The position numbers and the translations under genes were made by a program. From Microbacterium trichothecenolyticum (lineage in GTDB: Bacteria > Actinomycetota > Actinomycetes > Actinomycetales > Microbacteriaceae), in the NCBI RefSeq assembly GCF_000956465.1, contig NZ_JYJA01000033.1:124001-188000 (forward strand): a stretch of DNA of 64,000 nt, in the 5' to 3' direction. The notes beneath the pieces are model-generated. The model was not told where the DNA came from, ran no database searches, and saw nothing but the letters and a program-made list of their open reading frames with translations. Shown in pieces: positions 1 through 64,000 of this stretch. How positions within the stretch are numbered: the stretch's first letter is position 1; every line of letters begins with the position of its first letter.

Positions 1-1075
1 TGTCGCGCAGACGGAGCCGCACGCGGCCGACGAGCACCTGCCCGAAGTCGACGATCGTGCCCTGCGCGGTCTCGACGAGCGCCACCGGGCGGACCTCGAG
101 GATGCGACGGATCGGCTCGCCGCGGAACGGTGTCAGGGCGGCGTGATCCGTGCCGGCCTCGGCCACCGGCATCCATTCGTCATCATCGAAGCCGGCCCGA
201 TCCCAGCCCGCAGGCACCGCGCGCCGGTCGAATCGTTCGCCCACGAACAGGTCCGCGTAGGTCCACGGCCCGATCGCGCTGCGCACGTCGGCGCCCGACG
301 TGACGATCTGCGTCGTGCCGTCGGCGTAGTCGACATGCAGCTGCCAGATCGCCGAGGTACGCGCGCCGAACTGCGCGCTCGATCCGGTGAGGCCGATCCT
401 GCCCGCCCACCAGCCGTCGGCCAGCGCAACGGCGAGGATGTTCTCACCCTCGACGAGCGACGCTGTCACGTCCGCCGACGAGAACGACACTCGATGCTCG
501 TAGCTGTCGAAGCCCGGTGCGAGCACGTGGTCGTCAGAGCGGCGCCCGTTGATCAACGCGGAGTACACGCCGCGAGCTGTGGAGAACAGCCGCGCCCGCA
601 CGGCACCGGGACCGACCTCGAACCGCTGCCGCAGCAGCTGCGTGGGCCGGAGCCGATCCTCGGGCGCTGAGTCGGGACCGAGCCCCCGGACCCAGTCGAC
701 GATGCTCCACCGCTCGACGACCGCGTCCTGCTGAACGGGTTCGATCCAGGGCGCGACCCAGTCGGCGGCGTCCAGCAGCGAGGTCTCGAACGTGGAACCT
801 GCCCAGTCCGACCACTCGCCGTCGGCGGCACGGCTGCGCACTCGCCACTCGTACGCGGTGTTCGAGGTCAGCGATTCGCCGGCGTAGACGACGGGAGCAG
901 CATCCGCGATCCGGATCTCGCCGCTCGCCCAGACCACCGTGTCCGCGGTCGACACCTCGAGCTGGCACGCCGCGCGCGCATGGTCGACGAACCACGAGAA
1001 GCGCGGGCTGCGCGTGCCGACGCCGATCGGGGCACGGAGGTACTCGACGCGGAGGTCGTAGGGCGCGACTGTCAT
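1..1075 (-). CDS. alpha-L-rhamnosidase GH78, N-terminal part (cut by window edge)
   Basis: About 358 N-terminal residues of a family GH78 inverting alpha-L-rhamnosidase; the catalytic (alpha/alpha)6 barrel lies beyond the left edge. Visible are an N-terminal fibronectin-like sandwich (SPRFSWFVDHA, AYEWRVR), the rhamnosidase N domain (VLAPGFDSYEHRV, LADGWWAGRIG) and the VDFGQVLVGRVRLRLR strands that precede the barrel in this family. The ATG at 1075 lies 13 bp beyond the stop of the FAH gene at 1089, so this is the last visible gene of the operon running down from 4443. The expected role is removal of terminal rhamnose from plant glycosides. No signal peptide is seen, so it probably acts in the cytoplasm. 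It carries more N-terminal sequence than the GH78 at 6878-9103. Confidence 0.85.
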   Translation of the reverse strand, partial: MTVAPYDLRVEYLRAPIGVGTRSPRFSWFVDHARAACQLEVSTADTVVWASGEIRIADAAPVVYAGESLTSNTAYEWRVRSRAADGEWSDWAGSTFETSLLDAADWVAPWIEPVQQDAVVERWSIVDWVRGLGPDSAPEDRLRPTQLLRQRFEVGPGAVRARLFSTARGVYSALINGRRSDDHVLAPGFDSYEHRVSFSSADVTASLVEGENILAVALADGWWAGRIGLTGSSAQFGARTSAIWQLHVDYADGTTQIVTSGADVRSAIGPWTYADLFVGERFDRRAVPAGWDRAGFDDDEWMPVAEAGTDHAALTPFRGEPIRRILEVRPVALVETAQGTIVDFGQVLVGRVRLRLRD

Positions 1076-1088
1076 CGGTGACCGGGTG

Positions 1089-1940
1089 TCAGCGCGCGTC
1101 GGTGAACCGCGTGGTGAGCGTGCCGATGCCCTCGATCTCGCTCACGAGCACATCGTCCCCGCCGATGAACCGCGGCGGCGTGCGCCGGTTGCCGATACCG
1201 GAGGGTGTGCCCGAGAAGATGATGTCGCCGGGCAGGAGCGGGCACACGGCCGACAGCCGCACCAGCAGCTCGGGCACGTCGTAGAGCATCATCGAGGTCC
1301 TCGACGACTGCATCGGCTCCCCCGACAGCGCGCAGGAGATCGCGAGGTCGTCGCGGTCGGCGAACTCATCGGGCGTCACGAGCCAGGGGCCGGTCGGCCC
1401 GAAGCCCGGGAACGACTTGCCGAGGCTGAACTGCGGGGCCGCGCCCTGCAGCTGCGTGACGCGCTCCGAGAGGTCCTGGCCGATCGTGAGCCCGGCGACG
1501 TGTTCCCACGCGTGCTCGCGGTCGACACGGTGGGCCTCACGGCCGATCACCACGACGAGCTCCACCTCCCAGTCGACGTTGCCCTCGGGGAGCTCGACGA
1601 CCGTACTCGGGCCGACGATCGACGACGGGAACTTCGTGAACGTGACCGGAATCGAGTCCGGCGGGTATCCGGCCTCCGCGGCGTGCTCGGCGTAGTTCAG
1701 CCCGATCGCGAACACCTGTCGCGGGCGAGGCACGGGTGCGCCGAGTTCGGTCGCCTCGAGGGCGACGGATGCTGCAGCGGCGGCATCCGGAATCGTCGCC
1801 GCCCATTCCGCGAACGCCTGCCAGTCGCCGAACAGCGCCTGCGGATCGGGGCCGAAGCGCCCACGCGATGCCTGCTCGACGTCGACCGCGCGGTCGCCGA
1901 TGACGACGACCGCGCGACCGGCGAGGTTCGCGAGCCTCAC
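1089..1940 (-). CDS. FAH-family hydrolase (diketo-deoxy-sugar-acid or acylpyruvate type)
   Basis: A 283-residue fumarylacetoacetate hydrolase (FAH) superfamily enzyme, normally a metal-dependent hydrolase of 2,4-diketo acids. Family marks are GLNYAEHAAEAG near residue 80, the metal-binding pair in DWEVELVVVIG, GKSFPGFGPTGPW and GDIIFSGTPSGIG. These resemble 2,4-diketo-3-deoxy-L-fuconate/rhamnonate hydrolases more than true FAH, which would fit a rhamnosidase operon, but an aromatic acylpyruvate substrate is equally possible. The start is GTG at 1940, sharing GTGA with the stop of the next FAH gene, so translation is probably coupled. A longer upstream reading in this frame would run into that neighbour and is rejected. 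Confidence 0.8.
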   Translation of the reverse strand: MRLANLAGRAVVVIGDRAVDVEQASRGRFGPDPQALFGDWQAFAEWAATIPDAAAAASVALEATELGAPVPRPRQVFAIGLNYAEHAAEAGYPPDSIPVTFTKFPSSIVGPSTVVELPEGNVDWEVELVVVIGREAHRVDREHAWEHVAGLTIGQDLSERVTQLQGAAPQFSLGKSFPGFGPTGPWLVTPDEFADRDDLAISCALSGEPMQSSRTSMMLYDVPELLVRLSAVCPLLPGDIIFSGTPSGIGNRRTPPRFIGGDDVLVSEIEGIGTLTTRFTDAR

Positions 1941-2812
1941 CAGTCGACCCGCTGCGGGGCGGGCTCGCCGTAGCGGTCCTCCCAGCTGATGACCTTGTTG
2001 CGCAGCGTCCCGATGCCGGTGATCTCCGCCTCGATCTGGTCGCCGGGCTTCAGGTAGAAGTCGAACGGGTTGTCCTGGATCGCCGCGACGCCCGAGATCG
2101 TGCCGGTCGTGATGATGTCGCCGGCGCTGTAGATCTGCGGCGAGTGGTAGGCCACCAGGTGCGGGAACTTGATGCGGGTCTGGTTCGTGTTGCCCTGCTG
2201 GCGCACCTCGCCGTTCACGCGCAGCTGCATCGGCAGCTCGTGCATGTCGGGCACCTCGTCGCGCGTGACGATCCACGGGCCGATGGGGCAGAACGTGTCG
2301 ATCGCCTTCGAGAACGAGAAGACGCCCGACTCCATCTCCTTGCGCTGGATGTCGCGCGCCGAGATGTCGTTGAACACCGTGAAGCCCGCGATGTAGTCGT
2401 CGGCCTCGTCGGGACCGAAGAACTTTCCCGACTTGCCGATGATGATGGCGAGCTCGAGCTCGTAGTCCATCTCCTTCGTGAGGTGGTCGGGGTAGACGAT
2501 GTCGTCATCGGGGCCGATGATCGCGTCCACGTTCTGGAAGAACACGATGCCCTTGTGCACGGGGTGCGACCAATTGACGGCCTCGAGCTCGTTGTGGTGG
2601 TCCGCGAAGTTGCCCGCCGTGTGGAAGAACTTCTTGGGGCGGATCGGCGCCTCGAGCTTCACGTCGGCGTATGCGAGCCGCTCTCCGGTCTCGCGGACAT
2701 CGCCGCCGCGCTCGAAGTACTCGCGGGTCGAGGGGACGTCGAGCTCGATGACGACTCCCTCCTCGAGTTCCAGCCGGCCGACGCGTCCGCCGTCGAAGGT
2801 GATGAGCTTCAT
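1937..2812 (-). CDS. FAH-family hydrolase
   Basis: A 291-residue FAH-superfamily protein starting MKLITFDGGRVGRLE. The metal-binding glutamates sit in MDYELELAIIIGKSGKFF and the lid/active-site segment in FNDISARDIQRKEM, with GPWIVTRDEV and GDIITTGTISGV downstream. It is clearly different from its neighbour (HTAGNFADHHNE replaces GLNYAEHAAE), so the two are ancient paralogues rather than a recent duplication. It is preceded by the SDR gene ending at 2844 and overlaps the next FAH gene by GTGA. The likely reaction is C-C hydrolysis or decarboxylation of a keto acid made by the SDRs. Alternatives are a 2-keto-4-pentenoate hydratase-like step or a ring-cleavage product hydrolase. Confidence 0.8.
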   Translation of the reverse strand: MKLITFDGGRVGRLELEEGVVIELDVPSTREYFERGGDVRETGERLAYADVKLEAPIRPKKFFHTAGNFADHHNELEAVNWSHPVHKGIVFFQNVDAIIGPDDDIVYPDHLTKEMDYELELAIIIGKSGKFFGPDEADDYIAGFTVFNDISARDIQRKEMESGVFSFSKAIDTFCPIGPWIVTRDEVPDMHELPMQLRVNGEVRQQGNTNQTRIKFPHLVAYHSPQIYSAGDIITTGTISGVAAIQDNPFDFYLKPGDQIEAEITGIGTLRNKVISWEDRYGEPAPQRVDW

Positions 2813-2843
2813 GGGTTCTGTCTCCTAGATATCGGGCGGGCGC

Positions 2844-3635
2844 TCAGGCGCCGACCATGTTGAATCCGCCGTCGGCGAGCATGTAGCCGCCGGTCAGGTG
2901 CGCCGCCTCGTCGGTCGCGAGCCAGAGGCATGCGCCGGTCACGAACTCGGGCGGCGGGATGACGCCCATCGGCGTCTGCGACAGCAGCACCTCGCGGCGT
3001 CCGTTCTTCCAGTCCTCGCGGTTCAGCAGGCGCTCGGTCTCCATGAACCCGGGCGCGAAGGTGTTGACGCGCACCGCCGGGGCGAACGCCTTGGCGTAGG
3101 ACTTGGTGATGCCGAGGATCGCGTACTTCGCCGCGGCGTACTGCGGTGCCCGCGCCGAGCCGCGCACGATCACCGTCGAACCGACCTGCACGATGTTGCC
3201 GTGCCCCTGCGCCAGCATCCGCTCGCCGAACTCGTGCGTCATGAGGAGCGTGCCCTTGACGTCGATGTCGATGACGGCGTCGAGGGCCTCCTGCGTGAGC
3301 TCGTCCCAGTTCATCTGCTCGCTCGAGACGTCGCCGACGTTGTTGACGACCACGTCGAGCGTGTCGAACGCGGCCCATACCTCGTCGGCCATGCGCTTGA
3401 TCTGGTCCCACGAGCCGATGTCGGCCTGCACCAGGATGCCGTCGCTGCCCGCCTTGCGGATGCGCTCGAGGGTCGCCTCGGCGCCCGCCTTCGAGGAGCG
3501 GTAGTGGACGGCGACCTTCGCGCCCTCCTGTGCGGCGCGGACGGCGATCTCGGCGCCGAAGCCGGTGCCGGCACCGGTGACGAGCACCGTCTTGCCGGCG
3601 AAGCGGGGGAAGATCTGCGGGGTGGGGTCGGTCAT
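2844..3635 (-). CDS. SDR-family NAD(P)-dependent oxidoreductase
   Basis: A 263-residue classical short-chain dehydrogenase/reductase. The cofactor motif TGAGTGFG is at about residues 19-26, NNVGDVS is near residue 100, a catalytic Ser in VGSTVIV is followed by YAAAK, and a C-terminal ADGGFNMVGA closes the fold. The ATG at 3635 is chosen because the fold begins directly after it; the open frame continues upstream only into the neighbouring gene. It sits between a second SDR (3661) and two FAH enzymes. Such sets are known in non-phosphorylating deoxy-sugar pathways (sugar dehydrogenase, keto-deoxy-acid dehydrogenase, diketo-acid hydrolase). A sugar or sugar-acid substrate is therefore likely but not proven. 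Confidence 0.8.
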   Translation of the reverse strand: MTDPTPQIFPRFAGKTVLVTGAGTGFGAEIAVRAAQEGAKVAVHYRSSKAGAEATLERIRKAGSDGILVQADIGSWDQIKRMADEVWAAFDTLDVVVNNVGDVSSEQMNWDELTQEALDAVIDIDVKGTLLMTHEFGERMLAQGHGNIVQVGSTVIVRGSARAPQYAAAKYAILGITKSYAKAFAPAVRVNTFAPGFMETERLLNREDWKNGRREVLLSQTPMGVIPPPEFVTGACLWLATDEAAHLTGGYMLADGGFNMVGA

Positions 3636-3660
3636 GGGGTTCTCCAATCGTCGAGCGCGC

Positions 3661-4443
3661 TCAGACGAGCGTGCGTCCGCCGTCGATGTACATGACATGG
3701 CCGGTGACGAACCCGGCATGCCGTGAGGACAGGAAGAGCGCGGGGCCGGTGAGCTCGTCGGGGGTGCCGAGACGGCCGGCCGGGACGAGGCTCTCCAGAT
3801 CCTGGCGCTTGCCGGGCTTGGCGAGCTCGCCCGCGGTGAGCGGCGTCTCGATGTAGCCCGGCGCCAGGGCATTCACCGTGACCCCCGACGCGGCCCACTC
3901 GCGTGCCATGACCCGCAGGAGCTGGTTGATCCCGCCCTTCGAAGCCGCGTAGGGGCCGTGGGAGTGGTGGGCCAGAAGTCCGGAGACGCTCGACAGCGCG
4001 AGCACGCGGCCGTGACCTTGCGCGACCATGTGGCGGCCGGCTGCCTGCGCCAAGCCGAAGAGGGACGACAGGTTGACCCGCAGGATGTGGTCCCACTCAT
4101 CCTCGGTGAACTCGAGGATCGGACGCCGATCGTTGATGCCGACGGCATGGAGCAGCACGTCGAGGCCGCCCAGCTCTTCGACGACGTCGACCACGACCCG
4201 CTCCCCCGCGCCGTGCTCGGTGAGGTCGGCCTGGAAGAGGGCGTACCGCGCCCCTGTGGCGTCGAGGTCGGCGCCGATCGCGTCCAGCGCCCGCTGGTCG
4301 CGGTCGACGACGGCGACGGATGCCCCGGCGTCGGCGTACGCGAGGGCACACGCACCGCCGATCCCGCCGGCTCCGGCGACGAGCACGCGCGCGCCCTCGA
4401 GTCCGAGCCATGCGGCCTTCGCGGCGTGGATGGTGTCTGCCAT
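3661..4443 (-). CDS. SDR-family NAD(P)-dependent oxidoreductase
   Basis: A 260-residue SDR with GAGGIGGA at the cofactor site, HAVGIND, a catalytic Ser in LSSVSGLL, YAASK, and the C-terminal signature GHVMYIDGGRTLV. The ATG at 4443 is preferred over one 24 bp upstream because GAGAGAC lies just before it, while the upstream ATG has no ribosome site. It is the first gene of the operon 4443 to 1 (two SDRs, two FAH enzymes, rhamnosidase), transcribed away from the carboxymuconolactone-decarboxylase-like gene at 4536. The shared 92-bp gap contains the palindrome GAAAG-CGA-CTTTC, a candidate operator. Substrate unknown; a rhamnose-derived sugar, lactone or acid is the contextual guess. Confidence 0.8.
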   Translation of the reverse strand: MADTIHAAKAAWLGLEGARVLVAGAGGIGGACALAYADAGASVAVVDRDQRALDAIGADLDATGARYALFQADLTEHGAGERVVVDVVEELGGLDVLLHAVGINDRRPILEFTEDEWDHILRVNLSSLFGLAQAAGRHMVAQGHGRVLALSSVSGLLAHHSHGPYAASKGGINQLLRVMAREWAASGVTVNALAPGYIETPLTAGELAKPGKRQDLESLVPAGRLGTPDELTGPALFLSSRHAGFVTGHVMYIDGGRTLV

Positions 4444-4472
4444 GACGTCTCTCGCAATCGAGTTCATTGGGT

Positions 4473-4485
4473 GAAAGCGACTTTC
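4473..4485. promoter_or_regulatory. palindromic operator candidate GAAAG-CGA-CTTTC
   Basis: A perfect 5+3+5 inverted repeat lies in the divergent gap between the SDR operon and the gene at 4536. It continues as CTTTCGTTGATTGAATG, and a closely similar stretch recurs at 18236-18253 in front of the GH1 gene. The IclR regulator encoded 650 bp away is the obvious candidate ligand, but this is inference. Confidence 0.4.
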
Positions 4486-4535
4486 GTTGATTGAATGTAG
4501 GCTGATCCCAGCGATTCGTCAAATGGAGGAGACAG

Positions 4536-5093
4536 ATGCCGCCCCGCGTTCCCCCGCTCCGCCCCGAGGAGCTCTCCCCCGCACAGGCCGACCTGTACGG
4601 CGCGATCGCCGGCGGGCCGCGCGCCCAGGGGCCGCAGCACTTCGCCCTGACCAGGCCGGACGGTTCGCTGCGCGGCCCCTTCAATGCCCTTCTGCTCGCC
4701 CCCGACCTGGGCGGCGCGCTCCAGCACGTCGGCTCCGCCATCCGCTACCGGGGTGCGCTCACCGAGCGCGCGCGAGAGATCGCGATCCTGCTCGTGGCGG
4801 CCCACTGGGACAGCGCCTTCGAGCGCGAAGCCCACGAGGCGGTGGGCGCCGCTGTGGGCCTCGGCGACGCCGAGCTGGCCGCGCTGCGCAGGGGCGACAT
4901 CACGCCCTTCGAGGGCGACGAAGGGCTCGTCGGCGCCGTCACCCTCCAGCTGGTCGGCGGCGATCTCGACGACGAACTGTGGGACGCGGCATCCGTCGCC
5001 CTCGGCGCAGCCGTCGTGTTCGAGCTCACGACGCTCGTCGGCTACTACGCCACCCTCGCCCTGCAGCTGCGCGCGTTCCGCGTCGATAGCTGA
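4536..5093 (+). CDS. carboxymuconolactone decarboxylase (CMD/AhpD)-family protein
   Basis: A 185-residue all-alpha protein of the CMD/AhpD superfamily. The family core is visible as PFNALLLAPDLGGALQHVG, followed by ALTERAREIAILLVAAHW and FEREAHEAVGAAVGL. The CxxC redox pair of AhpD-type members is absent: the helix reads FEREAHE, which argues for a decarboxylase/isomerase-like or lactone role rather than peroxide reduction. A strong ribosome site, GGAGGAG, lies 7 bp before the ATG. It is followed 39 bp later by the IclR regulator on the same strand. Members of this family are common in aromatic and 4-carboxymuconolactone pathways, so a role late in aglycone breakdown is plausible. Confidence 0.75.
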   Translation: MPPRVPPLRPEELSPAQADLYGAIAGGPRAQGPQHFALTRPDGSLRGPFNALLLAPDLGGALQHVGSAIRYRGALTERAREIAILLVAAHWDSAFEREAHEAVGAAVGLGDAELAALRRGDITPFEGDEGLVGAVTLQLVGGDLDDELWDAASVALGAAVVFELTTLVGYYATLALQLRAFRVDS

Positions 5094-5132
5094 GATTGCA
5101 CGCCTCCGGACCGAGAGATACGGTTTCACACG

Positions 5133-5942
5133 ATGAAAGCCGAAGAGACCCCGAGCGAGTCCGCCGAGAAGACGCCGAGCCGTTATCGCATCGAGGCGCT
5201 CGCGAAAGGACTCGACGTCCTGCGGCTCTTCGACGAGTCCGTCACGTCGCTCAAGCTCCGCGACATCAGCGAGCGCACGGGTATCCCGATGCCGACCGCC
5301 TTCCGCGTGGTCGCGACCCTCGAAGAGGGCGGCTACCTCGAGCGCCTGGCTGACGGAGCCATCCGTCCTGGTGTCGCTGTGCTGCTGCTGGGCTCGGCCG
5401 CACTGCGCGGGTCGAGCCTCGTCCAGCTCAGCGAGCAGCCGCTGCGCCACCTCGCCGAGGAGTCCGGCGAGACCGTCAACCTCGGCGTGCTCGTCGGCGA
5501 CCAGGTTCTCTACCTCGCGCGCCTGCGCAACTCGGATCTCGTGACCGCGAACATCCAGGTCGGGTCGACGCTGCCCGCCGCCTATACCTCGATGGGCAAG
5601 CTCCTGCTGGCCTACCTGAGCGACGCGGAGCTGGCCGCGGCGCTTGCTGCTCACGAGTTCGGGACGGATGCCGGACCCAACGCCGCGGCGTCGCTCGACG
5701 AGCTGCGCGAGCGCCTGGCCGTCATCCGCGAGGAGGGCTACTCGCTGCAGGACCAGGAGGTCGCGGCCGGCTTGCGCTCGGTCTCGGTGCCCGTGTTCGG
5801 ACGGGATGCCTCGAAGCCCGCCGCCGCGATCAACATCGCCGTGTCGACGCAGCGTCATGATCTCGCCTCGCTGCGCGGACCGATCCTCGATCGCCTGCGG
5901 GCCACGGCGGACGACATCTCGAGGCTCCTGCGCGCCACCTGA
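5133..5942 (+). CDS. IclR-family transcriptional regulator
   Basis: A 269-residue IclR-type regulator. The winged helix-turn-helix covers about residues 18-80 (LKLRDISERTGIPMPTAFRV). The effector domain follows, with the family's SMGKLLLAYLS stretch, EEGYSLQDQEV and the ligand-pocket region VSVPVFGRDASKPAAAINIAV. IclR proteins usually control operons for aromatic acids or sugar acids placed next to them. Here that would be the divergent SDR/FAH operon (4443 to 1) and the gene at 4536. It ends 7 bp from the convergent esterase gene, with no terminator hairpin visible between them. Confidence 0.85.
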   Translation: MKAEETPSESAEKTPSRYRIEALAKGLDVLRLFDESVTSLKLRDISERTGIPMPTAFRVVATLEEGGYLERLADGAIRPGVAVLLLGSAALRGSSLVQLSEQPLRHLAEESGETVNLGVLVGDQVLYLARLRNSDLVTANIQVGSTLPAAYTSMGKLLLAYLSDAELAAALAAHEFGTDAGPNAAASLDELRERLAVIREEGYSLQDQEVAAGLRSVSVPVFGRDASKPAAAINIAVSTQRHDLASLRGPILDRLRATADDISRLLRAT

Positions 5943-5949
5943 TCGCCCG

Positions 5950-6864
5950 TCACACCGCCCGCGCGACGGCAACCGGTCGCGCGTGGGTGATGGCACCCGC
6001 GAGCAGCCCGAGCGTCCTTTCGGCGGCCGCGTCGCCGACCTCGTTGAGGAAGCCGTGCACCGCGCCGCGCTCACGGACGAGCCTGACGTCGGAACCGGCG
6101 AGCGCGAGTTCCGCGGCGAACGCCTCACCCGATGCCCGCAAGCGGTCGCGGTCGGCGTTCACGATGAGCGTCGACGGCAGGCCGGCGAGGTCGTGTCCGC
6201 CCGGGAACGCGTAGCCCTCGTCGTCGGTCGCGCCCCCGAGATAGTTCGCGTTGATCGCCTGCGTGGACTCTGGCGGGAACGTCAGGAACGGCGGCAGCCC
6301 CTCGAGCAGCGACTCGAGCTCCGCTCCAGCCGCCGGCAGTGGCGAATGCAGCACCGGGTAGACGAGGGCCAGAAGAGCGGGCAGCGACGTCGCGCGGTCG
6401 CGAAGCCGCATCGCGGCACCTGTGGCCAGGTTGCCGCCCGCGCTCGCCCCGCCGAGCGACACGAGGCCCGGGTCCGCACCGTACTCGCCCGCGTTCGCGA
6501 CAGCCCAGTCGAAGGCCGCGACGATCTGCAGCGACGCGACCGGGAACCGCGCCCGCGGCCCCGCAGCCTCCGCGGTGGTCCGGATCTCGGCGGGTGACGG
6601 GATGTCGAGGCCCGGCTCGGGCGGACCGAGCGACTCCAGTGCGTCCAGTGGCGCGAGCGTGTAATCGACGGAGACGACGGTGATCCCGCTGTCACTGAGA
6701 CGGCGACCGACCTGGTCAGCCTCGGGCATCTCGAGGTCGCCGAACATGAAGGCGCCACCGTGCAGCCAGACCAGCAGCGAGCCGTTCGGCTCGGCCGCGG
6801 GATACACGCGAACGCGGAAGTCGAAGCCGCCACCAGCGAGGGCGACGTCGTGGATCTCGGTCAT
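5950..6864 (-). CDS. alpha/beta hydrolase, HSL-type esterase
   Basis: A 304-residue hormone-sensitive-lipase-type carboxylesterase. The oxyanion motif HGGAF is at about residue 35. The nucleophile elbow is GGASAGGN, the acid lies in NADRDRLRASGEAF and the catalytic His in VHGFLNEVG. The ATG at 6864 follows AAAGGAAC at good spacing; a longer upstream frame only shadows the neighbouring gene. It is the last gene of the five-gene operon 11390 to 5950 that also encodes the cupin dioxygenase, a second esterase and a GH78. It could remove acyl groups from acylated glycosides or hydrolyse phenolic esters. A related HSL-type esterase lies at 58859-59767. Confidence 0.85.
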   Translation of the reverse strand: MTEIHDVALAGGGFDFRVRVYPAAEPNGSLLVWLHGGAFMFGDLEMPEADQVGRRLSDSGITVVSVDYTLAPLDALESLGPPEPGLDIPSPAEIRTTAEAAGPRARFPVASLQIVAAFDWAVANAGEYGADPGLVSLGGASAGGNLATGAAMRLRDRATSLPALLALVYPVLHSPLPAAGAELESLLEGLPPFLTFPPESTQAINANYLGGATDDEGYAFPGGHDLAGLPSTLIVNADRDRLRASGEAFAAELALAGSDVRLVRERGAVHGFLNEVGDAAAERTLGLLAGAITHARPVAVARAV

Positions 6865-6877
6865 CGGTCGGTTCCTT

Positions 6878-9103
6878 TCATCGATGGTGGATGCCGGACG
6901 CCAGCGTCTCGTCCGCACGCCCGGGAAGCCGGAGCACAGCCTCGACGCCCGCCGGCACCTCGACGCGCAGGCGCAGCTCGGGATCCGCATCCCAGCGGAC
7001 CGCGGCGCGGCCGTGCGGCGTCTCGAGGCTCGCCTCCGCCCACGTGAGGCCGCCGCCCGGCTGCGGTGCCACCAGGATGCGTCGGTAACCCGGGTCGAGG
7101 GGTGCGATGCCGCCGATCGACCGGTGCATCCAGTCGGCGACGGCCCCGAACGCATAGTGGTTGAAGCTCGTCATCTCGCCCGGGTTGACGCTGCCGTCGG
7201 GCAGCATCGAATCCCAGCGCTCCCAGATCGTGGTGGCGCCCATCGTCACCGGGTAGAGCCACGACGGCACCTCGCGCTGCAGCAGCAGTGCGTAGGCATC
7301 GTCGAGGTGGCCGGTCGACGTCAAGGCATCGAGGATGAACGGGGTCCCGGCGAACCCGGTGCTGATGCGATGCCCCGCCTCGCGCACGAGTTCGGCCAGC
7401 CGATCGCCGGCGCGCTGCACGTCGGCATCGTCGAGGATGCCGAACACGATCGCGAGCGCATAGACCGTGGCGCTGTCACTCTCGACACGCCCGTCGTGGA
7501 CGTACCGAGTGCGGAAGCCGACGCCGATGCGATCGCGCAGCGCGCGGAACTCCGCAGCATCCGACTCCGCGCCCAGCACCGCCGCCGCCCCGGCGACAAG
7601 GCCCGCACTGCGATAGGCGCTCGCCGTGGCGACGACCTCTGCCGGCGCCTTGGACTTGCCCGGGTCATCGGCGGGCGCGTCCGGATCCAGCCAGTCCCCG
7701 AACTGGAACCCGGAGTCCCACGCACCGTCGGGTGCGAGCGCCGCCTCGACGCTGCGAACGTGCGCGGTCATGAGGGGGTAGGCGTCGCGGAGCGTCTGCT
7801 CGTGGCCGTACGCGGTCCACAGCGCCCACGGCACCCACACGGCGGCATCGCCCCAGACGGCGGTCGCGCCCGGTTCGGGGAATCCCGTCTCGAGGTGCTT
7901 CATGACGTTCGGGACCACGACGGGCACTGTCCTCAACGGCGTCGCCTGCCGCTCGAGCTCGGCGTCGATGAGCCAGTCCGCGAGGAAGCCCTCGACATCG
8001 CCGAGGAACGCCGCCGTCGGAGCGAACACCGCGAGGTCACCCGTCCAGCCGAGACGCTCGTCGCGCTGCGGGCAGTCCGTCGGCACGCTCAGGAAGTTGC
8101 CCTTCATCCCCCACACCACGTTGCTGTGCAGCTGATTCAGGAGTGCGTCGGAACACGCGAACGTGCCGGTGGGGCGGATGTCGGATCCGACCACGACCGC
8201 GGTCAGCGCCTCGGGGTCGAGCTCGCCCGGCCAGCCGGTGACCTCCGCATAGCGGAACCCGTGGAAAGTGAGCGTCGGCTCGAACACGTCGTCGCCGCCG
8301 CTGAGGACGAATCGATCCGTCGCCTCGGCGCGCCGCAGCGGGCGTGTGCCGAGCTCGTCGCCTTCGAGCACTTCCGCATGACGAAGGACGATCTCGCTGC
8401 CGGCCGGACCTGAGACCCGCACCCGTACGAACCCGACGAGGTTCTGACCGAAGTCGACGAGGGTCCGCCCTGATGGCGAGGTCCAGACCCGCTCCACGGC
8501 CCGCTCACCCAGCCGCCGGACGGGCGGTGAGGTTCGGGGGACGAGGCGGCCCGGGTCGACGTCGACGGCGTGCACCGCATCCCACTGCGCGTCGTCGAAT
8601 CCCGGACGCTGCCAGGAGCGGTCCCGCAGGCGGGCGTCGATCGTCTCGCCGTTGTAGAGGTCGTCGGCGAGGACCTCACCCGTTCCGGCGCGCCACGACT
8701 CGTCGGTGCCGACGCGCTGAACGTGACCGTCGGCGAAGCGGATCTCGAGCTCGGCGTACCCGGCGCGCTCGTCTCCGTAAACCGCGCGCTGGCCGGTGAA
8801 GCCGAGCCAGCCGCGGTACCACCCGTTCCCGAGCCGCAGCGCGACGACGGTCCGCTCGGCGACGGCGGTGGTGACATCGTGCTCGACGAGACGCACGCGC
8901 CACTCGTAACTCGTCCACCCTGGCGCGAGCAGTTCGTCGGACGACGGGATGCCGTTCACCCACGCCTCGATGACCCCCTGGGCGGACGTGCGCAGAATCG
9001 CGCTGTCCACCGGGCCGTGCCCTGGATCGAGCGTGAACTCGCGACGCAGGAGAGGCGCCGCCTCCGCCGGATGATCGGGCGCGATCATCATCGCCTTCGT
9101 CAT
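6878..9103 (-). CDS. alpha-L-rhamnosidase GH78
   Basis: A 741-residue complete GH78 rhamnosidase. Order: rhamnosidase N domain (VNGIPSSDELLAPGWTSYEW near residue 50), strand VDFGQNLVGFVRVRV near 217, then the (alpha/alpha)6 barrel beginning with the family signature VPTDCPQRDERLGWTGD at 340-356, which carries the general-acid region (E349). A C-terminal sandwich ends in DETLASGIHHR. It is shorter than many GH78 enzymes because it lacks an extra N-terminal sandwich. There is no signal peptide, so it probably acts on imported rhamnosides such as rutin. The start overlaps the stop of the nucleoside-hydrolase gene by ATGA, and the esterase starts 13 bp downstream. Confidence 0.93.
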   Translation of the reverse strand: MTKAMMIAPDHPAEAAPLLRREFTLDPGHGPVDSAILRTSAQGVIEAWVNGIPSSDELLAPGWTSYEWRVRLVEHDVTTAVAERTVVALRLGNGWYRGWLGFTGQRAVYGDERAGYAELEIRFADGHVQRVGTDESWRAGTGEVLADDLYNGETIDARLRDRSWQRPGFDDAQWDAVHAVDVDPGRLVPRTSPPVRRLGERAVERVWTSPSGRTLVDFGQNLVGFVRVRVSGPAGSEIVLRHAEVLEGDELGTRPLRRAEATDRFVLSGGDDVFEPTLTFHGFRYAEVTGWPGELDPEALTAVVVGSDIRPTGTFACSDALLNQLHSNVVWGMKGNFLSVPTDCPQRDERLGWTGDLAVFAPTAAFLGDVEGFLADWLIDAELERQATPLRTVPVVVPNVMKHLETGFPEPGATAVWGDAAVWVPWALWTAYGHEQTLRDAYPLMTAHVRSVEAALAPDGAWDSGFQFGDWLDPDAPADDPGKSKAPAEVVATASAYRSAGLVAGAAAVLGAESDAAEFRALRDRIGVGFRTRYVHDGRVESDSATVYALAIVFGILDDADVQRAGDRLAELVREAGHRISTGFAGTPFILDALTSTGHLDDAYALLLQREVPSWLYPVTMGATTIWERWDSMLPDGSVNPGEMTSFNHYAFGAVADWMHRSIGGIAPLDPGYRRILVAPQPGGGLTWAEASLETPHGRAAVRWDADPELRLRVEVPAGVEAVLRLPGRADETLASGIHHR

Positions 9104-10053
9104 GCGGCCCCTCCGACTTCAGCGAGCTTCGCGACCAGGTCGCCGAACATGAGCCGGGTGTCGAGGGCGGTGAAGACGCGAACGGGCGGCGCCCCGGCGA
9201 GTAGGTCGCCGTAAGTGGCGTCATCGCTGATCGCACGCCGTGGTTGCAGGGCTGACGGCGACGACGACGGGTCGACATGGAAGGGCCCGCGGAGGGCGGT
9301 CAGCAGGACGAGCGGGCTGTCGCCGAGGACGACCGTCTCGCCTCGGTTGAACCCGAGCATCGCGGACATCATCGCCGTGAAGGTGTCCAGGCAATCGACG
9401 AGGTGTGCCGCGAGAGGTCCGAGCGGTGCGACGTGGCGGTGGAGCTCGGCCCAGGTGATGAGGCACTGTTCGTAGGTCGTCTCGGGGACCTGCCAGATGG
9501 CCATCGAAGACGCGAAGACCACCCCCGCGGCGACAGGGTCGATGGTCGTGTTGAACTCCGCCGGGCGGCAATCGTCCGCATGCGCCGGGTCATAGCCCGG
9601 ACCGCCGATCCAGACGAGCGTCAGTCGATCCGCGATGCCGGGTTCGTGGAGATACGCCGTGGCGAGGTCCGTCAGCCCCCCGCCCGCACAGTAGAAGAGC
9701 GGCAGCGGATCATCGCGGAGCGCCTCCGCGATGATCGCCCGCGCCGCGTCGGTGAGCCGCGGCGTGACCCCGGCGCGCAAGCCCGTCTCGGCGCCCGCAA
9801 GAGCGCGTTCGGGACGACCGAGCATCTCGACGATGCGATCCGCCGCGATCACTCCGCGCTCCACCACTCCCGGGTCGAACTCGGCGAAGGAGTCGGGGAT
9901 CTTCGACGCGACGACCAGTGCGACATGCACCGAAGGGCTCAGCAGATGGTGCGCGAGCTGGAACAGTCCGTCGGGATCACCGCCGAAATCGTTGTCGAGG
10001 ATGACGCGAGCGCGCGGAGCGCCGGCATCGTCGGCTCGAGCGGGGTCTGTCAC
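9100..10053 (-). CDS. nucleoside-hydrolase (IUNH)-family protein
   Basis: A 317-residue member of the inosine-uridine nucleoside hydrolase fold. The calcium-binding N-terminal motif appears as VILDNDFGGDPDG (family DxDxxxDD), and LVWIGGP and CRPAEFNTTIDPVAA follow as in the family. The start is GTG at 10053 behind AAGGAG. The gene is locked between an esterase (1-bp gap) and a GH78 (ATGA overlap), so it belongs to glycoside rather than nucleotide metabolism by context. These enzymes cleave N-ribosides; here an altered N- or O-glycoside substrate seems more likely. The DPDG variant at the metal site is worth noting. Confidence 0.75.
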   Translation of the reverse strand: MTDPARADDAGAPRARVILDNDFGGDPDGLFQLAHHLLSPSVHVALVVASKIPDSFAEFDPGVVERGVIAADRIVEMLGRPERALAGAETGLRAGVTPRLTDAARAIIAEALRDDPLPLFYCAGGGLTDLATAYLHEPGIADRLTLVWIGGPGYDPAHADDCRPAEFNTTIDPVAAGVVFASSMAIWQVPETTYEQCLITWAELHRHVAPLGPLAAHLVDCLDTFTAMMSAMLGFNRGETVVLGDSPLVLLTALRGPFHVDPSSSPSALQPRRAISDDATYGDLLAGAPPVRVFTALDTRLMFGDLVAKLAEVGGAA

Positions 10054-10054
10054 T

Positions 10055-10837
10055 TCAGTCTCCTTGTGAATGTGTGACGCGCGAGCAGAAGTCGATCGCG
10101 GCGTCGAACACCGTGGACGGGTCGTCGAGCCCCTGCCAGAAGTGCTTTCCGCCCGCAACGGTGTGGAAGTCGACATCGGCTCCGACGCCTCGGAGCGCCT
10201 CGGCGAGCGCCTCGCTCTGCGAGAACGGAACATGCTCGTCGGCGGTGCCGTGCGCGAGGTGGAACGGCGGAGCGCCGGCGTGCACCTGGTAGGCGGGACT
10301 CGCCCGGCGTGCGATCTCGGGATGCTCTGCGGCGGGTCCGCCGATCCAGCGAGCCTCACGGGTCTTCTCGGGTGGATCGCCCATGTCGTGCTCAGCCATC
10401 GTGAAGAGGTCGGCGGGACCGAACCAGTCCACGACGCCGCGCACATCACGGCGACCGAGCCCCGTGAGCGCGGCGAGCGTCGCGCCCGCCGAGACTCCCC
10501 ACAGCACGGGGCGCGAGGCATCCACTCCGTAGTCGGCCGCGTGATTCCTCAGCCACTCGAGGGCGGCGTCGACGTCGTCCAGCTGCGCAGGGAATCGCGC
10601 TTCGCCGCTCAGGCGGTACTCGCACGAGGCGATCGCGAAGCCCGCCGCGACGATGAGATCGAAGGACCGGCCGACGCCGATCCCCGGGGTGAAGACCTTG
10701 CGACTGCCACGCAGCCACCCCCCACCGTGCAGGAACACGATGAGGGGCGCGCCGGCGGACTCCGGCGTGCGCAGGTCGAGCGAGAGCGGCCGGAAGCCCT
10801 CGGGCTGGGCGAAGTCGACCTCGAACAGCGACGACAC
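10055..10837 (-). CDS. alpha/beta hydrolase (possible depside esterase)
   Basis: A 260-residue alpha/beta hydrolase with oxyanion motif FLHGGGW, nucleophile elbow GVSAGA, acid in HGTADEHVPFSQSE and catalytic His in GGKHFWQG. It starts with GTG at 10837, only 7 bp after the stop of the quercetinase-like cupin. Flavonol dioxygenases produce an ester (a depside of a phloroglucinol carboxylic acid and a benzoic acid) that needs an esterase, and this gene is the natural candidate. That role is inferred from position. By sequence alone it is a general BD-FAE/acetyl-esterase-like enzyme. Confidence 0.8.
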   Translation of the reverse strand: MSSLFEVDFAQPEGFRPLSLDLRTPESAGAPLIVFLHGGGWLRGSRKVFTPGIGVGRSFDLIVAAGFAIASCEYRLSGEARFPAQLDDVDAALEWLRNHAADYGVDASRPVLWGVSAGATLAALTGLGRRDVRGVVDWFGPADLFTMAEHDMGDPPEKTREARWIGGPAAEHPEIARRASPAYQVHAGAPPFHLAHGTADEHVPFSQSEALAEALRGVGADVDFHTVAGGKHFWQGLDDPSTVFDAAIDFCSRVTHSQGD

Positions 10838-10844
10838 GAGGAGG

Positions 10845-11390
10845 TCAGTCGCGGAACCGGAACTCGGGCATGAAGACAGTGGCGTACTTCTCGCCGGCGG
10901 CGCGCATGATCGAGAAGTCCGGCACGTAGACGCCCTGCGGCTGGTCGAGGTCGGTCTTCTGGCCGATCGCGTGGAAGAACCGCTCGAAGCCCGCCGTGCC
11001 TGCGCCGAACACCGTCGTGGTGTTCTCGATCTTGAATGCGTGGACGATGTTCGCCGGCACGAACGCGAAGTCGCCCGTGGTGAGCGTGGTCTTGGTGTGG
11101 TACTCCGCCTGGTCGTCCATCCACACCGAGATCTCGCCGTCGACGACGTAGAAGAACTCGTGGGTCCTGAGGTGCGTGTGGGCGGGGATGCGGTCCCCCT
11201 GACGCGCCTTCATCGTCCACGCGCCGTACTGGTCGTCCGTCTCGTCTCCCGAGACCAGGATCTCGAAGAGCTGGTCGAAGACGAGCGACTTCTCACCCTG
11301 CCCGTTGCCGATCACGTAGGGCTTCGGGGCCGCGGGCAGGATTCCGGCGAACGCGACCTTGTCGGGGTCGTCAGCGGCGAAAGTGGTCAT
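10845..11390 (-). CDS. monocupin dioxygenase, quercetin 2,3-dioxygenase-like
   Basis: A 181-residue single-domain cupin close in length and motif to bacterial (Streptomyces-type) quercetinases. It matches cupin motif 1 exactly, G(X)5HXH(X)4E(X)6G, giving metal ligands H71, H73 and E78; motif 2 (GDFAFVPANIVHAF) supplies H117. Known relatives use a divalent metal and O2 to open the flavonol C ring, releasing CO and a depside. The ATG at 11390 follows a perfect GGAGG, so the ATG 12 bp upstream is rejected. It is the first gene of the operon with esterases and a rhamnosidase, matching a rutin/quercetin route. Substrate is inferred. Confidence 0.8.
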   Translation of the reverse strand: MTTFAADDPDKVAFAGILPAAPKPYVIGNGQGEKSLVFDQLFEILVSGDETDDQYGAWTMKARQGDRIPAHTHLRTHEFFYVVDGEISVWMDDQAEYHTKTTLTTGDFAFVPANIVHAFKIENTTTVFGAGTAGFERFFHAIGQKTDLDQPQGVYVPDFSIMRAAGEKYATVFMPEFRFRD

Positions 11391-11417
11391 GCTTACCTCC
11401 ATGTAAGACGGTGGTGC

Positions 11418-11451
11418 CGTTAGGCAGACGGGAACATCGGGCCATTCCGAT
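11418..11451. promoter_or_regulatory. cupin-operon promoter sites (CGTTAG half site; GGCCATTC-GAT)
   Basis: Between the cupin and LysR genes lie CGTTAG (11418-11423) and GGCCATTCCGAT (11440-11451). Both occur again, in the same orientation, in the gap at 18066-18300 (GGCCATTCGGAT at 18166-18177 and CGTTAG-N7-CTAACG at 18190-18208). This suggests one regulator, probably the adjacent LysR protein, controls both operons. Confidence 0.35.
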
Positions 11452-11519
11452 CGACCGTTCCAGATGCCTCAAGTCTCACGACGTTCCGCGGCCGGAGGAA
11501 GTTCGACATCCCTACCCGG

Positions 11520-11538
11520 CGTTAGCCTGAGGCTAAGA
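11520..11538. promoter_or_regulatory. LysR-type operator in front of its own gene (CGTTAG-N7-CTAAGA)
   Basis: A dyad ending 7 bp before the LysR start; its core TTAGCC-TGA-GGCTAA is a perfect inverted repeat (11522-11536). Spacing and half-site match the perfect site at 18190-18208. It is the expected place for negative autoregulation by a LysR protein. Confidence 0.5.
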
Positions 11539-11545
11539 TCCGAGC

Positions 11546-12457
11546 ATGGACGTGCCCATCCACGTGATCCGGTATTTCTGTGTGCTCGCCGAAGAGCTGC
11601 ACTTCGGTCGCGCCGCCGAGCGCCTCAGCATCACGCCTCCGTCGCTGAGCCAGCAGATCAGCCGCCTCGAGCAGCAGCTCGGTGTCAAGCTGTTCGATCG
11701 AAGTCCCCGCAAAGTCGAGCTCACCGGCTACGGGCGCGACCTGCTCCCCCTCGCCCGCCGGGTCCAGGACGACCACGACCAGCTCCTCGCCTGGGCGCAG
11801 TCGGTGCGCCGGGATCAGCACACGCCGCTCCTGCGCGTCGGTGTCGTGGCCGCGGGGGCCGGCGCGCTGACGACGGCGGCGATCGCCGCAACGATGCAGG
11901 CGATCCCGGCGGCGCGGATCGAGATGCGGCGGCTGGGCTTCTTCGACGTGGCCTCCGAGCTGGAAGCCGGGCGGGTCGACGTCGTGTTCGCGCCGTCACC
12001 CATGGTGCTGCCACCGCGGATCCGTGTAGAGCCGCTGTGGCGCGAACCGCGGGTGCTCGTCGTGCCCGCTGATCACGCCCTCGCCGGACGTGAGTCGGTC
12101 ACGATCGCCGAGACCAACGACGAGGTGTTCGTGGCCGTCGCCCGAGGGGTTCCCGAGGTCGTGAACTGGTGGATCGTCGACCCGCGCCCGGACGGGACGC
12201 GGCCCCGACGCGGCCCGACGGCCGACAGCGTCGACGGGCTCTTCGAACTGGTCGCGGCCGGGGCAGGGGTGAACATCGCGGGGCAGTCCGCGTCGCGCCA
12301 GTACCGCCGTGACGAACTCGCCTTCGTGCCGATCTCCGACATCGAGCCCGCGACGATCGTGCTGTGCAGCCTCAGCGATTCGCCCAACCCGATGGTCAGG
12401 ACCTTCCGCGAGACGGCGCAGGAGCTCTCGCCGCTCGTCGATGGGACGCTCCACTGA
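11546..12457 (+). CDS. LysR-family transcriptional regulator
   Basis: A 303-residue LysR regulator. The winged helix is at residues 1-60 (FGRAAERLSITPPSLSQQISRLEQQLG), followed by the long linker helix and a periplasmic-binding-protein-like effector domain ending at DGTLH. It is divergent from the quercetinase operon, and dyads with half-site CGTTAG lie in the 155-bp gap. The same dyad between the ABC importer and GH1 genes suggests it senses a flavonoid or ring-fission product and controls glycoside uptake, deglycosylation and ring opening together. It ends 9 bp from the convergent ABC operon. Confidence 0.9.
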   Translation: MDVPIHVIRYFCVLAEELHFGRAAERLSITPPSLSQQISRLEQQLGVKLFDRSPRKVELTGYGRDLLPLARRVQDDHDQLLAWAQSVRRDQHTPLLRVGVVAAGAGALTTAAIAATMQAIPAARIEMRRLGFFDVASELEAGRVDVVFAPSPMVLPPRIRVEPLWREPRVLVVPADHALAGRESVTIAETNDEVFVAVARGVPEVVNWWIVDPRPDGTRPRRGPTADSVDGLFELVAAGAGVNIAGQSASRQYRRDELAFVPISDIEPATIVLCSLSDSPNPMVRTFRETAQELSPLVDGTLH

Positions 12458-12466
12458 CTTGTCGGG

Positions 12467-13336
12467 TCAGCCGGCCGCGGCCTTCGCTTGCGCCCGCAGC
12501 CTCTGCCAGACCTCGCGGCGGCGGGCCTGCTCGTCGGGATCCGGCACGGGCGAGGCTGCCATGAGCACACGCGTGTACTCGCTCTGCGGGCTGCGGATGA
12601 CGTCGACCGTGGCTCCCTGCTCCATGACCTTTCCGCGATGGAGCACGACGACGCGCTGGGCGAGGAACTCGACGACCGCCATGTCGTGGGCGATGAAGAG
12701 GTAGCCGAGATCGGCGCCGGCACGCAGCTCGGCGAGGAGGTTCAGCACCTGCGCCTGCGTCGAGAGATCGAGCGCGCTCACCGCCTCGTCGCACACGACG
12801 AGGCGCGGATCCGTCACGAGTGCCCGCGCGATCGCGATCCGCTGCCGCTGCCCGCCCGAGAACTGGCGCGGGTACCGGTCGTACGAGCCGGCGGGAAGCC
12901 CCACCGATGCCAGGACCTCGTTCGCGCGGCGCTCCCGCTCCTCGCGGGCGACACCGGCGACGCGAAGCGGCTCCGTGAGAGCGTCCCCGATCACCCGGCG
13001 CGGGTTGAGCGACGAGAACGGGTCCTGGAACACCGCGCGAAGGTCTCCCTGCAACGCGCGACGCTCGGCGACGCTGGCGCGCGTGATCTCGCGTCCCTCG
13101 AAGAGGATCTGCCCGTCGCTCACCGGCTGCAGACCGAGGATCGCCCGGCCGATCGTCGTCTTTCCCGAACCGGACTCGCCGACGAGCCCGAGCGTCTCAC
13201 CGCGGGCGATCGCGAACGAGACGTCGTCGACCGCGGCCGGTCCATTCCTGCCGTAGCGCACGACGAGGTTGCGCACCTCGAGCAGCGGCGCATCCGTGCC
13301 CTGCGCGCCGACGGACACCGTGTCTGGGGCACTCAT
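12467..13336 (-). CDS. ABC transporter ATP-binding protein, oligopeptide (DppF/OppF) type
   Basis: A 289-residue ATPase of the peptide/nickel uptake class. It has Walker A GESGSGKT near residue 53, signature FSGGQRQR, Walker B LVVCDEAVSALD and the switch His in IAHDMAVV. It ends in an oligopeptide-ABC C-terminal segment. It overlaps the fused permease/ATPase gene by ATGA and is the last gene of the four-gene importer 18065 to 12467. Peptide-class importers in actinobacteria often carry plant oligosaccharides or glycosides, and position next to GH1 and quercetinase genes supports a glycoside cargo here. Confidence 0.92.
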   Translation of the reverse strand: MSAPDTVSVGAQGTDAPLLEVRNLVVRYGRNGPAAVDDVSFAIARGETLGLVGESGSGKTTIGRAILGLQPVSDGQILFEGREITRASVAERRALQGDLRAVFQDPFSSLNPRRVIGDALTEPLRVAGVAREERERRANEVLASVGLPAGSYDRYPRQFSGGQRQRIAIARALVTDPRLVVCDEAVSALDLSTQAQVLNLLAELRAGADLGYLFIAHDMAVVEFLAQRVVVLHRGKVMEQGATVDVIRSPQSEYTRVLMAASPVPDPDEQARRREVWQRLRAQAKAAAG

Positions 13337-15504
13337 CGTCCTGCTCCTGTCGTCACGGGCAGCCGCCATTCGTCCTGGCGACCCTGCACCTCGTCTCGCC
13401 GGACGCAGCGGACTCCGCCTTCGCCATGAGCGCGCGGGTCGAGCGGCACCGTCACGAGGCACTCGTCGCGCGCGAAGCGGCAGCGCTGGGCGAAGCGGCA
13501 CCCGGTCGTCCACGAACCCGGGAGCGGCACCTGACCGGGGATCGATGCAAGGCGCGCGGTCCCTTCGAGATCGAGGATGGCGTGCGGATCTGCCGCGAGC
13601 AGCGCCATCGTGTACGGATGCTCGGGCCGCAGCAGCACGTCGCGCACGGTGCCGGTCTCGACGATCTCGCCCGCGTACATGACCGACACGTCATCGCAGA
13701 TGTCGGCGACGACACCGAGGTCGTGGGTCACGATGATGATGGACATCCCGCGTTCCGCGATGAGCCCGCGCAGCAGCGCGAGGATCTCGGCCTGGATCGT
13801 GACGTCGAGGGCCGTCGTGGGCTCGTCGGCGACGAGCAGACTCGGCGTGCCGCTCAGCGCGAGGGCGATCGCGACGCGCTGCGCCATGCCGCCCGAGATC
13901 TGGTGCGGGTAGCTCTTCAGCACGCGCGGCGGATCGACGATGCCGACGTCGGTGAGCAGCTGGGATGCGATGCGTTTGGCCTCGGCCCGACGGACTCCGC
14001 GCAGGCGCCGGATCGCGGCCGCGAGCTGCGCGCCGACCGTGAACATGGGATCGAGTGCCCGCGTCGGCTCCTGCGAGATGAAGGCGATCTCGTGGCCGCG
14101 CACCCGCTGGAGGGTCTTCTCGGTGGCCCCGGCGAGATCGGCATCACGCCATCCGATGCGCCCCGAGCGCACGGAGAGTCCCGGGGCGAGCAGGCCCAGC
14201 AGCGCGTAGGACGTCACGCTCTTGCCACAGCCCGATTCACCGACGAGCCCCATGACCGTGCCGGGGCGGACCCGCATCGAGACGCCGGTCACGAGGGCGG
14301 GGCCCCCGTCGACACCGATCACGAGATCCTCGACGACCAGCCCTTGGCGGTCGTTCGCGAGCTGCTCGTGGCTCGTCGAGGCGCCCGGCGTCGCCGGCCC
14401 GGAGGTGGGCTCGTCGGCCTCGCCGGTGAGCAGCGGCGGGATCGCGATGACGTCGACCGGCGCCGCTGTGTCGCGCAGCGGGTCGGCATTCGACCCGGGA
14501 TACGAGGCATCCGCGATCATGTCGAGCGATTCGGGGGCGGCGTCGTCCGTCACCCCCACGACGGGGAGATCGTCGGCGACGGCGGACGCGGCGACCTCGG
14601 TCGCTGGCGCGCGTCGCAGTCGGCGACGGAGGGCGACGAGCGGCGGCGGAACGGCCGTACCGCCCGCGAGCACGTCCGCGAGGGAGTTGGCGGCGATGAG
14701 TGTGAGCGCGAGGATGCCGCCGGTCGGCACCATCATCCAGGGCTGCTGGAAGATGAAGCGCGAGGCGGTCTGGATCATCCCGCCCCACGTCGGCTCGGGC
14801 GGCTGGGGGCCGAGCCCGATGAACGCGAGCGCGGCCTGCATCCCGATGCCGACGCCGAAGAGCAGGACGAACTGCACGATGACGGTCGTCGACATGTTCG
14901 GCAGCACGTGGCGGATGCTGGCGCGCATCGGCCGAACGCCGTCGATCGCGGCCGCCTCGACGTAGAGCTGCGTGTGCAGCGACTTCGCCTGGCCGAAGAA
15001 GATCTTGTACATCGCGCCGAACAGCAGCAGTCCGAACGCCGCCATGACGAGCGGCATGTTGGTGCCGACCGCCGCGATGAAGGCCAGGATGATGACGGTT
15101 CCGGGCAGAGACAGGACGATCTCGCTGACCTGGTTCATCGCCCCTTCGCCGCGCCGGCTCCGAGCCGCCCAGAGCGTGATGGGGATCGTGACGAGCACCG
15201 CGACGATCGGCACCACGAGTCCGATGAAGATCGTCGGGGCGGCGGCGGTCACCAGACGCGAGAGGATGTCGCGGCCCAGCTCGTCCGTCCCGAGGAGGTG
15301 CGCGGGCGAGGGGCCCTGCAGTACGACGGAAAGGTCCTGCTCGAGCGGGCCGTACCGCAGCCACAGCGGCGAGGTGAGCGACGCGAGGACGAGCCCGACG
15401 AGCCAGATGATCGAGACGACGGCGGCCGGTGAGCGCAGCACTCGAAGGCGCAGCTTCCGCTCCGAGCGGCGGGGGCGGACGATCGAGGTCGTCGAGACGG
15501 TCAT
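13333..15504 (-). CDS. fused ABC permease (DppC type) and ATPase (DppD type)
   Basis: A 723-residue fusion. Residues 1-295 are a DppC-like permease with about six membrane helices and the coupling motif [14 protein letters not shown]. Residues 295-388 form an acidic, proline-rich linker. From about 389 comes a DppD-like ATPase with Walker A GESGCGKS at 422-429, signature ISGGMAQR, Walker [13 protein letters not shown], and the C-terminal Cys-containing segment [14 protein letters not shown] typical of the class. The ATG at 15504 overlaps the stop of the DppB-like gene (ATGA). The frame stays open far upstream through that neighbour but is not coding there. Such fusions are known in actinobacteria. 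Confidence 0.92.
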
Positions 15505-16442
15505 GAGGCACGCAGCTTCGGGTCGAGGGTCCGGTTGAGGAGTTCCAGCGCGACGTTCACGATCACGACCACGAGGGTGGCGACGAGCACGAGCGCCTGC
15601 ACGAACGGGAGGTCGGCGGAGCCGACGGCGCTCTGCATGGCCTGACCGATGCCGGGCAGGGCGAAGAGCACCTCGATGACCACCGAGCCGCTGAACAGGA
15701 CGATGAACATGACGGCCACGCTCGCGAGGATCGGGAGGCTCGCTCCGCGCAGCGCGTGGACGTAGATGATGCGGTTCGTCGGCGTGCCGACGGCGCGGAG
15801 GGTGCGGATGTGCTCCTGCGCGAGGGACTCCGACATCGAGGCCCGCGTCTGCCGGGCGATCCCGGCGGCCGAGGTGATCGCGATCGTGAGGACGGGCAGC
15901 ACGAGCGAGCGCGCCCACGCAGCCGGGTCGTTCGCGAACGGCACGAACCCGGTCGCCGGGAGCAGCCGCAGCTGGACGGCGAAGACGTAGACGAGCAGGA
16001 CTCCGACCCAGAAGGCCGGGACGGACAGCAGGATGCCGGAGGTCGCCGTGATGGCCTTGTCGACCGCTCCGCGGCGCACCGCCGCGATCACGCCCATCAC
16101 GACGCCGATGAGGGCGGCGACGAGGGTTCCGAAGACCGCGAGCGCGGCGGTCACGGGGAGCCGCTTGGCGATATCGGGGCCGATGGGGCGCCCGTCGATG
16201 AGGGACGTCCCGAGGTTGCCCTGCAGCACTTGCGCGACCCAGGCGAGGTACTGCTGGATCCAGGGGTCGTACCAGCCGATCGACTCGTTGTACGCGGCCA
16301 CCTGCTCGGGTGTGGCCGACTGGCCGAGGGCGACGCCGCCGGGCGTCGATCCCGAGAGGTGGACGAGCATGAACGCGATCCATGATGCGATCAGCAGCGT
16401 CGCGATGCCCCAGGCGACGCGCTTGAGGATGAAGATGAGCAT
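15501..16442 (-). CDS. ABC transporter permease, DppB type
   Basis: A 313-residue inner-membrane permease of the peptide/nickel class with six predicted helices, the N-terminal LKRVAWGIATLLIASWIAF helix, GRPIGPDIAKRLPVT, and the EAA-loop segment EHIRTLRAVGTPTNRI. It forms the translocation pore with the DppC half of the neighbouring fusion. Its ATG lies 57 bp after the binding-protein gene and its stop overlaps the next gene by ATGA, so the importer is one transcription unit. Confidence 0.92.
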   Translation of the reverse strand: MLIFILKRVAWGIATLLIASWIAFMLVHLSGSTPGGVALGQSATPEQVAAYNESIGWYDPWIQQYLAWVAQVLQGNLGTSLIDGRPIGPDIAKRLPVTAALAVFGTLVAALIGVVMGVIAAVRRGAVDKAITATSGILLSVPAFWVGVLLVYVFAVQLRLLPATGFVPFANDPAAWARSLVLPVLTIAITSAAGIARQTRASMSESLAQEHIRTLRAVGTPTNRIIYVHALRGASLPILASVAVMFIVLFSGSVVIEVLFALPGIGQAMQSAVGSADLPFVQALVLVATLVVVIVNVALELLNRTLDPKLRAS

Positions 16443-16499
16443 CAGAACTCTCCCTGACGGGCGGTGCCGACGACGCGGGTCGCCGGCACCGTCGTCGGA

Positions 16500-18065
16500 T
16501 CAGGATGCGGGCTGGATGGAGGCCAGGATCGGGAAGGCCTCGGCGCCCGGGAACGTCGGCTCGGCGACCTTCTTCGCGTTGTACGCCCACGGCGCCAGTT
16601 GCTCGAACAGCGGGATGAGCCACCCCGAGTCGACGATCGCGCGGTTGAGGTCCTTGAGAGCCGCGGTCTGCGCCGCTTCATCGCCGGTCGCCGCGCCGTA
16701 CGCGCCGGCGGCGGCCTTGATCTCGGGGTTGTCCGCGCCGTGGAAGTTCGCGAAGCCGAACAGCACGCCGAACACGTTGCCGAGCGGGTTGGTCCACGTC
16801 AGCGGGAGCGGCCCGCCGAGCGGCTCGGTCTGCACGACGGCGAAGATCTCCTCTGTCGATGCCGCGTTCTTCAGCGTCATGTTGACGCCGATGGCCTCCC
16901 AGTAGGGCTGGAGCGCCTCGAGATCACGCTGGCTGGCGGAGGAGATCGTGAAGGTGAAGTCGAAGCCGTCCGGGTAGCCCGCCTCGGCGAGCAGGTCCTT
17001 GGCGGCATCCGGGTCGTAGGCGTACTCCTCGTCGAGCTCGGGAAGGTAGCCCGGGTTGTCGGCGGGCAGCGCGTTCGCCGTGGGAAGCTCGCCAGGGTGG
17101 ATCGCCTCGACGAACGCCTCGCGGTCGATCGCCATCGAGAGCGCCTGGTACACACGCGGGTCTGCCCACTGCGGACCGAGAGCACCCGTCTTGTCGAAGG
17201 CCACGATGTTCTGGACTGTGCCGCCGTTGGCGACGAGTCCGACACCCGCGGACTCGACCTGAGCCTGCGTGTCGGCCGTGATGTAGGCCAGATCGACCTC
17301 GCCTGAGATCACCGCGTTGACGCGAGCCTGCGGGTCGAGGACCGGACGGAACTCATAGGAGTCGAAGGGATAGTCCGCGGCGGCGTCGCTGCCTTCCTTC
17401 TTGACGAGCAGGTAGGAGTTGCCCTTCACCGTGGCGTCCTCGTCGACCGTGAGCGGTCCCGAGCCGTCCGGCGTCGTGTCGAGGGTGGAGCGGTCGGCGG
17501 CGCCCGTCGGCCCCACGATCGCTCCTGCGGGCAGCACGAGGTTCGCCTCGAAGCCCGGCTGCGGCGCCGCGAAGGTGAGCGTCACGGTGTCGTCGTCGAC
17601 AACGGTCACGTCCGAGATCTCGTTCTGTCCGCCGCTCGCGAAGCCGTTGTACGCGGACAGATCCGGGTTGCCGCGCGCGTCGAGGTTCTCCTTCACGAGA
17701 TCGGCGCTCAACGCCGTGCCGTCGTCGAAGGTCGCGGTGGTGTCGAGGTCCAGCGTGAGCTGGGTGTTGTCTTCGTTGTACTCGAACGAGGTGACGAGAT
17801 CGGGGACGACCTGACCGTCCTCGTCGAGCAGGAACAGCGAGTCGTAGATCCCCTCGAAGAAGAAGCGCTGCCCGCTGCCGTAGCGGACGGGGTCGTACCC
17901 GAGCGCGGCCTGGTCGGAGTCGAGGCCGATGACGAGCTTCGACGTGTCGGCTGCACCGCCGGTCTGGCTGGGATCGCCGGCGCCGCTGCACCCCGCGAGT
18001 GCGAGGGCTGATACGGCGACGGCCGCAATGACGGCGGCGCCGCGTGCTGTGATGAGTCGGGACAT
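16500..18065 (-). CDS. extracellular solute-binding lipoprotein, family 5
   Basis: A 521-residue substrate-binding protein of the peptide-importer class (SBP_bac_5). The N terminus is a lipoprotein signal with lipobox LAGC (Cys at about residue 25), followed by a Gly/Ser/Thr-rich tether and the two-lobed binding domain (VIGLDSDQAALGYDPVRYGS, DPRVYQALSMAIDREAFVEAI). It is anchored to the outer face of the membrane and feeds the DppB/DppC/DppD/DppF set downstream. AGGAG precedes the ATG at 18065. The gene is divergent from the GH1 beta-glucosidase, with two candidate operators in the 235-bp gap, so a glucoside or flavonoid glycoside is the likely cargo. Confidence 0.92.
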   Translation of the reverse strand: MSRLITARGAAVIAAVAVSALALAGCSGAGDPSQTGGAADTSKLVIGLDSDQAALGYDPVRYGSGQRFFFEGIYDSLFLLDEDGQVVPDLVTSFEYNEDNTQLTLDLDTTATFDDGTALSADLVKENLDARGNPDLSAYNGFASGGQNEISDVTVVDDDTVTLTFAAPQPGFEANLVLPAGAIVGPTGAADRSTLDTTPDGSGPLTVDEDATVKGNSYLLVKKEGSDAAADYPFDSYEFRPVLDPQARVNAVISGEVDLAYITADTQAQVESAGVGLVANGGTVQNIVAFDKTGALGPQWADPRVYQALSMAIDREAFVEAIHPGELPTANALPADNPGYLPELDEEYAYDPDAAKDLLAEAGYPDGFDFTFTISSASQRDLEALQPYWEAIGVNMTLKNAASTEEIFAVVQTEPLGGPLPLTWTNPLGNVFGVLFGFANFHGADNPEIKAAAGAYGAATGDEAAQTAALKDLNRAIVDSGWLIPLFEQLAPWAYNAKKVAEPTFPGAEAFPILASIQPAS

Positions 18066-18165
18066 CCTGATCTCCTGTGATCGGTGTGCTGCTGCGGACT
18101 TCGGTGTCGTGATCGCGATTCGGGATGCGATCTTTCGGTCAAGAGTGACGATCCACGGGCGGTTT

Positions 18166-18208
18166 GGCCATTCGGATTCCTCTGCGACGCGTTAGTCGCG
18201 GCCTAACG
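18166..18208. promoter_or_regulatory. LysR-type operator CGTTAG-N7-CTAACG with upstream GGCCATTC box
   Basis: A perfect 6+7+6 inverted repeat at 18190-18208 lies between the importer and GH1 genes. GGCCATTCGGAT at 18166-18177 repeats a box from the cupin/LysR gap with one mismatch in twelve. Together they point to control by the LysR regulator at 11546. Confidence 0.5.
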
Positions 18209-18235
18209 CACGCCATTCTCGCCACTGCATCTGAT

Positions 18236-18253
18236 GAAATCGCCTTTCGTAGA
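18236..18253. promoter_or_regulatory. IclR-like operator candidate in front of GH1
   Basis: GAAATCGCCTTTCGTAGA matches 15 of 18 bases of GAAAGCGACTTTCGTTGA at 4473-4490 beside the IclR-linked operon. It lies about 50 bp before the GH1 start. A shared regulator would link rhamnoside/FAH metabolism with glucoside cleavage; the protein is not identified. Confidence 0.35.
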
Positions 18254-18300
18254 ATGAACAAGTAGTGCATGATGGAGCACGAGTTCAGAGAGGACCACTC

Positions 18301-19545
18301 ATGCCCGCAGCATCCTTCCCCGCCGACTTCCTCTGGGGAGTCGCCACCGCCGGCCACCAGAACGAGGGCGACAACGTCACCAGCGACACGTGGTTCCTCG
18401 AGAACGTGACGCCGACCGTCTTCCAGGCACGCTCGGGCAAGGCGACCAACGGCTGGGAGCTGTGGGAGGGTGACCTCGACATCGTCGCGGGCCTGGGGCT
18501 CAACGCCTATCGCTTCTCGGTCGAATGGGCTCGCGTCGAACCTGTTGAAGGCGAGTTCTCGTCCGAGGCGCTCGATCACTACGAGGCGATCGTGGACGGA
18601 TGCCGCGCCCGCGGTCTCGCCCCGATCGTGACGTTCAACCACTTCACGTCGCCGCACTGGTTCGCAGGTCGCGGGGCGTGGCTGGACCCCGAGGCGCCGG
18701 AGCTCTTCGCCCGCTACTGCGGCGTCGTGATGGACCGCTTCGGCGACCGCATCGAGCTCGGTGTGACCTTCAACGAACCGGATCTGCCCGAGATGCTGAC
18801 GTGGGCCGACCTTCCCTCCTTCGTCGCGGATCTCGAACGCGCGACACTGGCGGCGGCATCCGAAGCCGCCGGTGTGGAGAGATACCGGGCCGGCAACGTC
18901 ATGACCCGTGAGGACTTCCCCGGGATGCGCGCCGGTATGACGGCGGCGCACGTCGCGGCCAAGGCCACCATCAAGCAGCGCCGCGCCGACCTTCCGGTCG
19001 GTCTCTCGCTCGCGATGTGCGACGACGTCGCCGTGCCCGGCGGCGAAGCGGTCCGCGACCGCAAGCGCGCGGAGGTCTACGACTACTGGCTGCGACTGGC
19101 CGCCGACGACGACTTCGTCGGTGTGCAGAACTACGAGCGCCTGGTCTACGGACCCGATGGACTGCTCCCCGCGCCGGAGGGCGCCGTGCTCAACGGCATG
19201 GGCACGACGGTCGACCCCGACTCGCTGCGCGGCGCCGTCGAGTACGCCTACGCCGTGGCCGGCGTCCCGGTCCTCGTCAGCGAGCACGGCGTGAGCACGC
19301 CGGATGACAGCATCCGTGCCGACTTCATCGAGCCGTCGCTCGACGGCCTCGCTCAGGCGATCGCCGACGGCGTCCCCGTGATCGGGTACTGCCACTGGAC
19401 GCTCATGGACAACTTCGAGTGGATCTTCGGCTACGGCCCGAGGCTCGGTCTGCACGAGGTGGATCCCGAGACCTTCGCACGCACCGAGAAGCCGAGCGCG
19501 GATGTCTACCGGCAGCTGGTGGCTCGATATCGCCCGGAGGCGTGA
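18301..19545 (+). CDS. beta-glucosidase GH1
   Basis: A 414-residue family GH1 retaining beta-glycosidase. It opens with FPADFLWGVATAGHQNEG as in the family. The acid/base Glu is E159 in TFNEPD, and the nucleophile region is VLVSEHG with E328 (most relatives have TENG). WTLMDNFEW near the C terminus is the aglycone/-1 subsite signature. The ATG at 18301 follows GAGAGGA; an in-frame ATG at 18265 lacks a ribosome site. No signal peptide, so it hydrolyses imported beta-glucosides in the cytoplasm. It is convergent with the SDR at 19549 (3-bp gap). Confidence 0.92.
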   Translation: MPAASFPADFLWGVATAGHQNEGDNVTSDTWFLENVTPTVFQARSGKATNGWELWEGDLDIVAGLGLNAYRFSVEWARVEPVEGEFSSEALDHYEAIVDGCRARGLAPIVTFNHFTSPHWFAGRGAWLDPEAPELFARYCGVVMDRFGDRIELGVTFNEPDLPEMLTWADLPSFVADLERATLAAASEAAGVERYRAGNVMTREDFPGMRAGMTAAHVAAKATIKQRRADLPVGLSLAMCDDVAVPGGEAVRDRKRAEVYDYWLRLAADDDFVGVQNYERLVYGPDGLLPAPEGAVLNGMGTTVDPDSLRGAVEYAYAVAGVPVLVSEHGVSTPDDSIRADFIEPSLDGLAQAIADGVPVIGYCHWTLMDNFEWIFGYGPRLGLHEVDPETFARTEKPSADVYRQLVARYRPEA

Positions 19546-19548
19546 TCC

Positions 19549-20331
19549 TCAGTCCGAGACGAGGGTGCCGCCGTCGATCACGATGTTCTGGCCGCTCACG
19601 AACGCGCCGGCGGGCGACGCCAGCCAGACGACGGCACCGGCGACCTCCGCCGGCGTCCCGAAGCGACCGAGCGGCGTCTTGGCCAGGCGCGCGGGTGCGG
19701 CGGACGGGTCGTCGGTGATCGGCCGCGCGAAGTCGGTCGCGATGACGCCGGGCGAGATCGCGTTCGCGCGGATGCCGCGCGAACCCCATTGCACGGCCAG
19801 GTTGCGCGCGAGCTGCGCGTTCGCGGCCTTGGTGACGCCGTAGCCCGACAGCAGGCGATTCCCGCGCAGGCCCGAGAGGCTCGACATCACGATGAACGCT
19901 CCCCCGCCGCCGCCGGCCATGACGGGCAACGCGCGGTCGGCCAGCCGTGCGACCGCGCGCACGTGCAGGTCGAACATGCGGTCGAGCATCTCCATGGCGT
20001 CGGCGCCCGGGTCGTCGAGCGCGGCGCCGGCGTTGGCCACGACGGTGTCGATGCGCCCGAATCGCCTCACCGTGGTGTCGACGAGGCCCGCGAGGGCCGC
20101 GGCATCCGTCACATCGCACACGACGCCGATCGCATCGGCGCCCTGGCCGACCAGTCCGGCTGCGGCACGCTCGGGCTTCGACGACGCCAGACCCGCGAGG
20201 ACCACACGCGCACCCGCTGCGGCGAGCGCCTCGGCAGCCGCGCGCCCGATGCCGGTCGCGGCCCCCGTGACCACGGCGACCTGGCCCGCGCACGAGAAGA
20301 GCCGCGCAGGCGCGAGCGGCGAGGACTCCAT
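19549..20331 (-). CDS. SDR-family oxidoreductase
   Basis: A 260-residue SDR: cofactor motif TGAATGIGRA, NAGAALDD, catalytic Ser in MSSLSG, YGVTK, and C-terminal GQNIVIDGGTLVSD. The ATG at 20331 follows GAGGATGAG at a slightly long spacing. It is divergent from a second SDR, with a 107-bp gap that holds a GC palindrome (20345-20363). Substrate unknown: sugar alcohol, keto-sugar or phenolic aldehyde are all possible in this setting. Confidence 0.8.
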   Translation of the reverse strand: MESSPLAPARLFSCAGQVAVVTGAATGIGRAAAEALAAAGARVVLAGLASSKPERAAAGLVGQGADAIGVVCDVTDAAALAGLVDTTVRRFGRIDTVVANAGAALDDPGADAMEMLDRMFDLHVRAVARLADRALPVMAGGGGGAFIVMSSLSGLRGNRLLSGYGVTKAANAQLARNLAVQWGSRGIRANAISPGVIATDFARPITDDPSAAPARLAKTPLGRFGTPAEVAGAVVWLASPAGAFVSGQNIVIDGGTLVSD

Positions 20332-20344
20332 GTGCTCATCCTCG

Positions 20345-20363
20345 CGCGCCGGGCCCCGGCGCG
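20345..20363. promoter_or_regulatory. GC-rich palindrome between divergent SDR genes
   Basis: CGCGCCGGG-C-CCCGGCGCG is a perfect 9+1+9 inverted repeat in the divergent promoter region; a smaller one, GATGC-GCG-GCATC, follows at 20378-20390. Either could be an operator, but GC-rich palindromes arise easily at this base composition. Confidence 0.2.
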
Positions 20364-20438
20364 GGTTCGGGGATTCCGATGCGCGGCATCAGCGGATGCC
20401 GGTTCCCGCACGCCGGGCGGCGGGCTAGCGTCGCGTCC

Positions 20439-21206
20439 ATGACCAGGTATCCGGGCCTCGAGGGACGCACGATCGTCGTGACCGGGGCGGGAGGCGGCCA
20501 GGGCGCGGCGGAGGCGCGGGTGCTGGCGGAGGCGGGAGCGCGCGTCATCGCCACCGATGTGACGGACGCCCCGGCCTCACCCACGGAGGGCGTCGAGTAC
20601 CGGCGGCTCGACGTGGCGGACGAGGGCGACTGGACCGCACTCGCCGCCCACCTGACGGAGATACTCGACGGCGAACCGCTCCGCGGACTCGTGAACAACG
20701 CCGGCATCACGCATCGCGCGCGGCTGGGCACGGTCGAGCGTGCGGACTGGGATCGTGTGCTCGCCGTGAATCTCACCGGGCCGATGCTCGGGATCCAGGC
20801 GCTCGCGCCGCTCATGGGCGCGGGATCGTCGATCGTCAACATCGGCTCGTCGGCCGCGCTCAACGCGCACTACCCCGTGGCGTACACGACGTCGAAGTGG
20901 GGGCTTCGCGGTCTCACGCATGTCGCGGCGACGGAGCTCGGGGCGCGCGGCATCCGTGTCAACGTCGTGCACCCCGGCTTCATCGAAACGCCGATGACCG
21001 CCGGTGCGCCGGAGGCCATGCGGGCCGCTCAGCTGGCCCTGACGCCGCTGGACCGTCTCGGGCAGGCGGACGAGGTCGCCGAGGCGGTGGCCTTCCTGCT
21101 GTCGGACGCGGCGTCCTACCTCACCGGCGCCGAGATCCCGGTCGACGGTGGTGCGACGTCGTCGGCGGGCGCCAAGTTCATGGCCGACCGCATCGCGGGG
21201 TCCTGA
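20439..21206 (+). CDS. SDR-family oxidoreductase
   Basis: A 255-residue SDR with TGAGGGQGAA at the cofactor site, NNAGITH, catalytic Ser in IGSSAAL, YTTSK, and HPGFIETPMTAG and GAEIPVDGGATSSAGAK near the end. It resembles 3-alpha/20-beta-hydroxysteroid-dehydrogenase-like and cyclopentanol-dehydrogenase-like SDRs, but the substrate cannot be read from sequence. The ATG at 20439 places the Rossmann fold near the N terminus, as is normal for classical SDRs. Confidence 0.8.
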   Translation: MTRYPGLEGRTIVVTGAGGGQGAAEARVLAEAGARVIATDVTDAPASPTEGVEYRRLDVADEGDWTALAAHLTEILDGEPLRGLVNNAGITHRARLGTVERADWDRVLAVNLTGPMLGIQALAPLMGAGSSIVNIGSSAALNAHYPVAYTTSKWGLRGLTHVAATELGARGIRVNVVHPGFIETPMTAGAPEAMRAAQLALTPLDRLGQADEVAEAVAFLLSDAASYLTGAEIPVDGGATSSAGAKFMADRIAGS

Positions 21207-21214
21207 CCCCACCC

Positions 21215-21296
21215 GCAGAACTCCACGGATTCGAGGCTGCGGCAGCCGAGGGAGCGGTTCCTCACCCGCTGACCGACCAGATCAGTGGAGTTCTGC
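21215..21296. repeat. long-loop inverted repeat GCAGAACTCCAC / GTGGAGTTCTGC
   Basis: Two perfect 12-bp arms (21215-21226 and 21285-21296) enclose 58 bp between the converging genes ending at 21206 and 21313. It may act as a bidirectional terminator or be a small dispersed intergenic element. No terminal duplication or gene is associated with it. Confidence 0.45.
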
Positions 21297-21312
21297 AGGG
21301 CGAGCGCCCGCG

Positions 21313-21768
21313 TCACGACTCGAGGGGCGTGCGGCCCTTCGCGCGCGCGGCGCGCTCGGCGCCCGCGAGGACCTCCGAGTTGAAGAACTCCTGCTGCAGG
21401 ATCACCGCGCCGTCCTGCACGCGGATCAGGTGCACGAACGACTGCGGGTAGGGCTCACCGAGGAACCGCGCCTCATCGACCATCCGACTCGTCACGAAGA
21501 ACAGCCCAGGGTCGACGCAGTCGTGGATCACGAGGTCCGTGTGGACGACGTTCTCGAACATGCCGGCGTTCGCGTGCGTGTTGGCGACGATGTCGTCGCG
21601 GCCCTCCCACCGTGTCTTGGGCAGCTCGGACGGCGCGAACGGCAGCTCCTTCACCCCGTTCGGGTGCCACAGTGCGATCCGCTCGGCCGGATTGCCGAGA
21701 TTCGAGGTGAAGAACGCCTCGACCACCGCGCGATTCCCTGCGCGAAGTGCAGCATCTCCCCCGGTCAC
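21313..21768 (-). CDS. NTF2-like (SnoaL/PhzA-B-type) protein
   Basis: A 151-residue cone-shaped NTF2-like protein: helix RAVVEAFFTSNLGNPAERIALWH, a conserved GRDDIVANTHANAG stretch and a terminal sheet QSFVHLIRVQDGAVILQQEFFN. It resembles PhzA/B and SnoaL-type isomerase/cyclase or binding proteins. It starts with GTG at 21768, sharing GTGA with the stop of the GMC oxidoreductase, so the two are translationally coupled. A second NTF2-like protein (40912-41694) lies inside the C-glycoside operon, hinting at a recurring partner of oxidised-glycoside chemistry. Function unknown. Confidence 0.75.
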   Translation of the reverse strand: MTGGDAALRAGNRAVVEAFFTSNLGNPAERIALWHPNGVKELPFAPSELPKTRWEGRDDIVANTHANAGMFENVVHTDLVIHDCVDPGLFFVTSRMVDEARFLGEPYPQSFVHLIRVQDGAVILQQEFFNSEVLAGAERAARAKGRTPLES

Positions 21769-23360
21769 CGGGCGACCTCCTCGACACGCTCCGCGGCCAG
21801 CTGCTCGACGAGCTTGCGGGCGCCGCGGACGGCGATCGCGACGCTCATGAGCGTCGGGTTCATGGTGTTGGCCGTCGGGATCAGGGCGTTCCCGCCGACG
21901 ACGAGGTTGTCGTAGCCCCAGACCCGCGAGTACGGATCCGCGACCGACGTGCCGTCGTCGGACTGTCCCATCCGCAGGGTGCCCATGTAGTGCAGGCTCG
22001 AGCCGTTGGGCAGCAGCCGCGGCTCGGCGACGAAGGCGCCGAGGGCGGCGCCGGCGCGGCGCACGCGCTCGGTGGCCTCGTCGAGCTCGGGCTGCTCGGC
22101 ATCCGTCAGCGCGTACTCGATCGTCATGTTGGGGAAGCCGCGGTAGTCGAGCTCGCTGTCGTCGAAGGTGACTCCGTCCTCGACGCGCGGGTGCTTGCGC
22201 ACGCCGTAGCCCATGTTCACGTAGCCCCAGCGGTTGCCCGCGGCGGGGTGCGACGGGTCGAGCTGGAACGGCGGGTTCTCGGCGTACATGACCTGGAGCG
22301 AGAAGGGGTGCCCCGGCTCGGAGAACGGGATCCGGTTGACGGCCGCGACCGGATCGGCCGCATTCTGCGCGCGCCGGGCGAGCTCAGCCTCGAACTCGTC
22401 GTCCGTGATGCGCGCGCTCATGCGCTCCTCGTCGAGGGCCACCGTCGTGATGACGACGTGGTGCTCGGTGAGGTAGCGCCCGAGGGCGCGGGGGCGGATG
22501 CCGCTGGCCCAGAGCAGCTGCGGAGAGCGGAACGCGTCGGCGGCCACGACGACCGCGTCGGCGGCGAAGAACGAGACCTCTTTCGTGCGGAGATCCTCGA
22601 TCGTGACTCCGGTGGCCACGCCGTCCTCGGTCTCGACCCGCCGCACCAGCGTGAGGTCGCGCAGTTCGAACCGCGCCGCCTCGGGGGTGCCTTCCTCGAT
22701 GAGGGGCCCCAGGACGGTGTTCGCGCCCGCCCACATCATCGAGCCGTCGGGCTGCGGGTCTCCGGCGACCGGCAGGGTGCCCACGCCGTAGCCGGCGGGC
22801 AGCTCGGCGCCGAACTCGTCGCTCAGCAGCGACCGGATCGCGGTGCCGATGGCCGAATCCGCGAACGCCGCCTGCTGCGCGTGCAGCAGCCCCTCGGCCG
22901 TCGAGATCAGGTCCTCCCACTCGGCGTCGTCGATGAAGTCGACCTTCTCGCTGAAGGCCGGGCGCGGGATCGCGCAGGTCCAGTGCGCGCCCTGGCCGCC
23001 GACGTTCGTCGCCGCGGCCGCCGCGGGGAACGTGGCGGCGTGCGCGGATCCCGGGCCCCCGAAGTCGAGCAGGTGGGTCCCCTGGCGGGCGGTGAACATG
23101 CCCTCGACGACGACGCCGGCGGGAATGCCGAGGCTCTCGCGGAACGCGCCCGACTGCGGCCCCTGCGACATCTCGCGGGCACGGGCCTTCTCGTCGGGGT
23201 CGGCGATGTTGCGGACACTCTGACCGGGAACGGCGGTGAGCTGAGGTCCCGCCTCGAACATCACGACGCGGGCGTCGGGGCTCGCCTCGAGGATGACGCG
23301 GGCGTACGCGGAGCCGATCGGGCCGGAGCCGACGATGGCGACGGTGGTGGTGGAAGACAT
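21765..23360 (-). CDS. GMC-family FAD oxidoreductase (glycoside 3-oxidase-like)
   Basis: A 531-residue FAD enzyme of the GMC/pyranose-2-oxidase class. It has the dinucleotide motif GSGPIGSAY at residues 11-19, TNVGGQGAHWT near 120, and the C-terminal catalytic pair H457 (SSLHYMGTLRMG) and N501 (NTMNPTLMSVAIAVRGARKL). The same His/Asn arrangement occurs in the GMC protein at 44313-45860 and in CarA-type C-glycoside 3-oxidases, which oxidise C3 of the glucosyl group before C-C cleavage. The ATG at 23360 lies 17 bp after the MFS gene and follows AGAGG. It is likely cytoplasmic. Substrate (which glycoside) is not known. Confidence 0.85.
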   Translation of the reverse strand: MSSTTTVAIVGSGPIGSAYARVILEASPDARVVMFEAGPQLTAVPGQSVRNIADPDEKARAREMSQGPQSGAFRESLGIPAGVVVEGMFTARQGTHLLDFGGPGSAHAATFPAAAAATNVGGQGAHWTCAIPRPAFSEKVDFIDDAEWEDLISTAEGLLHAQQAAFADSAIGTAIRSLLSDEFGAELPAGYGVGTLPVAGDPQPDGSMMWAGANTVLGPLIEEGTPEAARFELRDLTLVRRVETEDGVATGVTIEDLRTKEVSFFAADAVVVAADAFRSPQLLWASGIRPRALGRYLTEHHVVITTVALDEERMSARITDDEFEAELARRAQNAADPVAAVNRIPFSEPGHPFSLQVMYAENPPFQLDPSHPAAGNRWGYVNMGYGVRKHPRVEDGVTFDDSELDYRGFPNMTIEYALTDAEQPELDEATERVRRAGAALGAFVAEPRLLPNGSSLHYMGTLRMGQSDDGTSVADPYSRVWGYDNLVVGGNALIPTANTMNPTLMSVAIAVRGARKLVEQLAAERVEEVAR

Positions 23361-23377
23361 GGGAGTACCTCTTCTGG

Positions 23378-24871
23378 TCACGCGGTGAGGGGTTCGGAGC
23401 TGGGTGCCGGTGCGGGCTCGGATTCGTCCGAGAGGCGACCGGCCGGAAGGAGCACGGCGGCCACGACGCCGGCGGCGTAGGCGACGGCGAGTGCCGCGAA
23501 CACGGGAGCGAAGATGCCGCTGTAGATCCCGGCGACCTGGCTCTGCACGGCGGCGGACGCCTCGTGCACGAACTGCGGTGTCAGCGTCGCGGCATCGAGC
23601 GAGGACGGGAGCAGTGCCGCGACGCCGAAGCCGATGACCCCGCCGATGATCGCGGTCGCGACGGTCGAGCCGACCTGTCGCACGAGGTTCACCGTCGCCG
23701 TCATGCTGCCGGTGTCGCGACGCGGCGCCGCGCTCTGCACGACCGCGATGACGAGACTCATGAAGGCGCCGGTGCCGACCCCGACGACGGCCATGACGAT
23801 CATCGGCACCCACAGCGGCAGGCCTACCGGGAGGACCGACATGGCGAACAGCCCGGCGGCGCTCAGCGCCGTGCCCGCGATGCAGTAGACGCGGTAGTGG
23901 CCGGTGCGGCTGACGAGCCACCCGGTCGCGAGATTGCTGACCAGCATCCCGAACACCGTCGCGATGGGCACGAGACCCGACACCGTCGCGCTCGTGCGGT
24001 AGGCCATCTGAATGTACGTGGGCAGATACGCCGTGATCGAGAACAGGCCGATGCCGATGATGGCCGACAGCACCGTGCCGACCGCGATGGTCCGGTCGAC
24101 GAAGAGCCGCAGGGGAACCAGCGGTTCGGGCGCCCGCAGCTCGATGAGCAAGAACGCGGCGAACGCCATTCCCGCAACGACGAAGGAGACGACGGATGCT
24201 GCAGCCAGCGCGGGATCACCGATCCACGTCACCGCGAGTACGAGCGCGACCATCGCGATCGCGAACGAGACGGACCCGCCGACATCGAACCGGCGCCGGC
24301 CGAAGCCCGGCAGGTGCGGCACGGCGACGAGGGCGAGCAGGAGCGCGGCGACGCCGAACGGGATGTTGATCCAGAACACCCACTGCCAGCCCCAGTAGTC
24401 CGTGATGAGGCCGCCGAGCACGGGGCCGATGAGGATCGCGACGGGGAAGGCGGCGCCGATGATGGCGAGATACCGCGGCCGCTCGCGCGGGGTGGTCACG
24501 CGGGCGACGATCGTCTGGGACATCAGGTGCAGGCCCGCCGAGCTCATGCCCTGCACGACGCGCGCGCCGATGAGCTGCGGCATGTCCTGCGCGAAGCCGC
24601 AGGCGAGCGACGCGACGAGGAACAGCACCAGGGACACCAGGAACACGGCGCGCGGTCCCACCGCGTCCCCGAGCTTTCCGAGGACCGGCAGCAGCACGGT
24701 GCTCGCCAGCGTGTAGCCGACGACGACCCACCCCATCTGAGCGAGGGCTCCGAGTTCTCCGGCGACGGTCGCGAGGGAGGTCGACACGATCGTGTGGTCG
24801 AGGGCTCCGAGGATCGCGACGGTCAGGAGGGAGACGATCAGGAGGCGGAGCCTCCACGGTGACATGCTCAT
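23378..24871 (-). CDS. MFS transporter, DHA2 (14-TM) type
   Basis: A proton-linked major-facilitator protein of about 497 residues with roughly 14 membrane helices. It carries motif A as GKLGDAVGPR after TM2, the DHA2-type ALDHTIVSTSLATVAGEL in TM1 and GPVLGGLITDYWGWQW in TM5. The start is uncertain: ATGs at 24871 and 24865 fit the usual short N terminus, while one at 24985 overlaps the operator-like palindrome at 24987. It is first in the unit with the GMC oxidase and NTF2-like protein. It may import phenolic glycosides or export toxic aglycones. Confidence 0.85.
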   Translation of the reverse strand: MSMSPWRLRLLIVSLLTVAILGALDHTIVSTSLATVAGELGALAQMGWVVVGYTLASTVLLPVLGKLGDAVGPRAVFLVSLVLFLVASLACGFAQDMPQLIGARVVQGMSSAGLHLMSQTIVARVTTPRERPRYLAIIGAAFPVAILIGPVLGGLITDYWGWQWVFWINIPFGVAALLLALVAVPHLPGFGRRRFDVGGSVSFAIAMVALVLAVTWIGDPALAAASVVSFVVAGMAFAAFLLIELRAPEPLVPLRLFVDRTIAVGTVLSAIIGIGLFSITAYLPTYIQMAYRTSATVSGLVPIATVFGMLVSNLATGWLVSRTGHYRVYCIAGTALSAAGLFAMSVLPVGLPLWVPMIVMAVVGVGTGAFMSLVIAVVQSAAPRRDTGSMTATVNLVRQVGSTVATAIIGGVIGFGVAALLPSSLDAATLTPQFVHEASAAVQSQVAGIYSGIFAPVFAALAVAYAAGVVAAVLLPAGRLSDESEPAPAPSSEPLTA

Positions 24872-24986
24872 ACGCGTTCTGGCCCGTACGACCGGGCGAT
24901 CGACGCGACGGGGTGTGCCCCTGGGCGGCCTCGCCGCAGGGAACGGGCCTCCGTGGGCCCCGACGTCACTGTCGATTGTAGCCATT

Positions 24987-25009
24987 CTTTAGTCGAAAAG
25001 CAACTAAAG
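24987..25009. promoter_or_regulatory. operator CTTTAGT-N9-ACTAAAG
   Basis: A perfect 7+9+7 inverted repeat that is AT-rich in a GC-rich setting, just upstream of the MFS-GMC-NTF2 unit and immediately after the FAH gene stop (25012). It resembles ROK- and LacI-type operators (TTAGT half sites), so the ROK regulator at 33280 is a candidate binder. It indicates that the MFS unit has its own promoter. Confidence 0.5.
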
Positions 25010-25011
25010 AC

Positions 25012-25980
25012 TCAGGAGCGCTGCCTCGCGCGGGAGCGCGGACGCGCGGAAGGCGGACTGGGTGCGGCGACCTCCGCACCCACGGTCCCGACGAGCTCGC
25101 CGATGCCCTCGACCGTCATGCACACTTCGTCGCCCTCGCGCAGAGCGGGGATCGTCGAGCCCCTGCCCCACAGCTCGCCGAGGCATCCGCCGTTTCCGAC
25201 CGTGCCGCTGCCGAGCACGTCCCCCGCCACGACCCGGGAGTTGCGCGAGGCGTACGCGACCAGTTCGGGGAACGGCCAGCCCATGTTCGACACGAGGTCC
25301 TCTCCGACGAGGTCGCCGTTGATGCGCACCTCCGCCCGGATCGCGAGGAAGCCGTCGGCGTCGACGTACTGCTCCAGCTCGTCGGCCGTCACGATCCACG
25401 GACCGAGACTGGTGCCGAAATCCTTGCCCTTCGCGGGTCCGAGGCGCACCTTCATCTCCCGAGACTGGAGGTCGCGCGCCGACCAGTCGTTCATGATCGT
25501 GTAGCCGAAGATGCGGGAGGCGGCCTGCGCCGCCGTCAGGTTCGCCTCGCCGACACCGGGTGCGTTGCCGACGACGACCGCGACCTCCAGCTCGAAGTCG
25601 AGGCGCTCGGTCACCGGCGGGGCGACGGGCTCGTCCGGCCCGAGGATCGTGTGCGGGTTCGTGAAGTAGAACGTTGGCGCCTGGTACCACTCGGGCACGA
25701 CCTCGCTCTTGCCGTCGACCGACGCGCTCACGCCCTCGACGTGCTCCTCGAAGGCGACGAAGTCACGCACGGACGCCGGCACCACCGGCGCCAGCAGGCG
25801 CACCGCGGCGAGCGCCGTTCCGGACTCGCCCCCCACCCGGCCGAACGCGGCGTGCGCAGCATCCAATCCCCCGGTGAGGATGTCGGCGACGGTCTGGCCG
25901 TCCGGGAACGGGACGACGCGATCGCCCACGACGAAGCCCTCGCCGACGACCGTGCCGTCGCTCCAGCGCGCGAGCCTCAT
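25012..25980 (-). CDS. FAH-family hydrolase
   Basis: A 322-residue FAH-superfamily enzyme: DFVAFEEHVEG, TNPHTILGPDEPV, metal-binding LDFELEVAVVVGN, MNDWSARDLQSREM, KGKDFGTSLGPWIV and GDVLGSGTVGNGG. The C-terminal tail is basic and Ser/Pro-rich. Its larger size and GTSLGPW segment set it nearer to fumarylacetoacetase-like proteins than the FAH genes at 1089 and 1937. It is the last gene of the ring-cleavage unit, overlapping the amidohydrolase gene by ATGA, so it most likely hydrolyses a keto-enol product of extradiol cleavage. Confidence 0.85.
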   Translation of the reverse strand: MRLARWSDGTVVGEGFVVGDRVVPFPDGQTVADILTGGLDAAHAAFGRVGGESGTALAAVRLLAPVVPASVRDFVAFEEHVEGVSASVDGKSEVVPEWYQAPTFYFTNPHTILGPDEPVAPPVTERLDFELEVAVVVGNAPGVGEANLTAAQAASRIFGYTIMNDWSARDLQSREMKVRLGPAKGKDFGTSLGPWIVTADELEQYVDADGFLAIRAEVRINGDLVGEDLVSNMGWPFPELVAYASRNSRVVAGDVLGSGTVGNGGCLGELWGRGSTIPALREGDEVCMTVEGIGELVGTVGAEVAAPSPPSARPRSRARQRS

Positions 25981-27017
25981 GCCGAGACCTTCGTGCGCAG
26001 CAGCTCGTCGGCATTGCCTGCGAGGATGCGGTCGGTGATCTCGGCCGGAAGGTCCGCCGAGCGCACGAAGGCGACCGGGTCGTCGAGCCCCATGTCGAAG
26101 GGGAAGTCGCTGCCGAGCACGACGCGCGAGCCACCGGCGACCTCGACGAGGTGCCGCACCGCGATGGGGTCGTGCACGACCGTGTCGAACCACAGTTTCT
26201 TCAGGTAGCTGGACGGCTCGTGCGCGCAGCGCCGCGCCTCGGGCCGCACCCGCCACGCCCGGTCGGATCGTCCGATCGCGAACGGCAGGTAGCCGCCGCC
26301 GTGGGCGACGACGATCTTGAGCCCCGGATGCCGGTCGAGCACTCCGGCGAAGATGAGGTGCGACAGGGCGACGGCGTTCTCCGTCGGCTGCCCCACCGTG
26401 TTCGAGAGGTAGAAGCGGTCGAGGCGCTCGTCGAGACTGCAGCCGAACGGATGCAGGAAGACCACGCAGCCGAGCTCGGCGGCACGGGCCCAGAACGGCT
26501 CGAGCCGCTCGTCCGAGAGCTCGACGTCACCGGCGAACGACGAGATCTCGACGCCCGCGAGACCGCGCCCGAGCACCGCATCGTCGAGGTACTCGACGAT
26601 GTGAGCCGGGTGCTGCAAGGGCACGACGCCGAGGCCGACGAGGCGGTCGGGCGCCTGGGCGACGTGCTCGGCGATGAGCCGGTTCGTCTCCCCCGCGATC
26701 CAGCCCGAAAGCCCTTCGTTCGCCCACGGGTAGAAGTGGTTCGGCGAGACGCTGACCCACTGCCGATCGACGCCCTGCTCGTCCATCGCCGCGAGTCGGG
26801 CGTTCACGTCGGTGAGCTTCGGGATCCGGGCGCCGATCATGGCGCCCGACGCCTGCAGGCTCTCGACGCCGTTGCGCCGGCGTTCGAGATCGGCGGCCGC
26901 GGCCACCTCGGCGGGCGCGCGGCGCTCGACCTCGGCGTGGAGGGCCGGCAGCAGCAGGTGCGCGTGGACGTCTACGACCGGCATCCGGTCGCCGCTGACC
27001 GAAATGACCTCGGTCAT
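25977..27017 (-). CDS. amidohydrolase-2 (ACMSD/gamma-resorcylate decarboxylase-like)
   Basis: A 346-residue TIM-barrel amidohydrolase of the ACMSD family. The N-terminal metal pair is VDVHAH (H18, H20), and further ligands sit in VVFLHPFG, VVAHGGGYLPF and VLGSDFPFDMG (Asp). Members are metal-dependent non-oxidative decarboxylases (ACMSD, gamma-resorcylate decarboxylase) or hydrolases. It overlaps the FAD monooxygenase and FAH genes by ATGA on both sides. A tempting role is decarboxylation of a phloroglucinol-type carboxylate from flavonol cleavage, or of a ring-fission product. A lactonase role is the alternative. Confidence 0.82.
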   Translation of the reverse strand: MTEVISVSGDRMPVVDVHAHLLLPALHAEVERRAPAEVAAAADLERRRNGVESLQASGAMIGARIPKLTDVNARLAAMDEQGVDRQWVSVSPNHFYPWANEGLSGWIAGETNRLIAEHVAQAPDRLVGLGVVPLQHPAHIVEYLDDAVLGRGLAGVEISSFAGDVELSDERLEPFWARAAELGCVVFLHPFGCSLDERLDRFYLSNTVGQPTENAVALSHLIFAGVLDRHPGLKIVVAHGGGYLPFAIGRSDRAWRVRPEARRCAHEPSSYLKKLWFDTVVHDPIAVRHLVEVAGGSRVVLGSDFPFDMGLDDPVAFVRSADLPAEITDRILAGNADELLRTKVSA

Positions 27018-28147
27018 GCGGGCACCGCCATCTGGTGCGCGATGCCGAACATGAGGCCCGCGACGTCCGCATCCCGGACGCCGTCCAGCTGCCACTGGCC
27101 GAGCTGGACGGATGCCTCCACCACGGCCGTGGCGCGCGGCAGCCGGCGCGCGTGGAACTCGTCCCACAGCGACGCGTCGACGGCGTCCCGGCCGGCCAGC
27201 AGCTCGGTGAGCACCAGGGCGTCCTCGAGTCCCTGCGCCGCGCCCTGCGCGATCGTCGGAGGGCACGAGTGCGCAGCATCCCCGATGAGCACGACGCGGC
27301 CGCGGTTCCACGCCCCCTCGACGATGTGCTTCGTGAACCAGGTGTAGTTCGCGTGCGCACCGCCCTCGAGGTCGGCGCGGATCGAGTTCCAGGGGCCGTT
27401 GTAGGCGCGGGACTCCTCGAGCATGATCCGGGTGGCTTCCTCGTCGCTGACGTCGAAGCGGTCCTGCGCCTTCTCCACGAGGAAGGCGTACATCGTGTCG
27501 TCACCGGTCGGCGTGTAGCCCGCGATGTACACAGGACCGCCGTAGTAGAGCTCGCTCCGGACGACCTCTGCCGGCCGCGAGACGAACGAGCGCCAGATGC
27601 CCATGCCGGTCGGCTCGGGCTTGGTCTCGATGCCGATGAGCCCCCGGACGGCGGAGTTCAGGCCGTCGGCGCCGATGAGCAGATCGTATGTGCCGACGGA
27701 GGCGCCATCGACGAAGACCTCGACGCCGTCGCCGCCTTGCTCGAGACCTGTGACCTTGGTTCCGAAGTGGACGTTCGCACCCGCCTTCCGCGCGTGGTCC
27801 AGGAGGATGCGGGCGAGTGCAGGCCGCGGCATCCCCATCGCCGCCGGGTAGTCGGGTCCGCCGGTCTTGACGTCCGGAAGCTCGGCGACGATCGGCGCAT
27901 CCGGCCCGGGAGCGCGCAGGTTGAGCCCCTCGAAGGGGTAGCCGGCGGCGCGGATGTCGTCCCACGCGCCGAGCGCGTCGAACACGCGCAGGGCGTTGCC
28001 CTGCAGCGAGATGCCGGATCCGAGCGCGCTGAGCTCGGGCTTGGCCTCGAAGACGTCGATCTCGACGCCGGCCTTGGCGAGCTGGATGGCGGCGGCGAGT
28101 CCGCTGACGCCGCTCCCGGCGATCGCGACCTTGTTCACTGCGGTCAT
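27014..28147 (-). CDS. FAD-dependent aromatic monooxygenase (salicylate-hydroxylase-like)
   Basis: A 377-residue class A flavoprotein monooxygenase: dinucleotide-binding GSGVSGLAAA at residues 11-20, EAKPELSALGSGISLQGNAL, the DG motif LLIGADGLNSAVR, and the second FAD motif VVLIGDAAHSCPPTIAQGA. It is expected to use NAD(P)H and O2 to hydroxylate (or decarboxylate-hydroxylate) a phenol ortho to an existing OH, giving the catechol needed by the extradiol dioxygenase two genes upstream. It is in tight order with the amidohydrolase (ATGA) and follows the cyclase-family gene by 33 bp. Confidence 0.88.
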   Translation of the reverse strand: MTAVNKVAIAGSGVSGLAAAIQLAKAGVEIDVFEAKPELSALGSGISLQGNALRVFDALGAWDDIRAAGYPFEGLNLRAPGPDAPIVAELPDVKTGGPDYPAAMGMPRPALARILLDHARKAGANVHFGTKVTGLEQGGDGVEVFVDGASVGTYDLLIGADGLNSAVRGLIGIETKPEPTGMGIWRSFVSRPAEVVRSELYYGGPVYIAGYTPTGDDTMYAFLVEKAQDRFDVSDEEATRIMLEESRAYNGPWNSIRADLEGGAHANYTWFTKHIVEGAWNRGRVVLIGDAAHSCPPTIAQGAAQGLEDALVLTELLAGRDAVDASLWDEFHARRLPRATAVVEASVQLGQWQLDGVRDADVAGLMFGIAHQMAVPA

Positions 28148-28180
28148 GTCAGAACCTCTCTGTTCTTCGTCTTCGGGGGA

Positions 28181-29179
28181 TTACAGAATCGCGACGGGGT
28201 TGATCGGCGAGCCGACCGCCCCCGTGATCGGCAGCGGCGCCGCCGACAGCAGGAAGTCCCAGCGCCCGCGCGCGGCACACGCGTCGGCGAGGGCGTCGAG
28301 ATTCCACATCTCGCCGATCGTGAGTCCCATGTTCGGGATCACGACCTGGTGCAGCGGCTGGAAGGCCGGAGCGTCGAACTCGTTGGGGCGCACCTCGAAG
28401 CCCCACGTGTCGGTGGCGATCGCGGCGATCTCGGTGCGGTGCAGCCACCCGGCCGTTGTCAGCGAGAGGCCGGGCGCCGGTCCGCCGGCGTAGTCGCCCC
28501 AGCCGTCGCGGCGGGTGCGGGCGTACTGGCCGGTGCGCACCAGCACGATGTCGCCGCGGCCCACCCGGCTCGACGCGCCCTGCGCGGCGATGGTCGCCTC
28601 GAGGTCGGCGACGGTGATGGCGTAGCCATCGGCGAGCTCGCCGGTGTCGGGCGCGAGATGGCGGCCCACGTCGAGCAGCACCCCACGCGAGACGATGACG
28701 GATGCTGCGTGCTCGATGCCCGTGACGAGGTCGCCGTCGCTCGTGACGACGTCGCCCGCGCGCCGGCCGTTCCACGCGTTGCCGTGGTCGAAGATGTGGC
28801 CGAGCCCGTCCCACTGGGTGGAGCACTGCAGCGGCATCGCGATCACGTCGTCGGCGCCGCCGATGCCGTGCGGGAAGCCCTGGCTGCCGCGCTCGGCGTC
28901 GGTGCCGGTGTCGGTCATCGTGTGCACCGGGTTGGTGCGCCGGCGCCACCCCTTCTGCGGGCCGTTCGTGTCGAACGCCTGCGCGAGCGAGATCACCTCG
29001 CCATCCTGCACGAGGGCGGCGGCCTCGACGCGCTTGGCGGCGTCGATGAGGTTGAGCGTGCCGAGCACGTCGTCCTCACCCCAGCGGCCCCAATTGCGGA
29101 ACGCCTCGGCGCGCGCGGCGATCTCGGCCGCGGGGTCGGTGCGGTCGAGGTCGGCGGGGTCCTCGCTCGGCGCGCTCAT
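28181..29179 (-). CDS. cyclase-family (kynurenine-formamidase-like) hydrolase
   Basis: A 332-residue metal-dependent hydrolase of the cyclase/isatin-hydrolase fold. The usual HxxxHxD-type metal site appears as TQWDGLGHIFDHGNAWNG, followed by GVLLDVGRH and DIVLVRTGQYA. The ATG at 29179 overlaps the stop of the FAH gene at 29176 by ATGA; the longer upstream frame belongs to that neighbour. In ring-cleavage clusters this family opens lactones or hydrolyses acyl or enol products. It also resembles polyketide-cyclase-related proteins of unknown function. Confidence 0.82.
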   Translation of the reverse strand: MSAPSEDPADLDRTDPAAEIAARAEAFRNWGRWGEDDVLGTLNLIDAAKRVEAAALVQDGEVISLAQAFDTNGPQKGWRRRTNPVHTMTDTGTDAERGSQGFPHGIGGADDVIAMPLQCSTQWDGLGHIFDHGNAWNGRRAGDVVTSDGDLVTGIEHAASVIVSRGVLLDVGRHLAPDTGELADGYAITVADLEATIAAQGASSRVGRGDIVLVRTGQYARTRRDGWGDYAGGPAPGLSLTTAGWLHRTEIAAIATDTWGFEVRPNEFDAPAFQPLHQVVIPNMGLTIGEMWNLDALADACAARGRWDFLLSAAPLPITGAVGSPINPVAIL

Positions 29180-30165
29180 ACCGCCGGTCCTTCCGCGAGG
29201 CAGCGGACCACCTGGGTCCCGAGGCCCGAGATGGACCCCGTCATGACGTCGCCGTCCCGCAGGAACCTCTTCCAGTGCTGGCCGTTCCCGGGAGGGCTTC
29301 CGGTGAGGAGCAGGTCGCCGGGCAGCAGCGCCGTCGTCTGCGACGCGGCGGAGATGAGCGCCGGGATGTCGAAGAGGAGGTCGCTCGTCGATCCGTTCTG
29401 CATCGTGTCGCCGTTGAGATCGAGTCGCACCGTGAGGTCCTGCCCCGCCACGAAGGGCGCCGGCACCAGGAAAGGACCGGTCGGAAGGAAGCCGGGGGCG
29501 TTCTTGGCGCGGAACCAGTCGGTGCCGATCTCCTTCATGTCCTTGCGGAAGACGAGATCGCGCGTCGTCACGTCGTTGACGATCGTGTAGCCGGCGACGT
29601 GAGCGAGCGCATCCTCGCGAGAGACGCGGAACGCCTCGGTGCCGATCACGACGGCGAGCTCGAGCTCCCAGTCGTGCACCTCGCTGTAGCCGGGCAGCAC
29701 GAGCGGCACGTCGTCGCCGACGACGACGGTGGGCAGCCCGAGGAAGAAGTACGGCTCGCCGTTCGCGCGGCGGTCGTCCATCATCTTGGCCGCGAACTCG
29801 CGCGCCTCCTCGGGCGAGCGGGACGGGTCCTGCGTGAGGCCCGCCACGACCAGCTCGATGACGTGCTCGCGATAGTTCGCGCCCGCCTGCACCACCTGGC
29901 GCGGCTCGACGGGGGCGGTGAGCACGACGTCGGCGAGCGGCATCCACCCCTCGACAGGCTCGGGGCCCGCCGCAGCACCGGCCAGCGCGCCGAGGCGGTC
30001 CCAATCGGGATGCGCCAGGAAGGCGTTGAGGCCGGCGGCCCCGAGATCGTCGTCCGAGACCGCGCGGATGCGGTCGCCGGAGACGAGCCCGAGACGCACG
30101 GAATCGCCGTCGCGGAAGCGCGCGAGGGCGAAGGGGGCGGTCAGTCCGTGTGACGACGTCGTCAT
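29176..30165 (-). CDS. FAH-family hydrolase
   Basis: A 329-residue FAH-superfamily protein: QAGANYREHVIE, metal-binding HDWELELAVVIG, VNDVTTRDLVFRKDMKE, KNAPGFLPTGPFLV and GDLLLTGSPPGNG. It lies 76 bp after the extradiol dioxygenase gene and overlaps the cyclase-family gene by ATGA. It is one of two FAH enzymes in this unit (the other at 25012), suggesting successive hydrolysis or hydration/isomerisation steps after ring fission. The two share family motifs but differ in the segments around them, so distinct substrates are likely. Confidence 0.85.
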   Translation of the reverse strand: MTTSSHGLTAPFALARFRDGDSVRLGLVSGDRIRAVSDDDLGAAGLNAFLAHPDWDRLGALAGAAAGPEPVEGWMPLADVVLTAPVEPRQVVQAGANYREHVIELVVAGLTQDPSRSPEEAREFAAKMMDDRRANGEPYFFLGLPTVVVGDDVPLVLPGYSEVHDWELELAVVIGTEAFRVSREDALAHVAGYTIVNDVTTRDLVFRKDMKEIGTDWFRAKNAPGFLPTGPFLVPAPFVAGQDLTVRLDLNGDTMQNGSTSDLLFDIPALISAASQTTALLPGDLLLTGSPPGNGQHWKRFLRDGDVMTGSISGLGTQVVRCLAEGPAV

Positions 30166-30241
30166 GTTCTCTCCAGATCCGTGGTTCGGAACGTGGTGCG
30201 AGGGTGGGGACGCCTCCGCGGCATCCCCACCCTCGAGCCTG

Positions 30242-31261
30242 TCAGCCCTGGCCGTGCTTGGCGTAGGGGTTCAGCAGGGCGTCCTTGATCTCGTCGGGAA
30301 CGCCCTCCTCCGTCGCCGACGGACCGTCGGCGGGCGGGAACGACTCGGTCATCGACATCGGCATCGCGCTGTTGCGGTAGAAGTTGTTCGACCCCTGCGA
30401 GGGCTTCCACGTGTTCGCTTCCCAGTCCGGCACGTAGTTGCGGTACCCACCCGTGTTGAGCTCGATGCGCAGGCTCGAGGGCTCCCGGTAGTAGAGGAAG
30501 TTCTGCTCGCCGATGCCGTGGATCGACGGGCCGTACTCGATCGGGTAGCCGTTCTCGCCGAGGACGTCGGCGGCGATGAGCAGCTCCTCGCGGGTGTCGA
30601 CCCAGAAGGCGTAGTGGTTCACGCGGCCGGCGCGGGTGGAGCCGTCGAGGACCACGCCGAGGTCGTGCGACTTCTCGTTCGTCGTGAGCACCGAGAACAC
30701 CGAGATCGGCGCCTCGTCGAGCTGCGTGCGCGCCATGAAGCGGAAGCCGAGCACGTCGACGTACCACTGGACGAAGGCGTCGACGTCGCTCGTCGCGATC
30801 GTGACGTGGTCGAGCTGGCGCGGGGCGCCCGCGACCTTGCTGCGACGCGACGGGCGGTCGGGGTAGATCGACGCGGCGTCGCCCTCGGTGTCGTGGTGGC
30901 GCGTGACGTCCCAGTGCAGGGTCAGCGTGTGGCCCCAAGGGCCGGTGAACTGGTAGGCACGGCCGATCTTGTGGACGTCGATCCACTCGCCCTGGATGCC
31001 GGCGGCCTCGACGCGCTTCGCGGCCTCCTCCAGCGCCTCGGGGCTCGACGTGCGCCACGCGGCGGTCACGAGACCCGGCTCGTCGCCGGGCACGACCACG
31101 ACCGAGTAGGCGTAGTAGTCGCCCCAGCAGCGGAGGTACACGGCGCCGTCGACGCGGTCGACGACGGTGAGGCCGACCTGCTTGACGTAGAAGTCGACGG
31201 ATGCTTCGACATCCGGCGACGTGATGGCCACATACGACAGATGCGACAGAAGCTTGATCAT
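30242..31261 (-). CDS. type I extradiol (VOC-fold) catechol dioxygenase
   Basis: A 339-residue two-domain vicinal-oxygen-chelate protein with the complete iron site of extradiol dioxygenases in its second domain: H152 (LDHVTIATSD), H216 (VNHYAFWVD) and E267 (RIELNTGG). A second-sphere His (H199) and Tyr residues (Y257/Y258) are placed as in BphC-type enzymes. It should cleave a catechol-type ring next to the hydroxyls using Fe(II) and O2. The ATG at 31261 is preceded by AAAGGGA; ATGs further upstream lack a ribosome site. It heads the unit with FAH, cyclase, monooxygenase and decarboxylase-like genes. Confidence 0.87.
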   Translation of the reverse strand: MIKLLSHLSYVAITSPDVEASVDFYVKQVGLTVVDRVDGAVYLRCWGDYYAYSVVVVPGDEPGLVTAAWRTSSPEALEEAAKRVEAAGIQGEWIDVHKIGRAYQFTGPWGHTLTLHWDVTRHHDTEGDAASIYPDRPSRRSKVAGAPRQLDHVTIATSDVDAFVQWYVDVLGFRFMARTQLDEAPISVFSVLTTNEKSHDLGVVLDGSTRAGRVNHYAFWVDTREELLIAADVLGENGYPIEYGPSIHGIGEQNFLYYREPSSLRIELNTGGYRNYVPDWEANTWKPSQGSNNFYRNSAMPMSMTESFPPADGPSATEEGVPDEIKDALLNPYAKHGQG

Positions 31262-31322
31262 CTTCGATCCCTTTCGGTGAGTCATCGGGGTGATCCCGTC
31301 AACCACTTTCGCCGAACTCAGG

Positions 31323-31344
31323 CATATCGAGGAATCCCATATCG
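31323..31344. promoter_or_regulatory. direct repeat CATATCG x2 upstream of dioxygenase gene
   Basis: CATATCG occurs at 31323-31329 and 31338-31344, 15 bp apart, in the 106-bp gap in front of the dioxygenase unit; a further copy is at 52024-52030 before the sugar-binding-protein gene. Possible activator or repressor half sites. The sites lie about 60-80 bp before the start codon. Confidence 0.3.
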
Positions 31345-31367
31345 CCTATCCCCCGGATCACCGACGT

Positions 31368-32144
31368 TTATGCGGGAGGTGCCGAAAGCAGCGCCGCGGC
31401 GAGCGCGGTGTCATGGCGCAGATCCGCGAGATCGGACAGTGGTTCAGCCGCGCGCACCGCGGCGATCGCACGGCGCAGCGCGACGCGCTCGGGGCTCTCG
31501 AAGAGTGCGGGAAGGATGCTTCGACCCGCGGCATCCGTGACGCAGGCGACGGTGTCGAGATCGGCGTCGACCTCGACGCGCGCCTGGGCGATCGAGGTGA
31601 TCCGCGCGCGGCCGAGGGACGGTGCGCCCGGCTGCGCCGCGGCGACGATCGACACGGCTGAGCCCCGCGCGGATTCGAGGAGAGCGAGCACGCGGCCGCC
31701 CCACGACTCCGTCACCCCAGGTGCGAGCGGAGCGCCCGCGATGACCCGCGCCCACCCGATCGCGTCGCGCAACGCCGGACCGAGCGTGCGCGCGGGCGCA
31801 TGACACTCCACGGCGAGCGCGCCGGGGGCCGGCAGCTTCTGGATCGAGGCGCCCACCGCGGCGACCACGTCGGCGCGGAGCAGCGGGCGCTGGACGATCA
31901 CGGGGGTTGCACCGGCGAGTGAGGCAAGAGCATCGAGCGCTTCGCTCGGGGCGACGGCAGGTTGCGCGACGACGACGGCCGCCGCGCCGGCGGTGATCGC
32001 ATCCGAGGCCACCGCCCACCACGCGCCGCCCCCCGACACGACGGTGACGGCGCCTTCCATGCCGAGGCTCGCGACCGCGCTCTCGGGCAGCTCGGCCACC
32101 GCGATGCGGTAGGCGTCGAGGTCGGTGCGAACGGGCGTCGTCAT
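31368..32144 (-). CDS. uncharacterised protein coupled to a Gfo/Idh/MocA gene
   Basis: A 258-residue protein I do not recognise. It is Ala-rich (GAVTVVSGGGAWWAVASDA, ITAGAAAVVVAQPA), with alternating beta-strand and helix segments that suggest an alpha/beta fold of Rossmann type, but it has no full cofactor motif. No membrane segment or signal peptide is seen. Its ATG overlaps the stop of the Gfo/Idh/MocA oxidoreductase (ATGA), implying a joint function, perhaps an accessory subunit or degenerate partner of that enzyme. It could alternatively be an NAD-binding or sugar-acid-binding protein. Confidence 0.65.
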   Translation of the reverse strand: MTTPVRTDLDAYRIAVAELPESAVASLGMEGAVTVVSGGGAWWAVASDAITAGAAAVVVAQPAVAPSEALDALASLAGATPVIVQRPLLRADVVAAVGASIQKLPAPGALAVECHAPARTLGPALRDAIGWARVIAGAPLAPGVTESWGGRVLALLESARGSAVSIVAAAQPGAPSLGRARITSIAQARVEVDADLDTVACVTDAAGRSILPALFESPERVALRRAIAAVRAAEPLSDLADLRHDTALAAALLSAPPA

Positions 32145-33175
32145 GCTGCGGCTCCGATCAGCTCTGCCGCGGCCTCTGCCAGCCGCAGCGCGTAGCGTGC
32201 GTCGTCGAGCAGTTCGTCGTACTCCACCGGCAGGCCGGCATCGAGCACCTCCGCGAGGGCGCGCCATTCGGCGACGTATCCGTCGCCGGGGTCGTGCGAG
32301 TAGATCGTGTCGCGGCCGTCCGCGGCGCGCACGCGCACCCGCGCAGCTCCCGCGTGCACGAACGGCGGCGGGAAGCTCACGTCCAGCCGGTCGGAGGCCG
32401 TCGCGACGGCGATGCACCAGAGCGTGTCGCCGCCGTCCGGGAGCATCACCGTCGTGAGCTGAACCGGGACGCCGCCGGCGACGAAGCCGACCGCGTACCC
32501 GAGCGGGGGCAGCGCCCGCGCGAAGACGACGCGCTCGAACCGCGGGACGAGGTCGCGCACGAGCGGCAGATCGTGGATCGCGAGCCCGGTGAGCAGCTGA
32601 CGCACGACGCCGGCCGCCACCGCGGGTCGCGTGAGGTCGGGGGCGCCTCGTCCACCGGCCGCCGCGGCGGGCAGCTCGGTCACGAGCTCGTGGTACCGCG
32701 TGTTGGGCGCCAGCGCGAGCGTGACCGAGATCGACACGACCGGCCCGCCCGACGCGGTGAGGTGATGCTTGGCCCGGCCCCAAGCCGGATCGAAGTAGTG
32801 GTTCGTGCCGATGATGAGCGCCGCACCCGCACGCCGGCACGCCTCGACGGCCTCCTCCGCCTCGGCGACCGTCGTGCCGATGGGCTTCTCGCAGAACACC
32901 GCGCGCTTGCCGGCCGAGACGGCCGCGATGATCTGCGCCGCGTGCTGGGCGGGAGGACTGCAGATCGCGACGACCTCGACCTCAGGGTCCGCAAGGACCG
33001 CCTCGGCTCCGGTCGACGACCGGGCACCGACGCGCGCCGCGAGCGCCGCCGAGCGCCCGCTGCCGCCGTCGGCGATATGCACGACGCGGAAGGCGTCGCT
33101 CAACCGCGCGAGCGTCGGGAGATGCAGCACTGCCGCTCCCGGTCCCGCACCGATGATGCCCACACCACGAGCCAT
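32141..33175 (-). CDS. Gfo/Idh/MocA-family oxidoreductase
   Basis: A 344-residue NAD(P)-dependent sugar oxidoreductase fold: Rossmann GIIGAGPGA at residues 6-14, the family motif CEKPIG near 95, and a catalytic-domain His in GLAIHDLPLVRDL. It is divergent from the ROK regulator and coupled to the unknown gene at 31368. Relatives oxidise C3 or C1 hydroxyls of glycosides and inositols (DgpA, ThuB, IolG). A C3-dehydrogenase for a glycoside is plausible. The variant spacing around the usual DxxxH motif makes exact chemistry uncertain. Confidence 0.82.
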   Translation of the reverse strand: MARGVGIIGAGPGAAVLHLPTLARLSDAFRVVHIADGGSGRSAALAARVGARSSTGAEAVLADPEVEVVAICSPPAQHAAQIIAAVSAGKRAVFCEKPIGTTVAEAEEAVEACRRAGAALIIGTNHYFDPAWGRAKHHLTASGGPVVSISVTLALAPNTRYHELVTELPAAAAGGRGAPDLTRPAVAAGVVRQLLTGLAIHDLPLVRDLVPRFERVVFARALPPLGYAVGFVAGGVPVQLTTVMLPDGGDTLWCIAVATASDRLDVSFPPPFVHAGAARVRVRAADGRDTIYSHDPGDGYVAEWRALAEVLDAGLPVEYDELLDDARYALRLAEAAAELIGAAA

Positions 33176-33279
33176 GAAGGCCTCCTTCTTCGGCTGGAAG
33201 CGTACCTAAGTTTGATGTCGTTTGACTATAGATGTCATGATTTCCGCGTTTAACGCCCGGTGTTATGTAAGAATCGACC
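33176..33279. promoter_or_regulatory. divergent promoter region, Gfo/Idh/MocA and ROK genes
   Basis: The 104-bp gap is AT-rich around 33206-33245, with GATGTC repeated directly at 33214-33219 and 33231-33236 and a TAAGTTTG...GTTTGACTA dyad-like stretch resembling ROK (XylR/NagC-type) sites. It probably holds both promoters and an autoregulatory operator. Confidence 0.35.
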
Positions 33280-34557
33280 ATGGCCAGAGAGTCCACGCTG
33301 CGGTTCGGCGCACAGACCGACGAGATGACGAGCCTTCTCCGGATCGTCAACATGGTTCGCACCGGCGAAGCCGCGACCCGTCCCGAGATCGGCCGCGTGA
33401 CCGGTCTCGGCCGCGGCGTCGTGACGCAGCGCGTCGACCACGCGATCGAGATGGGCTACCTCGCAGACGGCGAGTTCGGCCCCTCGTCGGGGGGCCGCGC
33501 ACCGCGCACCCTCCGCTTCCGCGGCGACGCCGGACGCATCGTCGTCTGTGCGCTCGGTGCGCTCCACATCCATGTCGGCGTCGCCCTCCTCGACGGCGAC
33601 GTGGTCGATCAGGAGCATTCGCCGTGGGACATCGCCCGCGGTCCTGCCGAGACGCTCGACAAGGCCCTGAGCATGATCGACGAGGTGCTCGCGCGCACCC
33701 CGGACGTGCCGGTCTGGGGCATCGGCGTGGGCCTGCCCGGCCCGGTGGACTTCGACAGCGGCCGGCCGGTCGCACCGCCGATCATGCCCGGCTGGAACGG
33801 CTTCGACGTGCGGCGCCGCTTCGAGCAGCGCTACGACGCACCCGTCTGGGTCGACAACGACGTGAACCTCCTCACGTTCGGGGAGCGCGCCCGCCGCGAC
33901 GACGACCGCCTCGACCTGATCTACTGCAAGATCGGCTCCGGCATCGGCGCCGGACTCCTCTCGCACGGCCGCATCCATCGCGGCGTCAACGGCGCCGCCG
34001 GCGACATCGGCCACGTGCGGGTGCGCGATTCGGACGCCCTCTGCCGATGCGGCAAGGTCGGATGCCTCGAAGCCGTCGCCGGCGGGTGGGCGATGATCCG
34101 CGACGCTCTCGCCGAGATCGAAGCCGGCGCCACCGGCGTGCTCACCACCGCCGTCGCCGACGGCGAGGAGCTCACGCCCGAGCTCATCTCGATCGCGGCC
34201 GAGAACGGCGACGCCCTCGCCATCCGGCTCGTGCAGCGCTCGGCCCGGGTCGTCGGCGAGTCGATCGCCGCGCTCGTCAACATGTTCAACCCGTCGGTCA
34301 TCGTGATCGGCGGCGCCATGGCCGGTGCCGGCGAGCTTCTGCTGGCCGAGGTGCGCCAGCGCGTCTACGAGCTGTCTCTCCCCCTCGCCACGCGCGACCT
34401 GACGATCGCGCAGTCCGTCAACGACCGGCGCGAGCCGCTGCGCGGCGGTGTCGAGATGGTGCGCGAGCAGCTCTTCGAGGTCACCTTCCCGCGGTGGTTC
34501 AGCGACGGGAGGCCGTCGGTCGTCGCCATCCGCGGGGCACTCGAGGCCGTGGCCTGA
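33280..34557 (+). CDS. ROK-family transcriptional regulator
   Basis: A 425-residue ROK repressor. The N-terminal helix-turn-helix is at about residues 15-70 (EAATRPEIGRVTGLGRGVVTQ), followed by an actin-like sugar-kinase-derived domain. The zinc motif CRCGKVGC is intact and the family DNDVN stretch is present, so it probably binds a sugar or its derivative as inducer. It sits between the ring-cleavage unit and the C-deglycosidase gene at 34660, and would be the local sensor of released glucose or 3-keto-glucose. A 13-bp palindrome (34559-34571) follows its stop. Confidence 0.9.
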   Translation: MARESTLRFGAQTDEMTSLLRIVNMVRTGEAATRPEIGRVTGLGRGVVTQRVDHAIEMGYLADGEFGPSSGGRAPRTLRFRGDAGRIVVCALGALHIHVGVALLDGDVVDQEHSPWDIARGPAETLDKALSMIDEVLARTPDVPVWGIGVGLPGPVDFDSGRPVAPPIMPGWNGFDVRRRFEQRYDAPVWVDNDVNLLTFGERARRDDDRLDLIYCKIGSGIGAGLLSHGRIHRGVNGAAGDIGHVRVRDSDALCRCGKVGCLEAVAGGWAMIRDALAEIEAGATGVLTTAVADGEELTPELISIAAENGDALAIRLVQRSARVVGESIAALVNMFNPSVIVIGGAMAGAGELLLAEVRQRVYELSLPLATRDLTIAQSVNDRREPLRGGVEMVREQLFEVTFPRWFSDGRPSVVAIRGALEAVA

Positions 34558-34659
34558 GCTCTGTGACAGAGACCCGGAAACTTCTTACGAAAGACGACAA
34601 AAGCGTGTAGCTTCCTGTCTGAAGCCGATCCGATCGGCCGGCACAAGGGAGTGAACACG
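34558..34659. promoter_or_regulatory. intergenic region with palindrome and AT-rich operator-like stretch
   Basis: CTCTGT-G-ACAGAG (34559-34571) follows the ROK stop directly and may be a weak hairpin or operator. An AT-rich stretch, CTTACGAAAGACGACAAAAGC (about 34582-34602), lies 60-80 bp before the next start and is a likely regulatory site. Confidence 0.3.
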
Positions 34660-36099
34660 ATGGCGTTGCCGCTGCTGCTGGACGATGCGCTCGTCTCGAC
34701 GGAATCCGGCTTCGCGCTGCGCGTGAGCCTGCCGTGGATCCGGTCCATGCCGCTGGCGGCCGTCACCGATCTCGCGGTCTCGATCGACGGCTCCCCCGTC
34801 TCGGTCACCGCCCGGCTCGACGGGCGCGACGTCGCACCGGGCGCCCTCTCCACCGAGCCGGGATGGTGGTTCATCCAGGACCGCCTCGAGCTGCGGGGCG
34901 TCGGGATGCTGCCGCCCGGCGCGCACGATGTCTCGGTGTCGTTCGTGCTCGTGGTGCCGTATCTGCAGGCGGGCCCGTCCGGGCCGCTCGCGCTGCCGCT
35001 GCGCGCCGATCGTGCGCTCGGCCTCCGGGACGAGGCATCCGTCGCTCGCCGCCCGGTCGCAGACAGGGCGACCCCGGCCGAGCAGGCGGTGCCGGCGGGC
35101 GGCGACCTGCCGGGCGAGTGGACCGTCTCAGCCAGCGCGTTCAACTGGACGCCCGAGGTCATCCGCGCAGAGCGCTCCGCGTCCGACATCGCGATCGGCG
35201 TGGTCGGCGATGGTGTCGCCGCGACCATCGAGATCGAGGCCGGGCAGGTGTGGCGCTCGTTCCCGGATCCCTCCGACGCGGAGGTCGACGCGTTCCGCGA
35301 GCGCCTGACGGCTGCAGGCGGCGCCGTGACGATCGTCGGCGCGAGCCTCGACGATTGGGCGTCGCCCTCGGGCCGTCGCACGGACGAGGAGCGGCTCGCG
35401 TTCCTCGTGCCGCAGCTGCGCGCGGCCGCGCGCCTCGGCGCCCGGGGCGTGCGCGTCCCTTTCGGGCAGACGGGGTCCGAGCTGCTGCGCCTGGCGCAGC
35501 CGGTTCTCCACGACCTCGGCGTCGTGCTCTACGAAGAGATCCAGGGGCAGCAGAGCCTCGACGTGCCCGCGAACGCGGCCAACCTCGAGCTGCTCCAGGA
35601 GCTCGACGATCCCCGCATCCGGGTGCTGATCGACATCAGCATGCTCATGCCGTCGCTGCCGCCGTCGTACCTCGAAGAGCTGCGCCGGGGTGGTGTCGAC
35701 GACTCTCTGCTTCACCGTCTCGACACCGCGTGGCGGGCGCCCGAGACCCACGAAGCAGTGATCGCGACGCTCCGCGAGGGACGAGTGCCCCCGTCGGTCC
35801 ACACGCTCTTCATGAACCTGCTCGTGCGCTTCGGTCGCTCGGAGGTGGCCGACCTCGAACCGCTGCTGCCCCTCACCACCGGCGTGCACCTGAAGTTCTG
35901 GGACCTCGACGACGCCGAAGGGCGGGTGTCGCGCCCGATCGGCGACATCGGAGCAGCCCTGCGGCGCACCGGCTTCGCCGGCACACTGACGAGCGAGTGG
36001 GGCGGCCACGAGTGGCTGGACGCGGATGCCGCCACGATGACCCGAGCCCACCTGGCGCTCTCGCGCCGCGCGCTGGCCGGAGCATCCGTCAGAGCGTGA
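34660..36099 (+). CDS. single-chain C-deglycosidase-like fusion (DUF6379-like + TIM barrel), divergent
   Basis: A 479-residue protein. The N-terminal about 120 residues match the DUF6379 beta-sandwich pattern (LPWIRSMPLAAVTDLAVSIDG, WWFIQDRLEL, VVPYLQAGPSGPL). After a Pro/Ala-rich linker (about 125-152) comes a xylose-isomerase-like TIM barrel with candidate metal ligands E293, D325, H410 (VHLKFWD) and E446 (TSEWGGHEW). The barrel is shorter and less similar than the other four in this window. Known C-deglycosidases are two-subunit complexes of exactly these parts. The ATG at 34660 follows AAGGGAG; a GTG 9 bp upstream overlaps that ribosome site. It is monocistronic, with a 42-bp palindromic terminator after it. 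Confidence 0.7.
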   Translation: MALPLLLDDALVSTESGFALRVSLPWIRSMPLAAVTDLAVSIDGSPVSVTARLDGRDVAPGALSTEPGWWFIQDRLELRGVGMLPPGAHDVSVSFVLVVPYLQAGPSGPLALPLRADRALGLRDEASVARRPVADRATPAEQAVPAGGDLPGEWTVSASAFNWTPEVIRAERSASDIAIGVVGDGVAATIEIEAGQVWRSFPDPSDAEVDAFRERLTAAGGAVTIVGASLDDWASPSGRRTDEERLAFLVPQLRAAARLGARGVRVPFGQTGSELLRLAQPVLHDLGVVLYEEIQGQQSLDVPANAANLELLQELDDPRIRVLIDISMLMPSLPPSYLEELRRGGVDDSLLHRLDTAWRAPETHEAVIATLREGRVPPSVHTLFMNLLVRFGRSEVADLEPLLPLTTGVHLKFWDLDDAEGRVSRPIGDIGAALRRTGFAGTLTSEWGGHEWLDADAATMTRAHLALSRRALAGASVRA

Positions 36100-36240
36100 G
36101 ATGCGGTCGTTCGTGCGACAGGCACGCGGCCCGCGGGGCAGCGACTCGAGACCTGTGTCGACCGGAGGAGAAAGACGACATCCCCTGGCGCACTGCGGCA
36201 CGGCATGCTCGATCAGGCGCGCTGGCGCCGCTGCACGAGT

Positions 36241-36282
36241 ACGACGATGGCTCCCGATCCGCGGATCGGGAGCCATCGTCGT
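36241..36282. terminator. perfect 42-bp palindrome, bidirectional terminator
   Basis: Two exactly complementary 21-base arms (36241-36261, 36262-36282) meet without a spacer between the converging genes ending at 36099 and 36287. The rest of the gap (36100-36240) shows no recognisable gene. The hairpin begins 5 bp after the stop of the 13-gene operon's last gene. Confidence 0.8.
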
Positions 36283-36286
36283 GTGT

Positions 36287-37282
36287 TCAGCGAGGCTGAA
36301 GTCCCGCAGCGCGATAGACGTCGTCGACGAGTTCCATCGTGGCCACGGCGTCCTGGGCGCGCAGCGGCGTGGCGGCGCCGGAGCCGAGGACCTCCACGAG
36401 GTGCTGCAGCTGCGCCACGTAGCTCGATTCACCATCGACGGCCTTCTCATCGATGAGCACGTCCTCCCCCGCGGTGACGCGCAGCGTGGCGCCCCATTGC
36501 GGGACGATCACGCTGGTGGCGTGCAGCGTCGCCGAGGATCCGACGATGTGCAGCGACATCTGCCCCTCGTCGTCGCCCAGGAACGACGCGCGCACCCGTG
36601 CGGTGATGCCGTCGTCGAACGACAGCACGAAGTCGGTATGCAGGTCGACGCGCGGGTCGTCGTCGTACAGCTCGGCCGACGACGAAAGGACGGCAGCCTC
36701 ACCGAACGCGGCGCGCAGCAGGTCGATGGCATAGCAGCCGACGTCCATCACCGCTCCACCGCCGAGATCTCCGTTCAGCCGGATATTGCCGGGCCCGACG
36801 ACGAAGTGAGGGATGCTGAAGTCGATCTCGACGTCCTCGATGTCACCGAGCACGCCCGACCGGATGACCTCCAGCAGACGCTGAGTGAACGAGTGGAGCC
36901 GATAGTGGAACCCGACGAACGCCGACCGGCGGTTGGCGCGGGCGGCGTCGGCGATCGCGCGCGCGTCCGTGCCGTTGGCCGCGAGCGGCTTCTCGCAGAG
37001 CACGTGCTTGCCGGCATCCAGCGCCGCGACCGCCCACCGCGCGTGGACGGTCGGCGGCAGTGCCACGTACACGAGGTCGACGTCGGGGTTCGTCATGACG
37101 CTCGCGTAGTCCCCGGCGGCCTCGATGCCGAACCGGTCCGCGAAGGCGCGGGCGCGCTCGGGGTCGCGCGATCCGACCGCGATGACCTGGACGCTCTCGA
37201 CGAGAGTCGAAGGCTCCACCATGGCCCGCTCGGCGATGCCGCCTGTCCCGAAGATCCCGACGCGCAGCTGTGAAGCTGTCAT
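36287..37282 (-). CDS. Gfo/Idh/MocA-family oxidoreductase (ThuB-like context)
   Basis: A 331-residue dehydrogenase: GIFGTGGIAERA cofactor motif at 9-20, LCEKPLAANG near 95, and the catalytic-domain segment GGGAVMDVGCYAIDLLR with the Asp/Cys positions usual for glycoside or 1,5-anhydro-fructose-type dehydrogenases. Last gene of the long C-glycoside operon, starting 2 bp after the ThuA-like gene. ThuA/ThuB pairs in rhizobia oxidise disaccharides to 3-keto forms and process them, so this pair may handle the 3-keto sugar released by C-C cleavage. This is inference from pairing. Confidence 0.85.
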   Translation of the reverse strand: MTASQLRVGIFGTGGIAERAMVEPSTLVESVQVIAVGSRDPERARAFADRFGIEAAGDYASVMTNPDVDLVYVALPPTVHARWAVAALDAGKHVLCEKPLAANGTDARAIADAARANRRSAFVGFHYRLHSFTQRLLEVIRSGVLGDIEDVEIDFSIPHFVVGPGNIRLNGDLGGGAVMDVGCYAIDLLRAAFGEAAVLSSSAELYDDDPRVDLHTDFVLSFDDGITARVRASFLGDDEGQMSLHIVGSSATLHATSVIVPQWGATLRVTAGEDVLIDEKAVDGESSYVAQLQHLVEVLGSGAATPLRAQDAVATMELVDDVYRAAGLQPR

Positions 37283-37284
37283 GC

Positions 37285-38154
37285 TCACCCCTCCTTGTTG
37301 TAGTACGGCCACGGCAGGAAGCGCCGCTCGCCTCGGCGGTCCGGGCCGTTGAGCGTGATCTCGCCGATCGCGGCCCACTCGACGCCCCGCGGGAACATCC
37401 GGATGAACTCGATGCGCCGGAACGTGTCGATGTCGTGCCCGATGGTGATCGTGAAGGAACGGCCCTGGCCGTACTCGTTGATCCACGCGATCGGCTGGTC
37501 GGTGTTCATGCCGGGCAGCGCCGCGATCCCCTCCGCGGGGATGGCCACCGGGTAGTGCGACATCGGCCACACCGGGGCCTTCTCATAGGCCTCGAGGTCG
37601 TCGAAGGTCGTGAGCAGCACCTGCGCGCCATCCAGGATCTCGACGCCGACGAGGATGTCGTCCCCGGTCACCGTCCACGTCTCGTTGATGCCCTCGGTGA
37701 TCGCGTGGCGCGGATGGACCGTGCGCAACTGCGCTTCGCCCCACGGCCGGGGCCGCAGTCCCCCGGCAACGGTGAGCCGAGAGCCGCGCATGACGTTGTA
37801 CTCGTCGGGGTAGCCCCAGTCATCCTCCTGTGCGGCGGAGCCGTGGAACCAGACGATGCCCTTGCCGTCGTCGTGGACGAACTTCAGGAGCGCAGCATCC
37901 GTCTCCGCCCCGAAGCCGACGGCCTTCTCGTGGTAGCCGTCGCGGCCCTCGAAGACGACGATGACCACGTCGTACTTGTCGATGATCTCGGCGCCCAGAC
38001 CGCGGGGGTCCTCAACCACTCGGACGCGGAAGCGTCCGGTGTCTTCGAGCAGCGTCGTCAGCCACTGGTTGTGCTGACGGAAGCTGCGGAACTCGTTGTC
38101 GTGCTCGCGGGTCATGTGACCCGACAGGATGAGCACGTCAAGGACGTCGGTCAT
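37285..38154 (-). CDS. ThuA-like protein
   Basis: A 289-residue protein of the ThuA class (glutamine-amidotransferase-like fold): VLILSGHMTREHDNEF at the N terminus, YDVVIVVFEGRDGYHEKA, the family motif IVWFHGSAAQED, and a late IAWINEYGQGRSFTITIGHD. Family members act on keto sugars, usually next to a Gfo/Idh/MocA dehydrogenase, as here (2-bp gap). The ATG at 38154 follows AAGGAG. It is expected to hydrolyse or isomerise a 3-keto-glycoside or the freed 3-keto-glucose. Cytoplasmic; no signal peptide. Confidence 0.83.
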   Translation of the reverse strand: MTDVLDVLILSGHMTREHDNEFRSFRQHNQWLTTLLEDTGRFRVRVVEDPRGLGAEIIDKYDVVIVVFEGRDGYHEKAVGFGAETDAALLKFVHDDGKGIVWFHGSAAQEDDWGYPDEYNVMRGSRLTVAGGLRPRPWGEAQLRTVHPRHAITEGINETWTVTGDDILVGVEILDGAQVLLTTFDDLEAYEKAPVWPMSHYPVAIPAEGIAALPGMNTDQPIAWINEYGQGRSFTITIGHDIDTFRRIEFIRMFPRGVEWAAIGEITLNGPDRRGERRFLPWPYYNKEG

Positions 38155-38234
38155 GCGGACACTCCTTCGTGTGGGGCGGTGCGAAGGCACGCCGAAGAGG
38201 GTCCCGGTGCATCCGGGACCCTGCGGGTCGGGGC

Positions 38235-39242
38235 CTAGTCGGCCTTGGTCGAGAACGCGGCGTCGAACGCCGCAGCGGGAGGCGTGATCGCGTTGAGCTT
38301 GCGCACGAACTCGATCGCCTCAGGGGCTCCGTCCAGCCGGTCCATGCCGGCGTCCTCCCACTCGATGGAGGTGGGCCCGTCGTACCCGATCGCGTTGAGT
38401 GCGCGGAACAGCGGCTCCCACGGCACGGCGCCGTGTCCGGTCGACACGAACGTCCAGCCGCGACGAGGGTTCGCCCACGGCAGGTGCGAGCCGAGTACGC
38501 CGTTGCGGCCGTCGAGGTTGGTGATCGACTCCTTCACGTGCACATGGAAGATGTGGTCTGCGAAATCGAGGACGAAGGCGACCGGGTCGAGCTGCTGCCA
38601 CATGAAGTGCGACGGGTCGAAGTTGAGGCCGAAGCTCCGGCGGTGCCCGATGGCCTCGAGCGTCGCCTTGGCGGTCCAGTAGTCGTAGGCGATCTCGCTC
38701 GGGTGCACCTCGAGGCCGAAGCGCACACCGACCTCTTCGAAGACGTCGAGGATGGGGTTCCACCGGTCGGCGAAGTCCTGGTACCCGGCGGCGATCCACT
38801 CGTCGGACGCCGGCGGGAACATCGCGACCGCCTTCCAGATCGACGAACCCGTGAAGCCGTTCACCGTCTTCACGCCCAGCTTCGCGGCGAACCGGGCCGT
38901 GTTCTTCATGTCCTCGGCTGCTCGCTGACGCACCCCCTCGGGCTCGCCATCGCCCCATACGCGAGGCGGGAGGATGTCCTTGTGCCGCGCGTCGATGGGG
39001 TCGTCGCACACGGCCTGACCGGTGAGGTGGTTCGAGATCGCCCACACCTTCAGGCCGTTGCGCTCGAGGATGTCCTTGCGGGACTGCACGTATTCCGCGT
39101 CGTCCCACCGGGACACGTCGATGTGGTCGCCCCAGCAGGCGATCTCGAGGCCGTCGAAGCCCCATTCGCCCGCGAGCCGCGCGACCTCCTCGAACGGCAG
39201 ATCGGCCCACTGGCCGGTGAAGAGGGTGATCGGACGAGGCAT
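38235..39242 (-). CDS. sugar phosphate isomerase/epimerase (xylose-isomerase-like TIM barrel)
   Basis: A 335-residue TIM-barrel protein of the AP_endonuc_2 family: [42 protein letters not shown], metal ligands in [30 protein letters not shown] and SIEWEDAG. It is closer to general sugar isomerases/epimerases than to the C-deglycosidase barrels at 40 and 42 kb, so it more likely processes the released 3-keto sugar. The ATG at 39242 has AAGGAG 5 bp ahead. It sits between two Gfo/Idh/MocA-containing segments of the operon. Confidence 0.85.
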
Positions 39243-39299
39243 CGAAGCTCCTTCGCTTGTTGTCATGAACCTATCCGGCGATGCGCCGGTGGCAGCGGG

Positions 39300-40490
39300 T
39301 CATCCCGCGCTCGTCTCGGCCACGACCGGCGCACCGACGCGCACCCAGCCGGAGTCGCTCTGCGAGCTCTCCTCGACGGCGGCCAGCACGCGCTGCACCG
39401 ACAGCCCCTCAGCGAACGACGGGTGCGGGTCGGCGCCCTCGCTGATCGCGGTCACGAGGTCCACGACCTGGTGGCTGAACCCGTGCTCGTAGCCGAGCAT
39501 GTGGCCGGCCGGCCACCATGCGGCGACGTACGGATGCTGCGCCTCGGTGACGAGGATCCGGGTGAAGCCCTGGGTGGTCTCGGGTGCGGTGCGGTCGTAG
39601 AACCACAGCGTGTTCAGGTCCTCGAGATCGAAGCGAAGGGCGCCCTTGTCGCCCGACACCTCGATCGAGAGGTCGTTCTTGCGTCCGGTGGCGAATCGCG
39701 TGGCCTCGAACGAGACCAGGGCGCCGGTGGACAGCCGCCCGGTGAAGATGGCGACGTCGTCCACGGTCACCTCGCCCACGCCGTCTGCCGCGGTCCCGGA
39801 CAGACCCGACCCGGATCCCTGCAGCGGACGCTGCTTCACGATCGTGTCGAGCACGCCCGACACCGCGGTCACGTCAAGGCCCGTCACGAACTGCGTCATG
39901 TCGATGATGTGGGCGCCGATGTCGCCGAGCGCGCCCGAACCCGCGTGCTCCTTCTGCAAGCGCCAGGCCAGCGGCATCTCAGGGTCGACGAGCCAGTCCT
40001 GACGGTATGCCGCGCGCACGTGAGCGATCCTGCCGACCGCGCCCTGTGCGATCAGATCCCGCAGGAACGTCACAGCCGGGACGCGACGGTAGGTGAACCC
40101 GACCATCGACCGAACGCCGCGAGCGGCGGCGCGGGCGGCCGCATCCGCCATGGCCTCGGCCTCTTCGACGGTGTTCGCCAGCGGCTTCTCGCAGAGCACG
40201 TGCTTCCCCGCCTCCAATGCCGCGATCGCGATCTCTGCGTGCGAGTCGCCGGGCGTCACGATGTCGACGATGTCGATGTCGTCACGGGCGATCACCTCGC
40301 GCCAATCCGTCGCCGATTCGGCCCAGCCCCACTGGGCGGCAGCATCCGCCACCGCCTCGGCATTGCGGCCGACGAGGACGGCCATCTCGATGTCGTCCGG
40401 CAGGGAGAACACGTGCGGCGCCTGCCGCCACCCGACCGAGTGCGCGGCGCCCATGAACCCGTAGCCGATCATGGCCACCCGGAGCGTCAT
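39300..40490 (-). CDS. Gfo/Idh/MocA oxidoreductase (DgpA-like candidate)
   Basis: A 396-residue NAD-dependent sugar dehydrogenase: [11 protein letters not shown] at 8-18, [14 protein letters not shown] near 100, and the catalytic Asp/His block [19 protein letters not shown]. Its length matches DgpA-type enzymes, which oxidise C3 of the glucose in C-glycosides such as puerarin. It overlaps the DUF6379 gene at 40487 by ATGA, the tightest link in this part of the operon, so it may feed that C-deglycosidase directly. The GMC enzyme at 44313 offers an FAD-dependent alternative for the same step. Confidence 0.87.
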
Positions 40491-40903
40491 GCCAGCACCA
40501 GTTCCCGCTCCACCGGTACGCGGTTGGTCACATAGCGGCCGGGGCCGCCGTCGACACCCGGCATGATCTGCATGTACAGCAGGCGCATGGTGAGCACGAC
40601 CTCCACCGTGATCTTCGCACCGGCCCCCGGCACGTCGTCGAGGTGGATGAGCACGTCCGGACGGTCCGCGACGAACCAGAGGGTGTCGGACTGCTCGGGC
40701 AGCTCCTCGACACGGTATTCGCGGCCGCCGAGAGCGAAGCGGATGTTCTCCGTCGGCACCGGAACGCCGTCGACGGATGCCGCCACTCCGTCGACCGCCG
40801 AGAGCCAGAGGCTGCGGTACCAGGGCAGCTGCACCGAGACGGCCAGCCCGTCGTCGGTGCGCCGGACGTCCTTCTCGGAGAAGAGGGAGTTATGAGTGGC
40901 CAT
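40487..40903 (-). CDS. DUF6379 protein, small subunit of a C-deglycosidase
   Basis: A 138-residue beta-sandwich protein of DUF6379 type. The family core [23 protein letters not shown] is at about residues 23-45, followed by [16 protein letters not shown] and [20 protein letters not shown]. It lacks catalytic metal ligands; in known complexes this subunit supports the TIM-barrel partner. Its sequence is strikingly close to the first 130 residues of the fused protein at 59760-61241, whose barrel half matches the gene at 41734-42768, so that barrel is its probable partner. The ATG at 40903 follows AGGAGACATC. Confidence 0.85.
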
Positions 40904-40911
40904 GATGTCTC

Positions 40912-41694
40912 CTAGGCGAAGGTGTCGGTGAAGTGGTCGTGCGGCACCGGCGGAACGGGCTCGAGCTTCTGCACGGTCTCGGGGCTGTAGGGGTGATTCG
41001 TCTCCGGCACCGGCTGGTCTGCCGGCGGCATGAAGACGGGCTTGCCGTCGTCGCCGAAGTACATCAGATCGAGGTCGAAGGCGCCCTGGTTCTTCTGGCC
41101 GAAGCTCACCCAGTTCTCCTCGAACGGGGCACGGGCGAGCTCGTAGCAGCGGAACTTCCAGAACTTCCACTCGCCGTCCTGCTTCAGGAAGTCGATCGCG
41201 TACTTGCACCACACCCAGTGCGCCCAGACCTTCTTGCCGAGCACCTCCTCCGGTGAGTACATGTCGGGGAACGCCTCCGCGACCGTCGGGTCGGTCAGGC
41301 CCGACTCCGTACCGGCCATCAGCCACACGCCCTTGGCGGTCTGCCCGTCGCCGGCGACCTCGATGACGGGAGTCGTGGTGGCGTGGAGGATGAGCTTTCC
41401 GACCGGGGACGGCCGGTCGCGGTGGTACCGCGTGACGCTCTCCCACGTGGTGTACTGCCCGGCGTTGGTGTACCGCGCGCGGATGCCCTCGGTACCCTCC
41501 TTCACCCAGAGCGGGATGATCTGCTCGTCCTGGAACGCGTTGTGCAGGTACATGTAGCGGTTGAACAGGTTCTCGACCTGGCCCCGATCCTCCGCACGCT
41601 GGGCGAGGCGCTGGGCGCCCTCGACCTGCTCACGGAGCCGGGCCACCTCGGCGGCCAGTCCGGCGATGGATGCGTCGACGACGGTGTCGGTCAT
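40912..41694 (-). CDS. NTF2-like (SnoaL-type) protein with coiled-coil N terminus
   Basis: A 260-residue protein. Residues 1-40 form a heptad-like helix (IAGLAAEVARLREQVEGAQRL). The rest is an NTF2/SnoaL-like domain: RGQVENLFNRYMYLHNAFQDE, then a curved sheet with KYAIDFLKQDGEWKFWKF. It lies between the TIM-barrel (41734) and DUF6379 (40487) genes of the same C-deglycosidase, 8 bp before the latter. It is not one of the known catalytic subunits. It might be a dehydratase/isomerase for the released enone sugar or a chaperone-like binder. Confidence 0.75.
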   Translation of the reverse strand: MTDTVVDASIAGLAAEVARLREQVEGAQRLAQRAEDRGQVENLFNRYMYLHNAFQDEQIIPLWVKEGTEGIRARYTNAGQYTTWESVTRYHRDRPSPVGKLILHATTTPVIEVAGDGQTAKGVWLMAGTESGLTDPTVAEAFPDMYSPEEVLGKKVWAHWVWCKYAIDFLKQDGEWKFWKFRCYELARAPFEENWVSFGQKNQGAFDLDLMYFGDDGKPVFMPPADQPVPETNHPYSPETVQKLEPVPPVPHDHFTDTFA

Positions 41695-41733
41695 GTCACT
41701 CCTTGTGATCGGCTCGTTCTCGTGCGTGCGCGC

Positions 41734-42768
41734 TCAGGCCGGCTGGCGCTGCGCGACGGTCTCTTCGATGGCACGCCGCATCAGCGTGTGCTGCTTCTTG
41801 ACCAGATCGATCGGGTCGGACTCGCCGAGGTCGGAGAAGGCGTGACCCTCCCACTCGCTCGAGAGGTAGCCCTGGTAACCGCCCTCCACGAACTGCTTCA
41901 CGATGCGCGGGATGTCCATCGCGGGCTCTTCGCCGTCGGCGCCGATGTCGTAGAACTTCGCGTGCACGTGGAAGATCTGCGGCATGATGTCGAGCCACTC
42001 CTCCGGCGGCACGAGCCCGTGCATGTTGAAGGCGAGGCGGGTGAAGGGACCGAACCTCAGGAAGTCGACTCCTTCGGCAGTGAGGTAGTCCTCGAACTTC
42101 TGGTTGCGCACGTGCATCGGCGTGGGCTCGTGCCAGATCTCGTCCATGACCGAGAAGTGCTTCTCGTCCATGCCCATCTGGCTGAGCGTGCGCAGCAGGG
42201 TCGGCGAGAGCGAGTGCATCGTCGACGAGAAGTCCGCGGTGAAGCCCAGGCGATCCGACTGCAGCTCGTCGTACATCTCGCGCATCTGCAGCACGTGGGG
42301 GTCATTCGGCCCGGAGGGCGCGTGGATCTCGTACCCGAGCTTCTGGTCGTACTTCTCGGCGAGGGGCAGGAGACTGCGCAGCAGCTCCTTGCCGTGAGAG
42401 CGGATGACGACCCTCTTGAAGCCGAGGGTGTGCGCGGTCTTCAGCTGGCGCGCCAGGAACTCGTGCTCCTCGTCGGGTGTCATGTCGCGGTCCTTGCGAC
42501 GACCCATGTCGAGGTTGGTGCCGACCGCGCTCGGTTCGAGGCCGAACCGCTCGATCGAGTCGAACCAGAGCTTGACGAACGCGTCGTCGACGTCGGGGTA
42601 GGTGCGCAGCAGCTGCGCGATGTTGAACTCGATGCCGGGGCCGATGCCCTCTTCGGCGACCGCGGCGATCAGTGTCTCGGGCGTATAGAGGCCCGCCGCG
42701 AACTCGCTCGTCATCGAATACAGCGTGGTGCCCAGCTTGATGCCGGTGCCGGCGATTCCGTCGCTCAT
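41734..42768 (-). CDS. C-deglycosidase catalytic TIM-barrel subunit
   Basis: A 344-residue xylose-isomerase-like TIM barrel: KLGTTLYSMTSEF at the N terminus, GIGPGIEFNIAQLLRTYP, TNLDMGRRKDRDMTPDEE, and metal ligands E147 (GYEIHAP), D179 (TADFSS), H269 (FHVHAKFYDI) and E305 (SSEWEGHA). In DgpBC/CarBC-type enzymes this subunit holds a divalent metal and cleaves the C1-aryl bond of 3-keto-C-glucosides. It is nearly collinear with the barrel half of the fusion at 59760. It overlaps the next barrel gene by ATGA (42765). Confidence 0.85.
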   Translation of the reverse strand: MSDGIAGTGIKLGTTLYSMTSEFAAGLYTPETLIAAVAEEGIGPGIEFNIAQLLRTYPDVDDAFVKLWFDSIERFGLEPSAVGTNLDMGRRKDRDMTPDEEHEFLARQLKTAHTLGFKRVVIRSHGKELLRSLLPLAEKYDQKLGYEIHAPSGPNDPHVLQMREMYDELQSDRLGFTADFSSTMHSLSPTLLRTLSQMGMDEKHFSVMDEIWHEPTPMHVRNQKFEDYLTAEGVDFLRFGPFTRLAFNMHGLVPPEEWLDIMPQIFHVHAKFYDIGADGEEPAMDIPRIVKQFVEGGYQGYLSSEWEGHAFSDLGESDPIDLVKKQHTLMRRAIEETVAQRQPA

Positions 42769-43871
42769 GCGTGTGCTCCTTCGGTGTTGGGCAGCCAGGC
42801 TCCGAGCTGCGTGCGGGCCTCGGCGAGGTCCGTGATCATCCGTGAACCGGCCGCCTCGGCGGCCGAGCGCTGCACAGCCTGCTCGTCCGAGATGATGTCG
42901 AACGGGGACTGCCAGTAGTTCCAGTGCCAGCCTTCGTACTCGCTGGAGATGGCCCCGTTGTACCCGTTCTCCACGAGCAGCTTCACGAGGTCGCGCACCG
43001 GGACCGATGGCTCTTCGCCGTTCTCGTCGATGCCGAAGAACTTGCCGTGCACGTGCTTGATCCACGGCGCGATCGTGCGCCAGTCATCCACGCGCGCCGG
43101 ACCGAACAGGCCCGTGCCGTTGATGCCGAAGTCGATCCCGAGGTCGGGGCGACCGTGGCGCGCAGCGAGTCCGATGAATGAGCCGAAGCGCTGGCCGTGG
43201 TCGGCCTGATCGGCCGGCGGGCCCTGCTCGTAATAGGTGTTCCAGAGGTCGACGACCTGTCCGAGCAGCTCTTCGGACGCACCGCGGCGACGGTAGGCCT
43301 CGATCAGCGACGGGGCGAAGCCGCTGACGGTGGCGCCCCAGTCCATCGTGAATCCGAGGAACGGCGAGCCGACCTTCTCGTAGCGGTCACGCAGCGCGAG
43401 GATCCGCGGGTGCGAGGCGTACTGGTCGGCGTGCACCTCGAGGGCGAGGGTGACCCCGTGCGCCTCGGCGATGGGGGCCAGAGCCTCCATCGAGTCCGGT
43501 TCGATCGAGATCTGCACGCGCGCGATCGGGAAGCCGAGCTTCGCGGCCGCCTTGATCTGCAGGGTCATGTACTCGATCAGCTCGTCCTGGTTCAGCAGGC
43601 GATCACGGTGGATGCCGATGTCGGCGTTGACGGCGAGCGAGGTCGTCACGAGCCCGACTTCGTCGATCAGATCGCGGAACCAGCCCGCGTACGCATCGTC
43701 GATCGCCGGGAAGCCGCGGAAGCTGGAGAAGCCGATGATCTCGAGGCCCGGTCCGAACCCGTCCGCCGCCGTCTTGCGGATGAGTCCCTCGAGGTCGTAC
43801 TCCCGGCCATGGAACGCCCGGGTGAAGCTGTACAGGGTCACGCCCTGGATCGGAGTGCCGAGCGCGGTCAT
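42765..43871 (-). CDS. C-deglycosidase catalytic TIM-barrel subunit (second set)
   Basis: A 368-residue TIM barrel related to its neighbour but distinct: GVTLYSFTRAFHGREYDLEGL, GFGPGLEIIGFSSFRGFP, LAVNADIGIHRD, with metal ligands E145 (LALEVHA), D177 (TMDWGA), H275 (KHVHGKFFGI) and E311 (SSEYEGWHW). Its ATG overlaps the stop of the DUF6379 gene at 43868, so those two form the second two-subunit C-deglycosidase. Different loop sequences from the 41734 enzyme suggest a different aglycone. Confidence 0.85.
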   Translation of the reverse strand: MTALGTPIQGVTLYSFTRAFHGREYDLEGLIRKTAADGFGPGLEIIGFSSFRGFPAIDDAYAGWFRDLIDEVGLVTTSLAVNADIGIHRDRLLNQDELIEYMTLQIKAAAKLGFPIARVQISIEPDSMEALAPIAEAHGVTLALEVHADQYASHPRILALRDRYEKVGSPFLGFTMDWGATVSGFAPSLIEAYRRRGASEELLGQVVDLWNTYYEQGPPADQADHGQRFGSFIGLAARHGRPDLGIDFGINGTGLFGPARVDDWRTIAPWIKHVHGKFFGIDENGEEPSVPVRDLVKLLVENGYNGAISSEYEGWHWNYWQSPFDIISDEQAVQRSAAEAAGSRMITDLAEARTQLGAWLPNTEGAHA

Positions 43872-44263
43872 GCCGCCACCGCCTTCATGGTCTTGGTGTT
43901 CTTCTCGTCGATGTGCAAGGTCTCGGTGTCGGAGATGATGATGTACGGGATGTAGAGGGTGAGCCCGACCGTCACCTCGTGCTCGGCGTCCGCCTCGATG
44001 TCGAGGTCTCCCGAGAGCACGGCCGAATCCGTCGGGAACCACCACTCGTCGATGTTCGTGCGCAGCTCGTCGAACGTGAACTCAGCGCCGTTCATCTCCC
44101 AGCGCAGCGACTCCGCGGGGGCGGTCTTGCCGTCGATCGTCAGCTCTGCGCCGGCGATGCAGGACCCCGGCAGGGCCCGGTACCAGGGCAGCCGGACCTC
44201 GACCGCGGCACGCGGTCCGTCGGTCCGCAGCGTGCCCTGCTCGATGATGCGATCGGGGATCAC
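43868..44263 (-). CDS. DUF6379 protein, small subunit of a C-deglycosidase (second set)
   Basis: A 131-residue DUF6379 beta-sandwich: VEVRLPWYRALPGSCIAGAE near residue 22, EFTFDELRTNIDEWWFP, and VGLTLYIPYIIISDTETLH at the end. It keeps the PWYR core motif but differs strongly from the copy at 40487. The start is GTG at 44263 behind AGGAGAG. It is translationally coupled to the barrel gene at 42765 and follows the GMC oxidase by 49 bp, giving the order oxidase, small subunit, large subunit. Confidence 0.85.
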   Translation of the reverse strand: MIPDRIIEQGTLRTDGPRAAVEVRLPWYRALPGSCIAGAELTIDGKTAPAESLRWEMNGAEFTFDELRTNIDEWWFPTDSAVLSGDLDIEADAEHEVTVGLTLYIPYIIISDTETLHIDEKNTKTMKAVAA

Positions 44264-44298
44264 AGTTCTCTCCTGACTACTTTGTCTTAGTTTCTACA

Positions 44299-44319
44299 CT
44301 GTAATGTCTGAATCAGACA
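44299..44319. promoter_or_regulatory. palindrome TGTCTGA-A-TCAGACA overlapping GMC stop, with ACATTA-like site
   Basis: A perfect 7+1+7 palindrome (44305-44319) covers the stop codon of the GMC gene at 44313; the overlapping complement reads ACATTACAG, like the shared ACATTAGTA motif elsewhere. The downstream gap is AT-rich. It could be an internal operator/promoter for the C-deglycosidase genes or an RNA-processing hairpin. Confidence 0.4.
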
Positions 44320-45860
44320 GAAGCAAGATCTGCGGTGATCTCATCGGCGATATGCCGTGCACCGCGGACCGCCAGCGCGACGCCCGTGAGCGTCGGGTTG
44401 CAGGCCGTGGCCGTCGGGATGACGCCGTTGCCCGCGACGAAGAGCCCGGGCGCTCCCCAGACTTCGCTGTCGGGCGAGCACACGCTCGCGCCGTCGTCGG
44501 CCAGACCCATGCGAACGGTGCCCTGATAGTGCAGCGACGCTCCGAGCGGCATCACGAACGGGCGGTCGTCGAGGGGGTCGCCGATCGCCTTCCCCAGGCG
44601 CACGATCTCGGCCTTGGCCCGGTCGATCGTCGCGTGGTCGCGGTCGCTCAGCGTGTAGTGCAGCTGCATCGCGGGCATCCCGTAACCGTCGACATCGCTG
44701 TCCGAGAACGCCACGCGGTCCGAGGCCTGGAGGTCCTTCGCGCAGAACAGCCCCAGCCCCACGATCGAGCCCGGCGCCGCAGGGTCGTCGTCGGCGAGCT
44801 TCACCGGAGACGCGTCGAGCTGCATGACCTGGCCGTGGAAGGGCATGTCGTCGGTGAACGGCACCCACGTCACCCCGGTGTATTCGCTCAGGCCGGTCTG
44901 CGGGACACCGTCCGCATCGACCACGGGGGTGAAGTCGCGCATGCGCACGGCGAACACGATCTGCGCCTGGTCGTTGAGATACCGGCCGAGGGCATCGGGA
45001 CGGATGCCGGAGGCCCAGAGCAGCTGCGGCGTCCGCAGCGCGTCGGCGGCGACCACGACGAAGCGGGCGCGCACATCGCGCCGTTCTCCCGTCCGGACGT
45101 CCGTGACGACCACGCCGGCGGCCCGGCCGTCCTCGACCAGCACGCGGGTCACGAGGGACTCGTCGAACAGCGTGAAGTTCGGGTTTCCGCGGGTGATGTC
45201 TCCGAGAACGACATCCGAACCCGACCACACCAGCGGCCCGTCGTCGCGGCGATGCACCGCGAGCGGCATCCGCTGCACGCGCTCATCCGCATCCCGATGA
45301 GCGTCCTCCACCGCGGCGAGCCGCTCGCGCACGATCCCCGCATAAGGTGACGCATCGAACGCGTCGGTGGTGACCCCGAGCAGTCGCTCCCCCTCCGAGA
45401 GCAGCTCGTCGAGCTCGCCCGTCTCGTCGAGGAAGCCGATGCGCTCGCTGTCATTCGGCCGGGGGCAGGCCCCCGTCCAGTGCGCGGCCATGCCTCCGAC
45501 GTTGCTCGAGAACGCAGCGACCGGCAGACCGTCCTCGCCGTCCGCCTGATAGCCGGACTCGAGCAGGTAGGTGCCCGGGCGCGCGCGCCGTTGGGCGGAC
45601 TTCACGATGCCGCCGACACGGTCGTCGTCCTCGCGAGCGTGCGGCCCCTCCGACCGGCGCTGAGCGTGGGCACGCTCGTCGGCGTCCGCGATGTTCTTCA
45701 CGTGCGCCCCGGGCGGGTCCGACACGGTGGGGCCGACCTCGAACATCGCGATGGTCGCCGATGACGCCCGCTCGCTCAGGATTCGGGCATAGGTCGCGCC
45801 GGCCGGGCCGCTGCCGACGATCGCGACGTCGACCTGCGCGGGGTATACGCGGGTGCTCAT
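44313..45860 (-). CDS. GMC-family FAD oxidase, C-glycoside 3-oxidase (CarA-like)
   Basis: A 515-residue GMC/pyranose-oxidase-type flavoprotein: GSGPAGATYARIL at 16-28, SNVGGMAAHWTGACPRP, LLWASGIRPDALGRYL, and the catalytic pair H444 (ASLHYQGTVRMG) and N488 (TACNPTLTGVALAVRGARH). CarA of a carminic-acid-degrading Microbacterium has the same architecture and oxidises C3 of the glucosyl residue. It is placed directly before a DUF6379/TIM-barrel pair and after a Hyi-like gene (ATGA overlap), making it the probable first enzyme of the pathway. Cytoplasmic, O2- or acceptor-dependent. Confidence 0.88.
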   Translation of the reverse strand: MSTRVYPAQVDVAIVGSGPAGATYARILSERASSATIAMFEVGPTVSDPPGAHVKNIADADERAHAQRRSEGPHAREDDDRVGGIVKSAQRRARPGTYLLESGYQADGEDGLPVAAFSSNVGGMAAHWTGACPRPNDSERIGFLDETGELDELLSEGERLLGVTTDAFDASPYAGIVRERLAAVEDAHRDADERVQRMPLAVHRRDDGPLVWSGSDVVLGDITRGNPNFTLFDESLVTRVLVEDGRAAGVVVTDVRTGERRDVRARFVVVAADALRTPQLLWASGIRPDALGRYLNDQAQIVFAVRMRDFTPVVDADGVPQTGLSEYTGVTWVPFTDDMPFHGQVMQLDASPVKLADDDPAAPGSIVGLGLFCAKDLQASDRVAFSDSDVDGYGMPAMQLHYTLSDRDHATIDRAKAEIVRLGKAIGDPLDDRPFVMPLGASLHYQGTVRMGLADDGASVCSPDSEVWGAPGLFVAGNGVIPTATACNPTLTGVALAVRGARHIADEITADLASV

Positions 45861-46651
45861 GCCGAGGCCGCCAAGGCGGCGATGTGCTTCACCGACTCCG
45901 CCGACGCCGTCTGCGGGTAGTACTCGAGCCCGATCGGGCCGTCGTAGCCGCTCGCACGAAGGATGCGAAGGCGCTCGGGCCAGTCGAGGTCGCCAGTACC
46001 GGGCTCACCCCTCCCGGGCGCGTCCGCGAGCTGCACGTACCTGATCAGGTCGCCGCCGTTGGCGAGCTCCGCTTCCATGTCCTCGCCCTCGACGGCCGAG
46101 TGGTAGATGTCGTACAGCACGCCGAAGAACGGCGAGTCGACGCCGCGCGCGACATAGACGCCCTCGCTCGTGCGGTCCAGGAGCGATCCGGGGTGATCGA
46201 CCCGCACGTTGACGGGCTCGAGCACGAGCGTGATGCCCGAGCCGTCGATCTGCGCGATGGCCTTCTGGTAGATCTCGATGAGCTTGTCGAGCTGCACCTG
46301 GCGCTTCCAGCCGCCGAAGCCGGTTCCGCTGCCGACCACCAGGCGGGGTGTCCCGAGGAAGTGCGCGATCTCGACGCCCTCGTCGAGCTTGCGGAAGAAC
46401 TCCGAGTGATCCCACGGCGGGATCATGAACTGCGTGCGCGGCTCCGAAAGCTGCGCGGTCAGCTGCGTGCCGGTCTCTTCGAGCGCGGCCTTGAGAGCGG
46501 GAAGGTCCTTGGGCGTCGACGGCGCGTCGACCCCTGTCGGCCCCCACATCTCGACGGCGTCGAAGCCGGCGGCCGCCGCCGCGCGCACGCGGTCGTGGTA
46601 ATCGCCCGCCTCGGTGAAGAGGAGTTCGATGTTGGGTGCGAGCTGATACAT
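45857..46651 (-). CDS. hydroxypyruvate-isomerase-like TIM barrel protein
   Basis: A 264-residue TIM barrel of the Hyi/sugar isomerase group: YQLAPNIELLFTEAGDYHDRV, GFDAVEMWGPTG, metal ligands E (LVLEPVN), D (LYDIYHSAVEGED), Q (RYVQLAD) and E (GLEYYPQ). The Gln third ligand is usual in hydroxypyruvate isomerases. The ATG at 46651 follows GGAGACC; an upstream in-frame ATG at 46699 has no ribosome site. It probably isomerises the keto sugar left after C-C cleavage. The 118-bp gap to the permease gene holds only a weak CCCGC/GCGGG hairpin (46705-46718). Confidence 0.83.
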   Translation of the reverse strand: MYQLAPNIELLFTEAGDYHDRVRAAAAAGFDAVEMWGPTGVDAPSTPKDLPALKAALEETGTQLTAQLSEPRTQFMIPPWDHSEFFRKLDEGVEIAHFLGTPRLVVGSGTGFGGWKRQVQLDKLIEIYQKAIAQIDGSGITLVLEPVNVRVDHPGSLLDRTSEGVYVARGVDSPFFGVLYDIYHSAVEGEDMEAELANGGDLIRYVQLADAPGRGEPGTGDLDWPERLRILRASGYDGPIGLEYYPQTASAESVKHIAALAASA

Positions 46652-46769
46652 GTGGTCTCCGTCGGAGGTCGGAACAAGGTGGTCGTGGGCGGCATGCACC
46701 GGAACCCGCTGACGCGGGCACCTGCGCTCGACGATCCGGCCGCTCTCGAATCGAGTCGGATCCCGGCGG

Positions 46770-47606
46770 CTAGCCCTTCAGGCCGCCGGCGAAGCCCTGG
46801 ATGAACTTCTTCTGGGCGGCCATGTAGAAGATCAGGATGGGGATCATCGAGATGATCACCACCGCGAAGATCTTGTTCCAGGCCGAGACGAGCCCGCCGA
46901 CGTACGTGTACATCGCGACCGGCAGCGTCTGGGTGGTGGAGCCGCCGAGGAAGATCAGCGAGTTGAAGAAGTCGTTCCAGACGATCAGGCCCGCGAGGAT
47001 CGCGACCGTGCCGGTCGCCGGAGCCATCAGCGGCAGCACCACGCGGAAGAACGCCTGCGTCGGCGAAGCCCCGTCGATCACGGCGGCCTCCTCGTACTCG
47101 GTCGTGAGCCCCCGGAAGAAGCTGGCATAGAGGAAGACGGAGAGCGGAAGCAGGATGCCGATCCACAGCAGGATCATTCCGAGGGCGTTGCCGGTGAGCC
47201 CGACGGTGCGCGCGCCGATGTACAGCGGGACGGTGCCGAGCTGCGCGGGCAGGATGATCGCGATGAGCACGAGGTAGAAGGTGACGTTCGTCCACGCCCG
47301 GGTGCGACGGGTGATCACGTACGCGGCGACCGAGCCGAAGAGCACGAGACCGGCGATGGCGCCCGCGGTGATGATGGCGCTGTTCAGAATCGCCATCGGG
47401 ATGCTGTCGCGCCCACCCGTGGTCAGCACCTCGATGAAGGCACCGAAGTCGAGCGATGTGGTCGGAGCGACCGCACTGGTCGTGAAGGCCTCCTTGTCGG
47501 ACTTCAGGGCCGTGTTGATCAGGAAGTAGAAGGGCAGCAGGCCGATCAGCGCGACGATCCAGATGAGGACTTCGCGGAGTGCCGTGAGCTTGGTGTACCG
47601 GAACAT
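46770..47606 (-). CDS. ABC sugar permease, CUT1 MalG type
   Basis: A 278-residue six-helix permease of the carbohydrate uptake 1 class: VLIWIVALIGLLPFYFLINT helix, then the EAA loop YEEAAVIDGASPTQAFFRVVLPLM, ending FIQGFAGGLKG as MalG-type proteins do. It forms the pore with the MalF-type protein encoded 3 bp upstream. No ATPase gene is linked; many actinobacterial CUT1 importers use a shared MsiK/UgpC ATPase. The cognate binding protein is probably the lipoprotein at 52109, on the other side of the GH106 gene. Confidence 0.92.
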   Translation of the reverse strand: MFRYTKLTALREVLIWIVALIGLLPFYFLINTALKSDKEAFTTSAVAPTTSLDFGAFIEVLTTGGRDSIPMAILNSAIITAGAIAGLVLFGSVAAYVITRRTRAWTNVTFYLVLIAIILPAQLGTVPLYIGARTVGLTGNALGMILLWIGILLPLSVFLYASFFRGLTTEYEEAAVIDGASPTQAFFRVVLPLMAPATGTVAILAGLIVWNDFFNSLIFLGGSTTQTLPVAMYTYVGGLVSAWNKIFAVVIISMIPILIFYMAAQKKFIQGFAGGLKG

Positions 47607-47609
47607 GGA

Positions 47610-48569
47610 TCAGGCCTTTCGCGCGGCGTCGCGGTCGCGGGTCGCGTACTGCTGGAGGATGGCGAAGACGAGGATGATGACGGTCAGCACGAGGGCGAGC
47701 GCCGAGCCGAATCCGAACTGGCCGAGCGAGAACGCCTGTTTGTAGACCTGCGTGGCGAGAGTCTCGGTCGCCCCCGCCGGCCCTCCGCCGGTGAGCGCGA
47801 GGATCTGGTCGAAGATCCGCAGGCCCTGGATGATGCCGAGTGTCGACGCGATCGCGATCGAGGGGCGGATGCCGGGAACCGTCACGTGCCAGAAGCGCTT
47901 GAAGATCCCGGCGCCGTCCAATGCAGCCGCCTCTTCGAGCTCGACCGGCACCGACGCGAGACCGGCGAGGTAGATGACCATGACGAAGCCCGTCTGCTGC
48001 CAGACGACCGTGAGCAGGATCGCCCAGATCGACCACGTGGGGTCTGCGAGCCAGACCTTCTGCAGTTCAGGCAGTCCGATCGCCGCGAGGAACCCGTTGA
48101 GCGGCCCGTTGAACTGGAAGATGAACTTCCAGACATACGCGACGGCGAGCGGGCTCAGCACGACAGGCATGAAGAGGAGCGTGCGGAGGATGTAGCGGGT
48201 CTTGAGGGTGCGATTTATCGCGAGCGCGAACCCGAGGCCCAGGATGTTCGTGAGGATCACCGAGCCGAACGCGAGGAACAGCGTGTTCCAGACGGCGCCC
48301 ACCAGGAGCGGGTCGTTGAAGATGCGCGCGAAGTTGTCGAGCCCGACGAACTCCCAGTCGCCGAGGCCCGTCCAGTTCGTGAAGGCGAAGAAGCCGCCTG
48401 TCAGTGTCGCCGCGTAGTGCACGAAGACGACCATGATGATGGCCGGCACCGCCCACCACCAATGGCCGAAGCTGATCAGCGGCTTGCGGCCGCGAGGACG
48501 CGGGGTGCGCCGCGCTCCGGGAGGCACGGTGAGTGTGCGAGTGGCATCCTTCTCGATCGTCACTGTCAT
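47610..48569 (-). CDS. ABC sugar permease, CUT1 MalF type
   Basis: A 319-residue CUT1 permease with the EAA loop LEEAAALDGAGIFKRFWHVTVPGI and helices starting at WWAVPAIIMVVFVHYA. The ATG at 48569 follows GAGAGCAG; an in-frame ATG at 48647 would add 26 unlikely residues and overlap the promoter region. It is the first gene of the 13-gene operon 48569 to 36287, divergent from the GH106 rhamnosidase. Uptake of rhamnosyl- or glucosyl-flavonoids is the likely role. Confidence 0.92.
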   Translation of the reverse strand: MTVTIEKDATRTLTVPPGARRTPRPRGRKPLISFGHWWWAVPAIIMVVFVHYAATLTGGFFAFTNWTGLGDWEFVGLDNFARIFNDPLLVGAVWNTLFLAFGSVILTNILGLGFALAINRTLKTRYILRTLLFMPVVLSPLAVAYVWKFIFQFNGPLNGFLAAIGLPELQKVWLADPTWSIWAILLTVVWQQTGFVMVIYLAGLASVPVELEEAAALDGAGIFKRFWHVTVPGIRPSIAIASTLGIIQGLRIFDQILALTGGGPAGATETLATQVYKQAFSLGQFGFGSALALVLTVIILVFAILQQYATRDRDAARKA

Positions 48570-48629
48570 CTGCTCTCTGACCTCGTCGTCACGCGCCCTC
48601 GTCGGCGCCTGAGAAGACCCTCCCACACT

Positions 48630-48672
48630 TGTGTCGAAAGCACACATTAGTATCAGCGATATCGGCTATAAG
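48630..48672. promoter_or_regulatory. divergent promoter/operator region of C-glycoside operon and GH106
   Basis: Contains TGTG-N7-CACA (48630-48644), the motif ACATTAGTA (48644-48652) that is shared with the binding-protein promoter at 52006-52014, and a TATAAG box (48667-48672). A LacI-type repressor is a reasonable binder, but no such gene is in the window. Confidence 0.45.
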
Positions 48673-48716
48673 TGGTGCGGACGCCACCCTTCAGGCGTCG
48701 AGAAGAGGATGGATCC

Positions 48717-51700
48717 ATGACCGATCCGCTCTGGCAGGACTTCCTCGAGCCGCCCGACGGGGCCCGGCCTCGCGCCTGGTGGCACTGGATGGACGGCAAC
48801 GTCGACCCCGCCGGCGTGCGCCGCGACCTGCGCTGGCTGCACGCGATCGGCGTGAGAGGGGTGCAGCTGTTCGACGGAGCCATGGGCGGTCCTCTCATCG
48901 TGCCGGCGGCGGTCCGGCCCGGATCGACGACCTGGCGCCGCGCGATCGCGTCGGCTGTCGAGACCGCGGATGAGCTGGGGATGGAGCTCGCCGTCGCGAC
49001 CTCGTCGGGATGGAGCGCCTCGGGCGGCCCGTGGGTCGCGCCCGCGGATGCGATGAAGAAGCTCGTGTGGTCCGAGACGCCCCTCGAGGGCGGCGGTCGT
49101 CGCATCGTCGAACTCGCGGCCCTGCCGGACGTCCCGGGCCTCTTTCAGGATTGCCGGCGCTGGGGCCTCGCCGCCGATGCGCCGCGATGGGCGACCGATT
49201 CCGTCGTCCTGGCCGTGCCGGCGGACCCGGTTCACGTGGCGCACCGACCCGCGGAGGTGGTGGCATCCGCAGTCCTTCCGGGAGCTGCCCCCAGGCGCGT
49301 GGAGGACTGGGGATGCCTCGTCGACGGCTCGTTCGACGGATCGGTGCTTCTTCCCCGTGATCCCGAAGCGACGTCGTCGGCGTGGGTCGAGCAGATCTTC
49401 GACGAGCCGGTGACGGTGCGCTCGGCCGTCGTCGGGCTGCCGGGGCCGCGCGGATTCGGCGCCGCCCCGCCCCCGAGCGCCGTGCTCGAGGCGAGCGACG
49501 ACGGCGTGACGTACCGGGAGGTCGCCGTGCTGCCGGTGACGACCGTCCCGGCACGCACGGTGAGCTTCGCGGCCACGACCGCGCGGCGCTTCCGGCTGGT
49601 GCTGACCGGCGCGAGCGCGGCGGAGGTGCTGCCGGCGCTGGACGAGGGCGTGCGGGTTCCCCCCGTTCTGCGCCGCATGTCGGAGTTCGTCGTGTCCGAG
49701 TTCGCGTTGCGCGCAGCCGGCCGCGTGCATCACGCGGAGGTCAAGGCGGGGTTCGGCGTCGTGCCCGACTACTACGCGGTCGGCACCGATGCGCGCATCC
49801 GCGCAGGCTCCGTCGATCCGGACGCGATCGTCGACGTCACGTCGTCGGTCGCCGACGGCGTCCTGCGGTGGGATGCTCCGCCCGGGCTCTGGACCATCCT
49901 GCGGCTCGGGGCGTCGCTCACGGGTCAGACCAACGGCCCCGCGTCGCCGGAGACCACCGGACTCGAGGTCGACAAGCTCGACGGGCCGCGGGTCTCGGCG
50001 TATCTGGACGAGCACCTCGCGCGCTTCGGCGCGGATGACGGCTTCGCCGCACTCCTCAGCGACAGCATCGAGGCGGGTCCGCAGAACTGGACGGACGCAT
50101 TGTTGGGCCGCTTCGCCGACGCGAGGGGCTACGACCCGCTCCCCTGGCTTCCGGCTCTCGCCGGCTTCATCGTGCGCACCGCGTCTGACTCCGATCGGTT
50201 CCTCTACGACTACCGCCGCACGATCTCCGAACTGCTCGCGAGCGAGTACTACGGCACACTGGCGGCCGCGGCCCACGCGCGCGGCATGGTGTACTACGCC
50301 GAAGCGCTCGAAGATCAGCGCCCGCAGCTCGGGGACGACCTCGCGATGCGCGCGCACGCCGATGTGCCGATGGGCGCGATGTGGACCTTCCTGCCCGAGC
50401 ACGGGCCGCGCCCCACCTATGTCGCCGACCTCAAGGGCGCGGCATCCGTCGCCCATGTCCATGGCAAGGCGTGGACCGGCGCGGAGGCGTTCACGAGCTT
50501 CGATCGTCCCTGGTCGTCGACGCCTCGGAGCCTCAAGCACGTCGCCGATCTTCAGCTCGCGCTGGGCGTGACGCGGTTCTGCATCCACACCTCGCCGCAC
50601 CAGCCGCTCGCCGCGCCCCCGCCTGGCATCTCGCTCGCGCCGTTCCTCGGGCAGGCCTTCACCGTCAACGAGACATGGGCCGGCGACGCCGGTCCATGGA
50701 TCGACTACCTGGGACGCTGCTCGGCGGTTCTCTCGTCGGGTGAACCCGCCGTGGACGTCGCGTACTTCGTCGGCGAGGAGGCGCCGGTCACCGCGCTGTT
50801 CGGCGGGCGGTTCGACGACGCGGTTCCCGTGGAGGTCGACTTCGACTACGTGGGCAAGGACGGCCTCGCGCTGCTCAGCATGGAGGACGACCGGCTCGCC
50901 TCGGCCGGGGCGCGGTATCGACTCCTGTATCTCGGCGGATCGAGCGATCACATGACGATCGCAACCCTGCGCCACGTCGCGCGGCTGCTGGACGCGGGGG
51001 CGACGGTCGTGGGCGTCCGCCCGGACCGATCGCCGTCGCTCGCCGATGACGACGCCGAGTTCGCACGACTGTGCGATGGGGTGTGGACGCTGCCCCGTAC
51101 CCGGGGGCGCGTGCTGCCGACCCGCGACCTCGGCGCCGCACTGACGGAGCTCGGCGTAAAGCCCGCGATCGGACTGGATGACACGGAGGTGCGACGCATC
51201 GCGCGCATCGTCGGCGGCCGCCGCATCATGTTCGTGGCGAATCCGGACGATCGCGAGCGGACGTTCGTCGCGACGAGCCGGGTCGGCCTCGCGGCGTGGG
51301 ACCCGGTGACCGTGCAGGCGCTGCACCTGGCGCCGCTCGATCCATCGGGCGAAGGCGAGCGGCGATACGCGGTGCGGCTCCCCGCATTCGGGTCGCTGTT
51401 CCTCGTGGAGGATCCCGGCGCCGGCACCCGGAGGGTCGATCTCGTCGACGTGCCGGTGCGGGGCGGCTGGACGCTCGAGCTCCCCGATGCGGCACCGCTC
51501 ACGCTCGGACCAGAACCGCGATTGTGGACGGATGCCGACTCCGTCGCCGCGGGATTCTCAGGCACCGCCACGTACAAGGTCACCGCGAAGCTCCACCTGC
51601 CCGCAGACGCCACGCGCGTGCTCCTGGACCTCGGCGACACCTTCGACCTGGCTCGCGTCAGGGTCAACGGAGTGGACTGCGGCGTCGCCTGGACGCCGCC

Positions 51701-51929
51701 GTTCCGCATCGACGTGAGCGGCGCCGTCCGCACGGGAACGAACGAGATCGAGGTGCACGTCACCAACCCGTGGCGCAACCGGCTCATCGCCGAGTCGGCC
51801 GCGCCGAGCGGTGAGATGTCCACGCCGATGACGCGGGTCTTCGAGCCCACCGCACGCCGCTCGCCGGCCGGGCTGGCGGGACCGGTGCGATTCGTCGCCG
51901 AGCGGCCGCAGCATCCGTCCTCGTCCTGA
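48717..51929 (+). CDS. alpha-L-rhamnosidase GH106
   Basis: A 1070-residue family GH106 enzyme, of usual family length. The N terminus FLEPPDGARPRAWWHWMDGN followed by GVRRDLRWLHAIGVRGVQLFD is the family hallmark of the TIM-barrel domain. Several beta-sandwich domains follow, and the C terminus (VLLDLGDTFDLARVRVNG, NEIEVHVTNPWRNRLIAE) is a carbohydrate-binding jelly roll. The ATG at 48717 follows GAGGATGG. No signal peptide is visible, so it may be cytoplasmic, acting on imported rhamnosides. A third rhamnosidase beside two GH78 enzymes widens the range of linkages. Confidence 0.9.
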   Translation: MTDPLWQDFLEPPDGARPRAWWHWMDGNVDPAGVRRDLRWLHAIGVRGVQLFDGAMGGPLIVPAAVRPGSTTWRRAIASAVETADELGMELAVATSSGWSASGGPWVAPADAMKKLVWSETPLEGGGRRIVELAALPDVPGLFQDCRRWGLAADAPRWATDSVVLAVPADPVHVAHRPAEVVASAVLPGAAPRRVEDWGCLVDGSFDGSVLLPRDPEATSSAWVEQIFDEPVTVRSAVVGLPGPRGFGAAPPPSAVLEASDDGVTYREVAVLPVTTVPARTVSFAATTARRFRLVLTGASAAEVLPALDEGVRVPPVLRRMSEFVVSEFALRAAGRVHHAEVKAGFGVVPDYYAVGTDARIRAGSVDPDAIVDVTSSVADGVLRWDAPPGLWTILRLGASLTGQTNGPASPETTGLEVDKLDGPRVSAYLDEHLARFGADDGFAALLSDSIEAGPQNWTDALLGRFADARGYDPLPWLPALAGFIVRTASDSDRFLYDYRRTISELLASEYYGTLAAAAHARGMVYYAEALEDQRPQLGDDLAMRAHADVPMGAMWTFLPEHGPRPTYVADLKGAASVAHVHGKAWTGAEAFTSFDRPWSSTPRSLKHVADLQLALGVTRFCIHTSPHQPLAAPPPGISLAPFLGQAFTVNETWAGDAGPWIDYLGRCSAVLSSGEPAVDVAYFVGEEAPVTALFGGRFDDAVPVEVDFDYVGKDGLALLSMEDDRLASAGARYRLLYLGGSSDHMTIATLRHVARLLDAGATVVGVRPDRSPSLADDDAEFARLCDGVWTLPRTRGRVLPTRDLGAALTELGVKPAIGLDDTEVRRIARIVGGRRIMFVANPDDRERTFVATSRVGLAAWDPVTVQALHLAPLDPSGEGERRYAVRLPAFGSLFLVEDPGAGTRRVDLVDVPVRGGWTLELPDAAPLTLGPEPRLWTDADSVAAGFSGTATYKVTAKLHLPADATRVLLDLGDTFDLARVRVNGVDCGVAWTPPFRIDVSGAVRTGTNEIEVHVTNPWRNRLIAESAAPSGEMSTPMTRVFEPTARRSPAGLAGPVRFVAERPQHPSSS

Positions 51930-52002
51930 GGTGCGTGATCGACGACGAGTGCGATCGAACAGCTCCCGGAAGGGGATCAGCGAGCCAATTGCCGCGCATC
52001 AG

Positions 52003-52014
52003 CATTACTAATGT
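52003..52014. promoter_or_regulatory. operator candidate CATTA-C-TAATG upstream of binding-protein gene
   Basis: CATTACTAATG is a perfect 11-bp palindrome; its complement continues to ACATTAGTA, identical to 48644-48652 in the permease/GH106 promoter region. It lies about 95 bp before the lipoprotein start in a 179-bp gap. A CATATCG heptamer follows at 52024. Suggests common control of the split importer. Confidence 0.45.
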
Positions 52015-52108
52015 CAGAAATCTACATATCGTGCGAGGCTTGAGGTGCGGCCCCGAGGCCGAGCCAGCGTCCCGATGCTGGTGACAACGACGTCATGAAA
52101 GGGTAGAA

Positions 52109-53401
52109 ATGCCACAGCACTCACGCATTCGGCACCTCCGGTGGTCGCTCCTCGCGATCCCTGCGGCGGGTGCACTCGTCCTCGCCGGCTGTTCCGGCTC
52201 CACCGACGGTGGCGACAGCTCAGCCGATCCGGACACCGTCGGATTCAGCCTCATGGTCGCCCAGGCGAACGACGCCGACGACTTCTACGCCCAGACCGCG
52301 CAGAAGTACACCGAAGAGACCGGCGTCCCGATCGAAGTCATCCCCTACCCGTCGGATGCCTACAACACCCAGGTCACGACCCAGCTTCAGGCAGGCAACG
52401 CGGCCGACATGATGGTCCTCGCGCCCGGCACCGGGCAGCCGATCTCGGTCATCACTCTCGCCGACGCGGGCTTCCTCGAGCCGCTCGACGACACCGCCGC
52501 GGGCCTGCTGCCCGCCGGCAGCGAGGCGGAGTTCCAGATCGACGGGAAGACGTACGCCCAGCCGACCGCGCTCACCCCCGTCGGGATGGTGTTCAACGTG
52601 ACCGCGGCCGACGAGGCAGGCGTCACCGAGTATCCCTCGACGTACGAAGACCTCCTGGCCGCGTGCGCTGACGCGCGGGAGGCGGGCAAGTCGTTCACCG
52701 TTCTCGCCGGCGGCGTCTCGTTCAACACCGGGCTCATCTCGATGCTGATCTCGGCGACCCGCGTGTACGCCCAGACGCCGGACTGGAACGAGCAGCGCGC
52801 AGCCGGTGACGTCACGTTCGCCGACAGCGGCTGGAAGGACGTCCTCGACGACATCGTCGAGATGAACGACAAGGGCTGCTTCCAGGATGGCGCCGCGGGC
52901 GGCACGTTCGACTCGATCACCCAGGGGATGGGAGGCGGGACGTCTCTGACGGCCGCCGTTCCCGGCAGCGCCGCCGCCTCGATCGGCGACGCCACCGGCG
53001 CCGAGCTCAACGTGCAGGCGTTCCCGCCCGCCGACGGCGAGAAGGCCTTCACCGTCACGGGCGCCAACTACGCGTGGGGGATCAACGCCGCGTCGGACGA
53101 CGCCGTGAAGGCGTCCGCGCAGGCCTTCCTCGACTGGGTCGCCCAGCCGGAGAACGCCAAGGCGTACGCCGACCTCTCGGGTTCGGTGCCGATCACGGGC
53201 ATCGACACCGAAACGCTCCTTCCGGAGTACGCGCCGATCGGCGACCTGCTCGCGAACGGCGACTACGCGGGCCTGCCGAACGCGACGTGGCCGAACCCCG
53301 CCGTCTACGACGCCCTCGGCGTCGGCGTGCAGGGCCTCTTGACCGGTCAGAAGACGGTCGACCAGGTGCTGGCCGACATGGACGCCGCCTGGGACCAGTG
53401 A
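52109..53401 (+). CDS. extracellular sugar-binding lipoprotein, CUT1 (family 1)
   Basis: A 430-residue solute-binding protein: signal peptide with lipobox LAGC (Cys at about 28), a Gly/Ser/Asp-rich tether, then the family 1 fold (VGFSLMVAQANDADDFY, YPSDAYNTQVTTQLQAGNAADMM, a hinge in YAQPTALTPVGMVFN). It is membrane-anchored outside the cell and should deliver ligand to the permeases at 46770-48569, judging from a shared promoter motif and the absence of another partner. GAAAGGG precedes the ATG. A strong hairpin terminator follows at 53422. Confidence 0.92.
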   Translation: MPQHSRIRHLRWSLLAIPAAGALVLAGCSGSTDGGDSSADPDTVGFSLMVAQANDADDFYAQTAQKYTEETGVPIEVIPYPSDAYNTQVTTQLQAGNAADMMVLAPGTGQPISVITLADAGFLEPLDDTAAGLLPAGSEAEFQIDGKTYAQPTALTPVGMVFNVTAADEAGVTEYPSTYEDLLAACADAREAGKSFTVLAGGVSFNTGLISMLISATRVYAQTPDWNEQRAAGDVTFADSGWKDVLDDIVEMNDKGCFQDGAAGGTFDSITQGMGGGTSLTAAVPGSAAASIGDATGAELNVQAFPPADGEKAFTVTGANYAWGINAASDDAVKASAQAFLDWVAQPENAKAYADLSGSVPITGIDTETLLPEYAPIGDLLANGDYAGLPNATWPNPAVYDALGVGVQGLLTGQKTVDQVLADMDAAWDQ

Positions 53402-53421
53402 TCCCACGGGATCAGCGGTGA

Positions 53422-53460
53422 ACGATGCCGCCCGGGGCCTCGCGCCCCGGGCGGCATCGT
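53422..53460 (+). terminator. GC-rich hairpin terminator after binding-protein gene
   Basis: Arms of 17 bases (53422-53438 and 53444-53460) are exactly complementary around the 5-base loop CTCGC. It starts 20 bp after the lipoprotein stop. There is no T-run, as usual in high-GC actinobacteria. It should separate this gene from the GH3 pseudogene. Confidence 0.8.
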
Positions 53461-53521
53461 CATGACCGGCGTCCGAGAACGACGCGACGCCGAACCCGAT
53501 CCACCCCCCAAGGAGCCTGAC

Positions 53522-55643
53522 GTGAACCGATCCGCCCGCGTGCAGCGGCTGCTCGCCGAGATGACCCCGGCCGAGAAGCTCGGCCAGCTGCAGATCGTGT
53601 TCCGTCCGCGGCACGACGATGTCGCAGAGCTCATTCGCGAGGGCCTCGGCTCGATCTTCTGGCCCCGCTCGGCGGCGGCGACCAACGCGCTGCAGCGGAT
53701 CGCCGTCGACGAGACCCGCCTCGGCATCCCCGTGCTCGTCGGGCTCGACGTCATCCACGGGCAGCGCACGATCGCGCCCGTCCCGCTCGCGCAGGCCGCG
53801 AGCTTCGACCCTTCGCTCGTCGAGGAGCTCGCCGCGCTCGCGGCCGCCGAAGCACGCTCGGGCGGCGTCACGTGGACCTTCTCCCCCATGGTCGACGTCT
53901 CCCACGATCCGCGCTGGGGCCGCGTGGTCGAGGGGTTCGGCGAGGACGTCCACCTCACCGGGGTCTTGGGCCGGGCGATGGTGCGCGGCTACCAGGGCGA
54001 CGACCTCGCCGGCCCACACGCGATCGCCGCGACCGCGAAGCACTTCGTCGCCTACGGTCAACCCGAGGGCGGCCGCGACTACAACGCGGTCGACGTGTCG
54101 GAACACCGGCTGCGCAACATCTATCTCGAGCCCTTCCGCGCGGTCGTCGACGAGGGCGCGGCCGCGGTCATGGCGTCGTTCAACACCGTCGCCGGGGTGC
54201 CGATGCACGCCAACCGGCAGCTGATGACCGGGGTGCTCAAGGACGAGTGGGGGTTCCCCGGCGTCGTCGTGGGCGATGCCGAGGGCGTGCGCAACCTGCT
54301 TCCGCACGGCATCGCCGAGGATCTGACGGATGCCGCGTCCCAGGCGTTCCGCGCCGGTCTCGACGTCGAGATGGACGGAGCTCCTTCGGAAGTCGCCGAC
54401 GCCCTGCTGTCAGCGATCGACCCCGCGCGCCTCGACGACGCCGTCGCCCGCGTGCTCGCACTCAAGGAGTCGCTCGGTCTCTTCGCCTCTCCGTACGCGA
54501 GCGAGGCCGACGAGCTCACCGCCCCGACCGCCACGGGGCGGGCACTCGTGCGGCGAGCCGCCGCCCGGTCGTCGGTGCTGCTCAAGAACGACGGGACGCT
54601 GCCGCTCGGCGCACCCGCCCGCGTGCTGCTGACGGGCCCTTACGCCGACTCGACCGATCACCTCGGCGCCTGGACGCAGTCCTTCGGCGCGGATGCAGGG
54701 ACCATCGCCGACGAGTTCGCCGCGCGTCGGCCAGGCGTGGACCTGCGGGTCGTCCCCGGCGTCGGCTTTCTGGGCGACGACGACGCCGGCATCGCGGACG
54801 CCGTCGCGGCGGCGGCGGAGAGCGACATCGTGATCGTCCTCGCGGGAGAGCCGAGCGCCCTCTCGGGCGAGGCGGCCTCCCGCAGCGACCTGCGGCGTCC
54901 CGTTCGCCGTCGTCCTCGAGACCGGTCGCCCCCTCGTCGTCTCCGACTGGATCGATCTCGCGAACACGGTCGTCGTCGCCTGGCACGGCGGCACCGAGGC
55001 CGCCGGGGCGATCGTCGACGTGATCCTCGGCGACGCCGAGCCCGCCGGGCGCCTTCCGATGTCGTGGCCGCGATCGGTCGGTCAGATCCCGATCCGCTAC
55101 GCGCACGAGAACACCGGGCGGCCCGCGACGACGGGAGGCTCTCTCACCACCGAGACCGCCGACATCGGCCTGCACGGCCCCGCGAACGTGCAGGACAAGT
55201 ACACCTCGAAGTACCTCGATCTCGAGCTCGGCCCGCAGTTCCCCTTCGGCCACGGCTCGGGTTACGCGACGTTCGCGCACGCGCGGGCCACGCTGTCCGC
55301 TTCCTCGATCAGCGGCGCCGACCTCGACGCCGGCGCGACGCTGTCGTTGTCGCTCGAGGTCGCCAACACGTCGGCGCGCACGGGCGACGAGGTCGTGCAG
55401 GTCTACGTCGAGGATGTCGTGGCGAGCATCGCTCCTCCCGTCCGTCGGCTCGTCGCGTTCGAGCGCAGGACCATCGAGCCCGGCCGCACCGCGGTGTTCG
55501 AGTTCGAGATCGGCCCCGATCAGCTCGGCTTCTGGACGACGACCGGCGCGACGCCGGAGTTCGTCGCGGAGCCCGGCCTCTTCCGCCTGCACGTCGGTGC
55601 GACGCTCACCTCGACTCAGGCCGTCGAGCTTCGGGTCGTCTGA
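53522..55643 (+). pseudogene. beta-glucosidase-like GH3, frameshifted by an internal deletion
   Basis: The first about 457 codons (GTG at 53522 after AAGGAG) encode a GH3 TIM barrel with KHFVAYG and the nucleophile region VVVGDAEGV, then part of the second domain up to SGEAASRSDL. At about 54889-54895 (CCTGCGG) the frame breaks. The downstream reading, GVPFAVVLETGRPLVVSDWIDL through the fibronectin-III-like end at 55643, continues in another frame. The usual stretch of roughly 15-20 residues between these blocks is missing, so this is a deletion with frameshift beside the acid/base loop. It is inactive unless the break is a sequencing error. Confidence 0.85.
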
Positions 55644-55644
55644 C

Positions 55645-57105
55645 TCAGCGCAGGGGCCGGTACCGGAAGTCGCGGAACCGCGCCATACCTGCGCCGGCCG
55701 CGTAGAGCGCCGGGCGCAGGCTCAGCAGGTCGCCCATCGTGTTGGCGTGGTACCCCGACGTCTCGTAGCGGATCGCGTGCCGCACCCACTCAGCGCCGGG
55801 CTCGCGGTACCAGCCCGTGACGATGTGCTCGTCGTTGCGGATCCGCAGCTGCAGGCGACGCACGGCGGGCGCCGGCTCGCGCCAGTGCGTGACGTGGCCG
55901 CCCGAGTAGCTCCTCATCCGTTCGCCGTCGATCCCCATCCCGCAGAACAGCCGGTCGTTGAAGAAGAGCAGCAGCCCGCCCTCGGCCCCGTCGATCTCGA
56001 CGTCGACCTCGACCTCGTACGAGTGGTCGCCGACGACGAGTGCGAGCGGCGACGTGTCGCCCGGCCCCGTTCCCTTGCCCGCGAGCACGAGGCCGTCGTC
56101 GAGCGTCAGACGCGCGGCCTCGCCGGGCGAAGGGGCATGGAACGTCCACCGCTCCCCCAGTCGCAGCGCGGCGAAGTCGTCGTCGAACCCGCGAGACGGG
56201 GAGGGGACGGATGCCGCGGCCGGGGCATCCAGCTCGCCTCCGATGTCGTCCAGCGCGGCGGCAGGCCAGCCATCCTCGGTCCACGCGATGGGCTCGAGCA
56301 GGATCTGGCGACCGAGTGTGCGATACCCGTTCTCGTAGCCGTGCGACACCATCCACCAGCTGCCTTCGCCGGTGGGGAGGATCGTCGCGTGTCCCCGCGA
56401 CCACCACTTCTCAGCGGCCTGCTCGGTGCGGGCGACGGGGTTGTGCGGACTGTTCTCCCACGGCCCGTGGACCGAGCGGGACCGCGCCACGATGACCATA
56501 TGCCCGGTCGGCGGCCCGCCCGTGCCGCCGACGGCGCTCACGAGATAGAACCATTCGCCGCGGCGGAAGAGCTTGGGTCCTTCGAGCGCGTACGCCTCTG
56601 TGATCCACTCCTCGGGGTAACGCCAGCCGTCGTACACCTTCTCCAGCTCGCCGACGGTGGCGAGTCCGTCGTCGGTGAGACCGATGCGGCGGATGCCGTT
56701 GACGAAGAGGTAGCGCTTGCCGTCCTCGCCGACCACGTGCCCCGGGTCGATCGCCCACCGGATGCCCAGGTCGATCGGGTCCGACCATGGGCCTTCCATC
56801 GAGTCGGCGTGGATGACGAAGATCGCCGGTGCATCGAGTGCCGACCACGTCGCGGGGATGAACGGGATGTAGATGAAGAAGCGCCCGTCGACCTCTGCGA
56901 TGTCGACCGCGAACGTGCTGCCGAGCGGCTCGGCGAGCGCCGACCCCGCGTAGGTCCAGTTCACGAGGTCCGGTGAGCGATAGAGCAGGAGACCCGGCGC
57001 CGACTCGAACGACGAGTACGTCATCCAGTACTCGTCGCCGACCTTGATGACAGCGGGGTCGGGCCGGTCTCCGCCGAGGACGGGGTTGACGAAGGTCGGC
57101 GGCAT
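55645..57105 (-). CDS. glycoside hydrolase GH43 with C-terminal sandwich
   Basis: A 486-residue GH43 enzyme (beta-xylosidase or alpha-arabinofuranosidase type). The five-bladed propeller begins FVNPVLGGDRPDPAVIK with the catalytic base Asp in DRPDP. The pKa-modulating Asp is in RWAIDPGHV and the acid Glu in ALEGPKLFRRG. From about residue 300 a GH43-associated beta-sandwich follows (FDDDFAALRLGERWTF). The ATG at 57105 follows GGAGAGTG; a GTG-initiated longer form is possible. It is convergent with the GH3 pseudogene (1-bp gap) and probably removes xylose or arabinose side groups. No signal peptide. Confidence 0.88.
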   Translation of the reverse strand: MPPTFVNPVLGGDRPDPAVIKVGDEYWMTYSSFESAPGLLLYRSPDLVNWTYAGSALAEPLGSTFAVDIAEVDGRFFIYIPFIPATWSALDAPAIFVIHADSMEGPWSDPIDLGIRWAIDPGHVVGEDGKRYLFVNGIRRIGLTDDGLATVGELEKVYDGWRYPEEWITEAYALEGPKLFRRGEWFYLVSAVGGTGGPPTGHMVIVARSRSVHGPWENSPHNPVARTEQAAEKWWSRGHATILPTGEGSWWMVSHGYENGYRTLGRQILLEPIAWTEDGWPAAALDDIGGELDAPAAASVPSPSRGFDDDFAALRLGERWTFHAPSPGEAARLTLDDGLVLAGKGTGPGDTSPLALVVGDHSYEVEVDVEIDGAEGGLLLFFNDRLFCGMGIDGERMRSYSGGHVTHWREPAPAVRRLQLRIRNDEHIVTGWYREPGAEWVRHAIRYETSGYHANTMGDLLSLRPALYAAGAGMARFRDFRYRPLR

Positions 57106-57109
57106 CCGC

Positions 57110-57226
57110 TCACTCTCCACGATCTTCTCCTGCTCGCGCGGCCACGTCACGCCGACGACCACGCGTGGCCGCGGCGTCACGAGGATGCGGCGGGATCTGC
57201 GCTCCCGGGAACTCGGTCTGACTCAT
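57110..57226 (-). other. possible 38-codon leader ORF upstream of GH43
   Basis: An ATG at 57226 preceded by TTGAGGAACC opens a 38-codon frame (MSQTEFPGAQIPPHPRD...) whose TGA ends 4 bp before the GH43 start. The 128-bp gap also holds a GCGGCCACG/CGTGGCCGC inverted repeat (57138-57172). It may be a translated leader or a decayed N terminus; no homology is recognised. Confidence 0.2.
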
Positions 57227-57233
57227 CGGTTCC

Positions 57234-58862
57234 TCAAGACACTCGGAGCAGGGCGACTCGCGCGGCGCCGACGCGATCCACCGGGACGACCTGGAGGCGC
57301 TCGTCGCCGTTGAGGACGCGACCGGGAGCGACACCGCCCTCGTCCAGGAGAAGCTCGACGACGGAGTCGACCTCCACTGATCCCTGAGGTGCGGCGAAGT
57401 CGAGCTTCACGCCCTGGCCGATGACGACGAGCTCGTCGTCGGCCACGGCGAAGATCAGCCCGAACGGCCGCTGCTCGCCCGGCGTCGGAACGGGCTCACG
57501 CGGGAGAGTCTCGTCGGGGACCGGCAGCGCCTCGTCGGGAAGCTGCACACCCACGTCGAGCAGGAAGTCACGGACGATGTCACTCAGCCCCCGAGCGCTC
57601 ACCGTGAGGTCCCCGACCGTGGTCTCGGCCGGAGGGGCGCCCGGCTCCACCACGACGGCGCCGATGCGTCCGGCTCGCTGGGCCTCGGCGATCTCCGGCT
57701 CGAAGGCGGTGAGGTAGGCGAGCATCCCGGCGACCTGGCCCTCGGGGTTGGCTCCGTCGACGCCGAAACCCGACCATCCGACCGCCCGATAGGCGCCGAT
57801 GGCGCGTGCGAGCTCGGCCGCGCGCAGTCTGCTCTCCGGCACGAAGAACGGCTGTGAACCTGTCGCGTAGGTCCGCATCGCCGAATCGGCGTCGTCCACG
57901 TAGATGTCGGGCCCGACGAGCGAAAGGGAGGGTGCCGCCGTGCGCCACACGTCGATGACGCGACTCGAGGGTCCGCCGCTCGGCCACTGGCCCGGTTCGT
58001 CCTGCCCGGGCTGAGGACCCAGCCACGCGTTGGCGTACATCGGGATCCGCTTGACGGACTGACCGCGCTCGGCGAGGTGCTGCACGTACGACGCGATCGA
58101 CCACGCCATGAAGATCTCGTCGGCGCCCGAGCCGTCGCCGAGCACCTCGCTCCATGTGCCCGCGTCACGCCGGCCGCCGTGCACCCAGAGTGAGTGGAGC
58201 AGCGACCCTTCGTCGCCCTCGCGAGCGGCGGCGATGAGCGCGGCCGGCGCACCCCGACGCCACGCCGTCTCGGCGAGGTCGCTCCGGTCGCGGCTGTCGC
58301 GCAGGATCCCCGACTCGTTCTCGACCTGGACCAGGGCGACGACATCGGTCCGATCGACCTCTGCGAGGTGAGTGATGAAGGCTTCGAACGCGGTGGCATC
58401 GGCATCGCGGAGCGCCTCGCTGAAGACCGAGAGCACGGGCGTCGGCATCACACCGGAATAGTGGAAGGCACTCCCCCGGGTCTTCGCGTGCACCACGGCG
58501 CGCGGGAATCTCGTCCGGTCCGCCCGCACCCACCGCGGCGCGTACGTCGACGTCGCGTTCTTGAACGCACCGAACCACAGCAGCACGAGATGCAGTCCCC
58601 GGCTGCGGGCCTCGTCGATCATCGCGTCCACGAGCGTGAAATCGAACTCGCCCTCGCGCGGCTCGGTCAGCGCCCAGCTGACCGGCGCGAGCACGGTGTT
58701 CGCGTGCAGCTCCCGCGCATGGGCGAACGACTGACGGATGGATGCCGTCGACGAGCTCGACGAGTTGTGCACCTGGCCGCCCAGCAGAAGGCGGAGCTCG
58801 CCGTCCTTGCGCAGACGCAGGTCTTCGCCGAACGACCAGGCCGAGCGATCGCCGGCGCTCAC
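57234..58862 (-). CDS. GH35-like glycosidase (DUF5597-type beta-galactosidase)
   Basis: A 542-residue TIM-barrel glycosidase. The start region LLLGGQVHNSSSSS, TVLAPVSWALTEPREGEFDFTLVD, LVLLWFGAFKNATSTYAPRWV and the acid/base ALVQVENESG are hallmarks of GH35 proteins carrying a DUF5597 C-terminal domain. The C-terminal half forms beta-sandwich structure. The start is GTG at 58862, sharing GTGA with the esterase stop; the open frame further upstream belongs to that gene's complement. Expected to remove beta-galactosyl or related residues from glycosides in the cytoplasm. Confidence 0.83.
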   Translation of the reverse strand: MSAGDRSAWSFGEDLRLRKDGELRLLLGGQVHNSSSSSTASIRQSFAHARELHANTVLAPVSWALTEPREGEFDFTLVDAMIDEARSRGLHLVLLWFGAFKNATSTYAPRWVRADRTRFPRAVVHAKTRGSAFHYSGVMPTPVLSVFSEALRDADATAFEAFITHLAEVDRTDVVALVQVENESGILRDSRDRSDLAETAWRRGAPAALIAAAREGDEGSLLHSLWVHGGRRDAGTWSEVLGDGSGADEIFMAWSIASYVQHLAERGQSVKRIPMYANAWLGPQPGQDEPGQWPSGGPSSRVIDVWRTAAPSLSLVGPDIYVDDADSAMRTYATGSQPFFVPESRLRAAELARAIGAYRAVGWSGFGVDGANPEGQVAGMLAYLTAFEPEIAEAQRAGRIGAVVVEPGAPPAETTVGDLTVSARGLSDIVRDFLLDVGVQLPDEALPVPDETLPREPVPTPGEQRPFGLIFAVADDELVVIGQGVKLDFAAPQGSVEVDSVVELLLDEGGVAPGRVLNGDERLQVVPVDRVGAARVALLRVS

Positions 58863-59767
58863 TGCGTCCCGCCGATCCAGCGCACGATCGCTTCGATGGT
58901 CGGCAGCGCGGCCGGGTCGGCGGGCTCGTTGATGTGGCCGTGGTCGGCGCCGGCCTCGAGGCGGAGAGCGACGTCGATCCCGGCAGCATCCAACTGCCGT
59001 GCGAAAGCCTCGCCCGACGGACGCAGGCCGTCGAATTCGCACACGAGCACGAACGTCGGCGGGAAGCCGTCGACCGACCCGAGTGCCGCGAAGGCGTGCG
59101 CATCGCCGAGCGCCTCGACGGACCCCGCGAAGTTCAGCGCGAGGCCACCATGCGGGGAGTCGGGATCGAGTTCTGCGGAGGCCGCTGGTCCGTTCGGATG
59201 CACGACCGGGTAGACGAGCACGAGCCCGTCGGGCACCCGATCGCCGGCGTCCCTCAGTCGCGCGACCGCGCCGGCGGTCAGGTTGCCGCCGGCACTCGCA
59301 CCCCCGAGGTATACGGTGTCGGCGGCGAACAGCTCATCCGCGTGCGCGACCGCGTGCCGCCAGGCGGCGAGCACGTCGTCCGAGGGCGCGGGGAAGTGCA
59401 CGTCGCCGAGGCACTTGACGTAGTCGACGGCGAGCACCGGGATGCCGCGCGCCGCGAGTTCGAGCGCGAACCAGTTCGACTCCGGCATGTCGAGGTGGCC
59501 GCCGATGAAGGCGCCGCCGTGCACCCACACGAGCGCGCGACCGGATGCCTCGGCCGAGGCATCCGTGTACAGCCGCGCCGGCACGGCACGGGCGCCCCCG
59601 TCGATCGCGGCATCGCGCGTCTCGACGTTCGCGAGGCGCGGGAAGCGGCGCTTCAGCGACTCCGTGTCGATGTCGGGTCGCGGGTCGGCCGGCTCGCCCT
59701 GCTCGCGGAACATCCGGAGCACCTCGGGCAGGGGCAGCGTGCGGAAGTCGACCTCGGTGTCAGACAT
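58859..59767 (-). CDS. alpha/beta hydrolase, HSL-type esterase
   Basis: A 302-residue HSL-type carboxylesterase: HGGAFIGGH oxyanion motif, GGASAGGN nucleophile elbow, CEFDGLRPSGEAF acid, and ADHGHINEP with the catalytic His. It resembles the esterase at 5950-6864. Its first 8 bp overlap the end of the fused C-deglycosidase gene (59760), so they are co-translated. Possible job: removing acetyl, malonyl or cinnamoyl groups that block sugars of plant glycosides before oxidation and C-C cleavage. Confidence 0.85.
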   Translation of the reverse strand: MSDTEVDFRTLPLPEVLRMFREQGEPADPRPDIDTESLKRRFPRLANVETRDAAIDGGARAVPARLYTDASAEASGRALVWVHGGAFIGGHLDMPESNWFALELAARGIPVLAVDYVKCLGDVHFPAPSDDVLAAWRHAVAHADELFAADTVYLGGASAGGNLTAGAVARLRDAGDRVPDGLVLVYPVVHPNGPAASAELDPDSPHGGLALNFAGSVEALGDAHAFAALGSVDGFPPTFVLVCEFDGLRPSGEAFARQLDAAGIDVALRLEAGADHGHINEPADPAALPTIEAIVRWIGGTQ

Positions 59768-61241
59768 GAGCCGCCTGCACGGCGCGCATCGAGGCGCGGA
59801 TGAGGTCGTGCTGCTTTCGGACGAGCAGCAGCGGATCGACTTCGCCGAGCTCGGCGAAGGCGTGCCCTTCCCACTCGCTCGACCAATAGCCGCGGTAGCC
59901 GCCCTCGACGAAGACGCGCACGAGCTCCGGGTAGTCGATCGCGGGCTCCTGGCCGTTCTCGTCGATGTCGTAGAACTTCGCGTGGACATGCGTGATCTGC
60001 GGCATGATATCGGCCCACTCGCGCGGGTCGACGTGGCCGTGCATGTTGAAGGCGAGGTGCGCGAACGAGCCGAGGCGGCCCGGGTCGAAGCCGCGGGACT
60101 TCAGGTAGCCGATGAACTCCTGCTGCCGCTCCTGCATGGTGGCATCGGTCGCCCAGATGCGCTGCAGCTCGGCGAGCGCGGCGTCATCCAGCCCTGCGCG
60201 CGCCACGGCGCGCAGCAGCGTCGGCGACATGCTGTGCATCGTCGACGAGAAGTCCGCGACGAATCCGAGCAGCGGCGAGTCCAGCTCGGCGTACGTGTCG
60301 CGCACCTTCAGGATCGGCTCGGCGTTCGGCCCCATCGGCGCGTGGATCTCGTACGCCAGCTGCAGGTCGAGTCGCTCCGCCACCGGAAGCAGCCGCCGCA
60401 GCAGCTCGGGCTTCGCCGACTGGATGCGCACCAGCGGGAACCCGAGCTTCTTCGCCCCCTGGAACATCAGCTCGCTGAACTCGAACTCCTCGTCCGGAGT
60501 CATGTCACGGTCGCGCCGGCGACCCATGTCGAGGTTCGCGCCGAAGGAGCTCGCGTCGAAGCCGTGCTTGTCGAAGGCGGCGCGCCACTGCGCGACGAAC
60601 TCGTCCGACACCACCGGGTAGGTCGGCAGCACCTGCGACGCGACGATCTCGATGCCGGGTCCGATGCCGAGCTCGGCCACGCGGTCGAGCAGGCCGTCGA
60701 AGTCGTACCAGCCCGCGCGGAACTCCGCACTCGCCGAGTACAGCGTGAGGCCGAGCTTGAAGGGGTCGTCCTCCGTGGCGGGCGGCGGAGGCGCGATGTC
60801 GGTCGCGGTCGCGAGGGGCGCAGCATCCGTGTCCGTCACTGTCAGCGTGAAGGACTGGCGCACGATGTTCGGCACATACAGGCCGGGGCCGCCGTCCTGT
60901 CCGGGCGCGATCTGCATGTACGGCAGGCGCAGCTCGCCGAAGATCTCGACGTCGTGCTGCTCGCCGAGCGCGACCGGCTGGTCGAGCCGTGCGACGAGGA
61001 GCGGATGCTGCTGCAGGAACCACAGCGTCTCGCTCTGCTGCGGCAGCTCGGCGAGCGCGTAGCGCGTGCCGCCGAGCTCGAAGGCGAGGTCGTCGGCCGG
61101 GAGCTCGACGCCGTCGACGGTGAGGCGGAGCGTCGAGACGGACGAGAGCCACAGGCTCCGGTACCACGGGATCGTGAGTTTCAGGGCGAGCCCGTCAGGG
61201 TGCGGACGGAGGCTGTCTTCGGCGATGAGTCCGTTGGGCAT
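59760..61241 (-). CDS. single-chain C-deglycosidase (DUF6379 and TIM-barrel subunits fused)
   Basis: A 493-residue fusion. Residues 1-135 are a DUF6379 domain ([43 protein letters not shown]), very like the separate subunit at 40487. Residues 136-160 are an Ala/Pro linker (IAPPPPATEDD). Residues 161-493 are a TIM barrel matching the separate subunit at 41734, with intact metal ligands E298, D330, H420 and E456. Known enzymes of this class are heteromers, so the fusion fixes a 1:1 ratio. The ATG at 61241 follows GGAGAGAACC. It is followed by esterase, GH35-like and GH43 genes in one unit. Confidence 0.85.
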   Translation of the reverse strand: MPNGLIAEDSLRPHPDGLALKLTIPWYRSLWLSSVSTLRLTVDGVELPADDLAFELGGTRYALAELPQQSETLWFLQQHPLLVARLDQPVALGEQHDVEIFGELRLPYMQIAPGQDGGPGLYVPNIVRQSFTLTVTDTDAAPLATATDIAPPPPATEDDPFKLGLTLYSASAEFRAGWYDFDGLLDRVAELGIGPGIEIVASQVLPTYPVVSDEFVAQWRAAFDKHGFDASSFGANLDMGRRRDRDMTPDEEFEFSELMFQGAKKLGFPLVRIQSAKPELLRRLLPVAERLDLQLAYEIHAPMGPNAEPILKVRDTYAELDSPLLGFVADFSSTMHSMSPTLLRAVARAGLDDAALAELQRIWATDATMQERQQEFIGYLKSRGFDPGRLGSFAHLAFNMHGHVDPREWADIMPQITHVHAKFYDIDENGQEPAIDYPELVRVFVEGGYRGYWSSEWEGHAFAELGEVDPLLLVRKQHDLIRASMRAVQAAHV

Positions 61242-61267
61242 GGTTCTCTCCGTTTTCGGGCGGTTCG

Positions 61268-62569
61268 TCAGAGGGTGGAGGCGATGGATCGGATGAGGGA
61301 GTGCTGCCGGCGCACCTGCTCGATCGAGCGCCAGGGGATGCGATCGCCCTCGTACTCGCTCGAGAGGTACCCGGCGTATCCGGCGTCCTTGAGGGCGCGC
61401 AGCACCGGCTCCCACGGGATCTGCTGATCCACGAGGTTCTCGTCGATGTCGTGGAACTTCGCCTGGATGAAGACGACGTACTTCGCGATGTCGGCGATGT
61501 CGGCGGGGTCGACGGCGATGCCGTCGAGGAACGCGGGACGACGACCCGGCAGCTCTCCGGGCTTCAGCGGGATGGGCCGGTCCTGGAAGATGCCGGTGTC
61601 GAGCAGCAGTCCGAAGTGCTGGGTTCCGGTGCGCTCGATGAGACCGATGTAGTCGTCGACGACCTCGTGCTTGATGGGGGTCGGCGAGTGGATCTCGGGG
61701 CAGATGACGACGTCGAGCTCCGCCGCGAGGTCGAGCGAGCGCTCGACGGACTCGGTCCAGATGGGGTGCGGGACGAGGTCGCTCGACACGACGCCGATCT
61801 TCGGGCGCACGAAGCGGAACCCGAGCCGCTTCGCAAGGCGCAGGTCGCGCTGCAGCATCGCAGCTCCCTCGGCTGCCGTGAGGTCGCGCGCGTTCGCGCC
61901 GCTCGAGTGCAGGCGGGTGTCGATCCACGAGCCGTAGTTCGTGGGCTCGAGCGAGTACTTCTCGAGCAGGGCGAACCAGCGGTCGATCCACTCGGTCGTG
62001 GGCTCCGGGTACCGCTCGATGTGCCCTTCGCCGAGGATCTCGACGCCCGTCGCGCCGACGTCGGCCACCGCGGCGAGCGCCGTCTCGAGGTCCATGACGG
62101 TGCCGTAGTCGCTCATGAAGCTGTAGAGACTGACGCCGTACTTGAAGGGTCCGCCGTCCTCCGAGGAGGTCAGCGTGATGTGCCGCGAGACCTCGTACGT
62201 GGAGGGCTGGTGCTCCTGGGGGATGTACGACATGCGCAGGCGCAGCTGGATCGAGACCTCGTGCGTGCCCTCGGGAAGCCCGCCCGGGTGCGGCACCGTC
62301 ACGATCGCAGCCTCCTCGAGCGGCCAGCGGACGCCCTCCGAGTCCCACAGCTCCTGCAGCGAGTACGTGCGGCCGGCGAAGGTCCAGCAGGGCACCTCCG
62401 CGGGGACGTCGACGAGATCGCCGACGCGGACCGCGACGCCGTCGATGAGGGATGCGGCCATGCCGCGGTACGAGGGCATGCGGAGGCGAAACTGAAAGCC
62501 GGTGGTCTCACCCCCTTCGCGCACATTGCGGAAGCCGACGGACTGGATGAGATCTCTCTCGAGAAGCAT
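61268..62569 (-). CDS. single-chain C-deglycosidase homologue with Gln at a metal site
   Basis: A 433-residue fusion of a divergent DUF6379 domain (residues 1-135; RMPSYRGMAASLIDGVAV, QLRLRMSYIPQ) and a TIM barrel (141-433; YGVSLYSFMSDYG, GATGVEILGEGHIERYPEP). Metal ligands are E292 (CPEIHSP), D324 (LLLDTG) and E405 (SSEYEGDR). The expected His of HVHAKF is replaced by Gln, VFIQAKFHDI (Q369), with H373 close by. Gln is tolerated in related isomerases, so activity may be kept but altered. First gene of the unit 62569 to 55645, 26 bp ahead of the other fusion, and divergent from a LysR gene. Confidence 0.8.
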   Translation of the reverse strand: MLLERDLIQSVGFRNVREGGETTGFQFRLRMPSYRGMAASLIDGVAVRVGDLVDVPAEVPCWTFAGRTYSLQELWDSEGVRWPLEEAAIVTVPHPGGLPEGTHEVSIQLRLRMSYIPQEHQPSTYEVSRHITLTSSEDGGPFKYGVSLYSFMSDYGTVMDLETALAAVADVGATGVEILGEGHIERYPEPTTEWIDRWFALLEKYSLEPTNYGSWIDTRLHSSGANARDLTAAEGAAMLQRDLRLAKRLGFRFVRPKIGVVSSDLVPHPIWTESVERSLDLAAELDVVICPEIHSPTPIKHEVVDDYIGLIERTGTQHFGLLLDTGIFQDRPIPLKPGELPGRRPAFLDGIAVDPADIADIAKYVVFIQAKFHDIDENLVDQQIPWEPVLRALKDAGYAGYLSSEYEGDRIPWRSIEQVRRQHSLIRSIASTL

Positions 62570-62634
62570 CGATGCTCGCTCTCTGGGGTCGGGACCGCGC
62601 TGCTGCGGGCCGGGAGTCCCTTCGAGAGTATCAG

Positions 62635-62675
62635 CGTTAGGCTTGATTTCGACATAAGTAAGTGTGATGCGCACA
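62635..62675. promoter_or_regulatory. divergent promoter/operator region of fusion genes and LysR
   Basis: Within the 216-bp gap lie a CGTTAG half site (62635-62640), ACATAAGTA (62652-62660; 8 of 9 bases of the motif at 48644 and 52006) and TGTG-ATGCG-CACA (62663-62675). The dyad is a plausible site for the adjacent LysR protein. The rest of the gap shows no gene. Confidence 0.4.
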
Positions 62676-62785
62676 TAATTACGACACCGCGCGCACATCG
62701 TCGCGGACGATGCCACCTACCCGCCGCATAGATTGCACGGATACACTGGGCCCGAGGCATCCCGACCCCGGAGGAGCACACCGTC

Positions 62786-63739
62786 GTGTCCGATCAACCG
62801 CTGCTCTCCCGGCTCGACCTGAACCTCCTGGTCGCCCTGGACGCGCTGCTGACCGAGCGCAGCGTGACGCGCGCGGCCGAGCGGCTGCACCTGAGCCAGC
62901 CCGCACTGAGCGCCTCGCTCGCGCGGCTGCGCACGCACTTCAACGACCAGATCCTCGCCCGCCGGGGCAACACCTACGAGCTCACCCCGCTCGCCCTGCG
63001 CCTGACCGAGCACACGACGACGGCACTCGAGGCCGCGCGCCGCGTGTTCGAGAGCCAGGCGACGTGGAGTCCGAGGGACTCGACCCGCGAATTCTCGATC
63101 TACGGCTCCGACTACGGCTTCGCCACCATCGGCAGCGAGGTGTCCCGCCTCGCGGCGGAGGCCGCCCCGGGTGTGCGCTTCCGCTTCATGCTCCACAACC
63201 CGGCCATCGTCGACGACGCCCTCAACCGGCTGCGCTCGGCCGACGGCATGGTGATCCCGCACGGCTACCTCGTCGACCTCCCGTACGCGGATCTCTGGCG
63301 GGACGGCTGGGTGGTCGTGGCCTCCGAGTCGAACGAGCAGGTCGGCGACGAGCTCACGATGGACGTCCTCGGCGCACTGCCGTGGGTCTTCACCTACCAG
63401 TCGCGTACGGCGTTCACCTCGGCGGCCCGGCAGCTGCAGCAGCTCGGCATCGAGCCGCACATCGAGGCGGTCGTCGAGAGCTTCCTCGCACTGCCGCACT
63501 TCATCGCCGGCACCAACCGCCTCGGCCTGATCCAGGCGGGTCTCGCCCACGTGGCCGAATCGGTGCCGGGGGTGCGCACGCTCGAAGCGCCCTTCGACGC
63601 GACGCCCGTCGTGAACGCACTGTGGTGGCACCCCGTCCACGGCCGCGACCCCGAGCACGCCTGGATGCGCGGCATCTTCGAGCAGGCCGCGGCATCCGTG
63701 TCGAATCGCCCGACGTCCGTCGTGAGCCAGCCCGCCTGA
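62786..63739 (+). CDS. LysR-family transcriptional regulator (NodD-like)
   Basis: A 317-residue LysR regulator of the NodD-like branch: LDLNLLVALDALLTERSVTRAAERLHLSQ at the N terminus (helix-turn-helix about 20-45), linker helix to about 95, then an effector domain with SIYGSDYGFATIG and PHGYLVDLPYADLW. NodD-type members often respond to flavonoids. It starts with GTG at 62786 behind GGAGGAG and is divergent from the two fused C-deglycosidase genes, which it probably controls. Confidence 0.88.
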   Translation: MSDQPLLSRLDLNLLVALDALLTERSVTRAAERLHLSQPALSASLARLRTHFNDQILARRGNTYELTPLALRLTEHTTTALEAARRVFESQATWSPRDSTREFSIYGSDYGFATIGSEVSRLAAEAAPGVRFRFMLHNPAIVDDALNRLRSADGMVIPHGYLVDLPYADLWRDGWVVVASESNEQVGDELTMDVLGALPWVFTYQSRTAFTSAARQLQQLGIEPHIEAVVESFLALPHFIAGTNRLGLIQAGLAHVAESVPGVRTLEAPFDATPVVNALWWHPVHGRDPEHAWMRGIFEQAAASVSNRPTSVVSQPA

Positions 63740-63744
63740 GCGCC

Positions 63745-63768
63745 CGCCCTGAGGGCGTGACTTCACGC
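63745..63768. terminator. possible hairpin between converging genes
   Basis: Two small overlapping hairpins, CGCCC-TGA-GGGCG (63745-63757) and GCGTGA-CT-TCACGC (63755-63768), fill the gap between the LysR stop and the end of the MFS gene. They could pause transcription from both sides. Weak evidence; no T-run. Confidence 0.3.
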
Positions 63769-64000
63769 CTGCCGTCGCGCCGCCAATCCGGACCCCGCCG
63801 CGGTGAGGCCGGCGGCGACCAGCACGACCACGGCCGACACCGCCATGTTCGCCGTCGGCCCGTACGTCGCGGTGAGCTGGCCGCCGGCCCACGAGCCGCC
63901 GGCAATCCCGACGTTGAAGAGCACCACGATGGACGCGCTCGCGAGGTCGCGGAGACGATCGGATGCTGCGCGCATGAGCGCCGTCTGGATCAGCGGGAAC
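63763..64000 (-). CDS. MFS transporter, C-terminal end (cut by window edge)
   Basis: The last about 79 residues of a major-facilitator transporter. Two membrane helices are visible (ASIVVLFNVGIAGGSWAGGQL and NMAVSAVVVLVAAGLTAAGSG), joined by a short loop TATYGPT. The pattern NVGIAGGSWAGG is typical of the last helices of DHA1 sugar-efflux/arabinose-export-like proteins. The coding frame continues past the right edge (FPLIQTALMRAASDR), so the start is not in the window. Convergent with the LysR gene; substrate cannot be told. Confidence 0.75.
   Translation of the reverse strand, partial: FPLIQTALMRAASDRLRDLASASIVVLFNVGIAGGSWAGGQLTATYGPTANMAVSAVVVLVAAGLTAAGSGLAARRQA

Follow-up and report, generated by a model that had tools for sequence, protein, structure and literature searches.

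C-glycoside deglycosidases (CGDs) usually, though not universally, consist of separate alpha and beta chains. PMC8563793 describes DgpBC/PuCGD and DfgAB/EuCGD as split heterooctamers of gut bacteria, states that split CGDs require both subunits and that beta subunits are not exchangeable between PuCGD and EuCGD, and reports dramatically reduced activity after alanine changes at the metal ligands. AgCGD2 (CarB2-C2) of Arthrobacter globiformis (7DNM/7DNN) also has two chains, with the alpha gene preceding the beta gene. From Microbacterium trichothecenolyticum the oxidase MtCarA (7DVE) is known, and the literature consulted on the CGDs of this species (MtCGD) covers split forms only. The exception is found in PDB entries 8QRZ (435 aa) and 8UN2, released on 2025-04-23 as 'Microbacterium testaceum C-glucosyl deglycosidase (CGD)', where a single chain holds both domains. 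No literature description of a single-chain CGD was found in a search outside which most subscription papers lie, and the M. testaceum PDB entries may have one; queries by four PDB codes returned unrelated papers only.

The window, that is the whole stretch of 64,000 nucleotides of M. trichothecenolyticum analysed here, contains a gene, F1 (59760..61241, minus strand, as are all F1 features given below), which encodes one chain of 493 residues in place of the usual two. Its reading frame runs from an ATG at 61241 to a stop at 59760-59762 without internal stop. The start lies 26 nt past the stop of the preceding gene F2, with the Shine-Dalgarno-like sequence GGAGAG (61246..61251) 4 nt upstream of the ATG, and F1 and F2 are presumably co-transcribed.

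The earlier note had read F1 as a DUF6379 domain with a PWYR core joined to a TIM barrel through an Ala/Pro linker, and both Pfam and the translation agree. The beta-like domain (aa 1-134, 60840..61241) belongs to family CGDB (PF19906; aa 16-108, E 3e-13, with 50 bits where the cut-off is 27.6), which we take to be the former DUF6379, in agreement with the match of DUF6379-named PDB chains to this half. PWYR occupies aa 25-28. The Ala/Pro-rich linker of 27 residues (aa 135-161, 60759..60839) spans the last strand of the beta domain to the first strand of the barrel in the AlphaFold model, and the TIM barrel with its lid region (aa 162-493, 59763..60758), placed by sequence and structure matches, contains an AP_endonuc_2 match (aa 186-469, E 1.4e-8). 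NCBIfam gave no name for any of the seven CGD proteins submitted, and a viral fold library returned weak barrel matches only.

Active site and proposed reaction

Both halves of F1 belong to the AgCGD2 lineage, the barrel half matching AgCGD2-alpha (7DNM_A) with E 1.1e-128 and the beta half AgCGD2-beta (7DNM_B) with E 1.3e-32. The AlphaFold model of F1 (pLDDT 93.9, pTM 0.91) was compared with the AgCGD2 chains, as the earlier note had proposed, and its halves align with both: the whole of 7DNM_A (336 residues) at 2.0 A and Z 44.4, and 135 columns of 7DNM_B at 1.7 A. The comparison with 7DNM_A also places in the F1 model the lid region which is typical of the AgCGD2 and PuCGD alpha subunits and which EuCGD lacks.

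All metal ligands are present, as the earlier note had claimed: E147, D179, H269, K271 and E305 of AgCGD2 align with E298, D330, H420, K422 and E456 of F1. The catalytic histidine, His149-alpha in AgCGD2, is H300, and Tyr27 of the beta-like domain, encoded at 61161-61163, is the counterpart of Tyr39-beta of PuCGE in the alignment. AgCGD2 and F1 thus share the metal ligands, the catalytic histidine, Tyr17, Asn248, Met249 and the beta tyrosine. Across the loci of the best 80 of 98 relatives, from which the L096 and L107 barrels were dropped as too short, Y17, S124, E147, H149, D179, N248, M249, H269, K271 and E305 are kept in 62/62 fused F1 barrels and the beta tyrosine in 64/64 fused beta halves. 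The position of Arg123 of AgCGD2, an aglycone contact in a published docking model, is glutamine in all 62 barrels, so the substrate of F1 may differ.

With AgCGD2-lineage halves and a complete catalytic set, F1 looks like the natural one-chain form of an alpha/beta CGD that the earlier note had suspected. We put the probability of a single-chain C-glycoside deglycosidase, in other words a 3-keto-C-glycoside lyase that beta-eliminates after CarA, at about three in four; the activity and the preference for C-glycosides are what we infer from the comparison. In such a reaction a CarA-type GMC oxidase would make the 3-keto glycoside, which the F1 barrel would hold through a divalent metal bound by E298, D330, H420, K422 and E456. 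His300 would act as acid/base at C2, Tyr27 of the fused domain would hold or ionise the aglycone, and beta-elimination would split the C-C bond to give the aglycone and a 2-hydroxy-3-keto-glycal. DgpBC/PuCGD and DfgAB/EuCGD have the alpha and beta parts and the chemistry proposed for F1, but are split. According to the model, the linker may let both domains of one F1 chain form one active site.

The surroundings of F1 are consistent with this chemistry. About 14 kb away, the window contains a GMC C-glycoside 3-oxidase gene (44313..45860, minus strand) whose product is identical to MtCarA of PDB 7DVE in 515/515 residues. Next to it, all on the minus strand, are a split beta subunit (S2b, 43868..44263) and alpha subunit (S2a, 42765..43871), the latter probably of MtCGD/AgCGD1 type from its loop features; the pair is probably MtCGD. 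They are followed by a split alpha subunit of AgCGD2-alpha type (S1a, 41734..42768) and a beta subunit of AgCGD2-beta type (S1b, 40487..40903). The order F2, F1, SBP, permeases, TIM, GMC, S2b, S2a, S1a is common to many loci, including that of A. globiformis NBRC 12137, whose S1a gene and 7DNM_A share 100% identity across 326 residues; in AgCGD2's own genome (L088) some 8.5 kb separate its alpha gene from an F1 fusion.

The same surroundings can be read differently. F1 could perform 3-keto beta-elimination mainly on O-glycosides, or glycal hydration, leaving the C-C step to the split CGD pairs alongside it. O-glycoside hydrolases abound in the window (GH43, GH106, GH3), F1 has glutamine for Arg123, and PuCGE alpha alone retains about 1.4% of the activity on 3-keto-phlorizin (PMC10628242). 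Moreover an S1-type barrel match (54-58%) occurs in all 20 genomes with F1 in the family sample, which, together with the split paralogs nearby, means that F1 may use another substrate. Against this, F1 keeps the whole beta domain and, in 64/64 beta halves, its aglycone-side tyrosine. In PuCGE this tyrosine is essential for C-glycosides and nearly dispensable for the O-glycoside, the change of Tyr39-beta to Phe costing more than 99% of C-glycoside cleavage, and the barrel lyase AtOGE, which acts on O-glycosides, has no beta subunit (PMC10628242). We regard this reading as unlikely, although it is the strongest competitor of C-C cleavage.

That F1 is a xylose-isomerase-like sugar isomerase or epimerase with an accessory domain seems very improbable. 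The AP_endonuc_2 match and lower-scoring structural hits among tagatose, psicose and xylose isomerases/epimerases would fit it, but CGD barrels occupy rows 1-13 of the structural match list (Z 30.5-44.4, the remainder at Z <=26.0), and CGDB is the family of the CGD beta subunits. Slightly less credible still is a supporting role, in which F1, itself of weak activity, would bind the split enzymes or stabilise them: the active sites of F2 and F3, the other fusions of the window, are altered, but the catalytic set of F1 is intact in 62/62 barrels from the loci of the best 80 of 98 relatives.

Conservation of the fused reading frame

Near full-length matches to F1 in one frame were found in 20/398 genomes of the family, its own counted, in a survey in which three candidates were scored per genome and further copies were uncounted. 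The fusion is patchy even here, most of the listed genus-mates having no match. A scan of contigs from the best 80 of 98 relatives, representing 69 distinct loci, found the beta and alpha parts in one frame at 63, a proportion favoured by the ranking of loci on similarity to the fused query; of these, L107 is frameshifted within the barrel and L096 ends early near a contig end. The phylum sample gave a match to P0002 in 3/396 genomes (own counted), full-length only in the own genome, so the frequency outside Microbacteriaceae and Micrococcaceae is based on few genomes.

The earlier note had asked whether the linker might hide a stop or frameshift; it is in frame, coding-like and conserved across loci. 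Its length is nearly constant, with 51 residues from YMQI to LGLTLYS in 56 of the 62 pattern-matched rows, codon-position statistics remain coding-like through it, and its substitutions are mostly third-position in 5/5 pairs compared. A hidden internal start for the barrel was also considered and rejected: the in-frame start codons within aa 113-166 are the GTG codons at aa 123, 127 and 135 only, upstream of which no clear Shine-Dalgarno sequence was seen by eye. That two separate genes were artefactually joined by sequencing, frameshift or read-through, as the stop and restart at the fusion point in L102, L105, L106 and L108 might suggest, has a negligible chance and is refuted by this conservation. 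The F1 fusion is real and conserved, and chance or artefact is excluded.

The halves do resemble the genes at 40487 (44% identity over aa 3-144) and 41734 (56% over aa 161-486). The conclusion drawn from this, that those genes are the fusion partners, calls for correction: they are paralogs of the halves and need not be the direct precursors of the fusion. The unfused beta-then-alpha orthologs are those of the four loci just mentioned; split orthologs in this order occur in Microbispora, Geodermatophilus and Sinomonas.

Other fusions and the origin of F1

Two further fusions, absent from the earlier note, are present in the window. F2 (61268..62569, minus strand), directly upstream of F1, is a near-ortholog of 8QRZ/8UN2 (432 residues aligned with 8QRZ, E 7.3e-240). 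F3 (34660..36099, plus strand) is divergent, its CGDB match of 24.8 bits falling below the Pfam cut-off of 27.6. The claim that a one-chain form would be a new architecture fails, since 8QRZ/8UN2 is already a single CGDB-TIM chain and F2 adjoins F1.

Like F1, 8QRZ/8UN2 has the CGDB domain first and the barrel second, but the linker of this type, taken between strands in the models, has 9 residues (F2) against 27 in F1. In alignments the metal-ligand histidine of F2 is glutamine and the Asn248/Met249 positions are gapped, whereas F1 keeps all; in F3 the catalytic histidine is replaced by glutamine and the beta tyrosine by isoleucine. The model of F2 reproduces the domain arrangement of 8QRZ (TM 0.97 to 8UN2). 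That of F1 differs from the full 8QRZ chain by 17.5 A r.m.s.d., which predicts a different domain placement, the F1 side being a prediction.

In the trees of both halves F1 falls beside the split AgCGD2 and F2 beside the split EuCGD, which is closer to F2 than to F1, so that fusion would have arisen at least twice. Of 224 alpha sequences (218 taken from the loci and the window, 6 from PDB) 103 entered the barrel tree, and of 210 beta sequences (205 and 5) 102 entered the beta tree; both trees were built by quick search with SH-aLRT and without bootstrap. Before the trees and residue counts, 22 rows were removed (<270 residues alpha, <95 beta). A single ancestral fusion of F1, F2 and F3 was rejected by AU tests on F1+F2 as one clade (barrels p 2.66e-6; beta halves p 0.0084) and F1+F3 as one clade (barrels p 6.0e-6), these groups having been chosen after inspection of trees in which, for barrel and beta alike, long branches meet. 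The barrel tree needs at least 4 fused/split changes, with two damaged rows kept out of the count, and the beta tree at least 6; these numbers do not distinguish fusion from fission.

The F1-type fusion thus appears to have evolved apart from the already solved 8QRZ/8UN2 type. We tentatively suggest, from the models, that F1 may be an independent single-chain invention whose long linker would allow an active monomer to complete its own C-C-cleaving site in cis, that the short-linker 8QRZ type may place its beta domain elsewhere, perhaps on a neighbouring barrel, and that F3 may have lost the catalytic histidine and tyrosine; this full picture is somewhat less probable than its opposite. If true, a single cluster has a split, a cis-fused and a differently fused form of the enzyme next to each other.

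In a natural one-chain enzyme the pairing and the stoichiometry of the two parts are set, which would make F1 a simpler catalyst with which to cleave C-glycosides, or to run the reverse C-glycosylation that has been demonstrated for PuCGE (PMC13273386). Repeated fusion in one cluster, together with split orthologs in relatives, would form a natural series on the effects of fusion. Soil actinobacteria carry a fused, one-chain gene for a putative enzyme that cuts plant C-glycosides.

The F1 gene and the conservation of its fusion

The gene F1 is located at 59760-61241, exactly where the earlier note had placed it, on the minus strand, and its reading frame starts at ATG, ends at TGA and is otherwise free of stops. 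Both domains that had been claimed for a single chain of 493 aa are indeed present, with Pfam assigning residues 16-108 to CGDB (PF19906, the beta-subunit family of C-glycoside deglycosidases, which we take to be the former DUF6379) and residues 186-469 to AP_endonuc_2. An SD-like GGAGAG is found 4 nt ahead of the ATG, which lies 26 nt past the stop of the preceding gene, and therefore these two genes are probably co-transcribed.

Fusions of this type were searched for in databases, as the earlier note had proposed. Matches covering nearly all of F1, starting at residue 1 or 4 and ending around residue 490, were identified in 20 of 398 sampled genomes of the family, and matches of any kind in 27; among the near full-length ones the own copy is 100% identical and the others share 68-83% of their residues with F1. 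A scan of named genomes with F1 gave 69 distinct loci from the best 80 of 98 relatives, and in 63 of these the beta (CGDB) and alpha (TIM barrel) parts are in one frame. These 63 belong to Microbacteriaceae (44), Micrococcaceae (14), Demequinaceae (1), a Fulvimarina-labelled record (1), which is a MAG contig and perhaps misassigned, and to no assigned family (3); one of them (L107) has a frameshift within the barrel and another (L096) is truncated near the contig end. Among the remaining six, the two halves sit in different frames in L098, L110 holds the split pair of AgCGD2 type from a contig that had entered the count as L058, and the F1-type gene is split in L102, L105, L106 and L108. In the same relatives the linker is near-constant in length, with 51 residues from YMQI to LGLTLYS in 56 of the 62 pattern-matched rows, and within it third-position substitutions were the majority in all five comparisons made. 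Together with the in-frame loci, these features rule out an unseen stop or frameshift in the linker, and the fusion is real and conserved.

Arthrobacter sp. StoSoilB13 carries an F1-type match (aa 1-490, 80% identity) on a plasmid of 1 Mb (NZ_AP024649.1, 561187-562656), so this type of gene can be plasmid-borne.

Gene neighbourhood and split paralogs

A recurring gene order is F2 (a second CGDB-TIM fusion), F1, a solute-binding protein, two permeases, a TIM protein, a GMC oxidase, S2b and S2a (a split beta/alpha pair), and S1a and S1b (a split alpha/beta pair of the AgCGD2 type; 41734-42768 and 40487-40903, both minus). In the window, glycoside hydrolase genes intervene between F1 and the rest of this cluster, and several loci are without F2 or other members. 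The GMC oxidase (44313-45860, minus) is identical in 515 of 515 residues to PDB 7DVE, which is MtCarA, whose source is given in PMC10646112 as Microbacterium trichothecenolyticum NBRC15077; the window thus comes from this species or one very close to it. The PDB molecule name of 7DVE, 6'''-hydroxyparomomycin C oxidase, looks misannotated. A gene for a SnoaL-like protein (40912-41694, minus) lies between S1a and S1b, and is present there in some loci and missing in others.

A. globiformis NBRC 12137 has F1 about 8.5 kb upstream of an S1a gene whose product shares all 326 aligned residues with 7DNM_A. For Pseudarthrobacter siccitolerans 4J27 the published cluster text lists four split CGD (C-glycoside deglycosidase) proteins near PsG3Ox; in this genome F2 and F1 are found about 6.8 kb and 5.4 kb, respectively, ahead of the GMC gene, presumably PsG3Ox itself. 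According to PMC8563793, the two CGD subunit genes are side by side as far as its authors investigated. In the family sample an S1-type barrel match (54-58%) occurs in all 20 F1 genomes and, without F1, in two more (G026, G321). This argues against the fused enzyme having simply taken the place of the split one.

The own genome also contains a further split CGDB and TIM pair (contig C9, near 7300-8600), 48% and 56% identical to the F2 halves and, by eye, adjoining an apparent GMC oxidase. Two other loci (L115, L116), with ORFs of about 520 codons, have a CGDB-like N-domain scoring 26.2 and 22.7 bits, below the Pfam cut-off, followed by what appears by eye to be a uroporphyrinogen-decarboxylase-type barrel, a different fusion of the CGDB-like domain.

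Active site, predicted structure and putative role

The active-site residues of AgCGD2 were taken from PMC8563793. In the fused F1 genes from the best 80 of 98 relatives, Y17, S124, E147, H149, D179, N248, M249, H269, K271 and E305 (AgCGD2 numbering) are kept in 62 of 62 barrels, and the beta Tyr aligned to Tyr39-beta of PuCGE in 64 of 64 beta halves, window included. The position of R123 is occupied by Gln in all 62 barrels, which suggests an aglycone preference unlike that of AgCGD2. In F2 the metal ligand H269 is replaced by Gln in 51 of 51 fused rows, the PDB row and all 9 split-class rows, which include L055, a gene cut by a contig end. The divergent fusion F3 (34660-36099, plus) keeps the metal ligands and carries EIQG (catalytic His to Gln) and PWIR (beta Tyr to Ile); Gln replaces H149 in 5 of 5 rows, of which L065 and L069 share just 34-35% identity with F3, and the Tyr is Ile in 7 of 7. 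Judging from these residues, F1 is the only one of the three fusions with a canonical CGD site, and F3 is possibly a pseudoenzyme or an enzyme of new chemistry.

By analogy, F1 is likely a C-glycoside deglycosidase. Following the family mechanism, as described in PMC10628242, PMC8563793 and PMC13273386, CarA (C-glycoside 3-oxidase) would oxidise the sugar C3 ahead of F1, which would then remove the aglycone via metal-assisted beta-elimination, in which His300 would serve as acid/base and Tyr27 would hold the phenol in its ionised form.

F2 (61268-62569, minus), directly upstream of F1, is a near-ortholog of PDB 8QRZ/8UN2: 432 residues align with 8QRZ (E 7.3e-240), and its AlphaFold model, made without templates, matches 8UN2 with a TM of 0.97 and 1.6 A over 433 columns. 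Both entries (8UN2 by cryo-EM; released 2025-04-23) bear the title Microbacterium testaceum C-glucosyl deglycosidase (CGD) and hold both domains in a 435-aa chain, so a single-chain CGD structure was already solved and the suggestion that a natural one-chain form would be a new architecture has to be abandoned. No paper describing this single-chain CGD was found in the open-access literature searched.

The structural comparison with known CGDs proposed earlier agreed for the halves of F1 and not for a whole chain. The F1 model (pLDDT 93.9, pTM 0.91) superposes at 2.0 A (Z 44.4) on the complete 336-residue 7DNM_A (AgCGD2 alpha), and on 7DNM_B (beta) over 135 columns at 1.7 A. With the full 8QRZ chain there is no whole-chain superposition (17.5 A over 513 columns), and VIA-align matched 292 residues from model residue 147 onward, that is, the barrel; the beta domain is therefore predicted to be placed differently in the F1 and F2 types. 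In the models the stretch joining the final strand of the beta domain to the barrel's first strand measures 27 residues in F1 (135-161) and 9 in F2 (134-142). F1 may have a cis arrangement and F2 a different one, perhaps trans.

Origin of F1 and separate fusion events

The earlier note had named the genes at 40487 and 41734 as the fusion partners. The resemblance stands, with 44% identity for the beta half and 56% for the barrel in the same genome; the partnership is not supported, the S1 pair being a paralog in alpha-then-beta order. F1 orthologs exist as two genes, beta immediately 5' of alpha, in Microbispora siamensis, Geodermatophilus saharensis, Sinomonas and an actinobacterial MAG. In this MAG the alpha gene begins with its ATG 12 nt after the beta stop, and its product has an Ala/Pro-rich N-tail, MTSTFLESAAAPAVPGSG, ahead of the first barrel strand. 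Since the fused linker takes the position of this beta C-tail plus alpha N-tail, the simplest origin would be a beta-alpha gene pair that lost the stop codon of its beta gene. In the barrel tree fused F1, split F1 and S1 form one clade (44 rows, SH-aLRT 100), no two of the three standing out as nearest; the beta tree also groups the three (support 92).

F1 barrels group with AgCGD2, whereas those of F2 group with EuCGD-alpha (SH-aLRT 99) and with split pairs resembling F2, from Leifsonia among others. Forcing fused F1 and F2 into one clade was rejected for the barrels (p 2.66e-6, log-likelihood difference 496) and the beta halves (p 0.0084), as was F1 with F3 for the barrels (p 6.0e-6), in tests whose groups were picked after the trees were seen and on trees both flagged for long branches. 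F3 is fused in the window and in two other loci (L049, L052), and its beta and alpha parts are separate in Agromyces loci, by a stop and new start in one frame (L086) or in different frames (L058, L094). From these rejections, at least two independent fusions among CGDB-TIM chains are well supported, and F3 is likely a third. As far as our searches show, what is new is that F1 represents a second one-chain lineage, which is separate from the first and widespread, has a canonical active site and includes orthologs that are split, and whose domains are predicted to be placed differently from those of the solved enzyme.
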